NCBI GenBank assembly: GCA_015066565.1
Contig: SVOB01000001.1
Span: 620,001-684,000 of the forward strand
Source of the DNA: Oscillospiraceae bacterium
GTDB lineage: Bacteria > Bacillota > Clostridia > Oscillospirales > Acutalibacteraceae
DNA length: 64,000 nucleotides
Reading direction: 5' to 3'
Positions 1-64,000 of this stretch are shown here, piece by piece. Both the position numbers and the translations under genes were made by a program. The notes under the pieces were generated by a model. It was not told the origin of the DNA, did not search any database, and worked only from the letters and a program-made list of their open reading frames with translations. Within the stretch, counting starts at the first letter, position 1. Each line of letters starts with the position of its first letter.

Positions 1-13
1 TAATATTTTCCAT
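1..13 (-). CDS. Possible 5' end of a divergent gene leaving the window
   Basis: On the minus strand an ATG at position 13 opens a frame reading MENI before the window ends. It is preceded by an AGGGTG-type ribosome binding site six bases upstream and by a divergent promoter around positions 82-111. A gene divergent from a TetR regulator is often its target, frequently a transporter. Only four codons are visible, so the product cannot be named. Confidence 0.3.
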
Positions 14-60
14 CCTTTTCACCCTACCATAAAATACATTTTTAATATAAGTCTTAAAAT

Positions 61-146
61 TTGACTAATACTCGGTTGTGTATTATAATACAGTTGTAAA
101 CATCAAGTCAATTGCCAGATTTGAGCGGATTATGTATTACTACACA
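61..146. promoter_or_regulatory. Divergent promoters with a palindrome on the -10 box
   Basis: Rightward: TTGACT (61-66), 17-base spacer, TATAAT (84-89). Leftward: TTGACT read from 111-106, 18-base spacer, TATAAT read from 87-82. The two -10 boxes overlap inside a perfect 14-bp palindrome, TGTATTATAATACA (79-92). A degenerate copy, TGTATTACTACACA, lies at 133-146 just before the TetR start. I infer that these are operators for the adjacent TetR protein, which would control itself and the leftward gene. Confidence 0.6.
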
Positions 147-167
147 AAGAAAGGAAAACTGTAACAT

Positions 168-737
168 ATGTCCGAAGACAGACGAATAAGAAAAACAAAA
201 AGCAACATAAAAAGCTCTTTAATCGAGCTGTTAAAGGATAAACCTATTAACAATATTTCCGTAACCGAATTAACCGAGCTTGCGGACATAAGCCGAAAAA
301 CATTTTATCTTCATTACAACTCTATCTATGAAGCAAAAGAGGATATTGACAACGATCTTATAACTCAGCTTAACGAGATTATTTCTTCAATATCCAAGGA
401 ATCCCATTCTCTTAACACCTACGATATTTATTCGTTTTTTAAGCAGGTAAACAAAATAACCGAAAATCACTCCGAGCTTGTTTCATATTTTATCTCGAAC
501 ACAAAGCAATCGTCGCTGTATATGAAAGTCAAACAAATTCTTAAAGACTCAATTCTCGAATGGGTTAATCGGAACAGCAACAATCCCGTATATAACGACT
601 ACCTTGCCGAATTTGTTGTAAGCGGCGTTCTCTCAACCTATGTTCAATGGAACAACCGAAACAAGGATATACCGGACAACGAATTGAACGATATGCTCAC
701 GAAGCTCTGCTCGGCAGCAAAGGAGTTAGTTAAATAA
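168..737 (+). CDS. TetR/AcrR-family transcriptional regulator
   Basis: This 189-residue protein has the normal TetR length. Residues 9-55 form the N-terminal helix-turn-helix (IRKTKSNIKSSLIELL, then ISRKTFYLHYNS, the typical recognition helix ending in FYxHY). The remaining helices would form the ligand-binding and dimer domain and give no clue to the ligand. The only in-frame ATG is at 168, with an AGAAAGGA ribosome site slightly far upstream. A palindromic divergent promoter precedes it, so it probably represses itself and the gene leaving the window at the left. No terminator is obvious before the next promoter at 808. Confidence 0.85.
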   Translation: MSEDRRIRKTKSNIKSSLIELLKDKPINNISVTELTELADISRKTFYLHYNSIYEAKEDIDNDLITQLNEIISSISKESHSLNTYDIYSFFKQVNKITENHSELVSYFISNTKQSSLYMKVKQILKDSILEWVNRNSNNPVYNDYLAEFVVSGVLSTYVQWNNRNKDIPDNELNDMLTKLCSAAKELVK

Positions 738-807
738 ACCGCATAAAAGAAATTCAACCTATACTCGGATAAACAAAAACCCTGTTCAAATTATTTATGA
801 AAAACTA

Positions 808-836
808 TTGACAAATAAAAAAAGCGGGTGTAACAT
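808..836 (+). promoter_or_regulatory. Promoter of the pyrG operon leader
   Basis: TTGACA (808-813), a 17-base spacer and TAACAT (831-836). CGGGTG directly precedes the -10 and CACATA lies at the expected start site (about 840-845). The same arrangement occurs before glnN (62992-63020) and, in looser form, before the glutamate synthase operon (62934-62962), which suggests common control. Confidence 0.75.
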
Positions 837-853
837 TATCACATAAGTAAATG

Positions 854-992
854 AAGGCAAAGGCGTCTTTGGTGCTTTAGGTACCGAAGACGCCTTTTTT
901 ACTTATTATTTCAGCGAAACAGTTTAATTTCATACTACACAGGGCAAGGGCGTCATTGGTGGAAACATCAATGGTGCCCTTCACTCTTTTTT
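854..992 (+). promoter_or_regulatory. Two-hairpin leader of the pyrG operon (nitrogen-type leader family)
   Basis: Two tandem stem-loops share an entry motif. The first begins AAGGCAAAGGCGTCTTT (854-870) and closes at about 897 with a T run at 895-900, so it looks like an intrinsic terminator. The second begins AGGGCAAGGGCGTCATT (941-957) and closes at 981, with another T run at 986-992, just before the ribosome site of the 50-aa ORF. Both stems are about 13-15 bp. The entry motif recurs in the glnN and GOGAT leaders. I infer transcription attenuation linked to nitrogen or glutamine; the mechanism is unknown. The loops do not look like the AnnGnn hexaloops bound by ANTAR proteins. Confidence 0.65.
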
Positions 993-1005
993 AGGAGGAA
1001 TTTAT

Positions 1006-1158
1006 ATGGTAAAAGAAATCCCGATAATAGCGAGAATGGTTATTATCAACGAAAAGTTTGAGGATGAGGAATTCATCAGAACCGAAGAACAACTTTACAA
1101 TTATTCAGGCTCGGAGGAAAACTGCGAATACTGTCTTAACACTACTGCTTGGGATTAG
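1006..1158 (+). CDS. Small 50-aa protein with a CxxC motif upstream of pyrG
   Basis: An ATG at 1006 follows a strong AGGAGG site and opens a 50-codon frame ending in TAG at 1156-1158, ten bases before the pyrG ATG. The protein is acidic, starts MVKEIPIIARMVI and contains NCEYC (residues 39-43), a CxxC pair. I do not recognise a family. Its position between the hairpin leader and pyrG could make it a leader peptide affecting pyrG translation, or a small partner protein. Good ribosome site and tight packing support translation, but there is no homology evidence. Confidence 0.55.
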   Translation: MVKEIPIIARMVIINEKFEDEEFIRTEEQLYNYSGSEENCEYCLNTTAWD

Positions 1159-2778
<1,620 letters not shown>

Positions 2779-2781
2779 AAA

Positions 2782-3576
2782 ATGAAATTTACAAAAATGC
2801 ACGGGCTTGGAAACGATTATCTTTATGTATTCGGCGCTGTTCCCGAAAATATCAGAGAGCTTTGTATTAAGCTATCCGACAGACATTTCGGCGCAGGCTC
2901 AGACGGAATGATTTTCATTTCACCTTCCGAAAAGGCAGATTTCAAAATGCGTATTTTCAATGCAGACGGAAGCGAGGCAAAAATGTGCGGAAACGGCATA
3001 AGATGCGTAGGAAAATACGTTTATGATAAAGGCTACACCCGTAAAACCGAGATAACCGTAGAAACGCTTTCGGGAATTAAAACGCTCGCTCTTACCGTTT
3101 CCGACGGAAAGGTTACCGAAGCGACCGTCGAAATGGGAAAAGCAATTGTTTCAGACAAAATGAATATTGAAATTGACGGCGGACTGCTTTTGTTCATACC
3201 CGTTTCAGTAGGTAATCCCCACGCCGTTTTCTTTACCGACAATATCAACGGAATACAGCTTGAAAAAATCGGTCCCGAAATAGAGCATAATCCCTTGTTC
3301 CCCGACGGAGTAAACGCCGAATTTGTCGAGGTTATTTCACAGGAAAAAATCAGAATGAGAGTCTGGGAGCGCGGAAGCGGGATAACGCTTGCCTGCGGAA
3401 CAGGCTCGTGCGCTTCGGTCGCGGCTTGCGTTAAGGAGGGCATTTGCAAGCCTGATACACCCGTTACGGTGGTCCTTGACGGCGGAGAACTGAAAATCAC
3501 TGTTTCAGATGACTTTTCAGTTAAAATGACGGGATCCGCCGAAACAGTTTACGAAGGAGAAAGCGTGATATGTTAA
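2782..3576 (+). CDS. dapF: Diaminopimelate epimerase
   Basis: Interconverts LL- and meso-diaminopimelate, the last step before lysine and cross-linked peptidoglycan. The 264-residue protein starts MKFTKMHGLGNDYLYV, typical of DapF. It has both catalytic cysteine motifs: MCGNGIRCVGK (around residue 73) and ACGTGSCASV (around residue 211). It starts three bases after pyrG and overlaps dapL by seven bases, so translation is probably coupled. Placing dapF and dapL together fits the aminotransferase variant of the DAP pathway, in which tetrahydrodipicolinate is converted directly to LL-DAP. Confidence 0.95.
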   Translation: MKFTKMHGLGNDYLYVFGAVPENIRELCIKLSDRHFGAGSDGMIFISPSEKADFKMRIFNADGSEAKMCGNGIRCVGKYVYDKGYTRKTEITVETLSGIKTLALTVSDGKVTEATVEMGKAIVSDKMNIEIDGGLLLFIPVSVGNPHAVFFTDNINGIQLEKIGPEIEHNPLFPDGVNAEFVEVISQEKIRMRVWERGSGITLACGTGSCASVAACVKEGICKPDTPVTVVLDGGELKITVSDDFSVKMTGSAETVYEGESVIC

Positions 3577-4748
3577 AACCTAATCCGAACTATGCTTCGC
3601 TTAATGAATCGTATCTTTTTTACAATATTGCTCAAAAGGTCAGGGAGTATCAGATAAATAATCCCGATAAAAAACTGTTACACCTGGGCATAGGTGATGT
3701 TTCACTCCCCCTTTGCAAAGCCGTTATAACCGAACTTCACAACGCCGTAAACGAGCAGGCGTCAAAGGACACATTTCACGGCTATATGCCCGAATGCGGC
3801 GCGCCGTTTTTAAGAGAAGCTATATCCGATTATTACAAGGGAAGAAATATTGAAATTGAACCCGACGAGGTTTTTGTTTCAAGCGGAGCGAGCGACGAGC
3901 TGGGCGATATTCAGGACTTATTTGACAAAAGCAGCTCCGCGCTCATAATTGAGCCCGCCTACCCTGCTTATGTTGACGCAAATATTATGGCAGGAAGAAA
4001 AATAATCCATTTTCCGTCAGGCGAAAATGACGGTTTCGCCCCCTATCCCGACGAAAAGATAAAAGCCGATATTATTTATATCTGCTCGCCTAACAATCCC
4101 ACGGGCGCAGTTTTCACAAAGGAAAAGCTCGCCGCCTGGGTTGAATATGCAAATAAAAACGGCTCCGTTATCCTTTTTGATGCGGCGTATGAAGCCTTTA
4201 TTGAGAATGAGGATATTCCTCACAGTATTTTTGAAATCGACGGTGCAAAGGAATGTGCGATTGAAATCTGCTCGCTTTCAAAAACCGCAGGCTTCACGGG
4301 GACAAGGCTCGGCTACACGGTTATTCCGAAAAACCTTGAACGGAACAAAATGAATCTAAACTCAATGTGGATAAGAAACCGCACCACCAAAACAAACGGC
4401 GTTTCATATATCATTCAGAAGGGCGCTTCGGCTGTTTTTACACCAGAGGGTCAGAAGCAGATTAGAGAAAACCTCAACGTATATAAGAAAAACGCGAAAA
4501 TTCTTGCCGAAGCGTTTGACAGTGTCGGTCTTTGGTACTGCGGCGGAAAAAATGCCCCCTATCTTTTTGTAAAATGTCCCGAAAACAAAACAAGTTGGGA
4601 GTTTTTCGATTATCTTCTGAATGAGCATCAGATTATTGGCACGCCCGGTATCGGCTTCGGGCAAAACGTCGACGCTTATTTTCGTTTTACATCCTTCGGA
4701 AGCGAGGAGGAAACCGCACTCGCCGCCGAAAGAATTAAGAATATGTGA
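3570..4748 (+). CDS. dapL: LL-diaminopimelate aminotransferase
   Basis: A PLP-dependent fold-type I aminotransferase that makes LL-DAP from tetrahydrodipicolinate and glutamate, bypassing the succinylase and acetylase routes. The 392-residue protein starts MLKPNPNYASLNESYLF, typical of DapL. It has the aminotransferase signature CSPNNPTGAVF and the PLP lysine in SLSKTAGFTGTRLGY (around residue 236). It overlaps the end of dapF by seven bases. Its amino donor is glutamate, so sharing a nitrogen-type leader with glutamine genes makes metabolic sense (inference). A clear terminator follows at 4802. Confidence 0.95.
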   Translation: MLKPNPNYASLNESYLFYNIAQKVREYQINNPDKKLLHLGIGDVSLPLCKAVITELHNAVNEQASKDTFHGYMPECGAPFLREAISDYYKGRNIEIEPDEVFVSSGASDELGDIQDLFDKSSSALIIEPAYPAYVDANIMAGRKIIHFPSGENDGFAPYPDEKIKADIIYICSPNNPTGAVFTKEKLAAWVEYANKNGSVILFDAAYEAFIENEDIPHSIFEIDGAKECAIEICSLSKTAGFTGTRLGYTVIPKNLERNKMNLNSMWIRNRTTKTNGVSYIIQKGASAVFTPEGQKQIRENLNVYKKNAKILAEAFDSVGLWYCGGKNAPYLFVKCPENKTSWEFFDYLLNEHQIIGTPGIGFGQNVDAYFRFTSFGSEEETALAAERIKNM

Positions 4749-4801
4749 GGAGGAAAAAGCATAACATAATTCTTTTATAACCGCTCTACACTTATAAAAA
4801 C

Positions 4802-4836
4802 GGCTCCGACTTACGTTATATGTCGGAGCCTTTATT
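4802..4836 (+). terminator. Intrinsic terminator after dapL
   Basis: GGCTCCGAC (4802-4810) pairs with GTCGGAGCC (4822-4830), followed by TTTATTTT. This closes the pyrG-dapF-dapL operon. Confidence 0.85.
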
Positions 4837-4873
4837 TTCCTTTGCCTGTCTTCTTTAGGCTGACAATCACTCA

Positions 4874-4902
4874 TTGACAGCAAAAACCGAATAAAGTATA
4901 AT
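4874..4902 (+). promoter_or_regulatory. Consensus sigma-70 promoter for the LuxR-type gene
   Basis: TTGACA (4874-4879), 17-base spacer, TATAAT (4897-4902). Both boxes match consensus exactly. It lies 67 bases before the ATG at 4969. Confidence 0.75.
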
Positions 4903-4968
4903 CAAGCCGAAAGCATAACGCGAATCCCCTTCTATCGGCTTTTTAATGAATATAAGGGAAATGATGAA

Positions 4969-6402
4969 ATGAAAAAGAGCGAAGGCGCGCAATCCTTAAA
5001 AGTGAATAATTGGTTTAAGAGCATAGCGTTCAGCAGTGAAAGCATGAGCCTGAAAAACGTTCGCCTTTCAAGATTTTGCTATTTTATGGCATATTCATTT
5101 GAGCTTATTCTTTATTCTCTTCGCAGTCATTTTATGCCAATAGAGACAGAATATTTCGGTATTTCGGGGACCATGTTCGTTACCGCCGCTTACGGTCTTG
5201 CGTCGCTTATTGTGATGCTTTTGTGGTCGCCGAATTTCAAACCGCTTATTCGTATCAGTGTTCTGATTACTGTAATCGGTTTTGTGCCGTTTGCGCTTTT
5301 ACCGGTCGGGAATTTACGCTTTGTTTTTGCAATGATTGCTTTTATCGGACTCGGCGGCGCAGTAACAAGCGCAAGGTGCGGCTACGCCTTTGCGGTAAAC
5401 AATGTTGAGCGGCTTGTCGGCATAGTAATAATGTATTTTGTGAACACATTTATAAGATATATTGATACCGATACTGCAAACGCTCTTTTGTGGGCAAAGA
5501 TACTTCCTGTTTTAGTTATGGCAGCTATGTGCGTATGCCTTCTTATGTTTAAGGAGAATGACTTTGAAGTCAAGGAAAGCTCTGACGAAAAAGACACAAA
5601 GGGACTTTACTGGGCATTTGCATACTTCATCGGTTACTTTGTAATTGACGGGTATTTATGGGGAAATCTCGACAGTGACAACAGGGCAGAATACCGTTTC
5701 CTGTTTGCAGGACTTCTGATTTCGGGCGTATTGCTTTATGTCGGACTTAAAACCCTGCGGCTCAATGTGTGGCATATATGGAATATGTGCTTTGTGTTTT
5801 CCGTCACAATGGGACTTTTCACCGCATTTGGCAAGTCTGCCGTGTCATTCAATCTGATGCACCTTTTCTCGGGGCTTTCCGTAATCGGCTGGCCGCTTTG
5901 CATATATATGCTTGCCTGCGCCCAGAGGCGGTTTGCAAGCTATAAGCTGTTGAAAAAATGCACCGTGATTTTTGTCCTTGTTTCTCCGCTTTGCTATTTT
6001 TCCGATGATGTTTTTGAGGACTATTTCCCCGCGCTTGTGCCCTATGCAACACTTGTTGCGATCCTCGTTGTTGTTATCGGGTTACTTATTCTTTCGCCGT
6101 TCAGCTTTAAGTATCTTTTCTCATCCGAATGGATTGAGCAGATACATAATGACGATATGACGTTTATTATTGAAAAGGTTGAGCAGACGGACAGATTCGG
6201 TAAATACAATCTCACCCCGAGACAGAAGGAAATCGCAATTCTGCTTTTAGCCGCAAAAACAAGACGTCAGATAGCAGGTGAGCTCGGCGTGTCTGAGTCC
6301 ACGGTTAAAAATCATACATCGGAGCTTTATAAAAAGCTCGGTATCAACAGCCGTATTGAGCTGTTCAGAATTTTCGGAATTGATGAGGAAAAATCCGAAT
6401 AG
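4969..6402 (+). CDS. Membrane-bound LuxR-family transcriptional regulator
   Basis: The 477-residue protein has about twelve hydrophobic segments between residues 30 and 390 and a cytoplasmic C-terminal LuxR/FixJ helix-turn-helix (about 405-470). That domain is recognised from YNLTPRQKEIAILLL, RRQIAGELGVSESTVKNH and YKKLGINSRIELF. No receiver or autoinducer domain is present, so the membrane part may itself be the sensor. A paralogue with the same architecture lies at 33083-34492 on the minus strand. The large dockerin protein follows 120 bases downstream after a terminator and may be a target (inference). Ligand and targets are unknown. Confidence 0.85.
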   Translation: MKKSEGAQSLKVNNWFKSIAFSSESMSLKNVRLSRFCYFMAYSFELILYSLRSHFMPIETEYFGISGTMFVTAAYGLASLIVMLLWSPNFKPLIRISVLITVIGFVPFALLPVGNLRFVFAMIAFIGLGGAVTSARCGYAFAVNNVERLVGIVIMYFVNTFIRYIDTDTANALLWAKILPVLVMAAMCVCLLMFKENDFEVKESSDEKDTKGLYWAFAYFIGYFVIDGYLWGNLDSDNRAEYRFLFAGLLISGVLLYVGLKTLRLNVWHIWNMCFVFSVTMGLFTAFGKSAVSFNLMHLFSGLSVIGWPLCIYMLACAQRRFASYKLLKKCTVIFVLVSPLCYFSDDVFEDYFPALVPYATLVAILVVVIGLLILSPFSFKYLFSSEWIEQIHNDDMTFIIEKVEQTDRFGKYNLTPRQKEIAILLLAAKTRRQIAGELGVSESTVKNHTSELYKKLGINSRIELFRIFGIDEEKSE

Positions 6403-6437
6403 ACCGAAAAAAACAGTTGAATATCCCAAACCTACCC

Positions 6438-6470
6438 GAATGTCCTAATTGATATAGGACATTCTTTTTT
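6438..6470 (+). terminator. Intrinsic terminator after the LuxR-type gene
   Basis: GAATGTCCTA (6438-6447) pairs with TAGGACATTC (6455-6464), then a run of T. It separates the regulator from the dockerin gene. Confidence 0.85.
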
Positions 6471-6522
6471 ATATTATTAAGGTGTAATGGTATATTAAAC
6501 TCTGATACTATGAGGTGGGTTT

Positions 6523-9500
6523 ATGAATAATTTCAGATTAAGAAAAATAATGGCAGTTGTCATTTGTCTTCTGTTTTTGTGCAATGTATTCACCGTGAAT
6601 ATCGTTGCGCTCGACGCGGTCAGCTACGTCGACGAAAACGGCGCTTCGCATTCCGTTACTGATTACACGGTTTTTACGGGCGGCAACAGTTACGTCACAT
6701 TGAATGACGGCGTATATGTTGTTAACTCGAACATTTCGGTTTTCGGTGCGATTTATGTTTCGGGTAACGCAGATTTGATTCTCTGCGACGGATACACTCT
6801 TGAATCAAGGGACAGATTGGTTGTTAATCCCGGCGCAACGCTTAATATCTACGGTCAGTCGGCAGGTACCGGTACGCTTAAAGCAATATCCGCTTATCAG
6901 GTATATCAGTCAAACCGTTCAGACTCCATTAAGGTTAACGGTCAGCTTATTATTAACAGCGGTACCGTTAATGCGGTAGGCGAATATGAGCATACCGGCA
7001 TTACCGGCTCGGGCGTTATCACAATCAACGGCGGTACGGTTACTGCAACGGGCGGCTCCAACGGCGCAGGTATCGGCGGCTCCTACAACGACAATAACGC
7101 CAGCGTTACCGGCTCGCTTATTATTAACGGCGGTACCGTTACGGCAACGGGCGGCCAGTATGGCGCAGGTATCGGCGGCGCAGGCAAAACAGGCACGGCA
7201 ACGGGCGGCAGCTGGGGTACGATTGAAATCAACGGCGGTACGGTTACTGCTTCGAGCGGTCAGTACGCTGCGGCTATCGGCTGCGGTTATCCTACGGCGT
7301 GCGGCAATATTACAATTAACGGCGGTACTGTTACGGCAACGCCTCACGTTGACGCAAACGGCACCAAGGGTGAAGCTTTTGGTAAGTACGGCGTTTATAT
7401 TACCGGCGGCGGACTGGAATACAGAGGATCGATAGGCACTGTTGAAATCAACGGCGGTAATATTACTGCTAACGGTTCCATCGGCGGTTCGTCAACCGTT
7501 CTTAACTGGACAAACCTCACCGACAGCGTTTACGCTGCGGAATACACCTCATCTGATATTTCGATTCTCAACGATTTTCAGGTCGGCACGCAGCCCGTAT
7601 TTGCAACTCCCTACAATATTGCGGGTCAGACAATTCACGCCTATAACGGTCCTTATAACTATGTCAACCTTTTTGACGACGACGGTGTAACGCCTATCGC
7701 TTCGCCGATTAAGGTTATCCCGGGCGGTATTCCCGTCAAACCCGAAAATCCGACAAAAACAGGTTATACCTTTGTGCGCTGGGAACTGGGCGGCTCGGCA
7801 TATAACTTCAATACGGCAGTATCAAGCGACATTGATGTTCTTGCAAAATGGGACCAGCACTATTCGGTTTCTTATATTGGTACGACCGGTGTTACTGAAA
7901 CTCTTGCCGGAAATGAATACACCGAGATTTGTTCAACGAATCTTCCCACAACGCTTACAAACGGTTATTACGTAGTCGGCTCAGGCGCAACGTATAATAC
8001 AAGAATTACAATCCAGGGAAGCGTCTCTATTATTCTTCGTGACGGATATACGCTCAATCTCAATAACGGCGGTATTCGTGTTGAGCAGGGTAACTATCTG
8101 CACATCTTCGGTCAGACAAACGGCTCGGGTAAACTTATTTGCTCATATCCCGGTGACGGTAATGCGGCAATCGGTTCAAACGCCAAGACAGACGCCAATA
8201 CCACGGAAAAATCGGGTAACATTTTTATCTACGGCGGTGAGATAACGGCAACAGCTTCAAACTATGCCGCAGGTATCGGCGGCGGCCGATACTCGGCAGG
8301 CGGCTATATCACCCTTAACGGCGGCAAGGTTACCGCAAAAGGCGTTCAGGGCGCAGCAATAGGCGACGGATATATGGGCATCGGCACAAGAGTTGATATC
8401 ACCGGCGGCACCGTTATTGCAACAGGCGGCGCATATTCGGCTGCTATCGGCGGCTCCAATGCTTCAAGAAGCGGAGTTTCGACCGTTAATATCAGCGGAG
8501 GTACTGTCACGGCAACTGCTTATTCATACACAAATTCAAGCACTCATGTTACCACAACTTATTACGGCATCGGCGCTCCCGATGCGAGCAAGGCAGTTGT
8601 AAATCTCGACTGGACTTCGTCGAACAGTTCGATTTTTGCCACAAATTACAATGCAAACACAATCAATTTCCAGAACAACTTTGTTCTTCAGGACACATAC
8701 ACAGTTGCCGATGTTGATAACATTGACGGCAACAGAATTGTTCCGTGCACGTCAAATGTCTATACCGTTGATTTCTATGACGAAACGGGCTCAACTCCTA
8801 TTTATTCACAGATAAGAACAGTTGACGGTCAAACGGTTGCGAGACCGAACAATCCCACAAAGACAGGTTATAGATTTGTTGAATGGCGTCTTAACGGCGT
8901 TGCATTCGACTTCTCAACGCCCATTACTGCTAATACCGTTCTTCGCGCTCATTGGGTTGAGGGCGGCGATGTTCCCTACATTGACGCAGACGGCGTTTCA
9001 CAGGTTAAAACGCAAGGCAGTTATGAATATATTGAAACCACCGGTGAAGCCGTTACGCTTTCAAGCGGCTGGTATGTTGTTTCAGGCGAAATCAGTCTTG
9101 CAAAAAGATTGGTTATAAGCGGAACAGTCAATATCATACTCAGTGACGGCTGTGTATTTGATGTTCCCAAGGGAATAACATGTACAGGTTCCAATACTCT
9201 GAATATTTACGCTCAGTCAGGCGGTACGGGCGAGCTCAACTGTAAGAGCCCTGACGCCAACAATGCGGCTATCGGCGGCGTGTCATACGCTGTTCCCGGT
9301 AATATCACAATTAACGGCGGCGTTATCAATGCAAAGGCTTCGACGTACGCGGCGGCTATCGGCGGCGGAAGCAATCACGGCGGCGGCAATATCACAATTA
9401 ACGGCGGCGAGGTTAACGCTGCCGCGGGCACATATTCAGCGGCTGTCGGTTCGGCTTACAACAGCCAGAATTCAGGCGACAATACGGTAATTGTCATTAA

Positions 9501-12036
9501 CGGCGGCAATGTTACAGCCACATCTTCAAGCGGAAGCGCCATCGGCGCGGGTTACTCGGCAGTCTTTGATTCAATTACAATCAACGGCGGTAATGTCAGC
9601 GCTGCTTCAAGCGGTTATCATGCCGGTATCGGAGGCAGGGCAAAGGATACATCCGCTCAGCCGATAGTCATTAACGGAGGTTATGTTTCGGCAGAGGGCG
9701 GTCGCAATTCCGCAGCCATAGGCGCAAGAGAAAACGTGCCGATGAAGGCAGTCACAATTAACGGCGGTACTGTTATTGCGGCTGCAGGTACAAACGGTAC
9801 GGGAATCGGTGACTCGCCGACTTATTCGAATCAGGATTGTATTATTACACTTAACTGGACTTCGACCGAAGATACATATCGTTCGGACGGTTACACAGGT
9901 GTTGTGACATTTGCAAAGGATTTTATCCTTGACGGAACAACAACAGCGGCAACAGCCTCGAATATCAACGGCGCAACAATTATTCCCGATATTGACCTTA
10001 CAGTCCGTTTCCTTGATACCGACGGTGTAACGGAGCTTTTACTTCCCCAGACGGTAAAGAACGGTATGAGCGCAACGCAGCCCGCTTCGGACCCCGAAAA
10101 ACCGGGTTACGCATTCAACGGCTGGCTTGTTGACGGCGATGCATTTGATTTCTCATACAGCTTGAGAAATGATACTGATATTATTGCCGATTTCGAAGCG
10201 ATTCCCGTAGTCAGCTACCTTGATGCAAACGGCAACTCTCAGAACTGTTCGGCATATTACACGGTTGACAGCGGCAAGACCGCATTTTCAAATAACTGGT
10301 ATGTTGTTAACGGTGAAGTAATAACCGATTCAAGAATCACGGTCAGCGGAACGGTTAATCTTATTCTCTGCGACGATGCAACGCTTACCGCAAGAAAGGG
10401 TATTGAAGTTCCCGACGGCGCAACGCTTAATATTTATGCTCAGTCGGGCAGAACGGGAGCACTTGAGGTTACGCTTCCCGATAACAATACAGCGAGTATC
10501 GGCGTTTCAAACGGCGAGGATGCAGGTACAATCAATATCAACGGCGGTGTTATCACGGTTGAATCGGGCGTTAACGCGGCGGCTATCGGCGGCGGCAACA
10601 GCGGTTCGGTTACATTCAACGGCGGTAATATAACGGCAAACGGTTTTGTCGGCGCAGATATGGATGCAGCAAATGGCGACGGCTACAGCGTAACGCTTAA
10701 CTGGACAAATGCATCCGACAGTTATTATGCTACGATTTATAAGGCCGACATAACTCTTGAAAACGATTTCTTCTACAGCGGAACGACAAATCTCGTTGAC
10801 ATTCCGCTTAACGGCTACACTACAATTATTCCTGCGACTAATTTCGTAGAATACTATGACGGCTTCGGCAACAGAATGGCTTGCACAAACTACACCGTAC
10901 TGACAGATACAAATACTATTTACTTAAGCGACGGCGGCTGGTATGTGGTTAATGCAGACACAACCATAACCCGAGCCATAAGCGTTAACGGCACATCGCA
11001 TATTATTCTTTGCGACGGAGTTACGCTTCGGGCACAGAATATCGCAGTCGGCGCTTCGGGCGCTGTTTACATCTACGGTCAGAAAGAAAACACAGGTGCG
11101 TTCCGCAGTGTTCCTCCCGCTTCGGGAACAGGCAACTTTGCGGGTATAGGCGGCTCCGGAAACAGTGATACGGGTGAAATCCACATCCTCGGCGGTAAGA
11201 TTACCGCACACGGATACAACGGCGCGGCAGGCATCGGCGGCAGTGCGTTGCACAGTGCTTCGATAATTGAAATTGCCCGCGCAACGGTCAGCGCAGACGG
11301 CGGCAACACCACAATCAGCGGAGTCACCGTAGGAGGCGCAGGCATCGGAGGCGGCATTCAGGGCAAGAGCGGAACAATCACTATTCACAGCGGTAAGGTT
11401 ACCGTACTGGGCGGTTCGGGCGCAGCAGGTATCGGTTCCGGCTATAATGCCACGGGTACAACCGCCAAGCAGTTTGATATAACAATCAACGGCGGTGAAG
11501 TTGATGCTCAGGGCGGCGGATATATGTATTCAAGTCAAACCTATTACGGCGCAGGTATCGGTACCGGTGTAGCGGACCCGTCAAGCACGGTCAAGTATAT
11601 TATCGCTTACGGTGATATTAACATCTGGGGCGGTAAGGTTACTGCAAACCTCACAGGAGCAGGCGACGGATTTACGCCCAACAGACCTACCTATAATGTC
11701 AACATTACGCTCAGCTGGACGAATGCAGGCGACTATATCGAAGCAGACGATTACAGCTACAATACTCTTACGTTTGCAAAGGATTTCTACCTTGACGGAA
11801 CAACAACCCTTGCGACGGAAGCTAATATAGCAGGCAACAGAATTGTTCCGACTGTCGCAAATTACGACATCAACGAGGACGGTTACTTTGATGTCAACGA
11901 CGTTGCGTTTGTAATGGCGGCTTCTGTCGGAGAAGTTGAAATGACTTCAACTCAGGAAACAAGAGCCGACCTTAATAACGACACGGTTGTCGACGCATTT
12001 GACGCGGCTTGGCTTGACAGACGGTTTTATTCATAA
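6523..12036 (+). CDS. Giant secreted repeat protein with InlB-type domains and a C-terminal dockerin
   Basis: This 1837-residue protein has an N-terminal signal peptide (about 1-30) and five copies of a large module starting near residues 34, 446, 815, 1226 and 1441. Each opens with a short segment like SYVDENG or SYLDANG, then a GWYVVNG/ILCDG stretch, then glycine-rich repeats resembling INGGTVTATGG and AGIGG that should form a parallel beta-helix. Three modules end in an InlB B-type repeat (about 385-445, 745-812, 1165-1230; for example PTKTGYTFVRWE). The end is a type I dockerin (about 1780-1837) with two calcium loops, DINEDGYFDVND and DLNNDTVVDAFD. No catalytic domain is visible. It is probably an adhesin or structural subunit docked onto a surface cohesin such as the one at 52200-55982. 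The function is inferred. Confidence 0.85.
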   Translation: MNNFRLRKIMAVVICLLFLCNVFTVNIVALDAVSYVDENGASHSVTDYTVFTGGNSYVTLNDGVYVVNSNISVFGAIYVSGNADLILCDGYTLESRDRLVVNPGATLNIYGQSAGTGTLKAISAYQVYQSNRSDSIKVNGQLIINSGTVNAVGEYEHTGITGSGVITINGGTVTATGGSNGAGIGGSYNDNNASVTGSLIINGGTVTATGGQYGAGIGGAGKTGTATGGSWGTIEINGGTVTASSGQYAAAIGCGYPTACGNITINGGTVTATPHVDANGTKGEAFGKYGVYITGGGLEYRGSIGTVEINGGNITANGSIGGSSTVLNWTNLTDSVYAAEYTSSDISILNDFQVGTQPVFATPYNIAGQTIHAYNGPYNYVNLFDDDGVTPIASPIKVIPGGIPVKPENPTKTGYTFVRWELGGSAYNFNTAVSSDIDVLAKWDQHYSVSYIGTTGVTETLAGNEYTEICSTNLPTTLTNGYYVVGSGATYNTRITIQGSVSIILRDGYTLNLNNGGIRVEQGNYLHIFGQTNGSGKLICSYPGDGNAAIGSNAKTDANTTEKSGNIFIYGGEITATASNYAAGIGGGRYSAGGYITLNGGKVTAKGVQGAAIGDGYMGIGTRVDITGGTVIATGGAYSAAIGGSNASRSGVSTVNISGGTVTATAYSYTNSSTHVTTTYYGIGAPDASKAVVNLDWTSSNSSIFATNYNANTINFQNNFVLQDTYTVADVDNIDGNRIVPCTSNVYTVDFYDETGSTPIYSQIRTVDGQTVARPNNPTKTGYRFVEWRLNGVAFDFSTPITANTVLRAHWVEGGDVPYIDADGVSQVKTQGSYEYIETTGEAVTLSSGWYVVSGEISLAKRLVISGTVNIILSDGCVFDVPKGITCTGSNTLNIYAQSGGTGELNCKSPDANNAAIGGVSYAVPGNITINGGVINAKASTYAAAIGGGSNHGGGNITINGGEVNAAAGTYSAAVGSAYNSQNSGDNTVIVINGGNVTATSSSGSAIGAGYSAVFDSITINGGNVSAASSGYHAGIGGRAKDTSAQPIVINGGYVSAEGGRNSAAIGARENVPMKAVTINGGTVIAAAGTNGTGIGDSPTYSNQDCIITLNWTSTEDTYRSDGYTGVVTFAKDFILDGTTTAATASNINGATIIPDIDLTVRFLDTDGVTELLLPQTVKNGMSATQPASDPEKPGYAFNGWLVDGDAFDFSYSLRNDTDIIADFEAIPVVSYLDANGNSQNCSAYYTVDSGKTAFSNNWYVVNGEVITDSRITVSGTVNLILCDDATLTARKGIEVPDGATLNIYAQSGRTGALEVTLPDNNTASIGVSNGEDAGTININGGVITVESGVNAAAIGGGNSGSVTFNGGNITANGFVGADMDAANGDGYSVTLNWTNASDSYYATIYKADITLENDFFYSGTTNLVDIPLNGYTTIIPATNFVEYYDGFGNRMACTNYTVLTDTNTIYLSDGGWYVVNADTTITRAISVNGTSHIILCDGVTLRAQNIAVGASGAVYIYGQKENTGAFRSVPPASGTGNFAGIGGSGNSDTGEIHILGGKITAHGYNGAAGIGGSALHSASIIEIARATVSADGGNTTISGVTVGGAGIGGGIQGKSGTITIHSGKVTVLGGSGAAGIGSGYNATGTTAKQFDITINGGEVDAQGGGYMYSSQTYYGAGIGTGVADPSSTVKYIIAYGDINIWGGKVTANLTGAGDGFTPNRPTYNVNITLSWTNAGDYIEADDYSYNTLTFAKDFYLDGTTTLATEANIAGNRIVPTVANYDINEDGYFDVNDVAFVMAASVGEVEMTSTQETRADLNNDTVVDAFDAAWLDRRFYS

Positions 12037-12067
12037 GCGTTGATTATCTTTGTTATATAAAGCTAAA

Positions 12068-12106
12068 TTACCCCGAGGCAAAAAGATGCCTCGGGGTAAT
12101 GTTTTC
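12068..12106 (+). terminator. Intrinsic terminator after the giant dockerin gene
   Basis: TTACCCCGAGGCA (12068-12080) pairs with TGCCTCGGGGTAA (12087-12099), followed by TGTTTT. It shares a CCCCGA/TCGGGG core with terminators at 29774, 44263, 46166 and 56000. Confidence 0.85.
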
Positions 12107-12285
12107 GTTGTATATTTGTCACCCTTTTGTCACACAAAAAGTGATAAAATTAAAGATAATAGTTTTCATAAGAGAGAATAATATATTATATGAATTCAGG
12201 CAAAAACACATAATTCATATTTATTTATATAAATCGGCGCAGTTACAGATAAATATAATGTGTATTCTCTGAAGGAGGGAATATT

Positions 12286-12465
12286 ATGAAAAAAACCGTT
12301 TCGTTAGTTCTTGCGGCAGTGCTTATTATTTCGGTCTTTGCATGCTGTGTCAGAAAAGCGCACCGAGGACATTTCCCCGATGCGCTTTTTATATTGGCTT
12401 ATATGCTTCACTCCGCAAGCCGACGCTCCGGCTTTAAAAATTACGCTATTACTTATTCCCGTTGA
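12286..12465 (+). pseudogene. Decayed lipoprotein start reading through a terminator
   Basis: An ATG behind a strong GGAGGG site opens a 59-codon frame. The first 21 residues are a good lipoprotein signal (MKKTVSLVLAAVLIISVFAC, lipobox VFAC). The frame then runs straight into a strong terminator hairpin (12354-12390: AAAAGCGCA paired with TGCGCTTTTT) and becomes basic and non-protein-like. I read this as a lipoprotein gene whose body was deleted, joining the signal sequence to its own terminator. A short secreted peptide cannot be excluded. The promoter of the next gene begins at its stop codon. Confidence 0.5.
12354..12390 (+). terminator. Terminator hairpin inside the decayed lipoprotein frame
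   Basis: AAAAGCGCA (12354-12362) pairs with TGCGCTTTTT (12381-12390), giving a GC-rich stem and U run. Its position inside an open frame supports the view that the frame is a remnant. Confidence 0.7.
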
Positions 12466-12490
12466 CACATATATCCCTGTACTGTATAAT
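12462..12490 (+). promoter_or_regulatory. Perfect consensus promoter for the LRR-dockerin gene
   Basis: TTGACA (12462-12467), 17-base spacer, TATAAT (12485-12490), 95 bases before the ATG at 12585. Both boxes are exact consensus, which suggests strong transcription. Confidence 0.8.
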
Positions 12491-12584
12491 GAAAATGGTT
12501 AAATATTAATTATTTATTCGTAATATTCTTTTGGCGCATATTCCCGGCACATTCCCCACTAAATAATCCAACGGAGGAATTACT

Positions 12585-15500
12585 ATGAAAAAGGCGTTAT
12601 CAATTCTTCTGTCGCTGATACTTGTATTAGCGGCATTACCGTTTTCGGCGGTTGAATCGGCTGCGACCGATTATTACACAAGTCAGGACGGGCTCTGGGT
12701 TTATTATCTTGATCCTGACAACGGTTACGCAATAATTTACAACAACGCTAACAAGGCGTATCTCGGCACGGACGCAAACGTAACCGTTCCGTCAGTTATT
12801 GACGGCCATACTGTTGTGTCACTCGGTCAGTATTCATTCAAAGCCTGCACAACTCTTGAAAGCATTGTTATCCCAAGCACGGTTGAAACGATTGCAAATC
12901 ATGTTTTCTATGACTGCACAAATCTTGCGAGCGTTACGATAAACGGCAATGTAGGCGGTATCGCCCAGTACACATTTTATAATTGCCAGTCGCTTACTGA
13001 GATTAACCTTCCCGATACGGTGCAGACTATCGGAAGTTATGCTTTCTGTAATTGCAGTAACCTTGAAAAGATATTTATTCCTACAGGTTTAACGTATATT
13101 GACGGATATGCTTTTAATAACTGTAATAAGCTCGCAACCTATGTAAAAGATTTGGCTGCCTGGTGCGGCATAAATTTCTACAACGGTTCGGGTTATTACT
13201 CAAACCCAATGGAGAGAGGTCACATTCTCTATATCTATGACAGCGTTGCGGATGATTATGTTCTCGCTGAGGATATCGTTATTCCGAACGGCGTAACAGG
13301 TATTCCCGTCGATGCTTTTGACGGCTGTACGACGGTTAAAAGCATCGTTATTCCCGAGGGAGTTACAACACTCGGTCAATATACCTTCAGGGGATGCACC
13401 AACCTCGAAAGCGTTTCTATTCCGTCAACAATGACGGCAATCAGCAACAATGCTTTTCAGTCCTGCAATAAGCTCAACGCCGTTCACACACCGAGCATAG
13501 AGGCTTGGTGCAATATAACTTTTGCAGACAGCGGCGCAAACCCGTTGAGCTATGCGAAAAATCTTTATATAGGCGACACTCTTGCAACCGATATTACAAT
13601 TCCGTCAACGGTAACGACTGTTAAGAATAACGCGTTTTACTACTGCACATCCCTTGTTAACGTGACACTTGCAAGCGGAGTTACGACGGTTAATCAGGCA
13701 GCATTTTACAACTGTACAAATCTTGAAACCGTAACAATTCCCGATACGCTTACAACCATAAATAACTATGCGTTTTACAACTGTAACAAACTCAATGCGG
13801 TTTATATAACCGACCTTGAAGCGTGGTGTGATATTACATTTACAAATGTGGATGCAAATCCTTTGTATAAGGCTCACAATCTTTATATCAATAATGTTCT
13901 TTCGACAGTTACCGTTCCGACAACGGTTTCACAGATTAAACAGTACACATTTGCAGGGCTCGGAAATGATGTCATTATTCCCGGCAATGTTACAACAATC
14001 GGAAACTATGCATTTTACGGCGGTACGCTTGAGAGCGCAACCTTACAGGAGGGCGTTCAGACAATCAAGAGCAATGCGTTCTGCGAATGCAGACAGATGA
14101 CAAGCATTTATTTCCCGACTACAATTACCGTTACAGAGAATTACGCTTTCAACTTTTGCAGTAAGCTCGGAACTTACATCACCGATATGGAAGCTTGGTG
14201 CAATGTTCAGTTCGGCGACAGCGGCGGATATTACGCCAACCCGCTGGAAACAGGTCATAATCTCTATCTTAACGGAAATCTTGTAACCGACCTTGTAATT
14301 CCGGATACAATTACGGAAATTAAATACTGCTCATTTATGGGCGGCTCTTGTATTAAAACCGTAACAATTCCCGAGGGCGTTACAACAATAGGCAGACTTG
14401 CTTTCTATTACTGTACGAATCTTGAAAGTATTACAATTCCGAGCACATTAACAACAATTCATAATGACCGTGTTTTCCAGAGCTGTAGTAATCTTAAAGA
14501 AGTTCACATTTCCGACCTTGAGGCGTGGTGCAATATTCCGTTCCCGAACAATTCTTCAAATCCGTTGTACTATGCGAAAAATCTCTATCTCGGAAATAAC
14601 AAGATAACCGATTTGGTAATTCCGAGTACCGTTACAACAATCAAACCGTACACCTTCTATAACTGCTCGGGATTAACAAGCCTGACAATTCCCGACAACG
14701 TAACTGCAATAAGCAACGAATCTTTCTATGGATGTTCAGGGCTTCAAAGCATAACGGTTGGTGATTCGCTTACGACCGTAGGCAACAACGCATTCTATAA
14801 CTGTAGCGGTCTGAATGCCGTATATATAACCGACCTTGAACAATGGTGTGACATTCAGTTCGGAAATCAGACTTCAAATCCTCTGTATTACGGACACAAT
14901 CTTTATGTAAACAATGTTTGTTCGGATATTACAATTCCGAGTACAGTTACTCAGCTTAAACAGTATGCATTCACAGGACTTGCAAACAATGTAACAATCC
15001 CCGGAAACGTTACCGAAATTGGTTTGTATGCATTTGCAGACGGAAAGTTTACTACCGCCGTAATGCAGGAGGGTGTTCAGATAATCAAGGACCATGCCTT
15101 CAATAACTGTAAAAATATGACGAGCGTTTATTTCCCCGCAAGCATAACAAAGACAGAGGAATATGCGTTTGGCAGCTGCACTAACTGCAGTACATATATT
15201 ACCGACCTTGAAGCATGGTGCAATGTTCAGTTCGGCGGTGGCGGCGGATATTATGCAAACCCGCTGGAAACCGGACGCAATCTCTACCTTAACAATGAAC
15301 TTGTAACCGATCTCGTTATACCCGATTCGGTTACCGAATTAAAGTATTGCTCATTCATGGGTTGTTCAATGCGGAGTGTCAGGCTGCCAAAAGGACTTAC
15401 AAAAATCGGTAATCTTTCATTCTATAACTGCACAAATCTCAAGAGCATTGTCATTCCCGATACCGTAGAAACTATCGGTACGGACCGTGTGTTTGCATAC

Positions 15501-16964
15501 TGTAACTCCCTGACCGATTATTATTGCTTCATAGGTACAAGAGGCGACACGTACTGGACTACCGCCGCAACCAAGAATTACATGGGCGATATGAATACTG
15601 ACGGTGTGATTGACGCTCTGGACGTGGCGGATGTAATGAGCGTAGCATCGGGAAATACCGTTCCCAATGACGAGGTACTTGAAATCGCAGCCGACTATAA
15701 CCTTGACGGAGTAATTGACGGCTTTGATGCGGCCGCAATTGACAGGTATTTTGATTCCGTCATCCATCCGAGAAAAGTTTCTGTAAACAATCTCGAGCAG
15801 TTACAGACGGCACTTAATACCGAATCCGTAAGAGAGGTAATCGTAACAACGGCAATCACACTTCCCGACGGAACTGTGCTTGACGGTTTAGGGAAAACAG
15901 TCCGTGTTGAAAAGCCCTATGTCAGAGAAGACGGCACGCTTGAAACATCGGCAACCCCGAGCAGAGTTTTTTCAATTGAAAGCGGTTCGCATGTAAGTAT
16001 CAGCAATATGACCGTTATGGGCGGTGAAAAAAGCGGTACGGCGGCCATTTCATTAATACACGGATATTTAACTATGGAAAACGTTAATGTTGTCCGTTCA
16101 AACCGTGGTCTGGACAGCAACGGAACTGCCATTCTGAAGAACTGTAATTTTTCTCTTAATGTCTGCAAAAGCGCAGGCGCTATCTGGACAGGCAGCGGAG
16201 CGATACTTGTTCTTGACGGCTGCTCCTTTACCAAAAACCGTTCCAACGGCGGTTCTTCAAGCGGCGGCGGTGCAATCGGATTAAGCGGTTCGGGTTCGTA
16301 TTTATATGCAAACAATACTGTTTTTGCAGATAATGCATCTCAGGAAATCGGCGGCGCAATAAATGTTTACGACGGAAACGCTTATTTGATGAATTGTACC
16401 GTTACCGGCAACTGCACGAGCAATTCTGCCTCCTGCGGCGGCGGAATAGGAAAGAACGGCGGAAGCTTTTATGCGGTCAACTGCCTGTTCACAGACAACT
16501 ACGCCACAATAAAATCAACTCCGACACGCAGTGATATCGGTAAATACAGCGGCTCAAATTCAGTTCTCTATAATTGCCTTTACGGTACTCTTCAAGGCAG
16601 CGCAACCGTAAATGACTGTAAGACGGATTTAACCGCTACTGTCGCAAATGAATATGCAAACGCACCGATTATCCTTTCGGAAGGAACAATGTCGGTCGAC
16701 TTCATTCATCCCGTTCTTTCGGACGGAACGAACAGCTTTTCAAAATATGTTCCCGTGAATCCGAACGGAAATGCCACAACGGGCGGAGTGTCAACATACT
16801 TTGATTACTCGGATATAAACAATGTCAAAATGGGATACGGCACAGATGATAATATTATTGCTCTTGGTGGACTTACCGCTCCCGACTCAGGCAAAAAGGT
16901 AACAACTTATCTTGAAGGCGGTGTGCGCAACGGAAACGTTATCGGCGCATCTGCCTGCGGTTAA
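12585..16964 (+). CDS. Secreted BspA-like leucine-rich-repeat protein with internal dockerin and beta-helix tail
   Basis: This 1459-residue protein starts with a signal peptide (about 1-28, MKKALSILLSLILVLAALPF). Residues 45-1000 are Treponema/BspA-type leucine-rich repeats, seen as many copies of IPSTVTTI..AFYNCTNL..VTIP units. A recurring insert built around LEAWCNI and NPLYYAKNLYL appears about seven times. A type I dockerin lies inside (about 1001-1062: MGDMNTDGVIDALDVAD and DYNLDGVIDGFDAAAID). After it comes a parallel beta-helix with CNF, GGGAIGLSG and similar turns (1066-1459). A dockerin in the middle of the chain is less usual than a terminal one. The likely role is surface adhesion, docked by a cohesin. 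The gene ends at a recombination scar (next entries), so its original 3' end may have been altered. Confidence 0.85.
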   Translation: MKKALSILLSLILVLAALPFSAVESAATDYYTSQDGLWVYYLDPDNGYAIIYNNANKAYLGTDANVTVPSVIDGHTVVSLGQYSFKACTTLESIVIPSTVETIANHVFYDCTNLASVTINGNVGGIAQYTFYNCQSLTEINLPDTVQTIGSYAFCNCSNLEKIFIPTGLTYIDGYAFNNCNKLATYVKDLAAWCGINFYNGSGYYSNPMERGHILYIYDSVADDYVLAEDIVIPNGVTGIPVDAFDGCTTVKSIVIPEGVTTLGQYTFRGCTNLESVSIPSTMTAISNNAFQSCNKLNAVHTPSIEAWCNITFADSGANPLSYAKNLYIGDTLATDITIPSTVTTVKNNAFYYCTSLVNVTLASGVTTVNQAAFYNCTNLETVTIPDTLTTINNYAFYNCNKLNAVYITDLEAWCDITFTNVDANPLYKAHNLYINNVLSTVTVPTTVSQIKQYTFAGLGNDVIIPGNVTTIGNYAFYGGTLESATLQEGVQTIKSNAFCECRQMTSIYFPTTITVTENYAFNFCSKLGTYITDMEAWCNVQFGDSGGYYANPLETGHNLYLNGNLVTDLVIPDTITEIKYCSFMGGSCIKTVTIPEGVTTIGRLAFYYCTNLESITIPSTLTTIHNDRVFQSCSNLKEVHISDLEAWCNIPFPNNSSNPLYYAKNLYLGNNKITDLVIPSTVTTIKPYTFYNCSGLTSLTIPDNVTAISNESFYGCSGLQSITVGDSLTTVGNNAFYNCSGLNAVYITDLEQWCDIQFGNQTSNPLYYGHNLYVNNVCSDITIPSTVTQLKQYAFTGLANNVTIPGNVTEIGLYAFADGKFTTAVMQEGVQIIKDHAFNNCKNMTSVYFPASITKTEEYAFGSCTNCSTYITDLEAWCNVQFGGGGGYYANPLETGRNLYLNNELVTDLVIPDSVTELKYCSFMGCSMRSVRLPKGLTKIGNLSFYNCTNLKSIVIPDTVETIGTDRVFAYCNSLTDYYCFIGTRGDTYWTTAATKNYMGDMNTDGVIDALDVADVMSVASGNTVPNDEVLEIAADYNLDGVIDGFDAAAIDRYFDSVIHPRKVSVNNLEQLQTALNTESVREVIVTTAITLPDGTVLDGLGKTVRVEKPYVREDGTLETSATPSRVFSIESGSHVSISNMTVMGGEKSGTAAISLIHGYLTMENVNVVRSNRGLDSNGTAILKNCNFSLNVCKSAGAIWTGSGAILVLDGCSFTKNRSNGGSSSGGGAIGLSGSGSYLYANNTVFADNASQEIGGAINVYDGNAYLMNCTVTGNCTSNSASCGGGIGKNGGSFYAVNCLFTDNYATIKSTPTRSDIGKYSGSNSVLYNCLYGTLQGSATVNDCKTDLTATVANEYANAPIILSEGTMSVDFIHPVLSDGTNSFSKYVPVNPNGNATTGGVSTYFDYSDINNVKMGYGTDDNIIALGGLTAPDSGKKVTTYLEGGVRNGNVIGASACG

Positions 16965-17345
16965 CGACTTTAACGCATCAGCTGACAGACAGTATATTGT
17001 GCTTGAAGCAGATGTCAAGCCCGTCAACGACACCTCTGCCGGCGACATATATTTCGGCGCTTCTCAGGCGAGCGGCAGTTGGACTCATTCCGTCTGCAGA
17101 TTCGGCATGGCGAATAACGGATTTTTCAGCGGAACAGGCGACAGCACATCATTCATCAGTACCGAACATACAAACACGAACGGAAACTGGTATCATTTAA
17201 AACTGGTATTGGACACAAGCAATTATAAATACTATGTAAGCGTTGACGGAACAGTTCTCAACCCCGACGGGTATCAGTCGGCTTCGACAACTCCCGAATG
17301 GTTCTCATTAGGCGCAGGGAACGCAGGACAAAACACCGCATATTA
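16963..17345 (+). pseudogene. Fragment of a concanavalin/LamG-like sugar-binding domain
   Basis: Immediately after the LRR gene, in another frame, about 127 codons read like a beta-sandwich lectin domain: YIVLEADVKPVND, DIYFGASQASGSWTHSVCRF, GNWYHLKLVLDTSNYKYYV. There is no start codon or ribosome site of its own; the open frame begins inside the LRR gene. It stops making sense near 17345, where an antisense response-regulator fragment begins. It is probably the severed end of a large secreted glycoside hydrolase or binding protein. Confidence 0.55.
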
Positions 17346-17475
17346 CGAATTACACGCGTCGCTTCAAGTCCGTCCATTTCGGGCATACGCATATCCATAA
17401 GAATAGCCGAGTAAAACCCCTCAGGATGTGTCGAGAACATTTCAACAGCAACGGGCACCTTATCTGATTTACGAC
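17346..17475 (-). pseudogene. Fragment of a response-regulator receiver domain
   Basis: Read leftward, this stretch encodes VAVEMFSTHPEGFYSAILMD then MRMPEMDGLEATRVIR. That is the core of a CheY-like receiver, with the phospho-acceptor aspartate in LMDMRMP, as found at the end of hybrid histidine kinases. Both ends are cut and nothing upstream or downstream continues the domain. It lies head-on to the lectin fragment, so at least two rearrangements met here. Confidence 0.6.
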
Positions 17476-17514
17476 TGATTTACCTGTTTAAACGCTTATA
17501 TTTGCATAAAGCGA

Positions 17515-17556
17515 AAAACAGGCAGGGATTAAATAATTCCTGCCTGTTTTGTTTTG
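17515..17556 (-). terminator. Terminator for the leftward lipoprotein/MMPL operon
   Basis: AAAACAGGCAGG (from 17515) pairs with CCTGCCTGTTTT (ending about 17550). The U run in the leftward direction (TTTTTC after the stem) serves the operon ending at 17568. The rightward side also has GTTTT, so it may act in both directions. Confidence 0.8.
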
Positions 17557-17567
17557 ACTTGAATAAA

Positions 17568-19184
17568 TTATTTCTTTTTGGATTCGGTAATCGCTTCGGT
17601 CTTGTAGGCAAAAACTACACTGGACCTCATACCGTCTGTCTTTGCGGTAAAAATATCATAACTCATACCGAAGCTGAGCCATTCCTTAGTTCTTCCGGCA
17701 AGAGCCTGAGCCTGAGCCTCGGAAAGATTATCCATGCTTATATACTTTTCGCTTGTTTTAAGAATCTGGTCTATTCTTTTTGAATTATCTGCGCTTGTAA
17801 AATTGCCAATCGCCTCGATAAGCTCCTGATTTTCTTCAACAACCGAAAGTATTTCCTTGAGCTTTTCAAGCGTCGCGGGAAGGTTTTCAAGCGACTTCTG
17901 TATTTCCGGGTCCTCCATATCCTTGCTCATTGCCTTGAAAATAGGCATTACATCGTTAATATCCGCTGACAGCTTTGAAACCTCCGATACCGATGAAGAA
18001 AGCTGAGGGAGAAGACTGAGCAGCGTTCTGACCGCAGGGTCGGAAAGCGTCTTTGAAAGAGCGTTTACATCGGTGCTGTTAAGGTCGGTAATGAGCTTAT
18101 CAAGCTTTGCAATATTGTCGTCAGTCATATACGCGCCGAGAGTTTTTATAAGTTTTTCATTGCTTGAATAAAGCTCAATCGCCTCTTTGATTGCCGAAAG
18201 CATATCAGACGCCTTATCCGCGTCACCGTAAAGAAGACTGATAATCCTGTTCATATCAAGCCCCTTGAAAGCAGATGAAACAAGCTGAACATCGGAAAGA
18301 ATATCCTTGACATCATCAACTGTTTTGGGCAGTTCTCCGTTACCTATAGAGCCGATTGATGAGAAAGGAAGAACGGCAAACATTATATTACCGATGGTAA
18401 AGTCCCTGACATCCGCCTGAATTGTATATTTATCATTGACAAGACTCTGATTCAAAACGGAAATATTAAGCTGCGATATACCAAGACTTTCCTCAATCCC
18501 GGGAACTCCTGCAAAGAAAACTATTTGCTTAGAGCCGTCGCTGATTGAGGTGCCGTTATCGATTGAAATATTTGTGTACTGCCCTTCGGGAAGTATCATT
18601 CCGCCGACAAGCAGCATCGGGCAGGAAACAGTATATTCCGCGCCGTTAACGGTAACCTGTTTTTTCAGGTTGTTTTTCGGTGTGATTTCAATTCTCACAT
18701 GACCGTTCATTCCGGCTATTTTTGAAGGGCTGACCTCCTTATCGTCAACAAAGTACTTAATACCGATTTCTACGGGCGGCTTATCATCACTGACGCCGTT
18801 ATAATAAAGGTCGGTTGTATCCATATCCCAGCACAGCATTCCGTTTTCAAGTACGGGATTGGTCATCGATTTAACGTTACGGATTTCCGTCAGCGGACTT
18901 GTATCAACAATTCTGACCTGCGGAGAATCCGTATGAAGCCAGTCAGTGACGCTGACCTTTTTAACCTTTCCCTCGGGTGAAAGGTTAACATAAACCGACT
19001 CCTGCTTACTTGCATCGGTCGCTATTGTTGTATAAACCTGCTGAACATATTCCTCCTCGCCGATTTCGTTAAGAATTATCTTGTTGTTTGTGGCTGCTTT
19101 TTTACCGCATCCCGAAAAGGTTAGCACTCCGAGAGTCAGTACAATAATTGCAGATATTATTTTAAGTGAGGCCTGTTTACGCAT
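17568..19184 (-). CDS. Lipoprotein of an MMPL transport operon
   Basis: A 538-residue lipoprotein: signal MRKQASLKIISAIIVLTLGV, then lipobox FSGC with the cysteine around residue 26. The first half is beta-rich (for example VTDWLHTDSPQVRIVDTSP). Residues about 280-500 are long amphipathic helices rich in Leu, Lys and Ser, probably coiled. I do not recognise a named family. It overlaps the MMPL gene by eight bases and is the last gene of the TetR-MMPL-lipoprotein operon, so it is probably an extracytoplasmic partner of that transporter (inference). The start at 19184 follows a strong GGAGG-type site. Confidence 0.75.
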   Translation of the reverse strand: MRKQASLKIISAIIVLTLGVLTFSGCGKKAATNNKIILNEIGEEEYVQQVYTTIATDASKQESVYVNLSPEGKVKKVSVTDWLHTDSPQVRIVDTSPLTEIRNVKSMTNPVLENGMLCWDMDTTDLYYNGVSDDKPPVEIGIKYFVDDKEVSPSKIAGMNGHVRIEITPKNNLKKQVTVNGAEYTVSCPMLLVGGMILPEGQYTNISIDNGTSISDGSKQIVFFAGVPGIEESLGISQLNISVLNQSLVNDKYTIQADVRDFTIGNIMFAVLPFSSIGSIGNGELPKTVDDVKDILSDVQLVSSAFKGLDMNRIISLLYGDADKASDMLSAIKEAIELYSSNEKLIKTLGAYMTDDNIAKLDKLITDLNSTDVNALSKTLSDPAVRTLLSLLPQLSSSVSEVSKLSADINDVMPIFKAMSKDMEDPEIQKSLENLPATLEKLKEILSVVEENQELIEAIGNFTSADNSKRIDQILKTSEKYISMDNLSEAQAQALAGRTKEWLSFGMSYDIFTAKTDGMRSSVVFAYKTEAITESKKK

Positions 19185-21303
19185 TTTTGTTTTCCTCCTT
19201 AGCTATATTTTCCGTATTTACCGAAGCGGCTTTTTTTCCTTTCGCCCATCCGAATGTCGTCTTTGAAATAACGCCTTCAGATATATAGAGCAGTGGCATT
19301 AAGAAAAATACTATTGACGCCGCACTTATAACCGAACCTCTTGCAAGCAGAGAACAGATGCCCTTGACAATTGAAATATTGCATACAAGATAGACAGCGA
19401 ATGTTGCAACGAAGAATACAACCGCGCTTTGAAATACCGAACGCTCCGCTGCGTTTGCCGCCTTGAGTATGGCTTCTTTTTTGTCAAGTCCCGAATGAAG
19501 TTCCTCGCGGAATCTTGTGGTCAGAAGCACCGCATAGTCAACCGTCGCGCCGAGCTGAATACAGTTAATAACCGTCGGGCCTACAAACGAAACCTCAGCG
19601 CCGAGTATTTTTGAAATCGAAAGATTAATCCAGATTGCAAGCTCAATTGACAGAATAAGAAGTACGGGAAGTGAAACTGACTTGAAAGTTACCGCAAGCA
19701 ATATAAAAATCGCTATTAACGAAAGCATTGCTGTTACATTGAAATCTCTGTTTGTGGTAACTATCATATCCTTGGTTATTGCTCCCTCGCCCGTTACAAT
19801 CGCATTAGGGTCATAGGATTTGATTATTGCCGTCATTTTATCAATCTGACTGTTGAGTTCATCCGAGGCAGACTCATAAACAGAGTTTACCATCATCAAC
19901 TGCTTGCCGTCTTTTTTGCAGATATCAAGTATCTTATCCGGCACGATATCGTCGGGAATGGCGGGACCGATTACCTTGTTATATGAAAGAACTGTCGATA
20001 CTCCGTCAAGATTCTCAATTTCGTTTTCGAGCTTTGTAAGCTTACCCGAATCAATACTGTCGTCAATGATAACGAATTGAGTTGACGCCATCTGAAATTC
20101 ATCCTTCATTTTGTAAAGTCCCTGAATTGAAATTAAGTCTTGGGGAAGCGCCTTATCCATATTGTAATAAAGGTCTACCTTGCTCTGAAGCAAATATGCG
20201 GGAATTAACAGTAAAACGAAAAGCACCGCAAATACCGCTTTGTATTTGAAAACAAAATTATTAAGCTTCTCAAAATGGGGCAGAAATGACTTATGCTTAT
20301 ATTTATTCATTGTATCCTCAAATATCAGCACAAGCTCGGGAAGGATAAGAACAACCGTAAGAATACCGAAAACAACGCCTTTAGACATAACCAGACCTAT
20401 ATCCAGTCCGAGCGTAAAGGTCATAAAGCACAGGGCAAGAAAGCCGAAAATGGTCGTCAATGAACTGCCCATAAGAGCCGTAAACGATTTTGTAACTGCG
20501 TTAGCCATGGCTTCCTCTCGTATGGGGGTTTTGAGCTTTTCTTCGTTATATCGGTCAATAAGGAATACCGAGTAATCCATTGTAACTCCGAGCTGAAGAA
20601 TCGCCGCTATGCTTTGAGTTATAAACGATATTTCACCCTTAAACACATTTGTACCCATATTATATATTATTGCAATGCCCAAAGCGGCAAGCACGATAAA
20701 CGGCTGCAGCCAGGATTCCATCATAAAAGACATCGCAACAAGCGCAACTACAATCGCAAGAACTATATAAATCGGCGCCTCTTTATCCGTTAACTCCTTT
20801 GTGTCCTCAACGATAGCCGAAACGCCCGAAATAAACGCATTTTTGCTCAAAAGCGTTTTGATATTCTTTATGGTTTGCATGGTTTCTGCGGACGAACCGG
20901 CGTACTTATACTGAACAAGCATCATTGTACTGTCAGAGGATTTGCTGTAAAAAATATCCTTTAGCGCGTCGGGCAGAATATCCTGAGGAATAGAAATATC
21001 CGCAAGCGAGTTCACCCAGATAACCGAGCTTACTGCGTCCATTTTTTCTATTTCATCCTTTAATGCGGCAACGTATCTTGCATCCGATTTTTCAACGACA
21101 ATAATTGACATGCTCGCATTATTAAAGGTTTTGTCAAGTATTTCTTCGCCTTGTACCGATTCAACACTGTCGGGCAAATATGACATAATATCATAATTAA
21201 CTCTTGTCATAATAAAGCCGATAATTGAGGGAATTACAAGCGCAAGGGCTATTGCTATAACAATTTTCGGATGCTTGGCCTCCCATAGAGCTATTCTTTT
21301 CAT
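19177..21303 (-). CDS. MMPL/RND-superfamily membrane transporter
   Basis: This 708-residue protein shows the two-fold MMPL/YdfJ architecture: TM1, a large outer loop (about residues 45-170), a block of five TMs (about 175-340), TM7, a second outer loop (380-520) and a second five-TM block (530-690). The motif TMDYSVFLIDRYNEE in the first half and ATVDYAVLLTTRFREE in the second are the conserved proton-relay helices of the family. Members export lipids, siderophores or drugs using the proton gradient. It starts on an ATGA overlap with the upstream TetR gene and overlaps the following lipoprotein gene. The substrate is unknown. Confidence 0.9.
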   Translation of the reverse strand: MKRIALWEAKHPKIVIAIALALVIPSIIGFIMTRVNYDIMSYLPDSVESVQGEEILDKTFNNASMSIIVVEKSDARYVAALKDEIEKMDAVSSVIWVNSLADISIPQDILPDALKDIFYSKSSDSTMMLVQYKYAGSSAETMQTIKNIKTLLSKNAFISGVSAIVEDTKELTDKEAPIYIVLAIVVALVAMSFMMESWLQPFIVLAALGIAIIYNMGTNVFKGEISFITQSIAAILQLGVTMDYSVFLIDRYNEEKLKTPIREEAMANAVTKSFTALMGSSLTTIFGFLALCFMTFTLGLDIGLVMSKGVVFGILTVVLILPELVLIFEDTMNKYKHKSFLPHFEKLNNFVFKYKAVFAVLFVLLLIPAYLLQSKVDLYYNMDKALPQDLISIQGLYKMKDEFQMASTQFVIIDDSIDSGKLTKLENEIENLDGVSTVLSYNKVIGPAIPDDIVPDKILDICKKDGKQLMMVNSVYESASDELNSQIDKMTAIIKSYDPNAIVTGEGAITKDMIVTTNRDFNVTAMLSLIAIFILLAVTFKSVSLPVLLILSIELAIWINLSISKILGAEVSFVGPTVINCIQLGATVDYAVLLTTRFREELHSGLDKKEAILKAANAAERSVFQSAVVFFVATFAVYLVCNISIVKGICSLLARGSVISAASIVFFLMPLLYISEGVISKTTFGWAKGKKAASVNTENIAKEENKNA

Positions 21304-21917
21304 GCTTTCGCCCCCCTGTCAGATAAAGAAACTCCCGCTGCATAACAGGTAAATATATCGGTAAGATTTCTGCAAACCTCGTCAATTCCCAACGGCTTGC
21401 CTCTTATAAGCGCGTTACAGCAGCACGAAACCGTCATATCGAAGAAAATATAAAGTTTATTCTCAGCTTCGGCTTTACTCAGACCGCTTGTCACAAGAGC
21501 CTCAAGAGTTGCGTCATAGAGTTTTTTCGGAGAACCGGAAAGATTTTCAATAACCGCATTGACGCAGATATGCACATTTTTATCAATCAGCCTTGTCAGC
21601 GTCATATTCTTTTTTAAGAATTCGGAAATCCCCTTTATAAGACTTTCAATGCTTTCTCCGTAATCGGACGAGCCGTCGAGCCAAAGGCCCTCGGCGTCGT
21701 TTTCCGACATAAATGCGCTTATTTTATCAATAATGATTTTTGAAATCAAATCGTACTTATCCTTGAAATACAAATAAAATGTACCCTTTGAAACGCCTGC
21801 GTTTTTCACTATTTCATCAATGGATACAAAATGAACGTCCTTATGCTCTGACAGAGCATAAGCAGAGTCAAGAATTCTTCGAAATTTATCGAGCTTTTTT
21901 TCCTCAATTTTACCCAA
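21300..21917 (-). CDS. TetR-family repressor of the MMPL operon
   Basis: The regulator has an N-terminal helix-turn-helix (ILDSAYALSEHKD..VSIDEIVKNAGVSKGTFYLYFKDK) and a helical C-terminal domain. A longer frame begins at an ATG at 21953, but that ATG lies inside an operator palindrome and has no ribosome site. CGGAGGTG at 21932-21924 instead sits eight bases before a TTG at 21917, giving a 205-residue protein (MGKIEEKKLDKFRR). I chose the TTG start. It is the first gene of the operon, with two near-identical palindromes upstream, so it very probably represses its own operon and releases on binding a substrate of the pump. Confidence 0.85.
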   Translation of the reverse strand: MGKIEEKKLDKFRRILDSAYALSEHKDVHFVSIDEIVKNAGVSKGTFYLYFKDKYDLISKIIIDKISAFMSENDAEGLWLDGSSDYGESIESLIKGISEFLKKNMTLTRLIDKNVHICVNAVIENLSGSPKKLYDATLEALVTSGLSKAEAENKLYIFFDMTVSCCCNALIRGKPLGIDEVCRNLTDIFTCYAAGVSLSDRGAKA

Positions 21918-21939
21918 AAATAACACCTCCGACAAAAAA

Positions 21940-21998
21940 TGACTATCAGTCATTTTTAAATTCCGTGTGATATTTTATCACAAAATGACTAATAGTCA
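21940..21998 (-). promoter_or_regulatory. Paired operators TGACTA-N-TAGTCA for the TetR repressor
   Basis: Two 13-bp palindromes: TGACTATCAGTCA (21940-21952, one mismatch) and TGACTAATAGTCA (21986-21998, perfect), centres 46 bp apart. The first covers the untranslated leader of the TetR gene. The TGACT/AGTCA form is common for TetR regulators. Spacing over four helical turns would suit two dimers flanking the promoter. Confidence 0.75.
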
Positions 21999-22042
21999 AT
22001 ATTATTATATGATAATTAACAAATCGTTAACATTATCAGTAT

Positions 22043-22141
22043 CACATTGTTTTACACAGGATGAAATATGGAAAAGCTTAATTTGCAGGATTTAAGGCAT
22101 GAATACAACTTAACAGAACTTAATACAACAGAAAAAAGCCC
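22043..22141 (+). repeat. Dispersed repeat copy R1 (degenerate)
   Basis: Contains ACACAGGATGAAATATGG, then a GCAGGATT segment and ACAACAGAAAAAAGC, in the same order as copies at 27377, 34557, 38710 and 51804. The 3' hairpin half is missing, so it appears to be an older, eroded copy. The rest of the 22018-22302 gap holds only the promoter at 22216. Confidence 0.6.
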
Positions 22142-22215
22142 TTAGTCAGCGATTATTCACTTATGTTTTCGGCGTTGCATACGACACACTTTTCAAGCTT
22201 TATAAGTATATTTCG

Positions 22216-22244
22216 TTGCTTTGGCTATTGAATTGTGGTATAAT
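22216..22244 (+). promoter_or_regulatory. Promoter of the DUF362 gene
   Basis: TTGCTT (22216-22221), 17-base spacer, TATAAT (22239-22244), 58 bases before the ATG. Confidence 0.6.
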
Positions 22245-22302
22245 AAAACGGTAAACATAATATAAAAGCATAAAAGCTTCAAACACTTATAAGGAGAAAA
22301 AA

Positions 22303-23346
22303 ATGGATAACAACAAATGTACTCCCGGAAAAGACGGAAACAAATATGTTCCTTTTGAGAAGCGAACAGGCGAAAGCTCCGTGGTATTCTTTACCAGAGA
22401 CCTTTCTGAAGAAGGACTTAAAAAAATATATGATAAAGTAAGCTCAGTGCTGTGCGGCAAGGTTGCCGTCAAGCTGCACACAGGCGAAGCCGAAGGACCG
22501 AATATTATTCCACGCCCCTGGGTTAAGGAATTGTTTGCTTCACGACTTCCCGAAGCTACCATAATTGAAACAAACACATATTACGAGGGCAGCCGTTATA
22601 CTACCGAGGAGCACCGTAAAACTCTTGAAATAAACGGATGGACTTTCTGCCCCGTGGATATCACCGACAGCGAAGGCGTAGCCGCTCTGCCGGTAAACGG
22701 AGGCAAATGGTTTAAAGAAATGCATGTAGGCAAGAGTATGCTCAATTACGATTCCCTTCTTGTACTGACTCATTTCAAGGGTCACACAATGGGCGGCTTC
22801 GGCGGAAGCAATAAAAATATCGGTATAGGCTGTGCCGACGGTCGGATAGGCAAAGCGGAAATACACACCGCAAAGGGAAGCGACAATATGTGGAGTATTG
22901 CCGAGGAAGAGCTTATGGAACGCATCTCGGAAAGCACCAAAGCAACGGTTGACTATTTTGCGCCGCATATCTGCTATATCAATGTTATGCGTAATATGTC
23001 CGTATCCTGTGATTGCGAAGGACCTGAAGCCGAACCGGTTACAACACCCGACGTCGGACTTGTTGCGTCTTTGGATATTCTTGCTGCGGATAACGCCTGC
23101 ATAGATTTGATTTATAACTTGCCCTACGGCGGCGGAAAGGCGCTTATTGAGCGTGTTGAAACACGTCATGGACTTCGCCAGCTCAGCTATATGAAGGAGC
23201 TTGGGATGGGCAATGACAGATATACCCTGATTGATACAGACAACGGCGACGCTGTTATTACGGCTGCCGATGCAGTTAAGGATATTAAGCCCGAATGGAA
23301 ACCCGACCGTTACAACACCTTCTGGGGACGAAACAAAAAAAGATAA
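22303..23346 (+). CDS. DUF362 domain-containing protein
   Basis: A soluble protein of 347 residues matching the DUF362 family in layout: VAVKLHTGEAEGPNIIPRPW near residue 50, LLVLTHFKGHTMGGFGGSNK near 155, then NIGIGCADGRIGK, and VGLVASLDILAADNACIDLI near 250. The family is widespread in anaerobes and often fused to ferredoxin domains; here no CxxCxxC cluster is present. The biochemical role is not established. It has its own promoter, a GGAG ribosome site and its own terminator, so it is a single-gene unit. Confidence 0.8.
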   Translation: MDNNKCTPGKDGNKYVPFEKRTGESSVVFFTRDLSEEGLKKIYDKVSSVLCGKVAVKLHTGEAEGPNIIPRPWVKELFASRLPEATIIETNTYYEGSRYTTEEHRKTLEINGWTFCPVDITDSEGVAALPVNGGKWFKEMHVGKSMLNYDSLLVLTHFKGHTMGGFGGSNKNIGIGCADGRIGKAEIHTAKGSDNMWSIAEEELMERISESTKATVDYFAPHICYINVMRNMSVSCDCEGPEAEPVTTPDVGLVASLDILAADNACIDLIYNLPYGGGKALIERVETRHGLRQLSYMKELGMGNDRYTLIDTDNGDAVITAADAVKDIKPEWKPDRYNTFWGRNKKR

Positions 23347-23380
23347 ATATAATTAAATTTATAGATTATTTCAAATTTAA

Positions 23381-23420
23381 AAGGCAGCGCATTTGAAGCT
23401 TAGCAATGCGCTGCTTTTAT
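23381..23420 (+). terminator. Terminator after the DUF362 gene
   Basis: GCAGCGCATT pairs with AATGCGCTGC, with a CTTTTATCTTTTT tail. The stem starts near 23384. Confidence 0.8.
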
Positions 23421-23442
23421 CTTTTTCAAATCATTTCGGAAC

Positions 23443-23591
23443 GAGTACTTTATCGTTGTCTGCAATTTTGAAAAAGCAACGAATTAAGGCTTGACCTTGA
23501 CTGCGAAGCCGTACTTGCTAACTGCGGACGGACAAAATTAAGCGGACTTTATGAGCCGTATGAATGCGCAGTATTCAGGTTGAACAAATAA
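23443..23591 (+). pseudogene. C-terminal remnant of a GH13 alpha-glucosidase-type gene
   Basis: The reading frame gives EYFIVVCNFEKATN, then after a shift LDCEAVLANCGRTKLSGLYE and PYECAVFRLNK before a stop at 23589. This matches the usual end of alpha-amylase-family glucosidases (a VVCNF strand, a LLSNY-like strand, and PYEAVVYRL at the end). Only the last 45 or so residues survive, with at least one frameshift, and no start is present. It records loss of a starch- or oligosaccharide-degrading gene. Confidence 0.45.
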
Positions 23592-23616
23592 CAAATACGG
23601 CGCTGATTTCAAAGCA

Positions 23617-23645
23617 GACCTCGGGCAAAAGCCCGAGGTCATTTT
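23617..23645 (+). terminator. Terminator left by the GH13 remnant
   Basis: GACCTCGGGC (23617-23626), loop AAAA, GCCCGAGGTC (23631-23640), then ATTTT. It lies 25 bases after the remnant's stop and was probably its terminator. Confidence 0.7.
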
Positions 23646-23693
23646 GAAGAGTTCTATTAAACGGACAATGCCTTATTTCTAATGATTATTCGG

Positions 23694-23722
23694 TTGAAAG
23701 GATTGTAAAACTGTGGTAAAAT
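23694..23722 (+). promoter_or_regulatory. Promoter of the MmeI-like gene
   Basis: TTGAAA (23694-23699), 17-base spacer, TAAAAT (23717-23722), 36 bases before the ATG at 23759. Confidence 0.55.
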
Positions 23723-23758
23723 AAAAACAAGAATTTGCTTAAAAAATGGGGTAAGAAT

Positions 23759-26539
23759 ATGGCAATCACTAAAAAAGCAAAAGAAATGCAAAAAGCCGCA
23801 AAGGACTTTGCTGAATACTGGAAAGGCAAAGGATATGAAAAAGGCGAAAGCCAAGTGTTCTGGGTTGAACTGCTCGGAAAGGTTTTCGGCGTTGAAAATC
23901 CAACTCATTTTATTGAGTTTGAGGATCAGGTTCATATTGATAAATCCACCGGATTTATTGACGGATATATTCCCGAAACAAAAGTCCTTATTGAGCAGAA
24001 ATCCATTAGCAAGGATTTGAAAAGTGCCATTATGCAGTCTGACGGCTCAATGCTTAACCCATTTCAACAAGCCAAGAAATATATTGCCGAGTTACCTCTT
24101 TCAAGACATCCTAAATGGGTAATTACCTGTAATTTCAAAGAGTTTCTCGTTTATGATATGGAAAATCCTAATGGCGAGCCCGAAAGTATTTTGCTTGAAA
24201 ACCTGCCTAAAGAGTATTACCGCCTTGGATTTCTTGTTGATACGGGCGATGAAAACATAAAGCGTGAGGAAGAAATATCAATTAAAGCCGGCGAAATTGT
24301 CGGCAAGCTTTATGATGCCCTTTCAAAGCAATATGCCAACCCCGACGACGAAGAATCGCAAAAGAGCTTAAATGTTCTTTGTGTCCGCCTTGTATTCTGT
24401 TTCTATGCTGAAGACGCTGATGTTTTCGGCAAACACCTTATGTTTCACGATTACCTCAATCAATTTGATGTTAAGCATTTCCGTTCCGCATTAATTGAGC
24501 TGTTCAAAATATTAAATACCCCCGTTGACAAGAGAGATAAATATCTTGAAGAAGATCTTGCGGCGTTCCCTTATGTAAACGGCGGTCTTTTTGCTGACGA
24601 TAATATTGAAATACCTCAATTCACGGAAGAAATCAGAACGCTTATTTTACAAAACGCAAGCGCTGATTTTGATTGGTCGGAAATAAGCCCGACAATATTC
24701 GGCGCTGTTTTTGAAAGTACATTGAATCCCGAAACAAGGCGTAGCGGCGGTATGCATTATACCTCCGTTGAGAACATTCATAAGGTTATTGATCCGCTGT
24801 TCCTTGACGACCTCAAAGCCGAGCTTGAAGAAATTAAGGAACATAAACAGATAAAAACTAAAAATGACAAACTTGAGCAGTTCTGCACCAAGCTTTCTAC
24901 TCTTAAATTCCTTGATCCTGCTTGCGGTTCAGGCAATTTCTTAACCGAAACATATCTTTCGCTTCGTAAGCTTGAAAATGAGGCAATCGGTATTATTCAG
25001 CAAGACCAGATTGTTTTTGGCGGATTCAGTAATCCCATTAAGGTTAAAATCAGTCAGTTTTACGGTATCGAAATCAATGATTTTGCCGTTACCGTTGCTA
25101 AAACTGCGTTGTGGATTGCCGAAAGTCAGATGATGAAAAAGACCGAGGAAATCATACATCAGAACATTGATTTCCTGCCGCTGACTACAAACGCCTTTAT
25201 CGTAGAGGGTAATGCCCTTCGTATGGATTGGAATGATGTTGTACCCAATACAGAGCTTAATTATATAATGGGTAATCCTCCGTTTGTGGGTGCAAAGTAT
25301 CAAAGCAAAAGCCAACACGATGATTTATACTCACTTAATACCGGAATCAAGGATATAGGTCTTTTGGACTATGTCGGAGGATGGTATATTAAAGCCGCTG
25401 CAATAATGGATAATACAAGCATTAAAACCGCCTTTGTCTCAACAAATTCAATTACACAAGGTGGAGAGCCAGCAATCCTTTGGAAATATATTTTTAACCG
25501 TTACCATAGTCACATCGATTTTGCTTATAGGACGTTTGTATGGAATAGCGAAGCAAACGAAAAAGCAAAAGTTCATTGTGTAATAATAGGTTTCAGCAAT
25601 TCTTCAAGCAGTTCAAAGAGAGTCCTTTACCTTGATGACAACCAAATTAGATTTGTTGATAATATATCGCCATATCTAATTGAAGCCCCCAATATACTAA
25701 TCGAGAAAAGGAAAGAACCTATTTGTAATGTCCATAAAATGATTGCAGGCAATAAAGCCGTAAAATGCTTAGCTTTAATGCTGTCACAAGAAGAAAAAGA
25801 TGATCTTTGCAAAAGAGAACCCAACGCTGAAAAATATATAAAAAAAATGATTGGTTCAGTCGAGTTTATTAATAATATTCCTCGCTACTGTCTTTGGTTG
25901 GTAAACTGTCAACCAAGTGAATTGCGTGCAATGCCACTTGTTTTGGAAAGAGTTAAACAAGTAAGGCAAGAAAGATTATCAAGTTCAGATAAGCAAGCAA
26001 AATCTCTTGCGGAAACACCTACAGTTTTCAGAGATACAAACAATCCAAAAAACGCTATAATAATGCCACTTGTTTCTTCAGAAAGAAGACGATATATACC
26101 TATAGGTTATATAGATGAAAATACTATAGCGAATAATAAAGTTAGTATGATTCCAGATGGTACGATTTATGAATTTGGAATAATAACCTCAAATGTTCAT
26201 AATTCTTGGATGAGAACCGTGTCCATGAGAATGAAGAGCGATTATAGTTATTCGCTTGCAATAGTATATAACAACTTCCCGTGGCCGACTCCAACAAACG
26301 AGCAAAAAGCAAAAATCGAGAAAACCGCTCAGTCAATTCTTGATGCAAGAGCAAAATACCCCGACTGCTCACTTGCCGATTTATATGACGAGCTTACTAT
26401 GCCACCCGAGCTTCGCAAAGCGCATCAGGAAAACGATAGAGCCGTTATGGCGGCTTACGGTTTCAGTACAAAAATGACCGAATCCGAATGTGTCGCCGAG
26501 CTTATGAAAATGTATCAAAAATTGACAGAAAGCAAGTAG
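23759..26539 (+). CDS. MmeI-like (type IIL) restriction-modification enzyme
   Basis: A single 926-residue chain combining nuclease, adenine methyltransferase and target recognition. N-terminal nuclease domain: FIDGYIPETKVLIEQKS (around residues 63-79) fits a PD-(D/E)xK site. Methylase core: FLDPACGSGNFLTE (SAM motif I, about 386) and GNPPFVGAKYQ (catalytic NPPF, about 504). The remainder (about 600-880) is the target recognition and C-terminal spacer, ending in ELTMPPELRKAHQENDRAVM, typical of the family. ATG 23759 is chosen over an upstream TTG (23735) because GGGGTAAG sits five bases before it. MmeI relatives cut about 20 bp from their site and protect by methylating one strand. The target sequence cannot be read here. 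It is followed by a HEPN-like gene 27 bases on. Confidence 0.9.
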   Translation: MAITKKAKEMQKAAKDFAEYWKGKGYEKGESQVFWVELLGKVFGVENPTHFIEFEDQVHIDKSTGFIDGYIPETKVLIEQKSISKDLKSAIMQSDGSMLNPFQQAKKYIAELPLSRHPKWVITCNFKEFLVYDMENPNGEPESILLENLPKEYYRLGFLVDTGDENIKREEEISIKAGEIVGKLYDALSKQYANPDDEESQKSLNVLCVRLVFCFYAEDADVFGKHLMFHDYLNQFDVKHFRSALIELFKILNTPVDKRDKYLEEDLAAFPYVNGGLFADDNIEIPQFTEEIRTLILQNASADFDWSEISPTIFGAVFESTLNPETRRSGGMHYTSVENIHKVIDPLFLDDLKAELEEIKEHKQIKTKNDKLEQFCTKLSTLKFLDPACGSGNFLTETYLSLRKLENEAIGIIQQDQIVFGGFSNPIKVKISQFYGIEINDFAVTVAKTALWIAESQMMKKTEEIIHQNIDFLPLTTNAFIVEGNALRMDWNDVVPNTELNYIMGNPPFVGAKYQSKSQHDDLYSLNTGIKDIGLLDYVGGWYIKAAAIMDNTSIKTAFVSTNSITQGGEPAILWKYIFNRYHSHIDFAYRTFVWNSEANEKAKVHCVIIGFSNSSSSSKRVLYLDDNQIRFVDNISPYLIEAPNILIEKRKEPICNVHKMIAGNKAVKCLALMLSQEEKDDLCKREPNAEKYIKKMIGSVEFINNIPRYCLWLVNCQPSELRAMPLVLERVKQVRQERLSSSDKQAKSLAETPTVFRDTNNPKNAIIMPLVSSERRRYIPIGYIDENTIANNKVSMIPDGTIYEFGIITSNVHNSWMRTVSMRMKSDYSYSLAIVYNNFPWPTPTNEQKAKIEKTAQSILDARAKYPDCSLADLYDELTMPPELRKAHQENDRAVMAAYGFSTKMTESECVAELMKMYQKLTESK

Positions 26540-26566
26540 GAACAACAAGGAGCGATATATTTTATA

Positions 26567-27361
26567 ATGGATAATGATTTTAATTCTCAATTTTCAGAAA
26601 AACTTCAAGTTCTTCGAAAAGTAGCAGTAGAAAGCTGTCAACTTGCTGCGCAATCCATCGTCAATGAAAAAGAAAACCAGGAAGATGATCTTGCTTCAAT
26701 AAAAAAGCTGGGAGAAGAACTATTAGAAAGCATTAAACAAATTATTTCTCGCATTAAAATGCCAGATTCGTTTGAAGCTATTTCAAAAATGAATAAAGTT
26801 CAATATGTTTATTGGGATTATCTGTCACAAGATTTTATTGATGATATACTTAATGCTTGTGATGTTGATAACTATCTTTTCGAATATGAAGGAAAAGGCG
26901 ATTTTGCTAGTATTGAATTGATTATTAAAAAATGTATCGAAAACGTCTTTATAAATCAATATAAAACTTTGTTTTCTCAAAGTTTAGATGCATATCACGA
27001 CGGATCATTTCATCTTTCAGCGCTTGGATTGACAGCCATAATTGATGCAACTTTGAGCGAAGTATCTCAAAATTCAACTCCTCATGCAAAAGAACGTTAC
27101 GACAAAATACTTGAGAAACTTAAAAACAAAGAAATCGTTGACGAAGAAGAGTATGCAATTTTAGTTCTATATTGGACTTTCCATTCAATGGCAAAATCAT
27201 TTTATAAGAAAGCTCCTTTTTCAGAACAAGAACCCATATTACTAAATCGGCATTGGATAGCGCACGGAAGAACTAAAAGAGAGTTTTCACAGCTTGATTG
27301 TATCAAATTAATTCGATTCCTTTATTCAATACTAATCATCGGTGAATTTGATAAAAAATAA
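26567..27361 (+). CDS. Unknown protein with HEPN-like RxxxxH motif beside the MmeI-like enzyme
   Basis: A largely helical protein of 264 residues without recognised paralogues in the window. The C-terminal part reads LLNRHWIAHGRTKREFSQLD (around residues 225-244); RHWIAH fits the R-x4-6-H motif of HEPN ribonucleases and of C-terminal HEPN domains of abortive-infection proteins. It lies 27 bases after the restriction enzyme and shares its AT-rich codon use, so the two were probably acquired together. It may be an accessory defence toxin or RNase, or merely share the fold. Dispersed repeat R2 begins only 15 bases after its stop, at the edge of the module. Confidence 0.6.
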   Translation: MDNDFNSQFSEKLQVLRKVAVESCQLAAQSIVNEKENQEDDLASIKKLGEELLESIKQIISRIKMPDSFEAISKMNKVQYVYWDYLSQDFIDDILNACDVDNYLFEYEGKGDFASIELIIKKCIENVFINQYKTLFSQSLDAYHDGSFHLSALGLTAIIDATLSEVSQNSTPHAKERYDKILEKLKNKEIVDEEEYAILVLYWTFHSMAKSFYKKAPFSEQEPILLNRHWIAHGRTKREFSQLDCIKLIRFLYSILIIGEFDKK

Positions 27362-27376
27362 TTAGAGGTCAGATTT

Positions 27377-27600
27377 CCCCCGTTGCACACCGTCTGCACT
27401 TCTGCTCCGAAATAGAAAACACTGTAATACACTGTTTGACACAGGATGAAATATGGGGAAGTTTAATCCGCAGGATTGACGGCAGAAATGCAACTGAATA
27501 AAGCTGAATACAACAGAAAAAGCAGGATTGAACGAAATGTTCAATCCTGCTTTTTGGTGCGAGAGGGAGGTATGCTCCTCCCCTCTCGCCTGCTGTTTAC
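27377..27600 (+). repeat. Dispersed repeat copy R2 (complete)
   Basis: About 220 bp. In order: CCCCGTTGCACACCGTCTGC, then AATACACTGTTTGACACAGG, GATGAAATATGGGGAAG and a GCAGGATTGACGG segment, then a terminator-like hairpin (GCAGGATTGAAC with GTTCAATCCTGC and T run). It ends with a second hairpin, GCGAGAGGGAGG / CCTCCCCTCTCGC. The same series occurs at 34557 and 51804. It has no long open frame of its own. It starts just after the HEPN-like gene. Confidence 0.75.
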
Positions 27601-27642
27601 CGCAATTGTTAAGTTCCGCTTGATTGACAGTTGAGATTCGGA

Positions 27643-27753
27643 AAAATAAGTAACCGTTTTCCGAAAGCCGTTGCTTATTTCACCCTTTTGAAACAGGTGT
27701 TGTTGTAATACCCTGCCGTTGAGATATTATTAAATCAGGAAATAAGTAACGGC
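27643..27753 (+). repeat. Triplicated AAATAAGTAAC motif before a lipoprotein gene
   Basis: AAATAAGTAAC occurs at about 27643-27654 and 27740-27750, with an inverted copy GTTGCTTATTT at 27670-27680. The first and the inverted copy can form a stem of about 10 bp. The last copy is 12 bases before the lipoprotein ATG. This could be an operator or leader structure. Nothing else is seen in the gap. Confidence 0.4.
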
Positions 27754-27762
27754 GGTGAGAAT

Positions 27763-28236
27763 ATGAAAAAGTCAGCGGTAATAATAATTGTAATGCTCAT
27801 TACAGTCATATTTTCCGCCTGTTCAAATAAAAACAGCGAAACACTGACAACAGAAACAGCCACGCAGGAGGTGAGCGAAACGGTATCGGGAAATGAAGAA
27901 AACAAGGTGCTTGAAGTGTATGAAAAGGTGCAGCAGGCTATGATTGACAAGGATATTGATGCGCTTGACCGTATTATAAAAGACGGCACGGTCTTTACGC
28001 ACATGTCGGGTAAAACCCAGACAAAGGAAGAATACTTCGGCGAGATTGCAGACGGCACGCTCAATTATTACAAGTACAAAATCGAAAACTGCAATATCAC
28101 CGTAAACGGCGACACGGCAACGCTCAAAGCCGATGTTACGCTGACGGCAAAGGTTTACGGTATCAGCGGCTCGTGGACTTTGAATGTCAATCCGCATTTT
28201 GAAAAAATAAACGGCGAATGGATTTACTGTAATTAA
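27763..28236 (+). CDS. Lipoprotein with an NTF2/SnoaL-like domain
   Basis: A 157-residue lipoprotein (signal MKKSAVIIIVMLITVIFSAC, lipobox FSAC) followed by a Thr/Glu-rich linker. Residues 48-155 resemble the DUF4440/NTF2-like cone fold: VLEVYEKVQQAMIDKDIDAL, then IKDGTVFTHMSGKTQTKEEY, ending KINGEWIYCN. The domain binds small ligands or acts as a scaffold, and the role here is unknown. The GGTGAG ribosome site is adequate. It is followed 28 bases later by an aldo-keto reductase, probably co-transcribed. Confidence 0.75.
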   Translation: MKKSAVIIIVMLITVIFSACSNKNSETLTTETATQEVSETVSGNEENKVLEVYEKVQQAMIDKDIDALDRIIKDGTVFTHMSGKTQTKEEYFGEIADGTLNYYKYKIENCNITVNGDTATLKADVTLTAKVYGISGSWTLNVNPHFEKINGEWIYCN

Positions 28237-28264
28237 ATAATTCAAATACAAAGGAGTAAACACT

Positions 28265-29107
28265 ATGGAAAACATCACATTAAACAACGGACTTACCTGC
28301 CCCGTAATAGGTATCGGTACATTTATGCTCTCGCCCGACGAGGCCGAGAACAGCGTCAGAGAAGCGCTTAAAATGGGCTACTCTCTTGTCGATACGGCGA
28401 ACGCTTATGTCAACGAGCGTGCAGTCGGCAGAGGAATTAAGGAGAGCGGACTTCCCCGTGAAAAGGTATTTCTCTCAACAAAGCTCTGGCCGAGTGAATA
28501 TGAGAACGACAACGCCGTCGACGAAACGCTTGAGCGTCTGGGCGTAGATTATGTTGATTTGCTCTATATTCACCAGCCCGCAGGCAACTGGCTCGCAGGT
28601 TACAGACTGCTTGAAAAAGCGTATAAAGAGGGTAAGGCAAAATCAATCGGTATTTCCAATTTTGAAGGCAAATATATTGACGAGCTTAAAACAAAATGGA
28701 AAATCGCACCGCAGTTCATTCAGGTTGAGGCGCATCCGTATTTCACACAGAAGGAGCTTCGCAAAACACTTGACGAATACGGTATTAAGCTTATGAGCTG
28801 GTATCCGCTCGGTCACGGCGACAAATCTCTTATCAACGAGCCGGTTTTTGCTTCTCTCGGTAAAAAGTATTCAAAGACGCCCGCTCAGGTTATACTTCGC
28901 TGGCATACGCAGATGGGCTTTGCGGTAATCCCCGGCAGTAAAAATGTTGAACATATAAAGGACAATCTCGATATTCTTGATTTCACTCTTACCGATGATG
29001 AAATGGCTGAAATCGCAAAGCTTGACAAAAATATGCGCTATTATCACAGAACGGACGCTCAGCTCGTTCAGTTCGCAGGCTGGAAACCGCAGTTTGAAAC
29101 AAAATAA
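28265..29107 (+). CDS. Aldo-keto reductase
   Basis: NADPH-dependent carbonyl reductase with a TIM-barrel fold; 280 residues, normal for the family. The catalytic tetrad is visible: Asp and Tyr in VDTANAYVNE (about residues 43-52), Lys in LSTKLWPSE (about 73), His in LLYIHQP (about 105). The cofactor signature IPGSKNVEHIKDN is near residue 223. It is closest to the AKR5-type 2,5-diketogluconate/methylglyoxal reductases, but the substrate cannot be told from sequence. A TetR gene follows 59 bases downstream, possibly its regulator. Confidence 0.9.
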   Translation: MENITLNNGLTCPVIGIGTFMLSPDEAENSVREALKMGYSLVDTANAYVNERAVGRGIKESGLPREKVFLSTKLWPSEYENDNAVDETLERLGVDYVDLLYIHQPAGNWLAGYRLLEKAYKEGKAKSIGISNFEGKYIDELKTKWKIAPQFIQVEAHPYFTQKELRKTLDEYGIKLMSWYPLGHGDKSLINEPVFASLGKKYSKTPAQVILRWHTQMGFAVIPGSKNVEHIKDNLDILDFTLTDDEMAEIAKLDKNMRYYHRTDAQLVQFAGWKPQFETK

Positions 29108-29136
29108 TTGAAAAATAACTCCCTAAGTGGTATTAT

Positions 29137-29150
29137 GTAACTATCGTTAC
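29137..29150 (+). promoter_or_regulatory. Candidate operator GTAAC-N4-GTTAC before a TetR gene
   Basis: GTAACTATCGTTAC is a 14-bp inverted repeat directly before the ribosome site (GGAG at 29156) of the TetR gene. It would suit autorepression. Confidence 0.45.
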
Positions 29151-29166
29151 TTAAAGGAGAATGAAT

Positions 29167-29745
29167 ATGCTTCTCACGGGAAAAGAAGATTTAAGGGTAA
29201 TTAAAACAATTGAAGCGATAAAGCAATCCTTTGAAACGCTTATCTGCGAAAAGGATTATGAGAAAATAACCGTCACCGAGCTTTGCGAAAGGGCAAGGAT
29301 AAATAAAAAGACCTTTTACCACTACTACCCTACGCTTGACGACTTGCTTTCGGAAATGCAGGCGGAGCTGACGGAGGGCTTTATCGCTAAGGTTAAGGAT
29401 TATACTCTCCCCGATGACCTCGAAAAAGTCAACCGTGAATTCTTTTTATTCTCCGCTTCGCAGGGACCTGCATACGACAGGATCACAACAAGCGGTAATT
29501 ACAGCTATGTAAGAGGCAGAATGATAAATAAAGTCATGCACGCTACCTGGGAAAAATCGAAAAAATTCAAAAAACTCGACGCTTTTAAGCAGAGTATTCT
29601 GATAAGCTATGTAAATTCCGTAACGCTCGATATTTACAGACAGTGGACCGACGGCGGCAGAAAGATACCCGTTGAGGATATTATCGGCATTTGCAATCAG
29701 CTTGTTTTAAGCGGAACAAAGGGCTTTTTTGAAAGCGCCGTATAA
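29167..29745 (+). CDS. TetR-family transcriptional regulator
   Basis: A regulator of 192 residues with N-terminal helix-turn-helix: ITVTELCERARINKKTFYHY around residues 35-54. The C-terminal part fits the TetR_C domain of clostridial regulators (ISYVNSVTLDIYRQWTDGGR). Two ATGs lie at 29161 and 29167. GGAG at 29156-29159 is only one base from the first but seven from the second, so 29167 is preferred. It lies just after the aldo-keto reductase gene and could regulate it or itself through the palindrome at 29137. Confidence 0.85.
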   Translation: MLLTGKEDLRVIKTIEAIKQSFETLICEKDYEKITVTELCERARINKKTFYHYYPTLDDLLSEMQAELTEGFIAKVKDYTLPDDLEKVNREFFLFSASQGPAYDRITTSGNYSYVRGRMINKVMHATWEKSKKFKKLDAFKQSILISYVNSVTLDIYRQWTDGGRKIPVEDIIGICNQLVLSGTKGFFESAV

Positions 29746-29773
29746 GTTAATAAATATAGCCCGAAGCAACAAC

Positions 29774-29799
29774 CCCCGAAGCAATAAAATGCTTCGGGG
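29774..29799 (+). terminator. Terminator-like hairpin after the TetR gene
   Basis: CCCCGAAGCA (29774-29783) pairs with TGCTTCGGGG (29790-29799). The T tail is poor (TAATTATG), so termination may be inefficient. It belongs to the window's CCCCGA/TCGGGG group. Confidence 0.6.
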
Positions 29800-29954
29800 C
29801 TAATTATGTCTTGCGAAATTGTTGTCGGTAGCTTACGGTTGGATGTTAACCCTGTTTGCAGTCTTTGTCAAATCATTTCGGGAAATATATTTTCACGGGA
29901 GGGATTATATGGTATAATAAACCCGACAAATCGTGATTAACGGAGATATTTTAT

Positions 29955-30446
29955 ATGATAATCAGAAAATATAATGAAAATGATTTAACGGCTATGCTTG
30001 ACGTTTGGAACGAGGTTGTAGAGGACGGTGTCGCCTTTCCGCAGGAAGAGTTACTTGATGTCAAAACGGGAGCTGAGTTCTTTGCTTCGCAGAGTTACTG
30101 CGGCGTGGCAGAAGATGACGGTAAGGTTGTCGGGCTATACATTCTTCATCCAAATAACATCGGCAGATGCGGTCATATCTGTAACGCAAGTTATGCAGTC
30201 AGCTCCTATTGCAGAGGAAAGCATATCGGTGAAAAATTAGTGCTCGACTGTATTGAAAACGCAAAACAAATCGGTTTCAAAATACTGCAGTTCAACGCCG
30301 TTGTTGAAAGCAATATCCACGCAAGACATCTTTATGAGCGTATCGGTTTTACTCAACTCGGCGTTATTCCCAAAGGCTTCAGAATGAAGGATGGGCACTA
30401 CGAAAACATCTGTCCGTATTATATTGAACTGACAGATAACTTCTGA
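29955..30446 (+). CDS. GNAT-family N-acetyltransferase
   Basis: Acetyl-CoA-dependent acetyltransferase of 163 residues. It starts MIIRKYNENDLTAMLDVWNE; the acetyl-CoA binding segment is ASYAVSSYCRGKHIGEKLV (about residues 79-97, the V-x5-RGxGIG-like motif) and FNAVVESNIHARHLYERIGF (motif B) follows. It is most like phosphinothricin/yhhY-type acetyltransferases, but the substrate is open. A GGAG site nine bases before the ATG supports the start. The GH43-like gene follows after 18 bases. Confidence 0.85.
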   Translation: MIIRKYNENDLTAMLDVWNEVVEDGVAFPQEELLDVKTGAEFFASQSYCGVAEDDGKVVGLYILHPNNIGRCGHICNASYAVSSYCRGKHIGEKLVLDCIENAKQIGFKILQFNAVVESNIHARHLYERIGFTQLGVIPKGFRMKDGHYENICPYYIELTDNF

Positions 30447-30464
30447 TTTACGCAGGTAATTACA

Positions 30465-31301
30465 ATGTTTCATTTGATATTTGAACAGACAGACAAATAT
30501 TCCTACCGTGACCCTGCGGCGTTCATTAAGGACGGTGTGATATATTTGTTCTTCACGCTCGTTGAAAACGCAGAGGATGGGCAGTATTTCTATGTAGCCG
30601 AAAGCAAAAGCACGGACTTTATTCATTGGAGCGAGCCTGTTATTCTGACAGAAAAAGATAAAAGCAAAAATTATTCCTCACCCGGAAATGTAATTGAGCA
30701 TAAAGGATATTACTATCTGTGTCTGCAAACATATCCCCGACCGAACGGCGAAACCTACGGAAATGAGAATTCTCGTATATTTACAATGAAATCAAAGGAT
30801 TTAATCCATTGGGATGAGCCTGAAATTCTAATGGTTAAAGGCGATATTCCTGTTGACAAAATGGGCAGAATGATTGACCCGTATATATTAGAAGATAACG
30901 GACTTTTCCGTTGCTTCTTCAAGCAGAACGGCGTGTCTTTCAGCACTTCAACGGATTTGAAAAACTGGGAATTTCAGGGCAGAACCGATTGCGGCGAGAA
31001 TGTTTGTGTATTAAAACAAAACAGCGAATATCTTATCTTTCACTCACCTGAAAACGGTATTGGCTTGTTGAAAACAAAGGACTTTCAGCACTTTGAGGAT
31101 TGCGGTGTTACTACCTTAAAGCAGAGCGAATGGCACTGGGCAAAGGACAGAGTAACAGCAGGCTTTGTGCTTGAAATGCCAAAAAATTATGAATACCGCT
31201 ACGCCTTATTCTTCCACGGCGATAACGAAGAAAAATACCTTTTCGGCGCTTCCCTTGCGGTAATTCAAATTAACGCTTTAACTGAATTATTCAATCATTA
31301 G
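30465..31301 (+). CDS. Glycoside hydrolase family 43/32-like five-bladed propeller protein
   Basis: A 278-residue protein without signal peptide. YSYRDPAAFIKDGVIYLFFT near the start carries an RDP motif with the aspartate expected of the GH43 catalytic base. Repeats such as STDFIHWSEPVIL, SKDLIHWDEPEIL and STDLKNWEF mark propeller blades, and MIDPYILEDNGLFRCFF follows. The general-acid glutamate cannot be assigned with certainty. It could trim arabinose- or xylose-containing oligosaccharides in the cytoplasm, or be a non-catalytic relative. The ribosome site is weak, so it probably depends on coupling to the GNAT gene. Confidence 0.7.
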   Translation: MFHLIFEQTDKYSYRDPAAFIKDGVIYLFFTLVENAEDGQYFYVAESKSTDFIHWSEPVILTEKDKSKNYSSPGNVIEHKGYYYLCLQTYPRPNGETYGNENSRIFTMKSKDLIHWDEPEILMVKGDIPVDKMGRMIDPYILEDNGLFRCFFKQNGVSFSTSTDLKNWEFQGRTDCGENVCVLKQNSEYLIFHSPENGIGLLKTKDFQHFEDCGVTTLKQSEWHWAKDRVTAGFVLEMPKNYEYRYALFFHGDNEEKYLFGASLAVIQINALTELFNH

Positions 31302-31405
31302 TCTCAATAACTATTGATTTAGCAAATTGTGAGCGCCCTGCAAAAGGGCGACACCGATAAAGATGTTTAGGTTTTGGCTTTGTCCTTTCGTCCCTAAAGC
31401 AATTA

Positions 31406-31441
31406 AAAATCCCCTGAATACGCAAGTATGCAGGGGATTTT
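31406..31441 (+). terminator. Terminator downstream of the GH43-like gene
   Basis: AAATCCCCTG pairs with CAGGGGATTT (31431-31440), with a T tail. Confidence 0.75.
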
Positions 31442-31524
31442 GTAATCACTTTATGAACTAAAATTACTTTGCCAAAACTGCTTCGCACCCTAAAATGAGA
31501 CAGTTTTTCGTTAGAACAATGAAT

Positions 31525-31562
31525 AAAACGGGGTTAATGCTTTGTGCCTTAACCCCGTTTTT
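31525..31562 (+). terminator. Second intrinsic terminator in the gap
   Basis: AAAACGGGGTTAA (31525-31537) pairs with TTAACCCCGTTTTT (31549-31562). It sits inside the inverted-repeat element. Confidence 0.75.
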
Positions 31563-31689
31563 GAAGCCGTTATAGCGGAAAAATGTCCGTTTTAGGGCTT
31601 AAACATCCTTATCGGTATCGCCCTAAAGGGCGCTTTTGTTATTTTACAGCTTTCGTTTTGTATGAGGAAACAGTACCCGTAACAACTCC

Positions 31690-31750
31690 CTTAACCGTGA
31701 GTCCAAGCATCGCCCAAAGGTGCCTTGTTCGGGCAGAAACCCGTACCCAC
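31690..31750 (-). repeat. Gene-end repeat, copy 1 (partner at 46201)
   Basis: TTAACCGTGAGTCCAAGCAT, then CGCC and a diverging part, then CGGGCAGAAACCCGTACCCAC. The same series is at 46201-46278. Read leftward, this copy translates as RHLWAMLGLTVKGVVTGTVS and SYKTKAVK before a stop near 31640, so it may be the last codons of a lost gene. The family is not recognised. Confidence 0.5.
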
Positions 31751-31756
31751 TTAAAA

Positions 31757-31784
31757 TAAAAACGGGCTTGAAACCAAGCCCGTT
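31757..31784 (-). terminator. Terminator for the leftward lipoprotein pair
   Basis: On the minus strand GAACGGGCTTGG pairs with CAAGCCCGTTTTT, followed by ATTTT, 34 bases after the stop of the gene at 31818. Confidence 0.8.
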
Positions 31785-31817
31785 CGGATTAAGTATTTTC
31801 AAAAATATAAAGATGAA

Positions 31818-32294
31818 TCAGACTGATTCGACATCTTCACCCGTGTAAAGATACCTCAGGCGGAAACCCGCGCCGACATTTTTGATATCGGAAAATCCGA
31901 TTGTTACTCCATACTGCACGGAAACATCAACCGCTTTATCTCCGAATCCGTAGACATAATGGTAGTGCGGATGTGAATCCTCAATGGGCTTTGGAGTTCT
32001 GCGTTTTACCCATTCCTCATCCTGCGCTAAATACGCATTTTCGGTTATGAGCTTGATTGCAGTGCCCGACGGCTTTGACACGGGAGAGCCGTTTCCTTTA
32101 ATATATGAATCCTCCCATGTGCCGTTATTGTATTTGCCGATATATGTTTCGACCGCATTCTGATTTTTCATTTTAACAAACCAGAAGGTATCGCCTTTTC
32201 CGCCGATTACATAATCGACATCATCTCTGTACGCCTGATAGAATTCAAAACCGTTGTTTTCTTCAACGAGATTTATAAATCTTTCTTCCGACAT
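31818..32294 (-). CDS. Hypothetical protein following a lipoprotein gene
   Basis: A protein of 158 residues with no signal peptide and no recognised domain. It starts MSEERFINLVEENNGFEFYQ and has an aromatic, histidine-rich stretch (SHPHYHYVYGFGDK around residue 110). A GTG nine bases upstream is in frame, but AGGTGA precedes the ATG at 32294 by a normal distance. It begins 13 bases after the lipoprotein stop, so the two are co-transcribed. Fold and function are unknown; a ligand- or protein-binding partner of the lipoprotein is only a guess. Confidence 0.6.
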   Translation of the reverse strand: MSEERFINLVEENNGFEFYQAYRDDVDYVIGGKGDTFWFVKMKNQNAVETYIGKYNNGTWEDSYIKGNGSPVSKPSGTAIKLITENAYLAQDEEWVKRRTPKPIEDSHPHYHYVYGFGDKAVDVSVQYGVTIGFSDIKNVGAGFRLRYLYTGEDVESV

Positions 32295-32307
32295 AGCGTT
32301 CACCTGA

Positions 32308-32982
32308 TTATTCGTGCATCAGCGCTTCCAGCTCGGCGTCGGATTTGTCGGAGAGCTCATTTTCGTTATAGAAGCGGGTCAGCAGGGTGGCGATGGCTTT
32401 TCCCTCGTAAGTGAAAATGAAATCGTAATAACCGGGCTCGCATTCTTCAGGATTCAGATAGAAGCTGCCCCATGGATATTCATCCGGATTATCCTCGTCC
32501 GCGGGATAATGCAGATCGCAGTAATTTGCAAAGTTCGGATCGAGATCGGAGAATTTGGCTGTGTTGTAATACTCCTGATCGTCGCGGTGCTTGAGAATCC
32601 AGACGCGAAGAGCGTACTCCTTGTCGGTGTCGGGATAAAACTCAATCCACTCGTTTAACTCGAAAATGCAACGGACATCATCAAGAGATGCCTCTCTGTT
32701 GTTGAAACCTTCCGCTGTGCCGGCACAGTTGCCCTTAATTACAATGCCCTTCAGAACGGACGGATCCCTGTCGTCGAGATTGATGATATTGATTTTACCC
32801 GTAAGTCCTGCTGCCGCAGCGTCATTGCTGTTATCGGATACGCTTTCGCCCTGCGAAGCGGGTTGACTTTCGGAGTTGTTATCGGCAGACGGAACAGTGC
32901 CGTTATCATTGGTTTTTCCGCCGCATGCAGCCAAGCAGAAAATCAAAGACAATACAAGTGTGATTGCTAAAACCTTTTTCAT
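32308..32982 (-). CDS. Lipoprotein of unknown function
   Basis: 224 residues with a lipoprotein signal (MKKVLAITLVLSLIFCLAAC, lipobox LAAC), then a Ser/Asn/Asp-rich spacer to about residue 60. The globular part is acidic, with many Asp, Glu and Tyr (IEFYPDTDKEYALRVWILKH, YPADEDNPDEYPWGSFYLNP). No family is recognised. The GGAGGT ribosome site fits. No partner beyond the adjacent 158-residue protein. Confidence 0.7.
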   Translation of the reverse strand: MKKVLAITLVLSLIFCLAACGGKTNDNGTVPSADNNSESQPASQGESVSDNSNDAAAAGLTGKINIINLDDRDPSVLKGIVIKGNCAGTAEGFNNREASLDDVRCIFELNEWIEFYPDTDKEYALRVWILKHRDDQEYYNTAKFSDLDPNFANYCDLHYPADEDNPDEYPWGSFYLNPEECEPGYYDFIFTYEGKAIATLLTRFYNENELSDKSDAELEALMHE

Positions 32983-33082
32983 AAAGAACCTCCTTAAAAC
33001 GCTTTGCGCAATTACATTTTAAGGTATTATTACAATAAAAGCCACTCGTACATTTGGGTGAGGCAAGGAAAAACGGCTTAAT

Positions 33083-34492
33083 TCAGCCGTTTCCTTTTAC
33101 GCCGAACAGTTTAAATAACTCTGCTCTGCTGTTGATATTCAGTTTTTTATATAAATCCGAGGTGTGTGTTTTCACTGTTGATTCGCTCAGTCCCAGTTCG
33201 CCTGCAATCTGCCGCCTTGTTTTTGCCTGGAGCAAAAGAAGCGCAACCTCTTTTTGTCTTGGCGTCAGGTCATATCCAATGAAAACATCTGCTTCAGGTT
33301 CAACATAGTTCATATCATCCTTCATCATATTGCTTACCCACGGTGCAGAGAAAAGATATGTATAACTGTATTGTGAAAAGAACAGCGTCAGCAGTAAAAA
33401 CAGTATCACAACAATCAGAGTCGCGGCAGGAAAAAACTGCGGCGCAACCTTTTCTGCCAGCTCATCTGAAAAATTCAGCACAGGCGATGCGATGACAAAA
33501 ATGACGGTGCATTGCTTTAATAGCTTGTAACTTGCAAACTGCCGCTGTGCACAGCCGAGCATATACATCGAAAGTGGCCAGCCAATCAGCGAAAATCCGG
33601 CGAAGAAATGCTGCGGCTTTGCGGTGCCGATGGCAGAAGCAAGCATGGCAAACAGTGCCATTAACGCGGCTGCTCCTAAAAAGATATTCCAGATATGCCA
33701 CAGATTCATTCTCAGCTTTGTAAAGGCAAGCGCAAACAGTATACCTGCAAGCAGCATACCGATTACGAAAAAGAGATACGGCGTTTTAAGGGTGCTATCA
33801 ACCAAACTCCAGATATAGCCATCTATCGCAAAATACGCCATAAAATAGGCAAGCGCACAGTAAAGTCCCTTTGTGTCCTGCTTAGTTGCTTCCTCCTTAA
33901 CCTCTAAATCACTTTCCTTGAATTTCAAAAGGCAGAAACAGAGTGCAAACAAAAGAACAAGCGTCAGAACAAGGGGCACGGCGGAGCGTTCCTCAACACC
34001 GATGTAATCCAGAAAATAAATGCAGGCACAGAAGAAAAACATTATCAGCATACCGATAAGCCGCTCGGCGTTATTCAGTGCAAACGCATAGCCGCAGCGC
34101 GCTGCTGTTACGCAGCCGCCAAGCCCGGCGTAGGCAATCATCGCAAAGATGAGCCGCGGTGTTCCGTACGGAAGAAAGAGAAACGGAATGAAACCCGCAA
34201 CCATTACTGTAACCGAAACATATATCAGCTTCTTAAACCGATTTGACCACAGCAGCATTACAATAAGGGAAGCTATGCCGTGAACTGCCAGAACAGCAGT
34301 ATAGCCTGAAATCTTGAAAAACGGCACCTCAACAGGAAAGAAATGGCCGCGTGTTTTAAACAGCATAAGTTCAAAAGCATATGCCATAAAATATGCATAT
34401 CTGGAAATTCGTATACTGTTCAGACTGATTCTGTTGGTCTTTTTGTTAAGAACGGTGAATAAACCGCAGGATAATCTTGTTTTTCCTTCCAT
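33083..34492 (-). CDS. Second membrane-bound LuxR-family regulator
   Basis: About 469 residues, the same architecture as the protein at 4969-6402: multiple TM segments (about 30-390) and a C-terminal LuxR helix-turn-helix (YDLTPRQKEVALLLLQAKTR, RRQIAGELGLSESTVKTH, YKKLNINSRAELF). Shared signatures in the membrane half, such as GLGGxVTxARCGYAFAxNN and LNxWHIWN, show recent paralogy. An in-frame TTG at 34504 is less likely than the ATG at 34492, seven bases after GGGG. Regulated genes are unknown; the lipoprotein pair downstream in the same direction is a candidate. Confidence 0.85.
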   Translation of the reverse strand: MEGKTRLSCGLFTVLNKKTNRISLNSIRISRYAYFMAYAFELMLFKTRGHFFPVEVPFFKISGYTAVLAVHGIASLIVMLLWSNRFKKLIYVSVTVMVAGFIPFLFLPYGTPRLIFAMIAYAGLGGCVTAARCGYAFALNNAERLIGMLIMFFFCACIYFLDYIGVEERSAVPLVLTLVLLFALCFCLLKFKESDLEVKEEATKQDTKGLYCALAYFMAYFAIDGYIWSLVDSTLKTPYLFFVIGMLLAGILFALAFTKLRMNLWHIWNIFLGAAALMALFAMLASAIGTAKPQHFFAGFSLIGWPLSMYMLGCAQRQFASYKLLKQCTVIFVIASPVLNFSDELAEKVAPQFFPAATLIVVILFLLLTLFFSQYSYTYLFSAPWVSNMMKDDMNYVEPEADVFIGYDLTPRQKEVALLLLQAKTRRQIAGELGLSESTVKTHTSDLYKKLNINSRAELFKLFGVKGNG

Positions 34493-34556
34493 AAAATACC
34501 CCAATCATCTTAATATCTAAATATTAACAAAAAAGATGCACTAATGCAATAATGAG

Positions 34557-34738
34557 TTTTCCCCGTTACATACCGTCTGCACTTCTTCACCGAAACAGAA
34601 AACACTGTAATACACTGTTTGACACAGGATGAAATATGGGGAAGTTTATTCCGCAGGATTGACGGCGGGAATGCGACTGAACAAAACTGAATACAACAGA
34701 AAAAGCAGGATTGAAAGACTAATCAATCCTGCTTTTAC
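34557..34738 (+). repeat. Dispersed repeat copy R3
   Basis: Carries the series from CCCCGTTACATACCGTCTGC to the hairpin GCAGGATTGAAAGACTAATC with its pairing TCAATCCTGC and a T run. The final GCGAGAG hairpin of R2 and R5 is absent. The hairpin lies just beyond the end of the leftward permease gene (34759) and probably serves as its terminator. Confidence 0.75.
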
Positions 34739-34758
34739 TTTAATTTGTAGATACCGGT

Positions 34759-37700
34759 TTATAACTCCTGATTTTTGAGCGCTTCACCCTTGGGGATTTT
34801 GCCGAGTTTTATCATCATTCCTATTGCTACCAGAGCGTAGCAGACAATACCCATAACAACCATTCTTACATAACAGCTGTTGTCGATAATATACGGTATG
34901 TAACCCGACATTTCAGTATACATATACGAGTGGAACATCCACCGAAGCGCAACGTCAATAAGAGGAATTGAAATCAGAAGTGAGGCGAGTACAACAAGCG
35001 ACGTGATAAGAAGATACAACTTTCCGATTTCTCCGTTTGTAAAACCGAGTATTTTGGTCAGCGCTATTGACTTTGTATTTTTCTCGATAACCTGTTTGGT
35101 AAGAATATACATAAGCAGTAAGAACAGCACCGCCCCGAGTCCTGAAAAAGCCGACATCATAGCGCCCATTGAATTGCCGAGCTGAGTTGCTATTTTAGCA
35201 AGGTCGGCTTCCGTTATAACGGCGGCAATATCGTCCTGGTCAATATCGTCAAGTTTTTCGTGACTGAAATATCCCGTGAAATAGTCCTTGTCCTCATCAA
35301 AGGCTTTTAGGTAATCAGCCCTGTTCATAAAGATTGAAAGAGCCGCATCGTATGTGTATTCTCCGCCGACGGTAAAGGTGTATTCCTTTGTCCCGTAAGG
35401 CTCTTTGAGTTTGATTTTGTCTCCCTCACTGAGGCCGAATTTTTCCATATATCCGTTGGAAACAAGAACCGTGTTTTCGGGAATATCCTTTGTTATGTAC
35501 TTGCTGTCTTCACTGATACCGTAAACGCCTATGTCGTCAAGAACATATTTTTCGTCCGTGGTGTTAAGCGTTGTAATGCAGTATTTTTCTGCGTCCTTGT
35601 TTTCGGTTTCAACCTCATCCATCAGAACATACTGATACTCTGCGATTTTCGTTTCCTGAACAAGTACGGTGTAGTCATCAATCAGAGGGCCGAACATAGA
35701 GCCGAATACAGCCATAATCGCCGCCGCGAAAATGCCTAAAAACAGTACTAAATATGAAGAAAGATTCTGGAAAAGTATTCTCGTTCTGAATCTGCCGAAG
35801 AACGGAAACTTCGACGGTAAACGAACAACCTTTTTCTTACCGTGTTTCTTAACCTCACCCCTCAGGAAATTAAGAGGTCTTATTCTCAGTTTCTTGCTGA
35901 TGACAGCCAATACAATTACGAACATAATGGCAAGAGGTATGAGCGTTGTGAGCAAAAATGCCTTCGGTGTCCAGCAAACCTCAAACGGCGCAATTGAATA
36001 ATTCAAAAAATACACTCTCTTAAACGCAAGCGGGAACAGGAAATAGCCGAGAACATTTCCTATCAGCGCACCGATAAGAGTTATTATCATCGGCAGTACA
36101 AGGTAATGGCGGGTAAGTTCGCCTCTGGAATAACCCGAAGCACGAAGAGTACCTATAACGCCTGCTTCCTTGGTGATTGTATTTGAGGTTGTAACTGCGT
36201 ACATAAAAGCAATAACCGCTATTATGATGTAGAGCATGAGCATCGCTCCCGCCTCGTCACCGGAAGCATCGTCAATAACAAAGTTTATCGCCTTGTTAAG
36301 ATATCTCGGAAGATAGTCTTTGACGTCAATAAGCAGACTGTCATCAATTTCGGTGTTCATAAGAGTTTTAAGTTGTGAAAGCGAATTGCGAATTTCATCT
36401 GTATTATAAATACCCGTAGCGTCAATCTTGTCGAGAATTGAATATATTTCGTCAAGGTCGAAGTCCATTTCGTTTTCGTAATCCTTTTCACTGTTGAGTT
36501 CGTCAAAATTGATTACGGGTGCTTCCATACTGTCTGCGTCAACGTCCGAAAGCATATCCTCGGCGTTTTCAAAAGCCTCTGTCAAAGCCCTGTAGGCAGA
36601 TGTTGTTGTGCCGAGTTGAGCGGCGACAAGAGCGTCAATGCTCGTCCCCTGCTTATCTACGGCTTTCTGCATAAGCGCGCTTGCTACCGTGTTTTCCGAC
36701 AGTCCGCTTGCCTTGATAAACAGCCCCATCAGGTCATCCTCTGTTTTGCCGCTGAGTTTCAGCGCCGCACCGAGCATTTCTTCAGACTTAACCTTTCCGG
36801 ACATCACCATTGACTGAAGTTGCATCTTCTGTTCATCGGTAAGACCTAAAAGCTCAAGGGTCTTTGAAGAAAGCTCTTCTTCGCTTTTGCCCGATTTCGA
36901 TACTATTACATTCTTAATCTCTTCCGCAGAGAGAGAAGCAATTGCTTTCTCCCCTGCTCTTGAAGCCGCTCTTGTAATCTTATTTTCAATTGTATCCGAA
37001 GCGTCTTCAAACTGAGTTTCAAGCGTTTTGGCGATTTCCTTTGCCTTTTCATAAAGAGAGTTGACCTGCGACTGCACCTGCGCCTCGTCATATTCCTTTA
37101 TTGTATCTTCAAGCGAATCTATGAGGTCGTCGCTTCTCTTTTTTGCTTCGTTGTCATCTGCATATTTTTTGTTATAAACCCAGGCGTAGTTGACGCTCTC
37201 GTGAGCGTCTGACATTTTTTTATAACCCTCGTCACTTAAAAACGCCACGCCGAAGGTTATGGCGTCGAACATCATATCCGAATTGCTTTCGTAAAGGCAG
37301 GCGTAATCGGGAACGGATGACAGACCCGTAACCTTATACTCTTTATCACGGATTGTGATTCTGTCGCCGACCTTTATTTTATTGTTTGCGGCGTACATTC
37401 TGTCTATTGCGATTTCATCAGCAGACTTTGCCGCCCTGCCCTCATGGAAAACAAGCAGATTTATATCGTCTCTGTTTTTATATATTCTGAGAGTATGATT
37501 TTCGTTTCCAACATCCTCTTCCTTATAAAAAAGTTCATAAAATGTCAGGTCATTTTCATCTGAAAGTTTTTCGAGTATTTCCCCGTCGGGAATAATGTTG
37601 AAGGTAATATGTCCGTCCTCAACCCTGTATTTTTCAAGTCCCTCGTTAAAGGTCTTCGCAACGCTGTTGTTCGTTACAAGAAAGCCCGACATAACGCCGA

Positions 37701-37791
37701 TAAAGAAAACAAGAAACAGAAAAATAGCTATGTATTTGCCTATATCACCCTTCAGTTCACGAAGGTATCTTTTATTAAGTGGATTTTTCAT
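34759..37791 (-). CDS. ABC transporter permease, FtsX family
   Basis: A 1010-residue permease with two FtsX domains. TM1 is near residue 20. A very large outside region (about 45-540) is rich in long helices with Lys/Glu/Ala heptads (for example around 225-260). The first FtsX TM block lies at about 545-680 (MLYIIIAVIAFMYAVTTSNT), a second outer domain at 720-860, and the second FtsX block at 870-1005. Such permeases belong to the MacB/LolCDE-like type VII class, moving substrates from the outer membrane face or sensing envelope stress rather than importing. It starts 15 bases after the ATPase gene and shares its palindromic promoter, so it is tied to the ZIP operon's regulator. Confidence 0.88.
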   Translation of the reverse strand: MKNPLNKRYLRELKGDIGKYIAIFLFLVFFIGVMSGFLVTNNSVAKTFNEGLEKYRVEDGHITFNIIPDGEILEKLSDENDLTFYELFYKEEDVGNENHTLRIYKNRDDINLLVFHEGRAAKSADEIAIDRMYAANNKIKVGDRITIRDKEYKVTGLSSVPDYACLYESNSDMMFDAITFGVAFLSDEGYKKMSDAHESVNYAWVYNKKYADDNEAKKRSDDLIDSLEDTIKEYDEAQVQSQVNSLYEKAKEIAKTLETQFEDASDTIENKITRAASRAGEKAIASLSAEEIKNVIVSKSGKSEEELSSKTLELLGLTDEQKMQLQSMVMSGKVKSEEMLGAALKLSGKTEDDLMGLFIKASGLSENTVASALMQKAVDKQGTSIDALVAAQLGTTTSAYRALTEAFENAEDMLSDVDADSMEAPVINFDELNSEKDYENEMDFDLDEIYSILDKIDATGIYNTDEIRNSLSQLKTLMNTEIDDSLLIDVKDYLPRYLNKAINFVIDDASGDEAGAMLMLYIIIAVIAFMYAVTTSNTITKEAGVIGTLRASGYSRGELTRHYLVLPMIITLIGALIGNVLGYFLFPLAFKRVYFLNYSIAPFEVCWTPKAFLLTTLIPLAIMFVIVLAVISKKLRIRPLNFLRGEVKKHGKKKVVRLPSKFPFFGRFRTRILFQNLSSYLVLFLGIFAAAIMAVFGSMFGPLIDDYTVLVQETKIAEYQYVLMDEVETENKDAEKYCITTLNTTDEKYVLDDIGVYGISEDSKYITKDIPENTVLVSNGYMEKFGLSEGDKIKLKEPYGTKEYTFTVGGEYTYDAALSIFMNRADYLKAFDEDKDYFTGYFSHEKLDDIDQDDIAAVITEADLAKIATQLGNSMGAMMSAFSGLGAVLFLLLMYILTKQVIEKNTKSIALTKILGFTNGEIGKLYLLITSLVVLASLLISIPLIDVALRWMFHSYMYTEMSGYIPYIIDNSCYVRMVVMGIVCYALVAIGMMIKLGKIPKGEALKNQEL

Positions 37792-37806
37792 TTTGCCTGT
37801 CTCCGT

Positions 37807-38508
37807 TTACCATTCAAGCTCTGCGGCGGGAATCTTTTCTTCGTTTGTAATTTCCTTTATGATTTTACCGTCACGGAGTTTGTATACCTTGTCAGCCATA
37901 TTCTTTATAGCGTCATTATGAGTTACCATAATAACGGTGCTGCCGTATTGCTTATTAATGTCCTCAATAAGTTTGAGTATTTCCTTTGAAGTGCCGTAAT
38001 CAAGGGCTCCCGTCGGCTCATCACAGAGAAGTATGTCGGGATTTTTGACTATTGCCCTGCCTATAGAAGTCCTCTGCTGCTGACCGCCCGAAAGTTGTGA
38101 CGGAATCTTGTTTCTCTGTTCATAAATTCCGAGTGTTTTCATCAGTTCGTCAACGTTCAAAGAATCCTTGCCGAGATATGCGCCGACCTCGATATTCTCT
38201 CTGACGGTCAGATTCGGTATAAGGTTATACATCTGGAAAACATAACCGAGATGCTTACGTCTGTAAAGAGTAAGCCTTTTCTCCTTCATATCCTCAATTT
38301 TTTCACCGTCGATTGCTACATATCCCCCGTCGGCATCCTCAATAGCGCCGATTATATTAAGCAACGTTGATTTTCCCGAACCCGACGGACCCAAAAGGAC
38401 AACAATCTGCCCCTTTTCTATATCCATATTAACGTCACTGAGCGCATCAACATAACTGTCACCCTGACCGAAATGCTTTTTAATACCCTTGATTTCAACA
38501 AAGCTCAT
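37807..38508 (-). CDS. ABC transporter ATP-binding protein (LolD/MacB type)
   Basis: 233 residues from the ATG at 38508, which has GGAGAAATAATA before it; a longer frame to 38607 runs through the promoter and is rejected. It contains Walker A GPSGSGKST, Q-loop FQMYNLIPNLTVREN, signature LSGGQQQR and Walker B ILLCDEPTGALD, plus the H-loop VTHND. It would energise the FtsX permease encoded directly downstream. Its promoter contains two GTTAGC-N4-GCTAAC palindromes. Confidence 0.92.
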   Translation of the reverse strand: MSFVEIKGIKKHFGQGDSYVDALSDVNMDIEKGQIVVLLGPSGSGKSTLLNIIGAIEDADGGYVAIDGEKIEDMKEKRLTLYRRKHLGYVFQMYNLIPNLTVRENIEVGAYLGKDSLNVDELMKTLGIYEQRNKIPSQLSGGQQQRTSIGRAIVKNPDILLCDEPTGALDYGTSKEILKLIEDINKQYGSTVIMVTHNDAIKNMADKVYKLRDGKIIKEITNEEKIPAAELEW

Positions 38509-38535
38509 TATTATTTCTCCTTTGACACCATTTGA

Positions 38536-38591
38536 GTTAGCACAAGCTAACCGTATACATATATTATAGTTAGCAGCCGCTAACTTGTCAA
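38536..38591 (-). promoter_or_regulatory. ABC transporter promoter with two GTTAGC-N4-GCTAAC operators
   Basis: Leftward -35 TTGACA (38591-38586), 17-base spacer, -10 TATAAT (38568-38563). One 16-bp palindrome, GTTAGCAGCCGCTAAC (38569-38584), fills the spacer exactly. A second, GTTAGCACAAGCTAAC (38536-38551), covers the start of the transcript. Binding at either would block RNA polymerase, so this looks like repression. The same palindrome is used twice at the ZIP promoter. Confidence 0.8.
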
Positions 38592-38709
38592 ATAAAAAAA
38601 TAAACAAATATGAGGTTTTTTAACAACAGAATTCTGTCATATATTATTTTATGCAGCATAGAATAAAGTCTGTTATGGGTCTTATGGATTTATGGTTTTC
38701 AATTATTAT

Positions 38710-38805
38710 GAGAACTGAATACAACAGAAAAAAGCAGGATTGAAAGACTAATCAATCCTGTTTTTTGGTGCGAGAGTGAGGTATTCTTTCCCCCTCTCGC
38801 TTAGT
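38710..38805 (+). repeat. Dispersed repeat copy R4 (3' half)
   Basis: Starts at ACTGAATACAACAG, then the GCAGGATTGAAAGACTAATC hairpin with T run, then the GCGAGAGTGAGG / CCCCCTCTCGC hairpin. The 5' half of the full copies is missing. The rest of the gap (38592-38914) holds no gene. Confidence 0.65.
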
Positions 38806-38914
38806 GTTTTCAGGAGTTTGTATAAAAAAGGTTGGTTAACGGTTGAGATTGAAGGAGTTTTTGCATCTTTACCTGATATCAGAAGACAGATAAAAGATAA
38901 TGCGATTGAGAATA

Positions 38915-39024
38915 TTGACATATATTATATAAAGTGGTATTATAGTTAGCGGTGGCTAACCGTAGTATTCAAGGTCATTTTTATATGACTTAATTTTTTG
39001 ATTTTGCGGTTAGCGGTCGCTAAC
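38915..39024 (+). promoter_or_regulatory. ZIP operon promoter with two GTTAGC-N4-GCTAAC operators
   Basis: TTGACA (38915-38920), 17-base spacer, TATTAT (38938-38943). Palindrome GTTAGCGGTGGCTAAC (38945-38960) starts one base after the -10, and GTTAGCGGTCGCTAAC (39009-39024) lies in the leader. Layout again implies repression. A metal-responsive repressor (DtxR, MntR or Zur type) is my inference from the ZIP gene; the regulator gene is not in the window. Confidence 0.75.
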
Positions 39025-39055
39025 TCATATTTGTATTGAAAGTGAGGTGCGGTAT

Positions 39056-39838
39056 ATGTGGTTTGATGTTTTTGAAGGGCTGTCTATCCCCTTTTTAGGA
39101 ACGGTTCTTGGCTCGGCTTGCGTATTCTTTATGAAAAAAGAATTAAGCCGTAACGTTCAACGTGCGCTGACAGGTTTTGCAGGCGGAGTAATGGTCGCAG
39201 CTTCAATCTGGAGTCTTCTTATTCCCGCTATGAATTTAAGTGAAGATAAGGGAAGGCTTGCATTTCTTCCTGCGTTTATCGGCTTTTGGCTGGGTATACT
39301 CTTCCTGCTTTTTCTTGACAGGGTTATTCCCCATTTGCACATGTATGCCGATAAGGCAGAGGGGCCGAAAAGCCGTGCGGCAAAAACTACAATGATGGTG
39401 CTTGCGGTTACTCTTCACAATATTCCCGAGGGCATGGCGGTAGGCGTTGTGTATGCAGGACTTCTTTCAGGCTCTGCCGAAATCACGGCAGGCGGCGCGC
39501 TTGCGCTGTCTCTCGGTATTGCCATTCAAAATTTCCCCGAGGGCGCGATTATATCAATGCCGCTTTACGCAGAGGGCAAATCAAAAACAAAATCATTTGC
39601 TCTCGGAGCACTGTCGGGCGCAGTCGAACCGATAGGCGCGCTTCTGACTGTACTGTTTGCAGGTCTGCTTGTTCCCGCTATGCCATATCTTCTCGCCTTT
39701 GCGGCAGGCGCAATGATTTATGTCGTTGTCGAAGAGCTTATCCCCGAGATGTCGGCAGGCGAACACTCAAATATCGGCGTAGTTCTGTTTGCGTGTGGAT
39801 TTACGGTAATGATGGCGCTCGACGTGGCGCTCGGATAA
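39056..39838 (+). CDS. ZIP-family divalent metal transporter
   Basis: An integral membrane protein of 260 residues with about eight TMs, typical of ZupT-like ZIP importers of zinc, iron or manganese. The conserved metal site is visible: LHNIPEGMAVG in TM4 (His, Asn, Pro, Glu; about residues 121-131) and IQNFPEGAIISMPL in TM5. A GTG nine bases upstream is in frame, but AGTGAGG is spaced correctly for the ATG at 39056. It is the first gene of an operon continuing with methyltransferases (gap of 15 bases). Two palindromes at its promoter indicate repression, plausibly by metal. Confidence 0.9.
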   Translation: MWFDVFEGLSIPFLGTVLGSACVFFMKKELSRNVQRALTGFAGGVMVAASIWSLLIPAMNLSEDKGRLAFLPAFIGFWLGILFLLFLDRVIPHLHMYADKAEGPKSRAAKTTMMVLAVTLHNIPEGMAVGVVYAGLLSGSAEITAGGALALSLGIAIQNFPEGAIISMPLYAEGKSKTKSFALGALSGAVEPIGALLTVLFAGLLVPAMPYLLAFAAGAMIYVVVEELIPEMSAGEHSNIGVVLFACGFTVMMALDVALG

Positions 39839-39853
39839 TAAAGGAGTAATAAT

Positions 39854-40642
39854 ATGAAACCCGATTACAAAAACTGGATGCCCAAAGGCATGGTGCTTAC
39901 GGCGGTTACATTAACTGCATTATTTCTTATACTCTTTCTCGTTTTCGGCTTAAGCGGACTTGTTTCCGGTAAGCTTAAAACCGTTTTGTTTGTCATATTC
40001 CTTATCGGAACGGTTATCGGCTTTTTTGTTTCTCTCTGGATGGCGCTTATGTACAGGGCGTTTTCATACAACGGAAAACGGCAGATGTCAAAACAGATAA
40101 TTGAGGGAATTGCAGATTACGTAACGCTGCCCGAAAACGGGAAAGGTCTTGATGTCGGGTGCGGAAGCGGAGCGCTTACAATCGCCTGCGCAAAGAGAAA
40201 TCCCGACACTTCGTTTATCGGAATTGACCGCTGGGGAAAGGAATACGCTTCCTTTAATCTGCCGCTTTGCGAAAGCAACGCAAAGGCGGAGGGCGTGTCA
40301 AACGTTTCGTTTGAAAAAGGCGATGCAAACAAGCTCAATTTCCCCGACGAAAGCTTTGACGCAGTTACAAGTAACTATGTTTATCACAATATTCCGTCAC
40401 AAAGCAGACAGGATATTTTGCTTGAAACTCTACGTGTGTTGAAAAAAGGCGGCACCTTTGCAATACACGACATCTTTTCAAAACACAAATACGGCGATAT
40501 GAACGCCTTTGTTCAGAAGCTAAAAGATATGGGTTACGAAAGAGTTGAACTCATTGACACAACCGACGGAAAATTTATGACGAAGTTTGAATCTGTATGG
40601 ATGGAGCTGTCGGGCTCTGCCCTGCTCACGGGAAAGAAGTAA
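39854..40642 (+). CDS. Membrane-anchored class I SAM methyltransferase
   Basis: 262 residues. Two N-terminal TM segments (about 15-37 and 42-63) anchor a Rossmann methyltransferase. SAM motif I is GKGLDVGCGSGALTIACAKR (about 97-116), then DRWGKEY, and the acidic segment FDAVTSNYVYHNIPS. Second in the ZIP operon. Anchoring suggests a lipid, quinone or membrane-associated acceptor, but nothing fixes the substrate. Confidence 0.8.
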   Translation: MKPDYKNWMPKGMVLTAVTLTALFLILFLVFGLSGLVSGKLKTVLFVIFLIGTVIGFFVSLWMALMYRAFSYNGKRQMSKQIIEGIADYVTLPENGKGLDVGCGSGALTIACAKRNPDTSFIGIDRWGKEYASFNLPLCESNAKAEGVSNVSFEKGDANKLNFPDESFDAVTSNYVYHNIPSQSRQDILLETLRVLKKGGTFAIHDIFSKHKYGDMNAFVQKLKDMGYERVELIDTTDGKFMTKFESVWMELSGSALLTGKK

Positions 40643-40647
40643 ATGTT

Positions 40648-41487
40648 ATGAAAAAAACACACATTGAAAAGAACAGCGTTCAGGAAACGCTTGTAATACC
40701 GCTTTACGGCAGAAAGCTCTGCACCGAGCTTTTTCCGAATCTTTTTGAGGACAGAAAAGCGGTTGAGCTGATTGACAGAATTGATTACGATTTTTCGGAG
40801 CTTGAAAAAAGAGCCAAAAGCATGGGCTACCGTTTCGGCGCATTGGAGGTAGCGATGCGTGAAAATGACCTTATGATTGAGGCGAAAAGCTACCTTGAAG
40901 AGCATCCGCTGGCGGCGATAGTCAATCTCGGTTGCGGACTTGACCAGACCGCCGAGAACTGCGACAACGGAAAATGCCTTATTTATAACATAGATTTGCC
41001 CGACGTTATCGGCGTACGCAATACTCTTCTGCCCGAAAGCGAAAGAGTGAAGAACATAGCCGCCGACCTCAATGACTTTTCGTGGTTTGACAAAATCAAC
41101 GCTGAAAACGGTGTGTGCTTTATAGCGGCAGGCGTTTTCTATTATTTCAGAAAGGACGATATTAAAAAACTGTTTAACGCCATGGCAAAGCGCTTCCCGG
41201 GCGGTAAGCTTTGCTTTGACGCGGCAAACGAACGAGCCGTAAAAATAATGCTCAAAACCTGGGTTAAGGAAGCGGGCATTACGAGCATAGCCGACTATTT
41301 CAGCGTGAACAGCATTGAAAATGATATATTGCCGTGGCTTGAAAATGCTTCAGTCAGCTCGAAGGGCTATATGCTCGGATATAATGATTTGAGGGACAAA
41401 TCCGTACCGCCGCTTTTCAGAACTTTATCAAAAATCGGCGACGGCTTTATGAAAATGCAGATAGTAAGAATTGATTTTGAGAGGTAA
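40648..41487 (+). CDS. LCM/TcmP-type O-methyltransferase
   Basis: 279 residues from the ATG at 40648; an earlier frame start at 40597 lies inside the preceding gene. The sequence fits the leucine carboxyl methyltransferase/polyketide O-methyltransferase family: AIVNLGCGLDQTAENCDN for SAM binding, YNIDLPDVIGVRN, FIAAGVFYYFRKDDIKKL. Bacterial members methylate carboxyl or hydroxyl groups of small molecules. Third in the ZIP operon, five bases after its neighbour. Confidence 0.8.
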   Translation: MKKTHIEKNSVQETLVIPLYGRKLCTELFPNLFEDRKAVELIDRIDYDFSELEKRAKSMGYRFGALEVAMRENDLMIEAKSYLEEHPLAAIVNLGCGLDQTAENCDNGKCLIYNIDLPDVIGVRNTLLPESERVKNIAADLNDFSWFDKINAENGVCFIAAGVFYYFRKDDIKKLFNAMAKRFPGGKLCFDAANERAVKIMLKTWVKEAGITSIADYFSVNSIENDILPWLENASVSSKGYMLGYNDLRDKSVPPLFRTLSKIGDGFMKMQIVRIDFER

Positions 41488-41490
41488 AAT

Positions 41491-42114
41491 ATGGGAATTC
41501 TGAAAAAATATTTTAACCAGACAAGAAAACCCGAGGGTTTTCTCGGCAAAATGATGGTAAACGGAATGAACGGCGGACACGCAAAACTGGCTGATTGGGG
41601 TATGTCTTTTCTTAAAGAAGTCAATCCCGAATCTGTAGTTGACCTCGGCTGCGGCGGAGGAAGGAACGCAGGAGAATTGATGAATAAATATCCTCACTCA
41701 AAGGTTACCGCCATTGATTACTCCGAGGTTTCGGTTGAGAAAGCAAGAGAATACAACAATAATATGATTTCGTCGGGCAGATGCAGGGTGCTTCAGGGCG
41801 ATGTTTCAAAGCTGGCGTTTGACAGTGATTCGTTTGAGCTTGCCACGGCATTTGAAACGGTGTATTTCTGGGGCGACCTTGAGAAGTGCTTTTCCGAGGT
41901 CCGCAGAGTGCTTAAGGACGGCGGCACGTTCCTAATCTGCAACGAGTCCGACGGAAAGGACGAAACAAGTCTGAAATTTGAAAAGATTATTGACGGTATG
42001 AAATGCTATACTCCCGAACAGCTGACAGCTGTCCTGAAATCCGTCGGGTTCACTTCAATTCAGTCCGAGCATCATCCTTCAAAACCGTGGATTACGGTAA
42101 TAGCCAAAAAATAA
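41491..42114 (+). CDS. Class I SAM methyltransferase (Methyltransf_11 type)
   Basis: 207 residues. Motif I SVVDLGCGGGRNAGEL (about 49-64), motif II AIDYSEVSVEKARE, and LQGDVSKLAFDSDSFELATA for motifs III and IV. The C-terminal lid (CYTPEQLTAVLKSVGFTSIQ) is typical of ubiquinone/menaquinone- or small-molecule methylating enzymes. It starts three bases after the LCM-type gene. Substrate unknown. Confidence 0.85.
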   Translation: MGILKKYFNQTRKPEGFLGKMMVNGMNGGHAKLADWGMSFLKEVNPESVVDLGCGGGRNAGELMNKYPHSKVTAIDYSEVSVEKAREYNNNMISSGRCRVLQGDVSKLAFDSDSFELATAFETVYFWGDLEKCFSEVRRVLKDGGTFLICNESDGKDETSLKFEKIIDGMKCYTPEQLTAVLKSVGFTSIQSEHHPSKPWITVIAKK

Positions 42115-42162
42115 TCACATACTTGCATACAGAATTGTTTACTGAAACCGAAAGGAGCAAAT

Positions 42163-42345
42163 ATGAATCTGCCGAATGATCCTTTTCTTCTTTTGAGCGC
42201 AGTTAATACAAAGCTCAGGGATTATTATTCAAGTCTTGATACACTGTGCGATGACCTCGGTGAGAATCGCACGGAACTTGAAGATAAACTGGCTGGCATC
42301 GGCTATTACTACGATGAACAGCTCAACCAGTTCGTTTCCCGTTAA
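42163..42345 (+). CDS. DUF4250 protein
   Basis: A 60-residue acidic protein starting MNLPNDPFLLLSAVNTKLRD, matching the DUF4250 family of small clostridial proteins. GAAAGGAG precedes the start. It contains DLGENRTELEDKLAGIGYYY and ends NQFVSR. The role is unknown. It lies within the methyltransferase operon, 48 bases after the third methyltransferase. Confidence 0.8.
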   Translation: MNLPNDPFLLLSAVNTKLRDYYSSLDTLCDDLGENRTELEDKLAGIGYYYDEQLNQFVSR

Positions 42346-42357
42346 GGAGATGATAAA

Positions 42358-42417
42358 ATGGTTTTCCCACTTGTTGCTTTGCTTTTTGCATGGATTTGCA
42401 CTTTTTTCGCGAGGTGA
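42358..42417 (+). CDS. Possible 19-aa hydrophobic peptide
   Basis: AAGGAG sits seven bases before an ATG that opens a 19-codon frame, MVFPLVALLFAWICTFFAR, all hydrophobic until the final Arg. Its TGA overlaps the GAGGTGA ribosome site of the next gene, so translation would be coupled. It may be a membrane microprotein, or only a device to feed ribosomes to the next gene. No homology basis. Confidence 0.4.
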   Translation: MVFPLVALLFAWICTFFAR

Positions 42418-42421
42418 AAAT

Positions 42422-43054
42422 ATGAAATATATCGGTATGCCTGCCGGCATGTGGCTTCTGTTTAAAAATTCCTTTGAAGACAAACTCGTTACGGTTCTTG
42501 GCTTTGATAATGAAACGGCAAAAGCTGTTTCACTTAAAGCAAAACCGAAGTATAAGGAAATCATCTCAAAGCTACCCGAATTTGAAAAAGATGACCGCTT
42601 CAAGATGAATATTGTCAACTGCGCTATGGTTGTCGCTTTCTTTTTGCAAATGGAAGAAAAGCCAAGCGTGGAACTGCTAACCGATTATTATGCAAAGGCA
42701 ATGATGACAAAGCCGATGAAATGGTTTTGCAGAATGGGCGGTAAAAGCAAGTTTTCCAAAAAAGATATTGACGGCATGAAAAAGACCGCAGCACTCAAAG
42801 CCGCCGACAGAAATCCATATTCTTGGAATATGGATTTTTATCCGTATGATGACGGCAGCGGCTATGAAGCAAGGTTTTCAAGCTGCGGAATATGTAAGCT
42901 TATGAAGGAGTACGGCATATATGAATTAACGCCTGCCCTTTGTCATCTTGATTACACTATGACAGAAGCGAGCGGCACAGCGGAATTTGTAAGGGATTAC
43001 ACTCTCGCATCGGGCGGACCGTACTGCGATTGCGGATATAAAAAGAAGGTGTAA
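42422..43054 (+). CDS. ATC hydrolase-like protein (DUF6125 type)
   Basis: 210 residues resembling the L-2-amino-thiazoline-4-carboxylic acid hydrolase family. Typical parts are MTKPMKWFCRMGGKSKFSK, the RFSSCGICKLMKEYGIYELT segment and CHLDYTMTEASGTAEFVRD, and a C-terminal GGPYCDCGYKKK. Several conserved Cys and His could bind metal. The enzyme name comes from a few family members; the reaction here is not shown. The ATG at 42422 follows GAGGTGA; a longer frame beginning at 42236 overlaps DUF4250 and is rejected. It is followed after two bases by another methyltransferase. Confidence 0.75.
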   Translation: MKYIGMPAGMWLLFKNSFEDKLVTVLGFDNETAKAVSLKAKPKYKEIISKLPEFEKDDRFKMNIVNCAMVVAFFLQMEEKPSVELLTDYYAKAMMTKPMKWFCRMGGKSKFSKKDIDGMKKTAALKAADRNPYSWNMDFYPYDDGSGYEARFSSCGICKLMKEYGIYELTPALCHLDYTMTEASGTAEFVRDYTLASGGPYCDCGYKKKV

Positions 43055-43056
43055 AA

Positions 43057-43743
43057 ATGAGTAGTGACAGAAAAAGCGAAATAAAAAGCGCCTATAAAAG
43101 TCTCGGAAAGGCACACGGGTTTTATGACGGTATGATGACAGGCTCAAACGCTGTCGGCAGATTTATGGATAAAGCCGTGTGGAATATGACTCATGACGAG
43201 GTACTTGAATACCAGTCGGAGGCATTTGCGGCAATTCCGAAGGATTTTAACGGCAAACTGCTTGAAGTCCCCGTCGGCACGGGAGTTCTTTCAATGCCCG
43301 TTTTCAAAACCTTGCCGAATGCTGATATTACCTGCCTTGACTATTCCGAAAAAATGATGGAATCAGCGCAAAGCCGTGCAAATGAAATGCAAATAAAAAA
43401 CATCACCTTTTTGCAGGGTGATGTCGGTCAGTTGCCTTTTGAAAACGAATACTTTGATGCCGTTGTATCTCTTAACGGCTTTCACGCTTTTCCCGATAAG
43501 GAAGCTGCATTTTCAGAAACCTGCAGAGTGCTGAAAAAAGGCGGTATTTTCTGCGGCTGCTTTTATGTTGAAAAAGCAAATGCGCATACCGATAAAATTA
43601 TTAAAAGCATTTATGTTAAGAAGGGCTTTTTCACTCCGCCGTTTGAAACGGTTTACTCCCTTAAAGAAAGACTTGAGACAATGTATTCAAGAGTAACGGT
43701 AGGCAATGTGAAGAGCATAGCATATTTCAGGTGTGTGAAGTGA
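43057..43743 (+). CDS. Class I SAM methyltransferase (UbiE-like)
   Basis: 228 residues. SAM motif I is KLLEVPVGTGVLSMPVFKTL (about 68-87), then CLDYSEKMMESAQSRANEM and LQGDVGQLPFENEYFDAVVS, followed by LNGFHAFPDK. LEVPVGTG in place of the usual DVGCGTG is a small variation also seen in some gut Firmicutes members. It is the fourth methyltransferase in the operon. Acceptor unknown. Confidence 0.85.
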   Translation: MSSDRKSEIKSAYKSLGKAHGFYDGMMTGSNAVGRFMDKAVWNMTHDEVLEYQSEAFAAIPKDFNGKLLEVPVGTGVLSMPVFKTLPNADITCLDYSEKMMESAQSRANEMQIKNITFLQGDVGQLPFENEYFDAVVSLNGFHAFPDKEAAFSETCRVLKKGGIFCGCFYVEKANAHTDKIIKSIYVKKGFFTPPFETVYSLKERLETMYSRVTVGNVKSIAYFRCVK

Positions 43744-43744
43744 T

Positions 43745-44227
43745 ATGAAGGATAAACTTCCTGTTTACGGTGTCGGTCCGATTTACGGCATCGGCATCTC
43801 GGCAATAAGCGTTTTAATGATAATTTTCGCAAAAACACTTTTTAAATCGGGCAGTATTGCAGGGCTTAAAATCCCGTTTCTCATACTCGGAATAATCTTT
43901 ATTCTCGGCGGTGTCGCCGTGTGGATTTCCGCAGTAATAATCGCTAAAATCGATGACGGTATCAAATCGAATACCCTTGTAACCCACGGCATTTATGCGT
44001 ATTGCCGCAATCCGATTTACACGGCGGTTACGTTCGTGAATGTCGGAGCATTGCTTATTGCGAATAATCTATGGCTTCTTATTTTGCCGTTTGGTTATTG
44101 GGTGTTTCTGACGGTGCTGATGAAGCACACCGAGGAGAAATGGCTTCTCGATATGTTCGGTCGGCAGTACACGGATTACTGCAAAACCGTCAACCGCTGC
44201 ATCCCGTGGAAGATTAAGAAGAGATAA
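43745..44227 (+). CDS. Isoprenylcysteine/phospholipid-type membrane methyltransferase
   Basis: 160 residues with about four TM segments and the ICMT/PEMT signature HGIYAYCRNPIYTAVTF (about 78-94, the RNPxY motif), then EEKWLLDMFGRQYTDYCKTV and a basic C-terminus. The family transfers methyl groups to lipids, prenylated groups or membrane thiols. It is last in the ZIP operon, one base after the previous gene, and a terminator follows. Two of the operon's five methyltransferases are therefore membrane proteins. Confidence 0.85.
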   Translation: MKDKLPVYGVGPIYGIGISAISVLMIIFAKTLFKSGSIAGLKIPFLILGIIFILGGVAVWISAVIIAKIDDGIKSNTLVTHGIYAYCRNPIYTAVTFVNVGALLIANNLWLLILPFGYWVFLTVLMKHTEEKWLLDMFGRQYTDYCKTVNRCIPWKIKKR

Positions 44228-44262
44228 CACAAAACAAGCAGAAAATGAAAAAGTATAATCAT

Positions 44263-44294
44263 AACCCTCGAAGGCTTCTCCTTCGGGGTTTTGC
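44263..44294 (+). terminator. Terminator of the ZIP-methyltransferase operon
   Basis: AACCCTCGAAGG (44263-44274) pairs with CCTTCGGGGTT (from 44280), then TTGCTTTG. It has the same CCCCGAAG core as other terminators in the window. Confidence 0.75.
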
Positions 44295-44327
44295 TTTGTC
44301 TTATAAAAATTTTATCGTTGGCTTGAC

Positions 44328-44422
44328 TTACACCGCCAAGCCGACCTGATTCAGATAACTGTCTGCTTTTTCTACGCTTATTGATTGGAAGTTGTCAAAT
44401 ACATCTGCATAGGTGTCGAGGT
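44328..44422 (-). pseudogene. C-terminal fragment of a tyrosine integrase
   Basis: Leftward frame DTYADVFDNFQSISVEKADS then YLNQVGLAV and a stop, the typical end of a clostridial phage/ICE tyrosine recombinase; all upstream parts are missing. A very similar fragment is at 56061-56215 in the same orientation. The rest of 44295-44557 shows nothing clear apart from the AAGGAG ribosome site of the next gene. Confidence 0.65.
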
Positions 44423-44557
44423 TTTTGATTAGTGGTTGAGGTTGAGAAAAAAATATTTTTTAAATCTTTAGGTTCTCTTAAGGTTCGGCATATATACTTG
44501 AGCCGTACTCAAAAGAGTATTAACAAAAAATCAGCATAAATATAAGGAGTAATAAAT

Positions 44558-46150
44558 ATGAAACGCAAAATAATAGCAGTTATTCTTGCAATAGCGATGA
44601 TTTTAACCTTAACTTTAACAGCCTTTGCAGAAGGCGGCCCCGGCGGAACACCTCCCTCAGGCTCACCTCCCGGAGGCGCACCCGGCGGCTCAAGCTCAAG
44701 CTCGGTAACTTACAGCGGAGCAACAAGCATAAGTTCAAGTGAAACGCAGACAAACCAGACTTATGCATCTTCAAGCGCTGATGAAAACGCTCTGCTTATC
44801 GACACTTCCGACAGCGTAACAATTACAAATCCCACGGTTACCAAATCGGGTAACTCGGACGGCGGAGACAACTGTAATTTCTACGGCATCAACTCGGGCA
44901 TTACGGTAAAAGGCGGCGGCACGGTAACCATCACGGGCGGTACGGTTGAAGCAACCGCAACAGGCGCTAATGGCGTATTCTCATACGGCGGCAACGGCGG
45001 ACAGAACGGCGCAGACGGCGACGGCACAACAGTTATCATTAAAGACACAGTCATAAACACCACGGGCGATAACGGCGGCGGTATTATGACAACGGGCGGC
45101 GGCATTATGCAGGCTGAAAACCTCACCGTCACAACCTCAGGACGCTCATCTGCGGCAATCCGTACCGACAGAGGCGGCGGAACAGTTACCGTAACATGCG
45201 GCAGCTACACCACAAGCGGACTCGGTTCTCCTGCAATTTATTCAACTGCAGATATTACTGTTTCGGACGCAACTCTTGTTTCAAACCTTTCGGAAGGCGT
45301 ATGCATTGAAGGTAAGAACAGCGTAACAATCAACAGCTCTGATTTAACCGCAAACAATACCCAGATGAACGGAAATGCAACTTTCCTTGATTCGATTATG
45401 ATTTATCAGTCAATGTCAGGTGACGCAGACAGCGGTACCTCCTCGTTCACAATGAACGGAGGCACACTGACAAGCAAAAGCGGTCATGTATTCCATGTTA
45501 CAAACACAAATGCAATTATCAATCTGTCGGGTGTAACAATCAATAACGAGGACAGCAGTAATGTTCTTCTTTCAGTCTGTGACGACGGCTGGAGCGGTTC
45601 TTCAAATATTGCAACGCTCAATACAGACGGACAGATTCTTAACGGAACAATCCTTGTAGGTGATAATTCAACACTGGCTCTTAATCTTACGAATTCTTCC
45701 GCATTCACGGGAACAGTCAGCGGTGAAATCACAAACGCAAAGGGAACAACGGTTTCAACCAATGTCGGTACGGTCAGCGTAACTCTTGACGACACGAGCA
45801 AATGGTCGCTCACTGCTGACACATACATTACCGAATTCAACGGAAATGCGGCAAATGTTATCAATAACGGCTACACTCTCTATGTTAACGGCGTAGCACT
45901 TGAAGGCACATCCGATTCGGGTGAAATGCCCACACAAACAGAAAACACAGTAGTTACAACTTCTGCAAACACAACCGGCACAGCAGATGCAGTTACAACA
46001 GAAGAAAATAACAACACAGTTCTTTATGTAATCATCGGCGTTGCGGCAGCAGCAGTAATTGCAACAGTTACGGCAGTGGTAATTAAGAAGAAAAACAGCT
46101 CAAACAATACTGACGCCGAAGCAAAAAGCGAAGGCAATAACGAAGAATAA
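44558..46150 (+). CDS. Membrane-anchored surface protein with beta-helix repeats
   Basis: A surface protein of 530 residues. Signal peptide 1-24 (MKRKIIAVILAIAMILTLTL), a Gly/Pro/Ser-rich stretch (25-50), then repeated short strands with turns such as VTITGGTVEAT, NGGGIMTTGGGIMQA and GGTLTSKSGH that suggest a right-handed beta-helix (about 60-390). A Thr-rich spacer follows (450-480), and the end is a TM helix (VLYVIIGVAAAAVIATVTAV) with a lysine stop signal. There is no LPxTG. It probably displays a binding or adhesive helix at the cell surface. The ligand is unknown. Confidence 0.8.
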   Translation: MKRKIIAVILAIAMILTLTLTAFAEGGPGGTPPSGSPPGGAPGGSSSSSVTYSGATSISSSETQTNQTYASSSADENALLIDTSDSVTITNPTVTKSGNSDGGDNCNFYGINSGITVKGGGTVTITGGTVEATATGANGVFSYGGNGGQNGADGDGTTVIIKDTVINTTGDNGGGIMTTGGGIMQAENLTVTTSGRSSAAIRTDRGGGTVTVTCGSYTTSGLGSPAIYSTADITVSDATLVSNLSEGVCIEGKNSVTINSSDLTANNTQMNGNATFLDSIMIYQSMSGDADSGTSSFTMNGGTLTSKSGHVFHVTNTNAIINLSGVTINNEDSSNVLLSVCDDGWSGSSNIATLNTDGQILNGTILVGDNSTLALNLTNSSAFTGTVSGEITNAKGTTVSTNVGTVSVTLDDTSKWSLTADTYITEFNGNAANVINNGYTLYVNGVALEGTSDSGEMPTQTENTVVTTSANTTGTADAVTTEENNNTVLYVIIGVAAAAVIATVTAVVIKKKNSSNNTDAEAKSEGNNEE

Positions 46151-46165
46151 CCCTTAAAACTAACT

Positions 46166-46197
46166 AACCCCGAAGTGAATTTACACTTCGGGGTTTA
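46166..46197 (+). terminator. Terminator after the surface protein gene
   Basis: AACCCCGAAGTG (46166-46177) pairs with CACTTCGGGGTT (46184-46195), then TAACTTT. Confidence 0.8.
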
Positions 46198-46200
46198 ACT

Positions 46201-46278
46201 TTAACCGTGAGTCCAAGCATCGCCTGATGGCGTCTTGTTTCGGCAAGCCGAAAGAACGGGCAGTAGCCCGAGCCCACT
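46201..46278 (-). repeat. Gene-end repeat, copy 2 (partner at 31690)
   Basis: Begins TTAACCGTGAGTCCAAGCAT and CGCC like the copy at 31690, then differs by an insertion before ACGGGCAGTAGCCCGAGCCCA. In leftward translation it again reads AMLGLTVK, the end of an unrecognised protein. It marks the left edge of the restriction island. Confidence 0.5.
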
Positions 46279-46307
46279 GTTTATTATTCAAAAACGCAAA
46301 TTGGATC

Positions 46308-46336
46308 TTGCTATTATTCCAAAGTTGGAATATAAT
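46308..46336 (+). promoter_or_regulatory. Restriction island promoter with a palindrome in the spacer
   Basis: TTGCTA (46308-46313), 17-base spacer, TATAAT (46331-46336). The spacer holds ATTCCAAAGTTGGAAT (46316-46331), with arms ATTCCAA/TTGGAAT. The first gene product has its own DNA-binding domain, so autoregulation by the methylase is a reasonable inference. Confidence 0.65.
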
Positions 46337-46363
46337 AGAGTTAGCAAAATTGAGGTGATACAT

Positions 46364-47431
46364 ATGACGGGTTTTATGACTGCAAGCGAAGCGGCTGTAA
46401 AGTGGAATATTTCGCATAGACGAGTAATAACACTTTGTAACGAAAACAGAATCGAAGGAGTAGGAATGCTCGGCAAGATGTGGATAATCCCCATCGATGC
46501 AGAAAAGCCGATAGATGCTCGCACTACAAGATACGATGAAACAGTTAATGCAAAACCGTTTCTGAAGTGGGCAGGCGGAAAAGGTCAGCTTCTCGATACT
46601 CTTCGCACATACTATCCGGAAGGACTTAGCACAACAATAACAAAATATTGTGAGCCAATGGTCGGTGCAGGTGCGATGTTGTTTGATATCCTCAACAACT
46701 ATGATTTAGATGAAGTAATGATTTGCGATAGTAATGCAGAACTAATCAATACATACATCGAATTAAAAAACAATGTTTCAGAATTGATACAGCTTCTTCA
46801 ACAATTCGAGAAAGAACACCTTGCCAAAGAAGGTGAACAGAGAAAAGAATACTATTATTCTCAAAGAGAGTTATATAACAGCCTCATCGCAAAGAAAACC
46901 GCTAATGCGACACTCAAGGCAGCATTATTCATATATCTCAACAAGACTTGCTTTAACGGACTTTACAGAGTCAATCGTCGCGGTGAATACAATGTCCCAA
47001 TGGGCTCATACAACAACCCGACAATATGCGATATTGAGAACTTGTTGCTTGTATCAAAGAGACTTGAAAAAGTTACAGTAATTGCCAGTGATTACAAACA
47101 AACGGAATCATTCATTGATAATAAAACATTCGTATACTTTGATCCGCCCTACAGGCCGTTAAGTAAGACTGCAGAATTCACCTCATATACGGAAACCGAA
47201 TTCAATGACGAGAATCAAATTGAATTGGCGCAATATATAAAGCACCTTTCGGACAAAGGTGCAAAGATATTGGCTAGCAATTCCGATCCGAAAAACACCA
47301 ATCCAGATGACAACTTCTTTGATGATTTGTACAAGCCGTTGAAGATTGAAAGAGTTAACGCAAAACGAGCAATTAACAGTAAAGGCAGTAAGCGTGGTAA
47401 TGTCAGTGAACTGCTTATATGTAATTATTGA
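46364..47431 (+). CDS. Dam-type DNA adenine methyltransferase with an N-terminal helix-turn-helix
   Basis: 355 residues. The first 50 (TASEAAVKWNISHRRVITLC..MLGKMWIIPIDAEKPIDAR) are an excisionase/MerR-like winged helix often fused to this class. The rest is a D12-class N6-adenine methylase: FLKWAGGKGQLLDTL (SAM motif I, about 65), YLNKTCFNGLYRVNRRGEYN, and the catalytic YFDPPYRPL (about 265). Dam-type enzymes of this sort methylate adenine in GATC, matching the MutH/Sau3AI-like nuclease encoded two genes on. ATG 46364 follows TGAGGTGA; the longer frame from 46235 crosses the promoter. Confidence 0.9.
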   Translation: MTGFMTASEAAVKWNISHRRVITLCNENRIEGVGMLGKMWIIPIDAEKPIDARTTRYDETVNAKPFLKWAGGKGQLLDTLRTYYPEGLSTTITKYCEPMVGAGAMLFDILNNYDLDEVMICDSNAELINTYIELKNNVSELIQLLQQFEKEHLAKEGEQRKEYYYSQRELYNSLIAKKTANATLKAALFIYLNKTCFNGLYRVNRRGEYNVPMGSYNNPTICDIENLLLVSKRLEKVTVIASDYKQTESFIDNKTFVYFDPPYRPLSKTAEFTSYTETEFNDENQIELAQYIKHLSDKGAKILASNSDPKNTNPDDNFFDDLYKPLKIERVNAKRAINSKGSKRGNVSELLICNY

Positions 47432-47441
47432 GGAGAAAAAT

Positions 47442-48263
47442 ATGAGAAAAAATATTGAGTTTTCAAAAGAAGAGGAAAAAGAACTCTTAAATAGTTTTTA
47501 TAATTATTTTGAAGATGGTTTTAAGTTTGAAAAGTTTCTTAAGATATATTTAGAAAAATTAGGTTTAGAGGAAGTTTATGTTACGAGAAGCACTGGGGAT
47601 GGCGGGATTGATTTAACAGCAATTCGTAAGGGCATAGGTGAATTCTCACAATCAGTCGATGAACAATACTACATACAAGCAAAAAGATATTCGCCGGAAA
47701 GTACAATATCTCCTGAAAAAATCAGAGCATTAAGAGGTTCTTTTTCATCAGGAAAAGGATTGTTTATTACAACAGGTAAGGTCTCGAAAAAAGCTAAAGA
47801 AGACGCATTGAGCATAGACCAAAGCAGACCTATCATTGTTATTGATGGTAGCGAACTGTTAGCCAGTTGTGTGGATATGGAGCTCGGTTTTTCTTTTAAG
47901 CCTTGTTTCAGTTCTGTTGCTCTTGATGACTTAATGGCTTCACACGACGTAATTGTCACTTCAAGTGAAGAACAATATGTTGAAAGGATAATCACACAAA
48001 ACGATATAAGAGCATATATTCTTCCAATGCCGAGAGTAATAAGAGAAAGAATTCCCGATAAACAGAACAAAGTTTTTATCTCTTTTAACAATGATTCATT
48101 TAAAGAGTATTCCATTGACGCAGGTCACAGATATATTGCTGGCATTTCAAGCGTTTATAAAGAAAACGGGTTAAGGCAATCTGATGGAACTCTACATTCG
48201 AAAAAATCTTTGTGGACGATTGATGACGATTTGAAAATAAGAATTAAGATTGTAGAATTGTAA
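47442..48263 (+). CDS. Mrr-type restriction endonuclease
   Basis: 273 residues from the ATG at 47442 (GAGGAGA before it). A PD-(D/E)xK Mrr catalytic domain spans about 15-150: FEKFLKIYLEKLGLEEVYVT, GDGGIDLTAIRKG (catalytic Asp) and EQYYIQAKRYS (QxK), then GLFITTGKVSKKA. The C-terminal half (about 160-273) is unassigned. Mrr proteins usually cut methylated foreign DNA, so its place right after an adenine methylase is curious: either the specificities differ or it is a type II nuclease using this fold. It starts ten bases after the methylase. Confidence 0.8.
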   Translation: MRKNIEFSKEEEKELLNSFYNYFEDGFKFEKFLKIYLEKLGLEEVYVTRSTGDGGIDLTAIRKGIGEFSQSVDEQYYIQAKRYSPESTISPEKIRALRGSFSSGKGLFITTGKVSKKAKEDALSIDQSRPIIVIDGSELLASCVDMELGFSFKPCFSSVALDDLMASHDVIVTSSEEQYVERIITQNDIRAYILPMPRVIRERIPDKQNKVFISFNNDSFKEYSIDAGHRYIAGISSVYKENGLRQSDGTLHSKKSLWTIDDDLKIRIKIVEL

Positions 48264-48282
48264 TGTTTGAGGGTGTAAGAAC

Positions 48283-48942
48283 ATGAAACTAAAAGAAGCG
48301 CAAAAAAAGATTATCGATATATGCAACATTCCTTTTTCTGATTTGTTTGATGAAGACGATTTTGCATTAATAAAAAAGAACAAAGGAAAAACCGGTCAGC
48401 TTCTCGAATTGGCGCTTGGTAAGAAACTTAGCAATGCAAATCTTGATTTTGAAGATGGCGAGTTGAAAACCAACAAATGTGACGCTTCTGGTAATCCGAA
48501 AGAGACTGTTTTCATTACTCAAATATCTTGTGTTATTGATGAGTTAATAGATGAAAAGCCGTTTGAGGAAACACATCTCTACGAAAAGATAAACAATATC
48601 CTTTATGTACCGGTTTGCAAGGAAGGTGATCCACACAACTGGATGTTCCTTGATGCAATACATATTGATTTAACAAAACCTGAGTTTGCTCCTCTTTTAG
48701 ATACTTGGAGAAATGACTATTATTCAATTTGCAAACAATTGAAGACTCATATTGAAAACAGTCCGGACGGTTTTATTCATACGTCTAATGGAACGCACAT
48801 TCAGGTTCGCAGCAAGGATTCAAAACCGTATCACCCGATTTACTCAAAGCATTACAAAAGGAATATATCAAACAAAAACCACGCTTTTTATTTTCAAAAG
48901 CAGTTTGTGTATGATGTAAGAAAGGTTTATGGTGAAAAATAA
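48283..48942 (+). CDS. MutH/Sau3AI-family GATC restriction endonuclease
   Basis: 219 residues. The family core is clear: KGKTGQLLELALGKKL (about 36-51), then LDFEDGELKTNKCDASGNPK with the D-x-GELK active site (about 56-64). MutH and Sau3AI cut at GATC; together with the Dam-type methylase two genes earlier this makes a complete GATC restriction-modification pair. The sequence preference is inferred from family, not proven. The gene ends by overlapping the next start by one base (TAATG). Confidence 0.85.
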   Translation: MKLKEAQKKIIDICNIPFSDLFDEDDFALIKKNKGKTGQLLELALGKKLSNANLDFEDGELKTNKCDASGNPKETVFITQISCVIDELIDEKPFEETHLYEKINNILYVPVCKEGDPHNWMFLDAIHIDLTKPEFAPLLDTWRNDYYSICKQLKTHIENSPDGFIHTSNGTHIQVRSKDSKPYHPIYSKHYKRNISNKNHAFYFQKQFVYDVRKVYGEK

Positions 48943-49478
48943 TGCCCATTAATACTCATGGCGGTGGCGCAAGGACAAATGCAAATGGCTTAAAATTTGA
49001 ACAAGAAACCAGTTTAGCAGAAGCATTACTAAACGCCGGATATCTGGTATCAAATGCTATTACATATGTTATGGATAAATATAACAATCCATTGGGAATA
49101 TTAGCACCTAAAGAACAACTTTATAAAAGAATACTCATACCAGAAGGAATAGATTGGCATAACTATATCTCAAAGAAACTATTACCTGATGAAGCTTTTT
49201 TGAATTATTCAAACGAAACGATTTATATTATCGAAAAGAAGTTTCAGCATGGTGGAGGTTCAGTTGATGAGAAACTTCAAACTTGCGCTTTTAAAAAATG
49301 GGAGTACGAGAAACTCTTTTCTGATACAGATTATAATGTTGAATATATTTATGTTTGCAACGATTGGTTTTCTCAGCCTTGTTATGCCGATGTGCATGAA
49401 TATATCAATATGGTTGGATGCCACATTTTCTTTAATGAAATACCATTGGATTTTTTAGAAATACCATCTACATTTTAG
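48942..49478 (+). CDS. PD-(D/E)xK restriction endonuclease
   Basis: A nuclease of 178 residues. The likely active site is DEAFLNYSNETIYIIEKKFQ (about 85-104), an acid-x(n)-E-K-K pattern, followed by GGGSVDEKLQTCAFKKWEYE, characteristic of a type II REase group in gut bacteria. The exact specificity is unknown. It overlaps the MutH-like gene by one base and is followed nine bases on by a methyltransferase, which is probably its cognate enzyme. Confidence 0.75.
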   Translation: MPINTHGGGARTNANGLKFEQETSLAEALLNAGYLVSNAITYVMDKYNNPLGILAPKEQLYKRILIPEGIDWHNYISKKLLPDEAFLNYSNETIYIIEKKFQHGGGSVDEKLQTCAFKKWEYEKLFSDTDYNVEYIYVCNDWFSQPCYADVHEYINMVGCHIFFNEIPLDFLEIPSTF

Positions 49479-49487
49479 GAGAAACAA

Positions 49488-50231
49488 ATGGCAAGTAAGA
49501 TTAAAACCTGGGAACCAGACGATTTCGAACTTGAAACAAATACAGTTTGGTCTTTCCCTGATAGAGGCAAATGGGCTACACATGATGCAAAATACCGTGG
49601 CAATTGGTCTCCGTACATACCGAGGAACATAATACTGCGCTATTCAGAAGAAGGCGACTTGGTGCTTGACCAGTTTGCCGGGGGCGGCACAACTCTTGTC
49701 GAAGCGAAACTGCTTAACAGAAATGTTGTTGGCATTGATGTTAACCCCGACGCTCTTGAGAGATGCAAGGAAAAGTGCGATTTTGAGCGAGATAACTGCG
49801 GAACAGTACATATTAAACTCGGAGATGCAAGGAACATTGATTTTCTTCCTGATGAATCGGTTGACCTTATTTGCACACATCCGCCTTATGCCAATATAAT
49901 TCAATATAGCGAAGATATTGAAAACGACCTTTCTCACCTGAAAGTTCCGGAGTTTCTTGAAGAAATGAAAAAGGTAGCCGCTGAGAGTTACCGTGTTTTG
50001 AAGCCGGGTAAATTCTGTGCTATCTTAATGGGCGATACAAGACAAAAAGGTCATATGATACCGATGAGCTTTGATGTAATGCAAATCTTTCAGGATGCGG
50101 GATTCAAACTCAAAGAGCTGATTATTAAAGAGCAGCACAACTGCAAAGCAACAGGCTATTGGAAAACAAACAGTATTAAATATAATTTCTTGCTAATTGC
50201 ACATGAATACTTATTTGTATTTCATAAATAA
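49488..50231 (+). CDS. DNA methyltransferase (N4/N6 type)
   Basis: 247 residues. SAM motif FAGGGTTLVEAKLLNRNVVG (about 61-80) comes before the catalytic CTHPPYANI (about 128-136). The THPPY motif resembles the (D/S/N)PPY box of amino-methyltransferases, and a target region follows. It starts after a GGAG site. It probably protects the site cut by the nuclease encoded just upstream. Threonine in place of the usual acidic/Asn/Ser before PPY is a mild departure seen in TRM11-like members. Confidence 0.8.
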   Translation: MASKIKTWEPDDFELETNTVWSFPDRGKWATHDAKYRGNWSPYIPRNIILRYSEEGDLVLDQFAGGGTTLVEAKLLNRNVVGIDVNPDALERCKEKCDFERDNCGTVHIKLGDARNIDFLPDESVDLICTHPPYANIIQYSEDIENDLSHLKVPEFLEEMKKVAAESYRVLKPGKFCAILMGDTRQKGHMIPMSFDVMQIFQDAGFKLKELIIKEQHNCKATGYWKTNSIKYNFLLIAHEYLFVFHK

Positions 50232-50243
50232 TAAGGAGCACAA

Positions 50244-51473
50244 ATGAAGAATTATTTTGAATTTACCACTTCAGAAATTAAATATCTTGAATCTATTAAC
50301 GCAAAACATGACGGACAGTTATCTCCCTATGCTTGTAGGAATATTGATGCTGTCAGGGAACACAAAAAAATCAACTACTCAATCATAAGACCAGCATTTT
50401 CGTATGATGTGGATTGTATTATTCACAGTCCGGTTTACAATAGATATGCTGATAAAACGCAGGTGTTCTCATTTTATAAAAATGATGATATTACAAGACG
50501 TGCCCTTCATGTTCAATTTGTATCAAAAATTGCAAGGACAATAGGAAGAGCGTTAAATCTAAATTTAGATTTGATTGAAGCAATAGCACTTGGTCACGAT
50601 ATGGGACATACGCCTTTTGGTCACAAAGGTGAACAGTTTCTAAGCGAATGTTATCAAAAACATACCCAAAATGATAATGGTAAAACAAGATTCTTTAACC
50701 ATAATGTTCATAGTGCACGCTTGTTCAGGTATATAATCTACAGCAACTTAACACTGCAAACTTTAAGTGGAATATTATCACATAATGGAGAGAAAGTATG
50801 CAAAGAGTATGCTCCATCCGATTTGAGCAATTTTGAAGAATTTGATAGTGTTTTAGAGAAGTGTTTTATTGATAATGATTTTCATAAAACGCTTCGTCCT
50901 AACACCTTGGAAGGATGCGTCGTGCGTATAAGTGATATGATTGCTTATGCTGGAAAAGACAGGCAAGATTTGCATAAAGCGAAATTAATTACGGATAAAG
51001 AATTTGAAACCTCTCGTTTAATAGGAGTAAAAAACAGCGACATTATTTCTAATTTGATTGTTAATATAATAAAGAATAGTATTGATTCTCCTTCTTTAAA
51101 TATGGACGAGGAAGTATTTAATGATTTAAAAGATTTAATTAATGAAAACTATGAGATAATTTACGGAAATAAAGAATTGAATGCTCCTTATTATGAAATT
51201 GTTAAACCGTTAATGGAAAAATTGTATGCCGTATTGCTTGATGATGTCAAAAATAGAAATTATGATTCACCAGTATTTCAGCACTATTTGAATGACTCAA
51301 TAATGGGAAACTGTTATCGTGAAAATGAATCCAGAGCAATAATAGCCGACCCGAATGAGATTGTAACAGACTATATCGCAAGTATGACAGATGATTATTT
51401 TATTGACATTTGTAGTTATTTACATATTAATGATGAGGCAATTAGAAAATTAAAATATCACGAATATTTTTGA
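50244..51473 (+). CDS. HD-domain dNTP triphosphohydrolase (dGTPase-like)
   Basis: A hydrolase of 409 residues. YDVDCIIHSPVYNRYADKTQ (about 47-66) is the conserved dNTPase start (family IIHS..R..KTQVF), and ALGHDMGHTPFGHKGEQFL (about 111-129) carries the HD metal site. HNVHSARLFRYI and VVRISDMIAYAGKDRQDLHK follow. These enzymes split dNTPs to nucleoside and triphosphate. In defence settings dGTPases starve phages of nucleotides; the location inside a restriction island supports that reading (inference), although housekeeping DNA-precursor control is possible. It starts 12 bases after the methyltransferase. Confidence 0.85.
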   Translation: MKNYFEFTTSEIKYLESINAKHDGQLSPYACRNIDAVREHKKINYSIIRPAFSYDVDCIIHSPVYNRYADKTQVFSFYKNDDITRRALHVQFVSKIARTIGRALNLNLDLIEAIALGHDMGHTPFGHKGEQFLSECYQKHTQNDNGKTRFFNHNVHSARLFRYIIYSNLTLQTLSGILSHNGEKVCKEYAPSDLSNFEEFDSVLEKCFIDNDFHKTLRPNTLEGCVVRISDMIAYAGKDRQDLHKAKLITDKEFETSRLIGVKNSDIISNLIVNIIKNSIDSPSLNMDEEVFNDLKDLINENYEIIYGNKELNAPYYEIVKPLMEKLYAVLLDDVKNRNYDSPVFQHYLNDSIMGNCYRENESRAIIADPNEIVTDYIASMTDDYFIDICSYLHINDEAIRKLKYHEYF

Positions 51474-51543
51474 TAGAAAAGTTCCGCCAACCCCCTGCAG
51501 AAAAAGATTTAATAAATAAGATTAAAAAGGAGTTTCACTTAAA

Positions 51544-51843
51544 ATGAGGAAGAATGAGTATAATTCTATAGATGAGTTTGTTTCACAATACACAGGCGTA
51601 TGGAACCCGTCTGAAAGACACTGGTTCGGTCTGGATTTCTCCTATAATGGATCGACGTATCGCTTGAATACTGGTTCTATGTTCAACAAGCAAAATACTA
51701 TTCTCCCTGATGGAAGGGAAGCGGTTTTTGGGTTGTATCGTAAGACGACAGTCCTTCATTTTTATTATTTTGCCATACCTTTTTTGTGCAATACCCAAAA
51801 CATATCCCCGTTGCACCTCGTATGCACTTCTGCGCTGAAATAG
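51544..51843 (+). pseudogene. Small protein truncated by dispersed repeat R5
   Basis: AAAGGAG precedes the ATG at 51544. The first 66 residues look like a real conserved protein (EYNSIDEFVSQYTGVWNPSE, HWFGLDFSYNGSTYRLNTGS, ILPDGREAVFGLYRK). Beyond about 51745 the frame becomes hydrophobic filler, and near 51804 it enters repeat R5 and stops inside it at 51841. The original C-terminus is lost. It is the last gene of the island. The intact family is not recognised. Confidence 0.6.
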
Positions 51844-52030
51844 AAAACACTGTAATACACTGTTTGACACAGGATGAAATATGGGGAAGTATAATCCGCA
51901 GGATTGACGGTGAGAGTGCAACTGAATACAACCAAATACAACAGAAAAAGCAGGATTGAAAGACTAATCAATCCTGCTTTTTGGTGCGAGAGTGGGGTAT
52001 GCTTTCCCCCTCTCGCTTACTGTTTACAGC
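51804..52030 (+). repeat. Dispersed repeat copy R5 (complete)
   Basis: About 225 bp, nearly the same as R2: CCCCGTTGCACCTCGTATGC, AATACACTGTTTGACACAGG, GATGAAATATGGGGAAG, the GCAGGATTGAAAGACTAATC terminator hairpin and the GCGAGAGTGGGG / CCCCCTCTCGC hairpin. It forms the right boundary of the restriction island, as R2 does for the MmeI module. Between it and 52200 only AT-rich DNA is seen. Confidence 0.75.
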
Positions 52031-52199
52031 GGTTGTTAAGTTTTCGTTTGGTTAGTGGTTGAGCTTGGCGGTTTCAAAGCTCTTTTTTCAGCATACACCA
52101 ATCACTCTTATTAGTTAAAAAGACATTTACTCTAAGAAAAATATATAGTATAATTAAATACAGCACAGGTCCCCTAATAAAGTGAAAGGGCTTGAGATT

Positions 52200-55100
52200 A
52201 TGAAAAAAGTATTATCAATTGTTTTATCAATAGTAATGGTGTTTTCCGTTTTTTCGGTTATGCCGTTTACGGTGTTTGCAGATAATATCCGCGGTGACGC
52301 CAACGGCGACGGCAAGGTTAATATGTCCGATGCCATCACAACCAGATATATTGACGCCATAGGAACATTTCCGGACTGCGTTTCGAATTATTCCGAGTTC
52401 GGCGCAGATGCAAACGGAGACAACAAGATAACTGTTGCGGATACGTTAGCTGTCATGAAGCATCTGGTTTATTTTGACAAGTACGGGCTTATCGGCGCCC
52501 CTGCTCTGCCTTCGGACGGAAAGGCAGACGATGATTCGGGTGATTTCACGCTTGACCTCGGAGGAACAAAGAGCGTGAATGCCGGAGACAGCTTTGACGT
52601 GGACGTTAAAATAAAACTCAAGGATACAACCGTCAAAATTGCGGCTGTTGATATACAGTTTTTATTTGACAGCCCTATGACCTGCGAAGAGGTTGATTTC
52701 AGTTCAAGCGTTCTCGGTCACGAAAAAAATAATCCTAAGGAAGGCAAATGTGAAACAAGCCCCGACAATGATATCGTAGCGGCTATGATGTATTTCGCCA
52801 ATGAATACGTAACACCTTCCGATAATTCTGTTCTTTTTACTCTTTCAATAAATGTTCCTGCAACAACTCCGGACGGTGAATATACAATTGATATTGCTGA
52901 CCGTTGTCAGGTTTTCAGCGACGAAAACGGCACGATGTACCGGACGTCCGTTAATCCGTTGACTGTTACGGTTACCAATAACAACCTTCTCGGCAGCGGA
53001 ACAGCGACCGACCCCTATAAGATTGACAGTTACAGTAAGCTCAAGGCCTTTGCCGACAAGGTAAACATTGACAGTGAGACGGGCGCAAACGCCGTTCTTA
53101 CAGCCGATATTGTAGCTGACGATGAAGCGTGGACGCCAATCGGCAACGGTTCAAACATATACACTGGTACATTTGACGGCGACGGACATACGATTACAGG
53201 GCTTACAACTCCTGAGAATTACGGCGAATATGCAGGACTTTTCGGCTATGTCGGAACGGACGGAGTTATAAAGAACGTCGGCCTTGAAGGCGGAAGTATA
53301 AACGGAAGCTATGATGTCGGCGGAATAGTCGGCTTAAATATGGGTACCATACAGAACTGTTATAACACGGGAGCGGTTAACGGTGAAAATTCTGTCGGCG
53401 GAATAGTCGGATATAATTGCAATGGAGATAACCGAAGCACTAATATTGTCAACTGCTATAATACGGGAGCAGTTTCAGGAAACGGTACCCGTGTTGACGT
53501 CGGCGGAATAGTCGGACGTAATATCGGTGTGCTTAGCGGAAGTTCATCTGTTACTGACTGCTATAATATAGGAACAATTTCAGGAAACGGTACCCGTGTT
53601 GACGTCGGCGGAATAGTCGGATATAATATCTGCGCAACTAACGGAAGCGCTGACATTACCGACTGCTATAATACGGGCGCGGTTATGGTAAGCGGCGACA
53701 ATGTTTATGTCGGCGGAATAATCGGAGAAATTTTTGGCTCAGGCGGCGGAACTGCAAAGGTTGCAAACTGTTATTATGACAGAAACGTTGTAACTGTTCC
53801 CGGCGCAACGAGTGAAAACAACTGGAATGCAATCGGCAAAAACTACAACGCAACCGTAATAAATGTGACAGGTCTTACTACAGTACAGATGACCGGTATA
53901 TACGCTTTAACAAATATGGAGTTTTCCGATTCCTTTGTTTGGTTTATGAAAGAGGACGTAGCTGATGATACCAACGGAAAGTATTACATGTTCTATCCGC
54001 ACCTGAAGGGCTTTAACCATGACGGCGACGGCGCACAGCAGACGGGCGAAGAAATCTCTCCCGATAACTGGCCGGCAAAGGCTGAGGTTTCGGTTGACTG
54101 GAGCGGTTCGGATTCATATACCTATAATGCAACCGAGCAAAAGCCCGTTGTTTCCTCCGTCTCCATAGGCGGCAGTGAGCTGACCCCGGGCGCCGATTAT
54201 ACCGTAAATTACAAGGTGAAAAACGGCGACAATTGGGACGGCTGCACCGAATGTATTAACGCAGGCGAGTACCGTACGGTTATTACCTTCGGCAACGGAC
54301 ATCCTGATATTGTAAAAAACTTTACGATTAACAAAGCGTCTCTTGAAATAACAGCAAAAAATAAGGAATATGAGTATAACGGTTTTAACCAGGGCCCCGG
54401 AGATACAGTGTATGAAAACGCTCAGGAAATTGCAAATGTAATTACTGCAGAAGGACTTAAGGGCACGGACACAGTAACACAAATTGAAATTGACGGACAG
54501 GGAAAAAATGCGGGTGACGATTATGTTCTTACTCCGCAAAGCGCATTTATTAACGGTACAAATGCGGCGGACAGCAATTATGATGTTACATACGTAAACG
54601 GCGTGCTCAAAATTAATCCTAAAGCTATTAACGTAACCGTAAACGGCAACAGCGATACAAAAACATATAACGGTTCTCAGCAGACCTTTAACGGCACATT
54701 CACCGCTACCTGCCCGGACACGGGATTTGACGCGTCAAAGTTCACTTACACGGGCAGTACTTCGGTAAGCGGAAAGGACGCCGGCGAATACACCCTTTCG
54801 CCCGTTGAAGCAAACTGCGTATATGATGACAGCAACTATACTGTTAGCTGGACAATGGGAACGCCGATTAAACTTAAGGTTAACCCTGCAAAAATAACGA
54901 TTGCCGCTGACAATAAGGAAACCAACCACGGCGATGACCTTGATGAGCTTACTTACAAAATAACCGGCGACTATTACGGCGAAGACCTCGGGATTTCTCT
55001 TTCGACAGACGCCGATAACAAGACGCCCGGGACGTATGATATTACGGTTTCATATACTCCGAACAGCAACTACAATGTAACTGTTCAGAACGGAAAATAC

Positions 55101-55982
55101 GTTATCGACGATAACCCGCACACCTGGGGTGAAATCACTTACGAGTGGAACGGAACGGATTCCGTAACCGCAAGCCGTACTTGTAATTACTGCGGAGAGG
55201 TTGAAACCGAAACGGTAAATCCGACTGCCGAGCAGACCAAAGACCCGACCTGCACAGATAAGGGTGAAAACACATATACGGCAACCTTTACGAACCCCGC
55301 TTTTGAAACACAGACAAAGACTGTTGAGGATGTTGAGGCGGCAGGTCATAAACTCACGCATTATCCGTATACTGAGCCCACCTCAACCAAGGACGGCAAT
55401 GTCGAATACTGGTATTGCGAAGAGTGCCATAAGTATTTCTCGGACGAAAACGGTGAAAACGAAATAACCGAAACCGTTATCCCGCTTGTTCCCGAATACA
55501 CATTCGATAAAGATAATCTTGAATGGACAAAGGACAGCGGCGAGGACCTTGAATTCACTGTCAACCGCAGCGCAGATGATGACAAAGCATTCGGACTCTT
55601 CCTCGGTATTGAGATAGACGGAAACGCCGTAAGCGAGGAAAACTACACTGCAACAAAGGGCAGCGTAAACATCAAGCTCAGCGCAGATTATCTAGAAACT
55701 CTTTCGGTCGGCGAGCACACACTGAAGCTTCTCTTCACGGACGGAGAAACCGAAACGACCTTCACGGTAAACGGCAAGGAAGAACCTGACGAGCCTGCCA
55801 AACCCGACGGAGAAAAGACGGATGAGCCGGTAACAAAGCCTGAAAAGAAGGACTCAAAGCCCGCCGGGTATGAACCTATACCCAAGACGGGCAACGCATT
55901 TAATCCGTGGATTTGTATTGCTGTCCTTGCAGGCCCCTGCCTTGCGGCAGTTTACGGCAGAAAAAGAAAAGAAGATGAATAA
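52200..55982 (+). CDS. Cell-wall anchored scaffoldin-like protein with dockerin, cohesin, GLUG and MBG domains
   Basis: 1260 residues. Signal peptide 1-28 (MKKVLSIVLSIVMVFSVFSV). A type I dockerin follows at once (about 29-92: GDANGDGKVNMSDAI, ADANGDNKITVADTLAVMKH), then a cohesin-like beta-sandwich (about 115-258: LDLGGTKSVNAGDSFDVDVK, AAVDIQFLFDS, PATTPDGEYTIDIAD). GLUG repeats (VGGIVG..NCYNTGAV, about 350-520), MBG-type repeats (about 630-900), Cys-containing repeats and an acidic linker follow. The tail is IPKTGN, a hydrophobic helix and RKRKEDE, a sortase sorting signal with Ile for Leu. It would hold dockerin partners on the wall and itself be docked. ATG 52200 chosen; the GTG at 52182 has no ribosome site. 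Confidence 0.85.
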   Translation: MKKVLSIVLSIVMVFSVFSVMPFTVFADNIRGDANGDGKVNMSDAITTRYIDAIGTFPDCVSNYSEFGADANGDNKITVADTLAVMKHLVYFDKYGLIGAPALPSDGKADDDSGDFTLDLGGTKSVNAGDSFDVDVKIKLKDTTVKIAAVDIQFLFDSPMTCEEVDFSSSVLGHEKNNPKEGKCETSPDNDIVAAMMYFANEYVTPSDNSVLFTLSINVPATTPDGEYTIDIADRCQVFSDENGTMYRTSVNPLTVTVTNNNLLGSGTATDPYKIDSYSKLKAFADKVNIDSETGANAVLTADIVADDEAWTPIGNGSNIYTGTFDGDGHTITGLTTPENYGEYAGLFGYVGTDGVIKNVGLEGGSINGSYDVGGIVGLNMGTIQNCYNTGAVNGENSVGGIVGYNCNGDNRSTNIVNCYNTGAVSGNGTRVDVGGIVGRNIGVLSGSSSVTDCYNIGTISGNGTRVDVGGIVGYNICATNGSADITDCYNTGAVMVSGDNVYVGGIIGEIFGSGGGTAKVANCYYDRNVVTVPGATSENNWNAIGKNYNATVINVTGLTTVQMTGIYALTNMEFSDSFVWFMKEDVADDTNGKYYMFYPHLKGFNHDGDGAQQTGEEISPDNWPAKAEVSVDWSGSDSYTYNATEQKPVVSSVSIGGSELTPGADYTVNYKVKNGDNWDGCTECINAGEYRTVITFGNGHPDIVKNFTINKASLEITAKNKEYEYNGFNQGPGDTVYENAQEIANVITAEGLKGTDTVTQIEIDGQGKNAGDDYVLTPQSAFINGTNAADSNYDVTYVNGVLKINPKAINVTVNGNSDTKTYNGSQQTFNGTFTATCPDTGFDASKFTYTGSTSVSGKDAGEYTLSPVEANCVYDDSNYTVSWTMGTPIKLKVNPAKITIAADNKETNHGDDLDELTYKITGDYYGEDLGISLSTDADNKTPGTYDITVSYTPNSNYNVTVQNGKYVIDDNPHTWGEITYEWNGTDSVTASRTCNYCGEVETETVNPTAEQTKDPTCTDKGENTYTATFTNPAFETQTKTVEDVEAAGHKLTHYPYTEPTSTKDGNVEYWYCEECHKYFSDENGENEITETVIPLVPEYTFDKDNLEWTKDSGEDLEFTVNRSADDDKAFGLFLGIEIDGNAVSEENYTATKGSVNIKLSADYLETLSVGEHTLKLLFTDGETETTFTVNGKEEPDEPAKPDGEKTDEPVTKPEKKDSKPAGYEPIPKTGNAFNPWICIAVLAGPCLAAVYGRKRKEDE

Positions 55983-55999
55983 TTAAGTAAACAGCACTA

Positions 56000-56035
56000 A
56001 ACCCCGAATCTTATGATTCGGGGTTAACTTTTTTG
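56000..56035 (+). terminator. Terminator after the scaffoldin-like gene
   Basis: AACCCCGAATC (56000-56010), loop TTAT, GATTCGGGGTT (56015-56025), then AACTTTTTTG. Confidence 0.85.
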
Positions 56036-56060
56036 TGAAATTGCTGTCGGCGGCTTGCAC

Positions 56061-56215
56061 CTACACCGCCAAACTAATCTGATTCAGATAACTGTCTGCT
56101 TTCTCTACGCTTACGGATTGGAAGTTGTCAAATACATCTGCGTAGGTGTCGAGGGTTACTTTGATGTCTGAGTGCCCCATATAGTTCAAAAACGCTTTTC
56201 CGTGATAGTGACAGT
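56061..56215 (-). pseudogene. C-terminal fragment of a tyrosine integrase (second copy)
   Basis: Leftward frame KAFLNYMGHSDIKVTLDTYA then DVFDNFQSVSVEKADSYLNQ and a stop. GHSDIKVTLDTY is the HxxR-region/catalytic tyrosine end of phage-type integrases. Upstream, homology stops near 56215 and no active site Arg or start remains. It closely matches the 44328-44422 fragment. The DNA from 56216 to 56348 holds a partly open, unrecognised frame and no gene. Confidence 0.7.
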
Positions 56216-56348
56216 ATAATTCATATACGCAAAATGCTCTCCTCGTCTTTTGAACAAGGAGAGCACCTCCCACCTCCAGGAGTCAGAGCGGAACCGACAG
56301 GTGTTGACGAAGCCAGCCGCTTCCGTTGTGGGTTAATAAAAAAATATG

Positions 56349-57773
56349 TTATTTTTCGCTGATTTTGGTTTCAAAGCGGTCCTTTGCCGTTTCATCCGGA
56401 ATTGATGTCGGGTATTCTCCGCCGAAGCAGGCAGTGCAGAAGCCCGTGTCCTCGCCGGCGAGATGTTTAACATTTTCAACGCTTAGATAGCCCAAAGAGG
56501 TTACACCGATTTCACCGGCGATTTCCTCAGTTTTCATTTTATTCGCAATAAGCACATCTGCGCTGTCAATATCGGTTCCGTAATAGCAGGGAGCTATAAA
56601 GGGCGGGGCGCTGACACGCATATGTATTTCCTTCGCACCTGCCTGCCAGAGCAGATTGGCAATATGCCGGCAGGTTGTGCCTCTCACGATTGAATCATCA
56701 ATAAGTACTATGCGCTTATCTTTTACTACTTCACGAATTGGATTTAATTTTATCCCGACACCCTGTTCACGGGAATCCTGCCCGGGAGAAATAAAAGTTC
56801 GTGCGATATATTTGTTTTTTGTAAATCCGATTGCATAGGGAATGCCCGATTCGTGCGAATAACCGATTGCCGCTTCAAGTCCTGAATCGGGCACGCCGAT
56901 GACTATATCAGCGTCAACCGGATGTTCCTTTGCGAGAAACCGCCCTGCTCTTTGCCTGCAAACACTTACGGATGCGCCGTCAATTACCGAGTCGGGACGG
57001 GCAAAATAGATATACTCAAAAACACAGAAGCGTTTCGGACAAAGCTTGCAATGAGAGTCATCAAAATGTAATCCGTCACAGTCAACAACTGCAATTTCAC
57101 CGGGTTTAAGATCCCTGACAAGCTTTGCGTCGACTGCGTCAAGCGCACAGGACTCCGAAGCGAAAACCACGGAGCCGTCGTCTGTCACTCCATAGCAGAG
57201 CGGTCGGAAGCCATGAGGATCACGCGCAGCGATCAGCTTTTGCGGAGAGCTTATTACGAGTGAGTAAGCGCCTTCGATTATCTCCATGGCTGCGCTGACT
57301 GCGCTCTCAATCGAACCCGTAACAAGTCTTTGCTGAACTATTATGTATGAAATAACCTCGGTGTCGGTAGTTGTGTGAAACAGTGATCCGCTTTCTTCAA
57401 GCATTCTTCTCAATTCAAACGAATTCGAAAGATTACCGTTATGACAAAGAGCCATTCTTCCGTTGTGATGGTTAACAAGAAGCGGCTGAATATTCTGAAG
57501 CATCTTACCGCCCGTCGTTGCATAGCGTACATGCCCGACTGCTATGTTGCCGTTGCCCAGAGAATTCAGTTTTTCCCTTGTAAAGACCTCGCTGACAAGT
57601 CCTTCGCCCTTGACATAGCGGAATACGCCGTCATCATTTATTGCAATTCCTGCGCTCTCCTGCCCTCTGTGCTGGAGAGCAAAAAGCGCATAATAAGTGA
57701 GTGACGCCAAATCGGAGGATTTTTTGCTGAATATTCCGAAAACTCCGCATTCTTCGTGTAACAGGTTAAACAT
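56349..57773 (-). CDS. purF: Amidophosphoribosyltransferase
   Basis: First enzyme of purine synthesis: PRPP plus glutamine gives phosphoribosylamine. 474 residues, with a propeptide and the N-terminal nucleophile (MFNLLHEECGVFGIF; Cys9 after processing). The PRPP site is IVLIDDSIVRGTTCRH (about 345-360). CPKRFCVFEYIYFARPDS and CTACFGGEYPTS supply the cysteines of the Bacillus-type [4Fe-4S] enzyme. It is the last gene of the leftward GOGAT cluster, 11 bases after the GXGXG-domain gene, so a purine gene is co-transcribed with nitrogen assimilation genes. Confidence 0.95.
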   Translation of the reverse strand: MFNLLHEECGVFGIFSKKSSDLASLTYYALFALQHRGQESAGIAINDDGVFRYVKGEGLVSEVFTREKLNSLGNGNIAVGHVRYATTGGKMLQNIQPLLVNHHNGRMALCHNGNLSNSFELRRMLEESGSLFHTTTDTEVISYIIVQQRLVTGSIESAVSAAMEIIEGAYSLVISSPQKLIAARDPHGFRPLCYGVTDDGSVVFASESCALDAVDAKLVRDLKPGEIAVVDCDGLHFDDSHCKLCPKRFCVFEYIYFARPDSVIDGASVSVCRQRAGRFLAKEHPVDADIVIGVPDSGLEAAIGYSHESGIPYAIGFTKNKYIARTFISPGQDSREQGVGIKLNPIREVVKDKRIVLIDDSIVRGTTCRHIANLLWQAGAKEIHMRVSAPPFIAPCYYGTDIDSADVLIANKMKTEEIAGEIGVTSLGYLSVENVKHLAGEDTGFCTACFGGEYPTSIPDETAKDRFETKISEK

Positions 57774-57784
57774 ATTGCCTCCTG

Positions 57785-58519
57785 TCAGTTGGATGTATAG
57801 AGATTTGCATACGGTCTTGAGGTAACCGGAGTAAGCTTTTTGAAGGGCTTACTCATTACCGCTTCATAGTCCTGACCGAAGTATTTGCAATAGTTTTTGA
57901 CATATTTTTTAAGCTCTTTTTTATCCTCGTCGGTAAGAGAGCTTATTTTAATATTCGGCGAAAGATTTTCTTTCGGAAAAGCGCCTCTTACATAGATTTT
58001 TCCTCCGTGCATACCGCTTGCGCAATGTGTACCGAAAAGCTTTTCGCCCCGCCTCATATTCAGACCGAGCAGAATAATAGTCCCGCCTGCCATATACTCG
58101 CCGAGGAAAGAACCTGCATTCTGACCGATAACAAGAACGGGCTTCATACTGCGGAATTCCTTCATATGAATACCGCCTCTGCAGCATACATTGTCACGGA
58201 TGTAAATCTCTCCGTCACGCATTCCGTAGCCGAGAGCATCACCCGAATGACCGTAAATGATAATCTGCCCGCCGCCCATTGTATTGCCGACGGCATCCTG
58301 ACCGTTTCCGTACAGCAGGATTTTTCCTCCGTTGAGGTAGCAGGCAAGGTCATTCCCCGCCGTACCGTGTATTTCAATGGTTTTTCCGCGGTCAAGCGCG
58401 CAACCGAGATAGCGCTGACCGTTTACATCCTCAACGGTAACCTTATTCTGTGAAAGAAGCTTTGTCTTTATATCACCGTTTACCTCTGCATATCTGCGAA
58501 GTCCTGCAATAACGTTCAT
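57785..58519 (-). CDS. Glutamate synthase GXGXG domain subunit
   Basis: 244 residues forming a right-handed beta-helix of the GXGXG type, which corresponds to the C-terminal domain of large glutamate synthase subunits. Typical repeats are GNDLACYLNGGKILLYGNGQ, AVGNTMGGGQIIIYGHSGD and CCRGGIHMKEFRSMKPVLVI. In single-chain GOGAT this part is fused; here it is a separate gene, the archaeal-type arrangement. It overlaps the FAD gene by four bases (ATGA). It helps form the tunnel between glutaminase and synthase sites. Confidence 0.9.
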   Translation of the reverse strand: MNVIAGLRRYAEVNGDIKTKLLSQNKVTVEDVNGQRYLGCALDRGKTIEIHGTAGNDLACYLNGGKILLYGNGQDAVGNTMGGGQIIIYGHSGDALGYGMRDGEIYIRDNVCCRGGIHMKEFRSMKPVLVIGQNAGSFLGEYMAGGTIILLGLNMRRGEKLFGTHCASGMHGGKIYVRGAFPKENLSPNIKISSLTDEDKKELKKYVKNYCKYFGQDYEAVMSKPFKKLTPVTSRPYANLYTSN

Positions 58520-59781
58520 GCAATATCTCCTTTCAGGCGTTTTTCTCTTTCTGACTTGTCAAACATAAAAAGAGAAGGCGTGTCAAAAATATCCGTTTTG
58601 ATTTCAGATAAATCGGTTTTGTTTTCGATAATGCTTGTGTATATACCTGCGTTTTCACTTGCATTTATAAGAACAAAGCCGACAAGATGGTTATTTTCAA
58701 ATATCAGCCGTTTATACTTGTCACCGCTTCTGACTGTTCTGTCAGAATACTGTTCGCCTACGGCATTGATAAGTCCGCAGGTGCATATTCGCAGTCCGTA
58801 AAAGTCAATGGCGTTTACGGAATATGCTCCGTTGAGCTTTATATCTCCGCCCGCCATTTGCGAACCTGCCGCCGTTCCCTGATAAACCGCATTCGGATAA
58901 AGGGCAATAACCCTTTTGCTGCCGTCAAGCATATCCACGCTGACGGTGCAGTCGCCTGCGGCATAAATGCTTTTGTCACTTGTCTGCATTGTTTCGGAAT
59001 CTGTAATAATACCTCTTTCGACTTTAAGACCTGCCTGTTCGGCAAGTTCTGTTTCGGGACGCACGCCGACTGCAAGCACAAGCATATCGCATTCAAGCTC
59101 TTTTTCGCTTTTGAGAACAACGGAGGTTATTCTGTTTGCCTTGCTTTTCGCTTCGGTAACGGTGTCGCCGAGATGAAAAACAATATGACCGTTTTCTTCA
59201 ATATACTTCTTTACGCTTCGAGCTGATTTTTCATCAAGTATAGACGGAAGTATTCTCGGCGAAAGCTCAACAACATCTACGCTTTTACAGATTTTTGAAA
59301 GTCCCTCGGCGGCCTTCATTCCGATAAGGCCGGCACCGATAACAACAGCTTTTGTATTGTTATTTGCTTTTGTCTTAACTGCCTTTGCAGAGGCCAGATC
59401 GAGAAAGGTAAATGCGTTAACCTTACCGTTTACATTCTTCATTGGCGGAACAAACGGCTTAGAGCCCGTGCATATACAAAGCTTATCGTAGGAATATGCT
59501 TTTCTGCCCGCTTTAACCGTTTTGTTCTTTTTGTCTATTGACCTTACAGGCGCGTTTGTAACTATATCAATTCCTTTTTCTTTATAGTAATTCGGCGAAC
59601 GCAGATACATATCGTTTTCTTTTACTGCGCCCTTGAGATAATAGCTGATTGACGGTCTGCTGTAAGGAAGATAAGCTTCCCTTGTAAGAACGGTAATACT
59701 GCCTTCTGAGTCCTCTTTCCTTATTTGTTCGGCGCAGGCAAGACCTGCCGCAGAGGCGCCGATAATGATATATTTTTTCAT
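58516..59781 (-). CDS. FAD-dependent NAD(P)H oxidoreductase of the GOGAT cluster
   Basis: 421 residues. The FAD site is MKKYIIIGASAAGLACAEQI, the NAD(P) site AVVIGAGLIGMKAAEGLSKI (about 146-165), and the second FAD motif SIYAAGDCTVSVDML (about 270-284). It resembles nitrite/rubredoxin reductase flavoproteins. In this context it should pass electrons from NAD(P)H to the neighbouring ferredoxin and synthase subunits, replacing GltD. It overlaps genes at both ends. Confidence 0.85.
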   Translation of the reverse strand: MKKYIIIGASAAGLACAEQIRKEDSEGSITVLTREAYLPYSRPSISYYLKGAVKENDMYLRSPNYYKEKGIDIVTNAPVRSIDKKNKTVKAGRKAYSYDKLCICTGSKPFVPPMKNVNGKVNAFTFLDLASAKAVKTKANNNTKAVVIGAGLIGMKAAEGLSKICKSVDVVELSPRILPSILDEKSARSVKKYIEENGHIVFHLGDTVTEAKSKANRITSVVLKSEKELECDMLVLAVGVRPETELAEQAGLKVERGIITDSETMQTSDKSIYAAGDCTVSVDMLDGSKRVIALYPNAVYQGTAAGSQMAGGDIKLNGAYSVNAIDFYGLRICTCGLINAVGEQYSDRTVRSGDKYKRLIFENNHLVGFVLINASENAGIYTSIIENKTDLSEIKTDIFDTPSLFMFDKSEREKRLKGDIA

Positions 59782-60221
59782 TATTCTGCACCTCCCAGAT
59801 CAATATAAACAAGTGCGTGGTTAGGGCAGTTCTTAACACATGCAGGTTCGTCCTCATCCTGACACAAATCGCACTTAACGGCAAATTTGCCCGTTTTTAT
59901 ACAGCCGAAGGGACAGACGGAAAGGCAGGTCATGCAGCCGATGCATTTTTTCTCGTTGACTGAAACTATACCCGTTTTTTCATCCTTTGTCATAGCTCCC
60001 GTTATGCACGCCTGAACGCATTTCGGATTGTCACAGTGACGGCAGTTGACAGCCGCCGAAAGCATTTTATCTCCGTAAACCGTTATTCTTGAAACGGGTG
60101 CGGGATTTTCATATTTATTAGCCTTAAGCACATCCTTCGTCTTTGAATGAGCCGTTTTGCAGTAAACCTCGCAAAGACGGCAGTTAAGACAGAGTTCTTC
60201 TTTTGCATATACTTTTTTCAT
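59781..60221 (-). CDS. Polyferredoxin subunit of the GOGAT cluster
   Basis: 146 residues rich in Cys in HycB/DmsB-like spacing: CLNCRLCEVYCKTAHSK, CRHCDNPKCVQACITGA, CIGCMTCLSVCPFGCIK and CDLCQDEDEPACVKNCPNHA. Four Cys clusters can hold up to four [4Fe-4S] centres. It probably wires the FAD protein to the synthase subunit. Start and stop lie directly between those two genes (one-base overlap; 12-base gap). Confidence 0.9.
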   Translation of the reverse strand: MKKVYAKEELCLNCRLCEVYCKTAHSKTKDVLKANKYENPAPVSRITVYGDKMLSAAVNCRHCDNPKCVQACITGAMTKDEKTGIVSVNEKKCIGCMTCLSVCPFGCIKTGKFAVKCDLCQDEDEPACVKNCPNHALVYIDLGGAE

Positions 60222-60233
60222 ACTGCCGTCCTC

Positions 60234-61739
60234 CTATTCTCCTGCATGCATAATGCCAAGTATTTCAAGCTCTTTTTCGCTTAAACCGATACCCCTGAGC
60301 ATCAGTCTGTTACCGCGAAGCGAATCGACGGAGTTAATACCCATACCGCCCATAATCTCTTTTATTTCGTGGTTCCAGGCGTTTATAAGGTTTTCAACTC
60401 TTATGTGCATTATTTCGGGATTGAGGCGTTTCGTAAGCTCGGGTCTCTGTGTAGCTATGCCCCAGTTACATTTGCCCGTATTACAGGTCTGACACATATG
60501 ACAGCCCATCGCTATAAGCGGAGCGGAGGCACAGTAGCATGCGTCTGCGCCCAAAGCAATCGCCTTTACTATATCAGCGGAGCATCTGAACGAGCCGGCA
60601 GCAATAAGCGAAATATTTGAGCGTATGCCCTCGTCACGAAGACGCTGATCCGCAGCCGCAAGCGCAAGCTCAATCGGTATTCCGACATTGTCTCTTATTC
60701 TTGTCGGAGCTGCGCCGGTACCGCCCCTGAAACCGTCGATTGCAATTATATCGGCACCTGCTCTCGCACAGCCCGAAGCAATCGCCGCGACATTGTGAAC
60801 GGCGGCAATTTTAACCGAAACCGGCTTTTTGTTGTCGGTTGCCTGCTTTATCGACCAGATAAGCTGGCGCAGGTCCTCAATGGAATAAATGTCATGATGC
60901 GGCGCAGGCGAAATTGCGTCGCTGCCCTCGGGAATCATGCGTGCGTTCGAAACCTCGACATTAACCTTTTCTCCCGGAAGATGTCCGCCTATGCCGGGCT
61001 TTGCGCCCTGACCGATTTTTATTTCAACAAATCGTGAATTATTAAGATAATCCTTGTGAACGCCGAATCTTCCCGAAGCAACCTGAACAATTGCACAATC
61101 GGTATAGTCAGCCAAATCCGGATGCAGACCGCCTTCACCTGTATTGAAGAGAGTGCCGAGGTTTTTCGCCGCCATAGCAAGTGATTTCTGCGCATTTAAG
61201 CTTATTGAGCCGAAGCTCATCGCCGAGAACATAATCGGAGTTTCTATTATTACCTGAGGCGGCATTTCAACAGTCGATTTGCCCTTTTTCTCAACAGTTA
61301 TCTTTTCGGGCTTTCTGCCCAGAATCGTTCTTATTTCCATCGGCTCACGAAGAGGATCGATGGACGGGTTTGTTACCTGAGAAGCGTTAAGCAGGATTTT
61401 GTCCCAGTATATCGGATACGGCTTAGGCGTTCCCATTCCCGAAAGCAAAACTCCTCCCGTTTCTGCCTGACGACAGATTTCCTGCTGATACTGAGGCGTC
61501 CAGTTGGCATTTTCTCTGTAATCGCAGACATACTTTTCAATCCGTAATGCCCTTGTTGGACAAAGATCAACGCAGCGGTGACACGCAACGCAGTTTTCGG
61601 AATCCGAAACAACGGTTTTTCCGTCGTCATCAAAAAAATGACATTCATTGGAGCACTGACGCACACAGCAGCCGCAGTCAATACAGAGATTTTTGTCACG
61701 GACTACCGTAAATCTTCGGGGGATGTAGTTAACCGACAT
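60234..61739 (-). CDS. Glutamate synthase FMN domain subunit with N-terminal ferredoxin
   Basis: 501 residues from the ATG at 61739, nine bases after GGAGG; the longer frame to 61778 overlaps the previous gene. Two ferredoxin motifs open it (LCIDCGCCVRQCSNECHFF, CVACHRCVDLCPTRALRI). The synthase barrel follows, with MFSAMSFGSISLNAQKSLAM, AVHNVAAIASGCARAGADII, and the 3Fe-4S/FMN region GCHMCQTCNTGKCNWGIATQ. It carries out the 2-oxoglutarate to glutamate step. It starts one base after the upstream glutaminase gene. Confidence 0.93.
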   Translation of the reverse strand: MSVNYIPRRFTVVRDKNLCIDCGCCVRQCSNECHFFDDDGKTVVSDSENCVACHRCVDLCPTRALRIEKYVCDYRENANWTPQYQQEICRQAETGGVLLSGMGTPKPYPIYWDKILLNASQVTNPSIDPLREPMEIRTILGRKPEKITVEKKGKSTVEMPPQVIIETPIMFSAMSFGSISLNAQKSLAMAAKNLGTLFNTGEGGLHPDLADYTDCAIVQVASGRFGVHKDYLNNSRFVEIKIGQGAKPGIGGHLPGEKVNVEVSNARMIPEGSDAISPAPHHDIYSIEDLRQLIWSIKQATDNKKPVSVKIAAVHNVAAIASGCARAGADIIAIDGFRGGTGAAPTRIRDNVGIPIELALAAADQRLRDEGIRSNISLIAAGSFRCSADIVKAIALGADACYCASAPLIAMGCHMCQTCNTGKCNWGIATQRPELTKRLNPEIMHIRVENLINAWNHEIKEIMGGMGINSVDSLRGNRLMLRGIGLSEKELEILGIMHAGE

Positions 61740-61740
61740 A

Positions 61741-62841
61741 TTATTCATCCTCCTTCTCGTCGATTTCAAGCGGAACAAAAACGGGGTCTGCGCCGCTTAC
61801 CGACCATACCTTTTCGGGATTGGGACAGATTATACGAATGGCGCTTTCCTCGCTTGCGAAGTATGCTCTGTCGCCCTTGACAGCAGCCGTAAGGGAACGA
61901 AGCTTGAGTCTGTCATTTATGGCAAGCAAACCCTTGTTTGAACCGAGAATAACCGAAAACGGACCGTTGACAAGAGCGCCGCTGTAAATGGCACGGAGAT
62001 TGGTGAAATACTCCTTTTTTACATCATCCATTCTGTCAATTTCATCCCATTCGGGGGCCGTCAGAACATCAGCCGCAACATTTGCGGGCAGACCGTGATG
62101 GCGTATAAGGTGGTCAAACAGGTAAGTGATTACCTCGGTGTCCGTCTGCATTGTGCATTTGTAACCGAACTGCTCAATATACCTTCTGTTGGCGTCATAG
62201 CTTGATATTTCGCCGTTGTGAACTATTGACCAGTCAAGAATATTGAACGGATGTGCGCCGCCCCACCAGCCGGGAGTGTTTGTCGGGAAACGGCCGTGAG
62301 CCGTCCAGAGATATGCGTCATACTTGTCGAGCATATAAAATTCACCGACATCCTCGGGGTAGCCTACGGCTTTGAAGCAGCCCATATTTTTGCCCGACGA
62401 AAAAATGTATGCGCCGTCGTACGCCGCATTTATTTTTGTTACGCACTGGACAACATATTCGCCCTCGTCAAGACGGGAATTCTTCATACGCACACGGTTG
62501 ACTCTGCCGAAATAGCGCCAGATATCCGGACCGTTGCTGATTGACGCAACTTTTTTCGTCGGAATCCTCTCGGCAACGTCTATATTGAAATGCTTGAACA
62601 GAAACTCTTCGCATTTCTGATGGGCTTCCTTGTTTTCAAAGAAGATATGAAATGCGTATTCGTCCTTGTGCTCAGGATATATTCCGTAAGCCGCAAAGCC
62701 GCCTCCGAGTCCATTGGAACGGTCGTGCATGAGCGCAATCGATTTAATGATTTCAGAGCCGTTGATAAGTCCGCCCTTTCGGTCGATAATCGCCGCTATT
62801 GCGCACCCGGACGGAATTCTTACCTGTCCCTCCTTTAACAT
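61741..62841 (-). CDS. Glutamate synthase glutaminase subunit (class II amidotransferase)
   Basis: 366 residues, first gene of the leftward operon. The N-terminal nucleophile is in MLKEGQVRIPSGCAIAAIID, where cleavage after Gly12 would expose Cys13. The chain matches the class II glutamine amidotransferase of split GOGAT (TAHGRFPTNTPGWWGGAHPF, SIVHNGEISSYDANRRYIEQ). It frees ammonia from glutamine and passes it to the FMN subunit. A terminator-like leader precedes it (62872-62923). Confidence 0.9.
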   Translation of the reverse strand: MLKEGQVRIPSGCAIAAIIDRKGGLINGSEIIKSIALMHDRSNGLGGGFAAYGIYPEHKDEYAFHIFFENKEAHQKCEEFLFKHFNIDVAERIPTKKVASISNGPDIWRYFGRVNRVRMKNSRLDEGEYVVQCVTKINAAYDGAYIFSSGKNMGCFKAVGYPEDVGEFYMLDKYDAYLWTAHGRFPTNTPGWWGGAHPFNILDWSIVHNGEISSYDANRRYIEQFGYKCTMQTDTEVITYLFDHLIRHHGLPANVAADVLTAPEWDEIDRMDDVKKEYFTNLRAIYSGALVNGPFSVILGSNKGLLAINDRLKLRSLTAAVKGDRAYFASEESAIRIICPNPEKVWSVSGADPVFVPLEIDEKEDE

Positions 62842-62871
62842 ATGCCTTCGGTCACTTCCTTAACTGATAAT

Positions 62872-62962
62872 AAAAAAAGAGCCCGTCCCATACAGCCAAG
62901 TGTATGGACGAACTCCATTGCTCATTTGTGTGTATTATATTCCCGATTTTTTTAAAAATCAA
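62872..62962 (-). promoter_or_regulatory. Promoter and terminator-hairpin leader of the GOGAT-purF operon
   Basis: Leftward -35 TTGATT (62962-62957), 17-base spacer, -10 TATAAT (62939-62934); CGGGAA lies just before the -10 and CACACA near the start. The leader opens GAGCAATGGAGTTCGTCC (62923-62906) and folds with GGACGGGCTC into a long stem (62914-62879), followed by seven U residues (62878-62872), 31 bases before the ATG. That is a complete terminator in the 5' leader, so attenuation is likely. The opening motif resembles the glnN and pyrG leaders (GGCAATGGCGTC). Confidence 0.7.
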
Positions 62963-62991
62963 GCACAATTTAAAAATTTTTAAAAAAACAG

Positions 62992-63020
62992 TTGACAAAC
63001 CTTTGCTTCGGGTGTAAACT
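62992..63020 (+). promoter_or_regulatory. Promoter of the glnN leader
   Basis: TTGACA (62992-62997), 17-base spacer, TAAACT (63015-63020). CGGGTG sits next to the -10 and TTTTTCACATA at the start region, matching the pyrG leader promoter. Confidence 0.75.
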
Positions 63021-63036
63021 TTTTCACATATTGATA

Positions 63037-63215
63037 GAGGCAATGGCGTCTTTGAGATTTCTCAAAGGCGCCTCTCTCATTAAAACGGAATATTAAGGCA
63101 AAGGAGTCTTTGAGCACTATTCTCAAAGACTCCTTTCTCTTTATAATAAACTTATAAAAGGCAATGGCGTCTTTGGCGATTATTTATCACCGAAGGCGCC
63201 TCTTCTCTTGTTTTT
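63037..63215 (+). promoter_or_regulatory. Three tandem hairpins in the glnN leader
   Basis: Hairpin A: GAGGCAATGGCGTC.. with stem 63045-63072. Hairpin B: AAGGCAAAGGAGTC.. with stem 63100-63136, a perfect 15 bp. Hairpin C: AAAGGCAATGGCGTC.. with stem 63166-63200. Each starts with GGCAAnGGxGTC and is followed by a pyrimidine-rich tract. They end about 30 bases before the AGGAGG site of glnN. The pyrG leader has two such hairpins and the GOGAT leader one. The role as a nitrogen-status attenuator is inferred. Confidence 0.7.
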
Positions 63216-63244
63216 CAAATTTTATTATATAGGAGGATACACTT

Positions 63245-64000
63245 ATGAAAACCGTAACAGATTATTTCGGCAGCAAGGTCTTTGACGACAGAGTTATGAA
63301 ATCCATGCTCTCCGCAGAGGTTTATAATTCGCTCAAAAAGACAATTGACGAGGGCACAGAGCTTAATATAGGCGTTGCCAATGCCGTTGCAATAGCTATG
63401 AAGGATTGGGCGGTTTCACAGGGCGCAACTCATTTTACTCACTGGTTCCAGCCACTGACAGGCATTACAGCGGAAAAGCATGACAGCTTTATCGCTCCCT
63501 CTCCCGATGGCGGAGTAATAATGGAATTTTCCGGTAAGGAACTTATAAAGGGCGAGCCCGACGCATCCTCTTTCCCGTCAGGCGGTCTGAGAGCTACATT
63601 TGAAGCAAGGGGCTATACTGCATGGGACCCGACATCTTATGCGTTTATCAAAGGAAAAACGCTTTGTATTCCGACTGCCTTCTGTTCATACGGCGGTCAT
63701 GCGCTTGATAAAAAAACACCGTTGCTTCGTTCGATGGAAGCTCTCAACAAGCAGGCACTGAGAATAGTTAAGCTTTTCGGAAACGATGATGTAAAAAGAG
63801 TAGTAAGCTCCGTAGGTCCGGAACAGGAATATTTCCTTATTACCAAGGAAGTTTATGATCAGAGACCGGATTTGCGTTTTACGGGCAGGACCCTTTTCGG
63901 CGCAAAATCACCGAAGGGTCAGGAGATGGATGACCACTATTTCGGTGTTATCAAGCCGAGAGTAGCTGCATATATGGAAGAGCTTAATGATGAACTCTGG
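63245..64000 (+). CDS. glnN: Type III glutamine synthetase (5' part)
   Basis: The first 252 residues; the gene leaves the window at the right edge and should reach about 700. Start [20 protein letters not shown], then [20 protein letters not shown] with the GSIII-specific FTHWFQP motif, [20 protein letters not shown], and [12 protein letters not shown] (metal-binding Glu pair). GSIII condenses ammonia and glutamate to glutamine in many gut Clostridia and Bacteroides. AGGAGG lies eight or so bases before the ATG. Divergent from the glutamate synthase operon: together the two units form the GS-GOGAT cycle. Confidence 0.95.

Follow-up and report, generated by a model that had tools for sequence, protein, structure and literature searches.

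Leaders of glutamine-linked genes in an Oscillospiraceae bacterium as candidate single-hexaloop ANTAR antiterminators

What kind of regulatory device stands in front of the genes for CTP synthase, glutamate synthase and glutamine synthetase in this genome, and do the three have it in common? A sequence-only reading of the window, the whole stretch of 64,000 nucleotides analysed here, had seen matching promoters and hairpins ahead of these genes and had proposed a shared nitrogen regulon, at the level of RNA or promoter, that was possibly not described before. On the sequence evidence presented below, these leaders are very probably transcription antiterminators of the ANTAR type, acting with a NitR-like protein made beside glutamine synthetase. 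The gene identities given in that reading agree with Pfam. CTP synthase is encoded by pyrG (CTP_synth_N, GATase) at 1159..2778 on the plus strand, its start perhaps being the ATG at 1168. The split glutamate synthase (GOGAT) operon at 56349..62841 on the minus strand encodes a GATase domain protein, an FMN/glutamate synthase protein, an Fe-S protein, a pyridine nucleotide oxidoreductase, a GXGXG protein and, as its last gene, a PurF-like amidotransferase. The type III glutamine synthetase gene glnN (GSIII_N) occupies 63245..64000 on the plus strand, its 3′ end lying open at the window edge; the full-length product of 698 aa (L033) matches GSIII_N, Gln-synt_C-ter and Gln-synt_C.

The three leaders share the promoter layout that had been noticed in them, namely a TTGACA or TTGATT -35 box, a 17-base spacer and a -10 box. 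As read from the sequence, the pyrG promoter lies at 808..836 on the plus strand (-35 TTGACA 808-813, -10 TAACAT 831-836), the GOGAT promoter at 62934..62962 on the minus strand (TTGATT, TATAAT) and the glnN promoter at 62992..63020 on the plus strand (TTGACA, TAAACT). We also recovered all six hairpins of the earlier count, of which the pyrG leader has two, the glnN leader three and the GOGAT leader, on the minus strand, one. Each folds better than its 200 dinucleotide shuffles, 0 of which equalled it (z from -4.2 to -7.8), and each starts, as claimed, with GGCAAnGGCGTC or a variant of it. A feature absent from the earlier note is that all six are intrinsic terminators, with long G+C-rich stems and T-rich tails (broken by C in glnN units 1 and 2). 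In the pyrG leader the terminators lie at 859..897 (unit 1) and 946..981 (unit 2, from folding against shuffles), both on the plus strand. Sequence together with folding against shuffles places the others at 62878..62916 (GOGAT, minus strand) and at 63045..63072, 63100..63136 and 63166..63200 (glnN units 1 to 3, plus strand).

The same bases have a second possible partner. GGCAAnGGCGTC constitutes the loop and 3′ arm of a smaller hairpin as well as the 5′ arm of the terminator, which can pair upstream instead; the two structures are mutually exclusive. The small hairpin has a loop of the form AAnGGM and a closing C:G pair, the signature of ANTAR antiterminators. In pyrG unit 1 it reads TGAAGGC-AAAGGC-GTCTTTG and spans 852..871 on the plus strand, with arms of 7 bp (852-858 and 865-871), the loop AAAGGC at 859-864 and a folding energy of -3.6 kcal/mol; its alternative is the terminator at 859-897, which overlaps its loop and 3′ arm. 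The hexaloop hairpin of pyrG unit 2 is weak, with 3 bp (943..954, plus strand; loop AAGGGC 946-951). That of the GOGAT unit has 6 bp (ATGAGC-AATGGA-GTTCGT, 62908..62925, minus strand), and those of glnN units 1 to 3, on the plus strand, have 7 bp at 63035..63054 (loop AATGGC 63042-63047), 5 bp at 63095..63110 (loop AAAGGA 63100-63105) and 6 bp at 63157..63174 (loop AATGGC 63163-63168).

At our search threshold, the genome encodes exactly one ANTAR-domain protein, and its gene lies directly downstream of glnA, about 24 kb from the window, a position beside glnA that we take to be the NitR arrangement. The C-terminal ANTAR domain (PF03861) scored 51.5 bits against a cut-off of 27.3. Residues 22-203 of 206 align with chain 1s8n, a "putative antiterminator" and presumably Rv1626, at E 1.2e-12; alignments with EutV (6wsh) and AmiR (1qo0) were weaker. 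The receiver carries an Asn at what we assume to be the position of the phosphorylated Asp of the receiver family. Among 80 relatives (the best of 562 confirmed matches), 77 have Asn at this residue, 2 have His, 1 has Gln and 0 have Asp, and the neighbouring pocket positions were mostly Ser or Ala; a separate set of 14 proteins, our own included, had Asn in 12, Asp in 1 and Leu in 1. Since the receiver does not have the phosphorylated Asp, a signal arriving by a phosphorelay of the usual kind appears unlikely from sequence. In 76 of the 80 loci glnA lay at most 300 bp upstream of nitR, and the remaining 4 were at contig edges.

Three further units were found outside the window, before glnA-nitR, gdhA and guaA, by a pattern search followed by folding of 30 of the 34 matches, keeping those with a terminator behind. 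The RGCAANGGMGTY motif alone was rejected as a specific marker, with 34 matches in this genome against 23 for the reversed pattern. The identities of gdhA and guaA are supported by Pfam; for glnA, the best NCBIfam model was type I GlnA at 344.8 bits, under its cut-off of 429. The genome has 9 units, all at glutamine genes. All 9 have A1 and G4 in the loop, letters already contained in the pattern that found the three units beyond the window; the hexaloop hairpin has 5-8 bp in 7 of the 9, 3 bp in pyrG unit 2 and 2 bp in the guaA unit. A covariance model built from these 9 units, which match it by construction, returned besides them 3 antisense echoes, with E between 1.2e-5 and 0.17, and four further matches at E of at least 0.29.

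Does the arrangement recur? A scan by regulator alignment gave 562 confirmed matches, the best 80 of which provided our nitR loci; almost all of these come from metagenome-assembled Clostridia, many of them of gut and rumen. Our unit finder, which fixes A1 and G4 of the loop, demands an overlapping terminator and a stem of at least 5 bp, at least 3 of them Watson-Crick, and misses some units (e.g. the first units in L203 and L204), returned 120 units in these loci, 106 of them with a loop starting AA. Eighty-six lie at most 400 nt upstream of glnN (50), GOGAT (17), gdhA (13), glnA (4), pyrG (1) or a purF-like gene (1); antisense echoes account for 2 of the 120, one of which (L194) is within the 86. 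One of the loci with a unit ahead of glnN is L235, from the cultured gut bacterium Anaerotignum lactatifermentans. Among the remaining 34, 14 have another loop start and look like chance; of three that we inspected, the one in L227 stands before an ammonium transporter-PII fusion, the one in L237 before an asparagine synthetase-like gene and the one in L207 before an ATP synthase A gene. Starting from terminators, a hexaloop hairpin was present in 45 of 59 in target-gene leaders versus 6 of 171 elsewhere, where shuffled upstream sequence gives expectations of 1.9 and 1.0, respectively. Three of these 6 are the L207, L227 and L237 units, and several of the 14 failing leader terminators still contain GGCAAnGGCGTC.

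Removal of 20 opposite-strand overlaps and 6 matches with insertions from the 148 covariance-model matches in the 80 loci left 122. Their loops have A1 in 121 and G4 in all 122, as picked by a model that contains these letters, and the closing C:G pair is found in 81 of 83 distinct rows. In these 83 rows 92% of the first six stem pairs are standard, compared with 40-57% when slid; shuffling whole arms 500 times gave no more than 83% and on average 79%. The alignment was fitted to the terminator, not to the hexaloop hairpin, and the percentages are not a probability because the rows are related. The stem pairs are 86% standard in the 32 rows with a 5′ arm other than AAGGC, and the arms differ by leader (GOGAT ATGAGC/GTTCAT versus glnN AAAGGC/GTCTTT).

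The RNA and the protein also occur together. In a sample of 117 genomes of the order, 41 have an RNA match at E <=1e-5, and an ANTAR protein is encoded in 39 of these 41 versus 34 of the 76 without a match (Fisher p 1.9e-8, not corrected for phylogeny); the two genomes with an RNA match and no ANTAR match are G174 and G180. Within the family (100 genomes), the same threshold gave an RNA match in 22 of 62 genomes with ANTAR versus 2 of 38 without (Fisher p 5e-4), counted as model matches, with part of the 22 inspected for the hexaloop. The matches in the latter two genomes, G052 and G027, proved on inspection to be plain terminators, and the ANTAR-positive G035 had no convincing unit behind its matches at L110 and L111. 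At E <=0.01, 49 of the 100 family genomes match, the weaker rows being left out of the co-occurrence count; real-looking units were seen at L118 and L119 in G083, a genome 81% complete and without an ANTAR match. The motif is found again in relatives, mainly at glutamine or ammonium genes and alongside the ANTAR protein, as the check proposed by the sequence-only reading had asked, and recurrence, gene association and ANTAR co-occurrence strongly support its idea of an RNA-level regulon tied to glutamine.

ANTAR antiterminator RNAs have been described for eut of Enterococcus, nasF and amiE (Ramesh 2012, PMC3369931; Walshe 2022, PMC8934654), and the present leaders resemble them in a hexaloop with A1 and G4, in a hairpin placed over the terminator's 5′ arm and in the nitrogen genes behind it. 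RNAs selected by NasR have the same A1, G4 and closing C:G (PMC7496416), and A1 and G4 are common to EutV targets (PMC8934654); unlike EutV, the present ANTAR protein has no phosphorylatable Asp (PMC3369931, PMC8934654). In Clostridium saccharobutylicum, NitR, an ANTAR protein, reportedly induces GS/GOGAT genes by antitermination under nitrogen limitation (PMC6316151); in its passages at hand, that account makes no mention of pyrG, gdhA or glnN as targets, unlike the present regulon. For Clo1313_2030 of Clostridium thermocellum, encoded in an ammonia-assimilation gene cluster, a role as antiterminator was suggested from likeness to nitR (PMC4676874); ANTAR is joined there to ammonia assimilation as here, but the part of that account at hand contains no RNA element. 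The ANTAR regulon of Desulfotomaculum acetoxidans comprises at least 13 attenuators in six transcription units of nitrogen genes (PMC3369931), with several attenuators per genome as in our case, but found by a dual-hairpin model. The regulon proposed at the outset was therefore right but not new, because ANTAR control of nitrogen genes and NitR had already been published (PMC3369931, PMC6316151); what stands of "possibly not described" is the single-hexaloop architecture and targets of the pyrG type. What sets the present case apart is the 5′-terminal single hexaloop, its breadth and the pseudo-receiver regulator, whereas the principle and the link to nitrogen were known. In the titles and passages of open-licence literature, we found no report of the single-hexaloop architecture or of ANTAR control of pyrG. 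Two published searches for ANTAR targets demanded two hairpins (PMC3369931, PMC8164766), and a single-hexaloop architecture would therefore be missed by them.

In contrast to published ANTAR RNAs with their P1 and P2 hairpins (PMC3369931), the leaders described here have one hexaloop, at the predicted 5′ end. In 55 of 71 operons the hairpin begins no more than 14 nt, and mostly 7-8 nt, after the end of a sigma70-like promoter, against 0.5 expected from single-base shuffles; promoters were scored by their matching bases, 12 at most, with 0.5 added for a 17-base spacer, and had to reach 10. The remaining 16 include second units and units that lie behind another gene. Of 28 units in a family set, 14 had a recognised promoter, and in all of these the loop-closing GC lay 10-14 nt from the -10 box. 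Because the promoter ends just before it, the first hairpin would lie roughly where the RNA begins, leaving no room for P1. These leaders thus fall outside the definition of Ramesh 2012, which consists of P1, P2 and a short linker (PMC3369931), and contain, as far as sequence motifs go, the single hexaloop of the minimal definition of Walshe 2022 (PMC8934654). Successive units could alternatively serve one dimer as P1 and P2, i.e. as canonical dual-hexaloop control, and tandem units do exist, two in 15 of the 71 operons (one of these being the antisense echo in L194) and three at glnN in this genome. We regard this as improbable: 56 of the 71 operons have one detected unit, by a finder that misses some; in the two-unit operons, echo left out, a full terminator lies between loops that are 61-142 nt apart, as against a eut linker of 5-12 nt (PMC3369931); and a P1-like hairpin with A1 and G4 within 45 nt upstream of the first unit was found in 0 of 71, where single-base shuffles would give 2.4.

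Could the regulon reside in the promoters instead, with the hairpins as ordinary terminators? The CGGG that had been reported as touching the -10 box is indeed there, two bases ahead of it in the three promoters of the window, but it is not general in relatives (4 of 51 unit promoters versus 3 of 79 other promoter-like matches). A modest preference at most remains for GG[TC]G immediately upstream of the -10 box, in 21 of 51 unit promoters versus 9 of 79 others (relatives L164-L243), the 51 being non-independent because gdhA and glnN promoters may share descent. The promoters of the leaders are ordinary sigma70-like ones near the consensus, and promoter-level control would leave the pairing of the hexaloop stem unexplained; the promoter-level half of the original proposal did not hold up, and we consider it highly improbable. 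Many unit promoters with GG[TC]G belong to gdhA and glnN (cf. window 808-836 and 62992-63020). Some other leader device, such as a glutamine riboswitch, a T-box, a PyrR site or a CsrA site, might be suggested by a sub-threshold PyrR match at the pyrG leader (19.6 bits versus a cut-off of 54) and by GGA within some loops. Against it, a search of the window for named RNA families gave 0 Rfam matches at gathering score, with no family reaching its cut-off; of the 122 matches, 103 have C at loop position 6 and 3 have the A that gives GGA; the presence of the RNA follows the ANTAR gene; and the leaders are probably too short for an aptamer. Such a device is scarcely credible here. When the Rfam search was extended below threshold up to E 10, its best match was to psm_mec_RNA, at E 9.5e-5 and 43.7 bits (cut-off 85); it lies opposite the glnN leader, on the other strand, and we take it as chance.

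The reading as ANTAR-type antiterminators has evidence against it as well. Induction through EutV needed the P1 stem-loop and a suitable linker (PMC3369931), and NasR binds a single hairpin weakly, at ~12 uM (PMC7496416), whereas no P1 was detected here. According to Walshe 2022, the minimal ANTAR site is one hexaloop, yet the EutV dimer must touch both hexaloops in turn to stop termination, and single sites are expected where a transcribing polymerase sets no time limit, unlike in these leaders (PMC8934654). The hairpins of pyrG unit 2 and the guaA unit are weak, units recur poorly at guaA and pyrG in other loci (see below), and the order sample includes 73 genomes with ANTAR, of which 34 lack an RNA match at E <=1e-5. 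What the sequences themselves display are the mutually exclusive hairpins, the signature of loop and closing pair, the covariation, the promoter position, the gene association, the co-occurrence with ANTAR and the lack of a detected P1; the start site, the binding, the direction of control and the nitrogen signal are inferred.

As an ANTAR-type antiterminator, each leader would operate as follows. RNA polymerase would start about 0-10 nt ahead of the hexaloop hairpin, and without active NitR-like protein the nascent RNA would fold into the terminator and transcription would end ahead of the gene. Under a shortage of nitrogen or glutamine, the ANTAR protein made beside glnA would bind the AAnGGM hexaloop and hold the small hairpin, thereby withholding the 5′ arm of the terminator, and the polymerase could then read through into pyrG, GOGAT, glnN, gdhA and glnA-nitR. 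The sensor may be a contact with the neighbouring glutamine synthetase, similar to that made by TnrA of Bacillus (PMC6316151). Beyond these loci, we see an evenly balanced case for a widespread second mode of ANTAR control, in which a phosphorylation-independent, glutamine-synthetase-linked protein would act on a single hexaloop in the first ~20 nt, without a P1 loading hairpin, and which in some gut Clostridia would have been extended from ammonium assimilation to glutamine-consuming synthesis of nucleotides and asparagine (pyrG, purC, asnB). The leaders form a large natural set of candidate single-hexaloop attenuators, bearing on the question of Walshe 2022 as to how far single hexaloops are used (PMC8934654), and outline a candidate glutamine regulon of Clostridia from gut and rumen, with a signal that probably does not arrive by a phosphorelay through the usual Asp.

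How far do pyrG and guaA belong to it? The guaA unit of this genome fails the unit finder, and a unit was found at 0 of 29 other guaA loci (best 30 family loci, our own included). A unit belonging to pyrG itself was seen in 3 of 30 loci (best 30 of 70 family pyrG matches, our own included), compared with 2 of 300 shuffled upstream sequences, and one more is present in L165 among the 80 nitR loci. The link is patchy in relatives; in this genome, where unit 1 is a good unit and unit 2 a weak one, pyrG is most likely in the regulon. Elsewhere pyrG lies just downstream of nitR (L099, L132) or downstream of glnN (L095), and in G018 two units precede purC, with guaA and pyrG farther along on the same contig and strand. 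Between pyrG unit 2 and pyrG in the window, a 50-codon open frame (1006-1158, plus strand) with an AGGAGG ribosome-binding site ends at the pyrG start. The gene after the unit that follows gdhA (unit at L032 5074-5127, plus strand) varies, being guaA in this genome, pyrG in L164 and glnN in L094, L095, L100, L105, L112 and L113. Further genes with a hexaloop-terminator unit ahead of them in relatives are purC, asparagine synthetase-like genes, those for diaminopimelate epimerase and a class III aminotransferase, ammonium transporter-PII fusions and, in one case, an ATP synthase A gene (L096, L126, L237, L101, L116, L133, L118, L128, L227 and L207; the gene in L126 is named solely from its likeness to that in L096).
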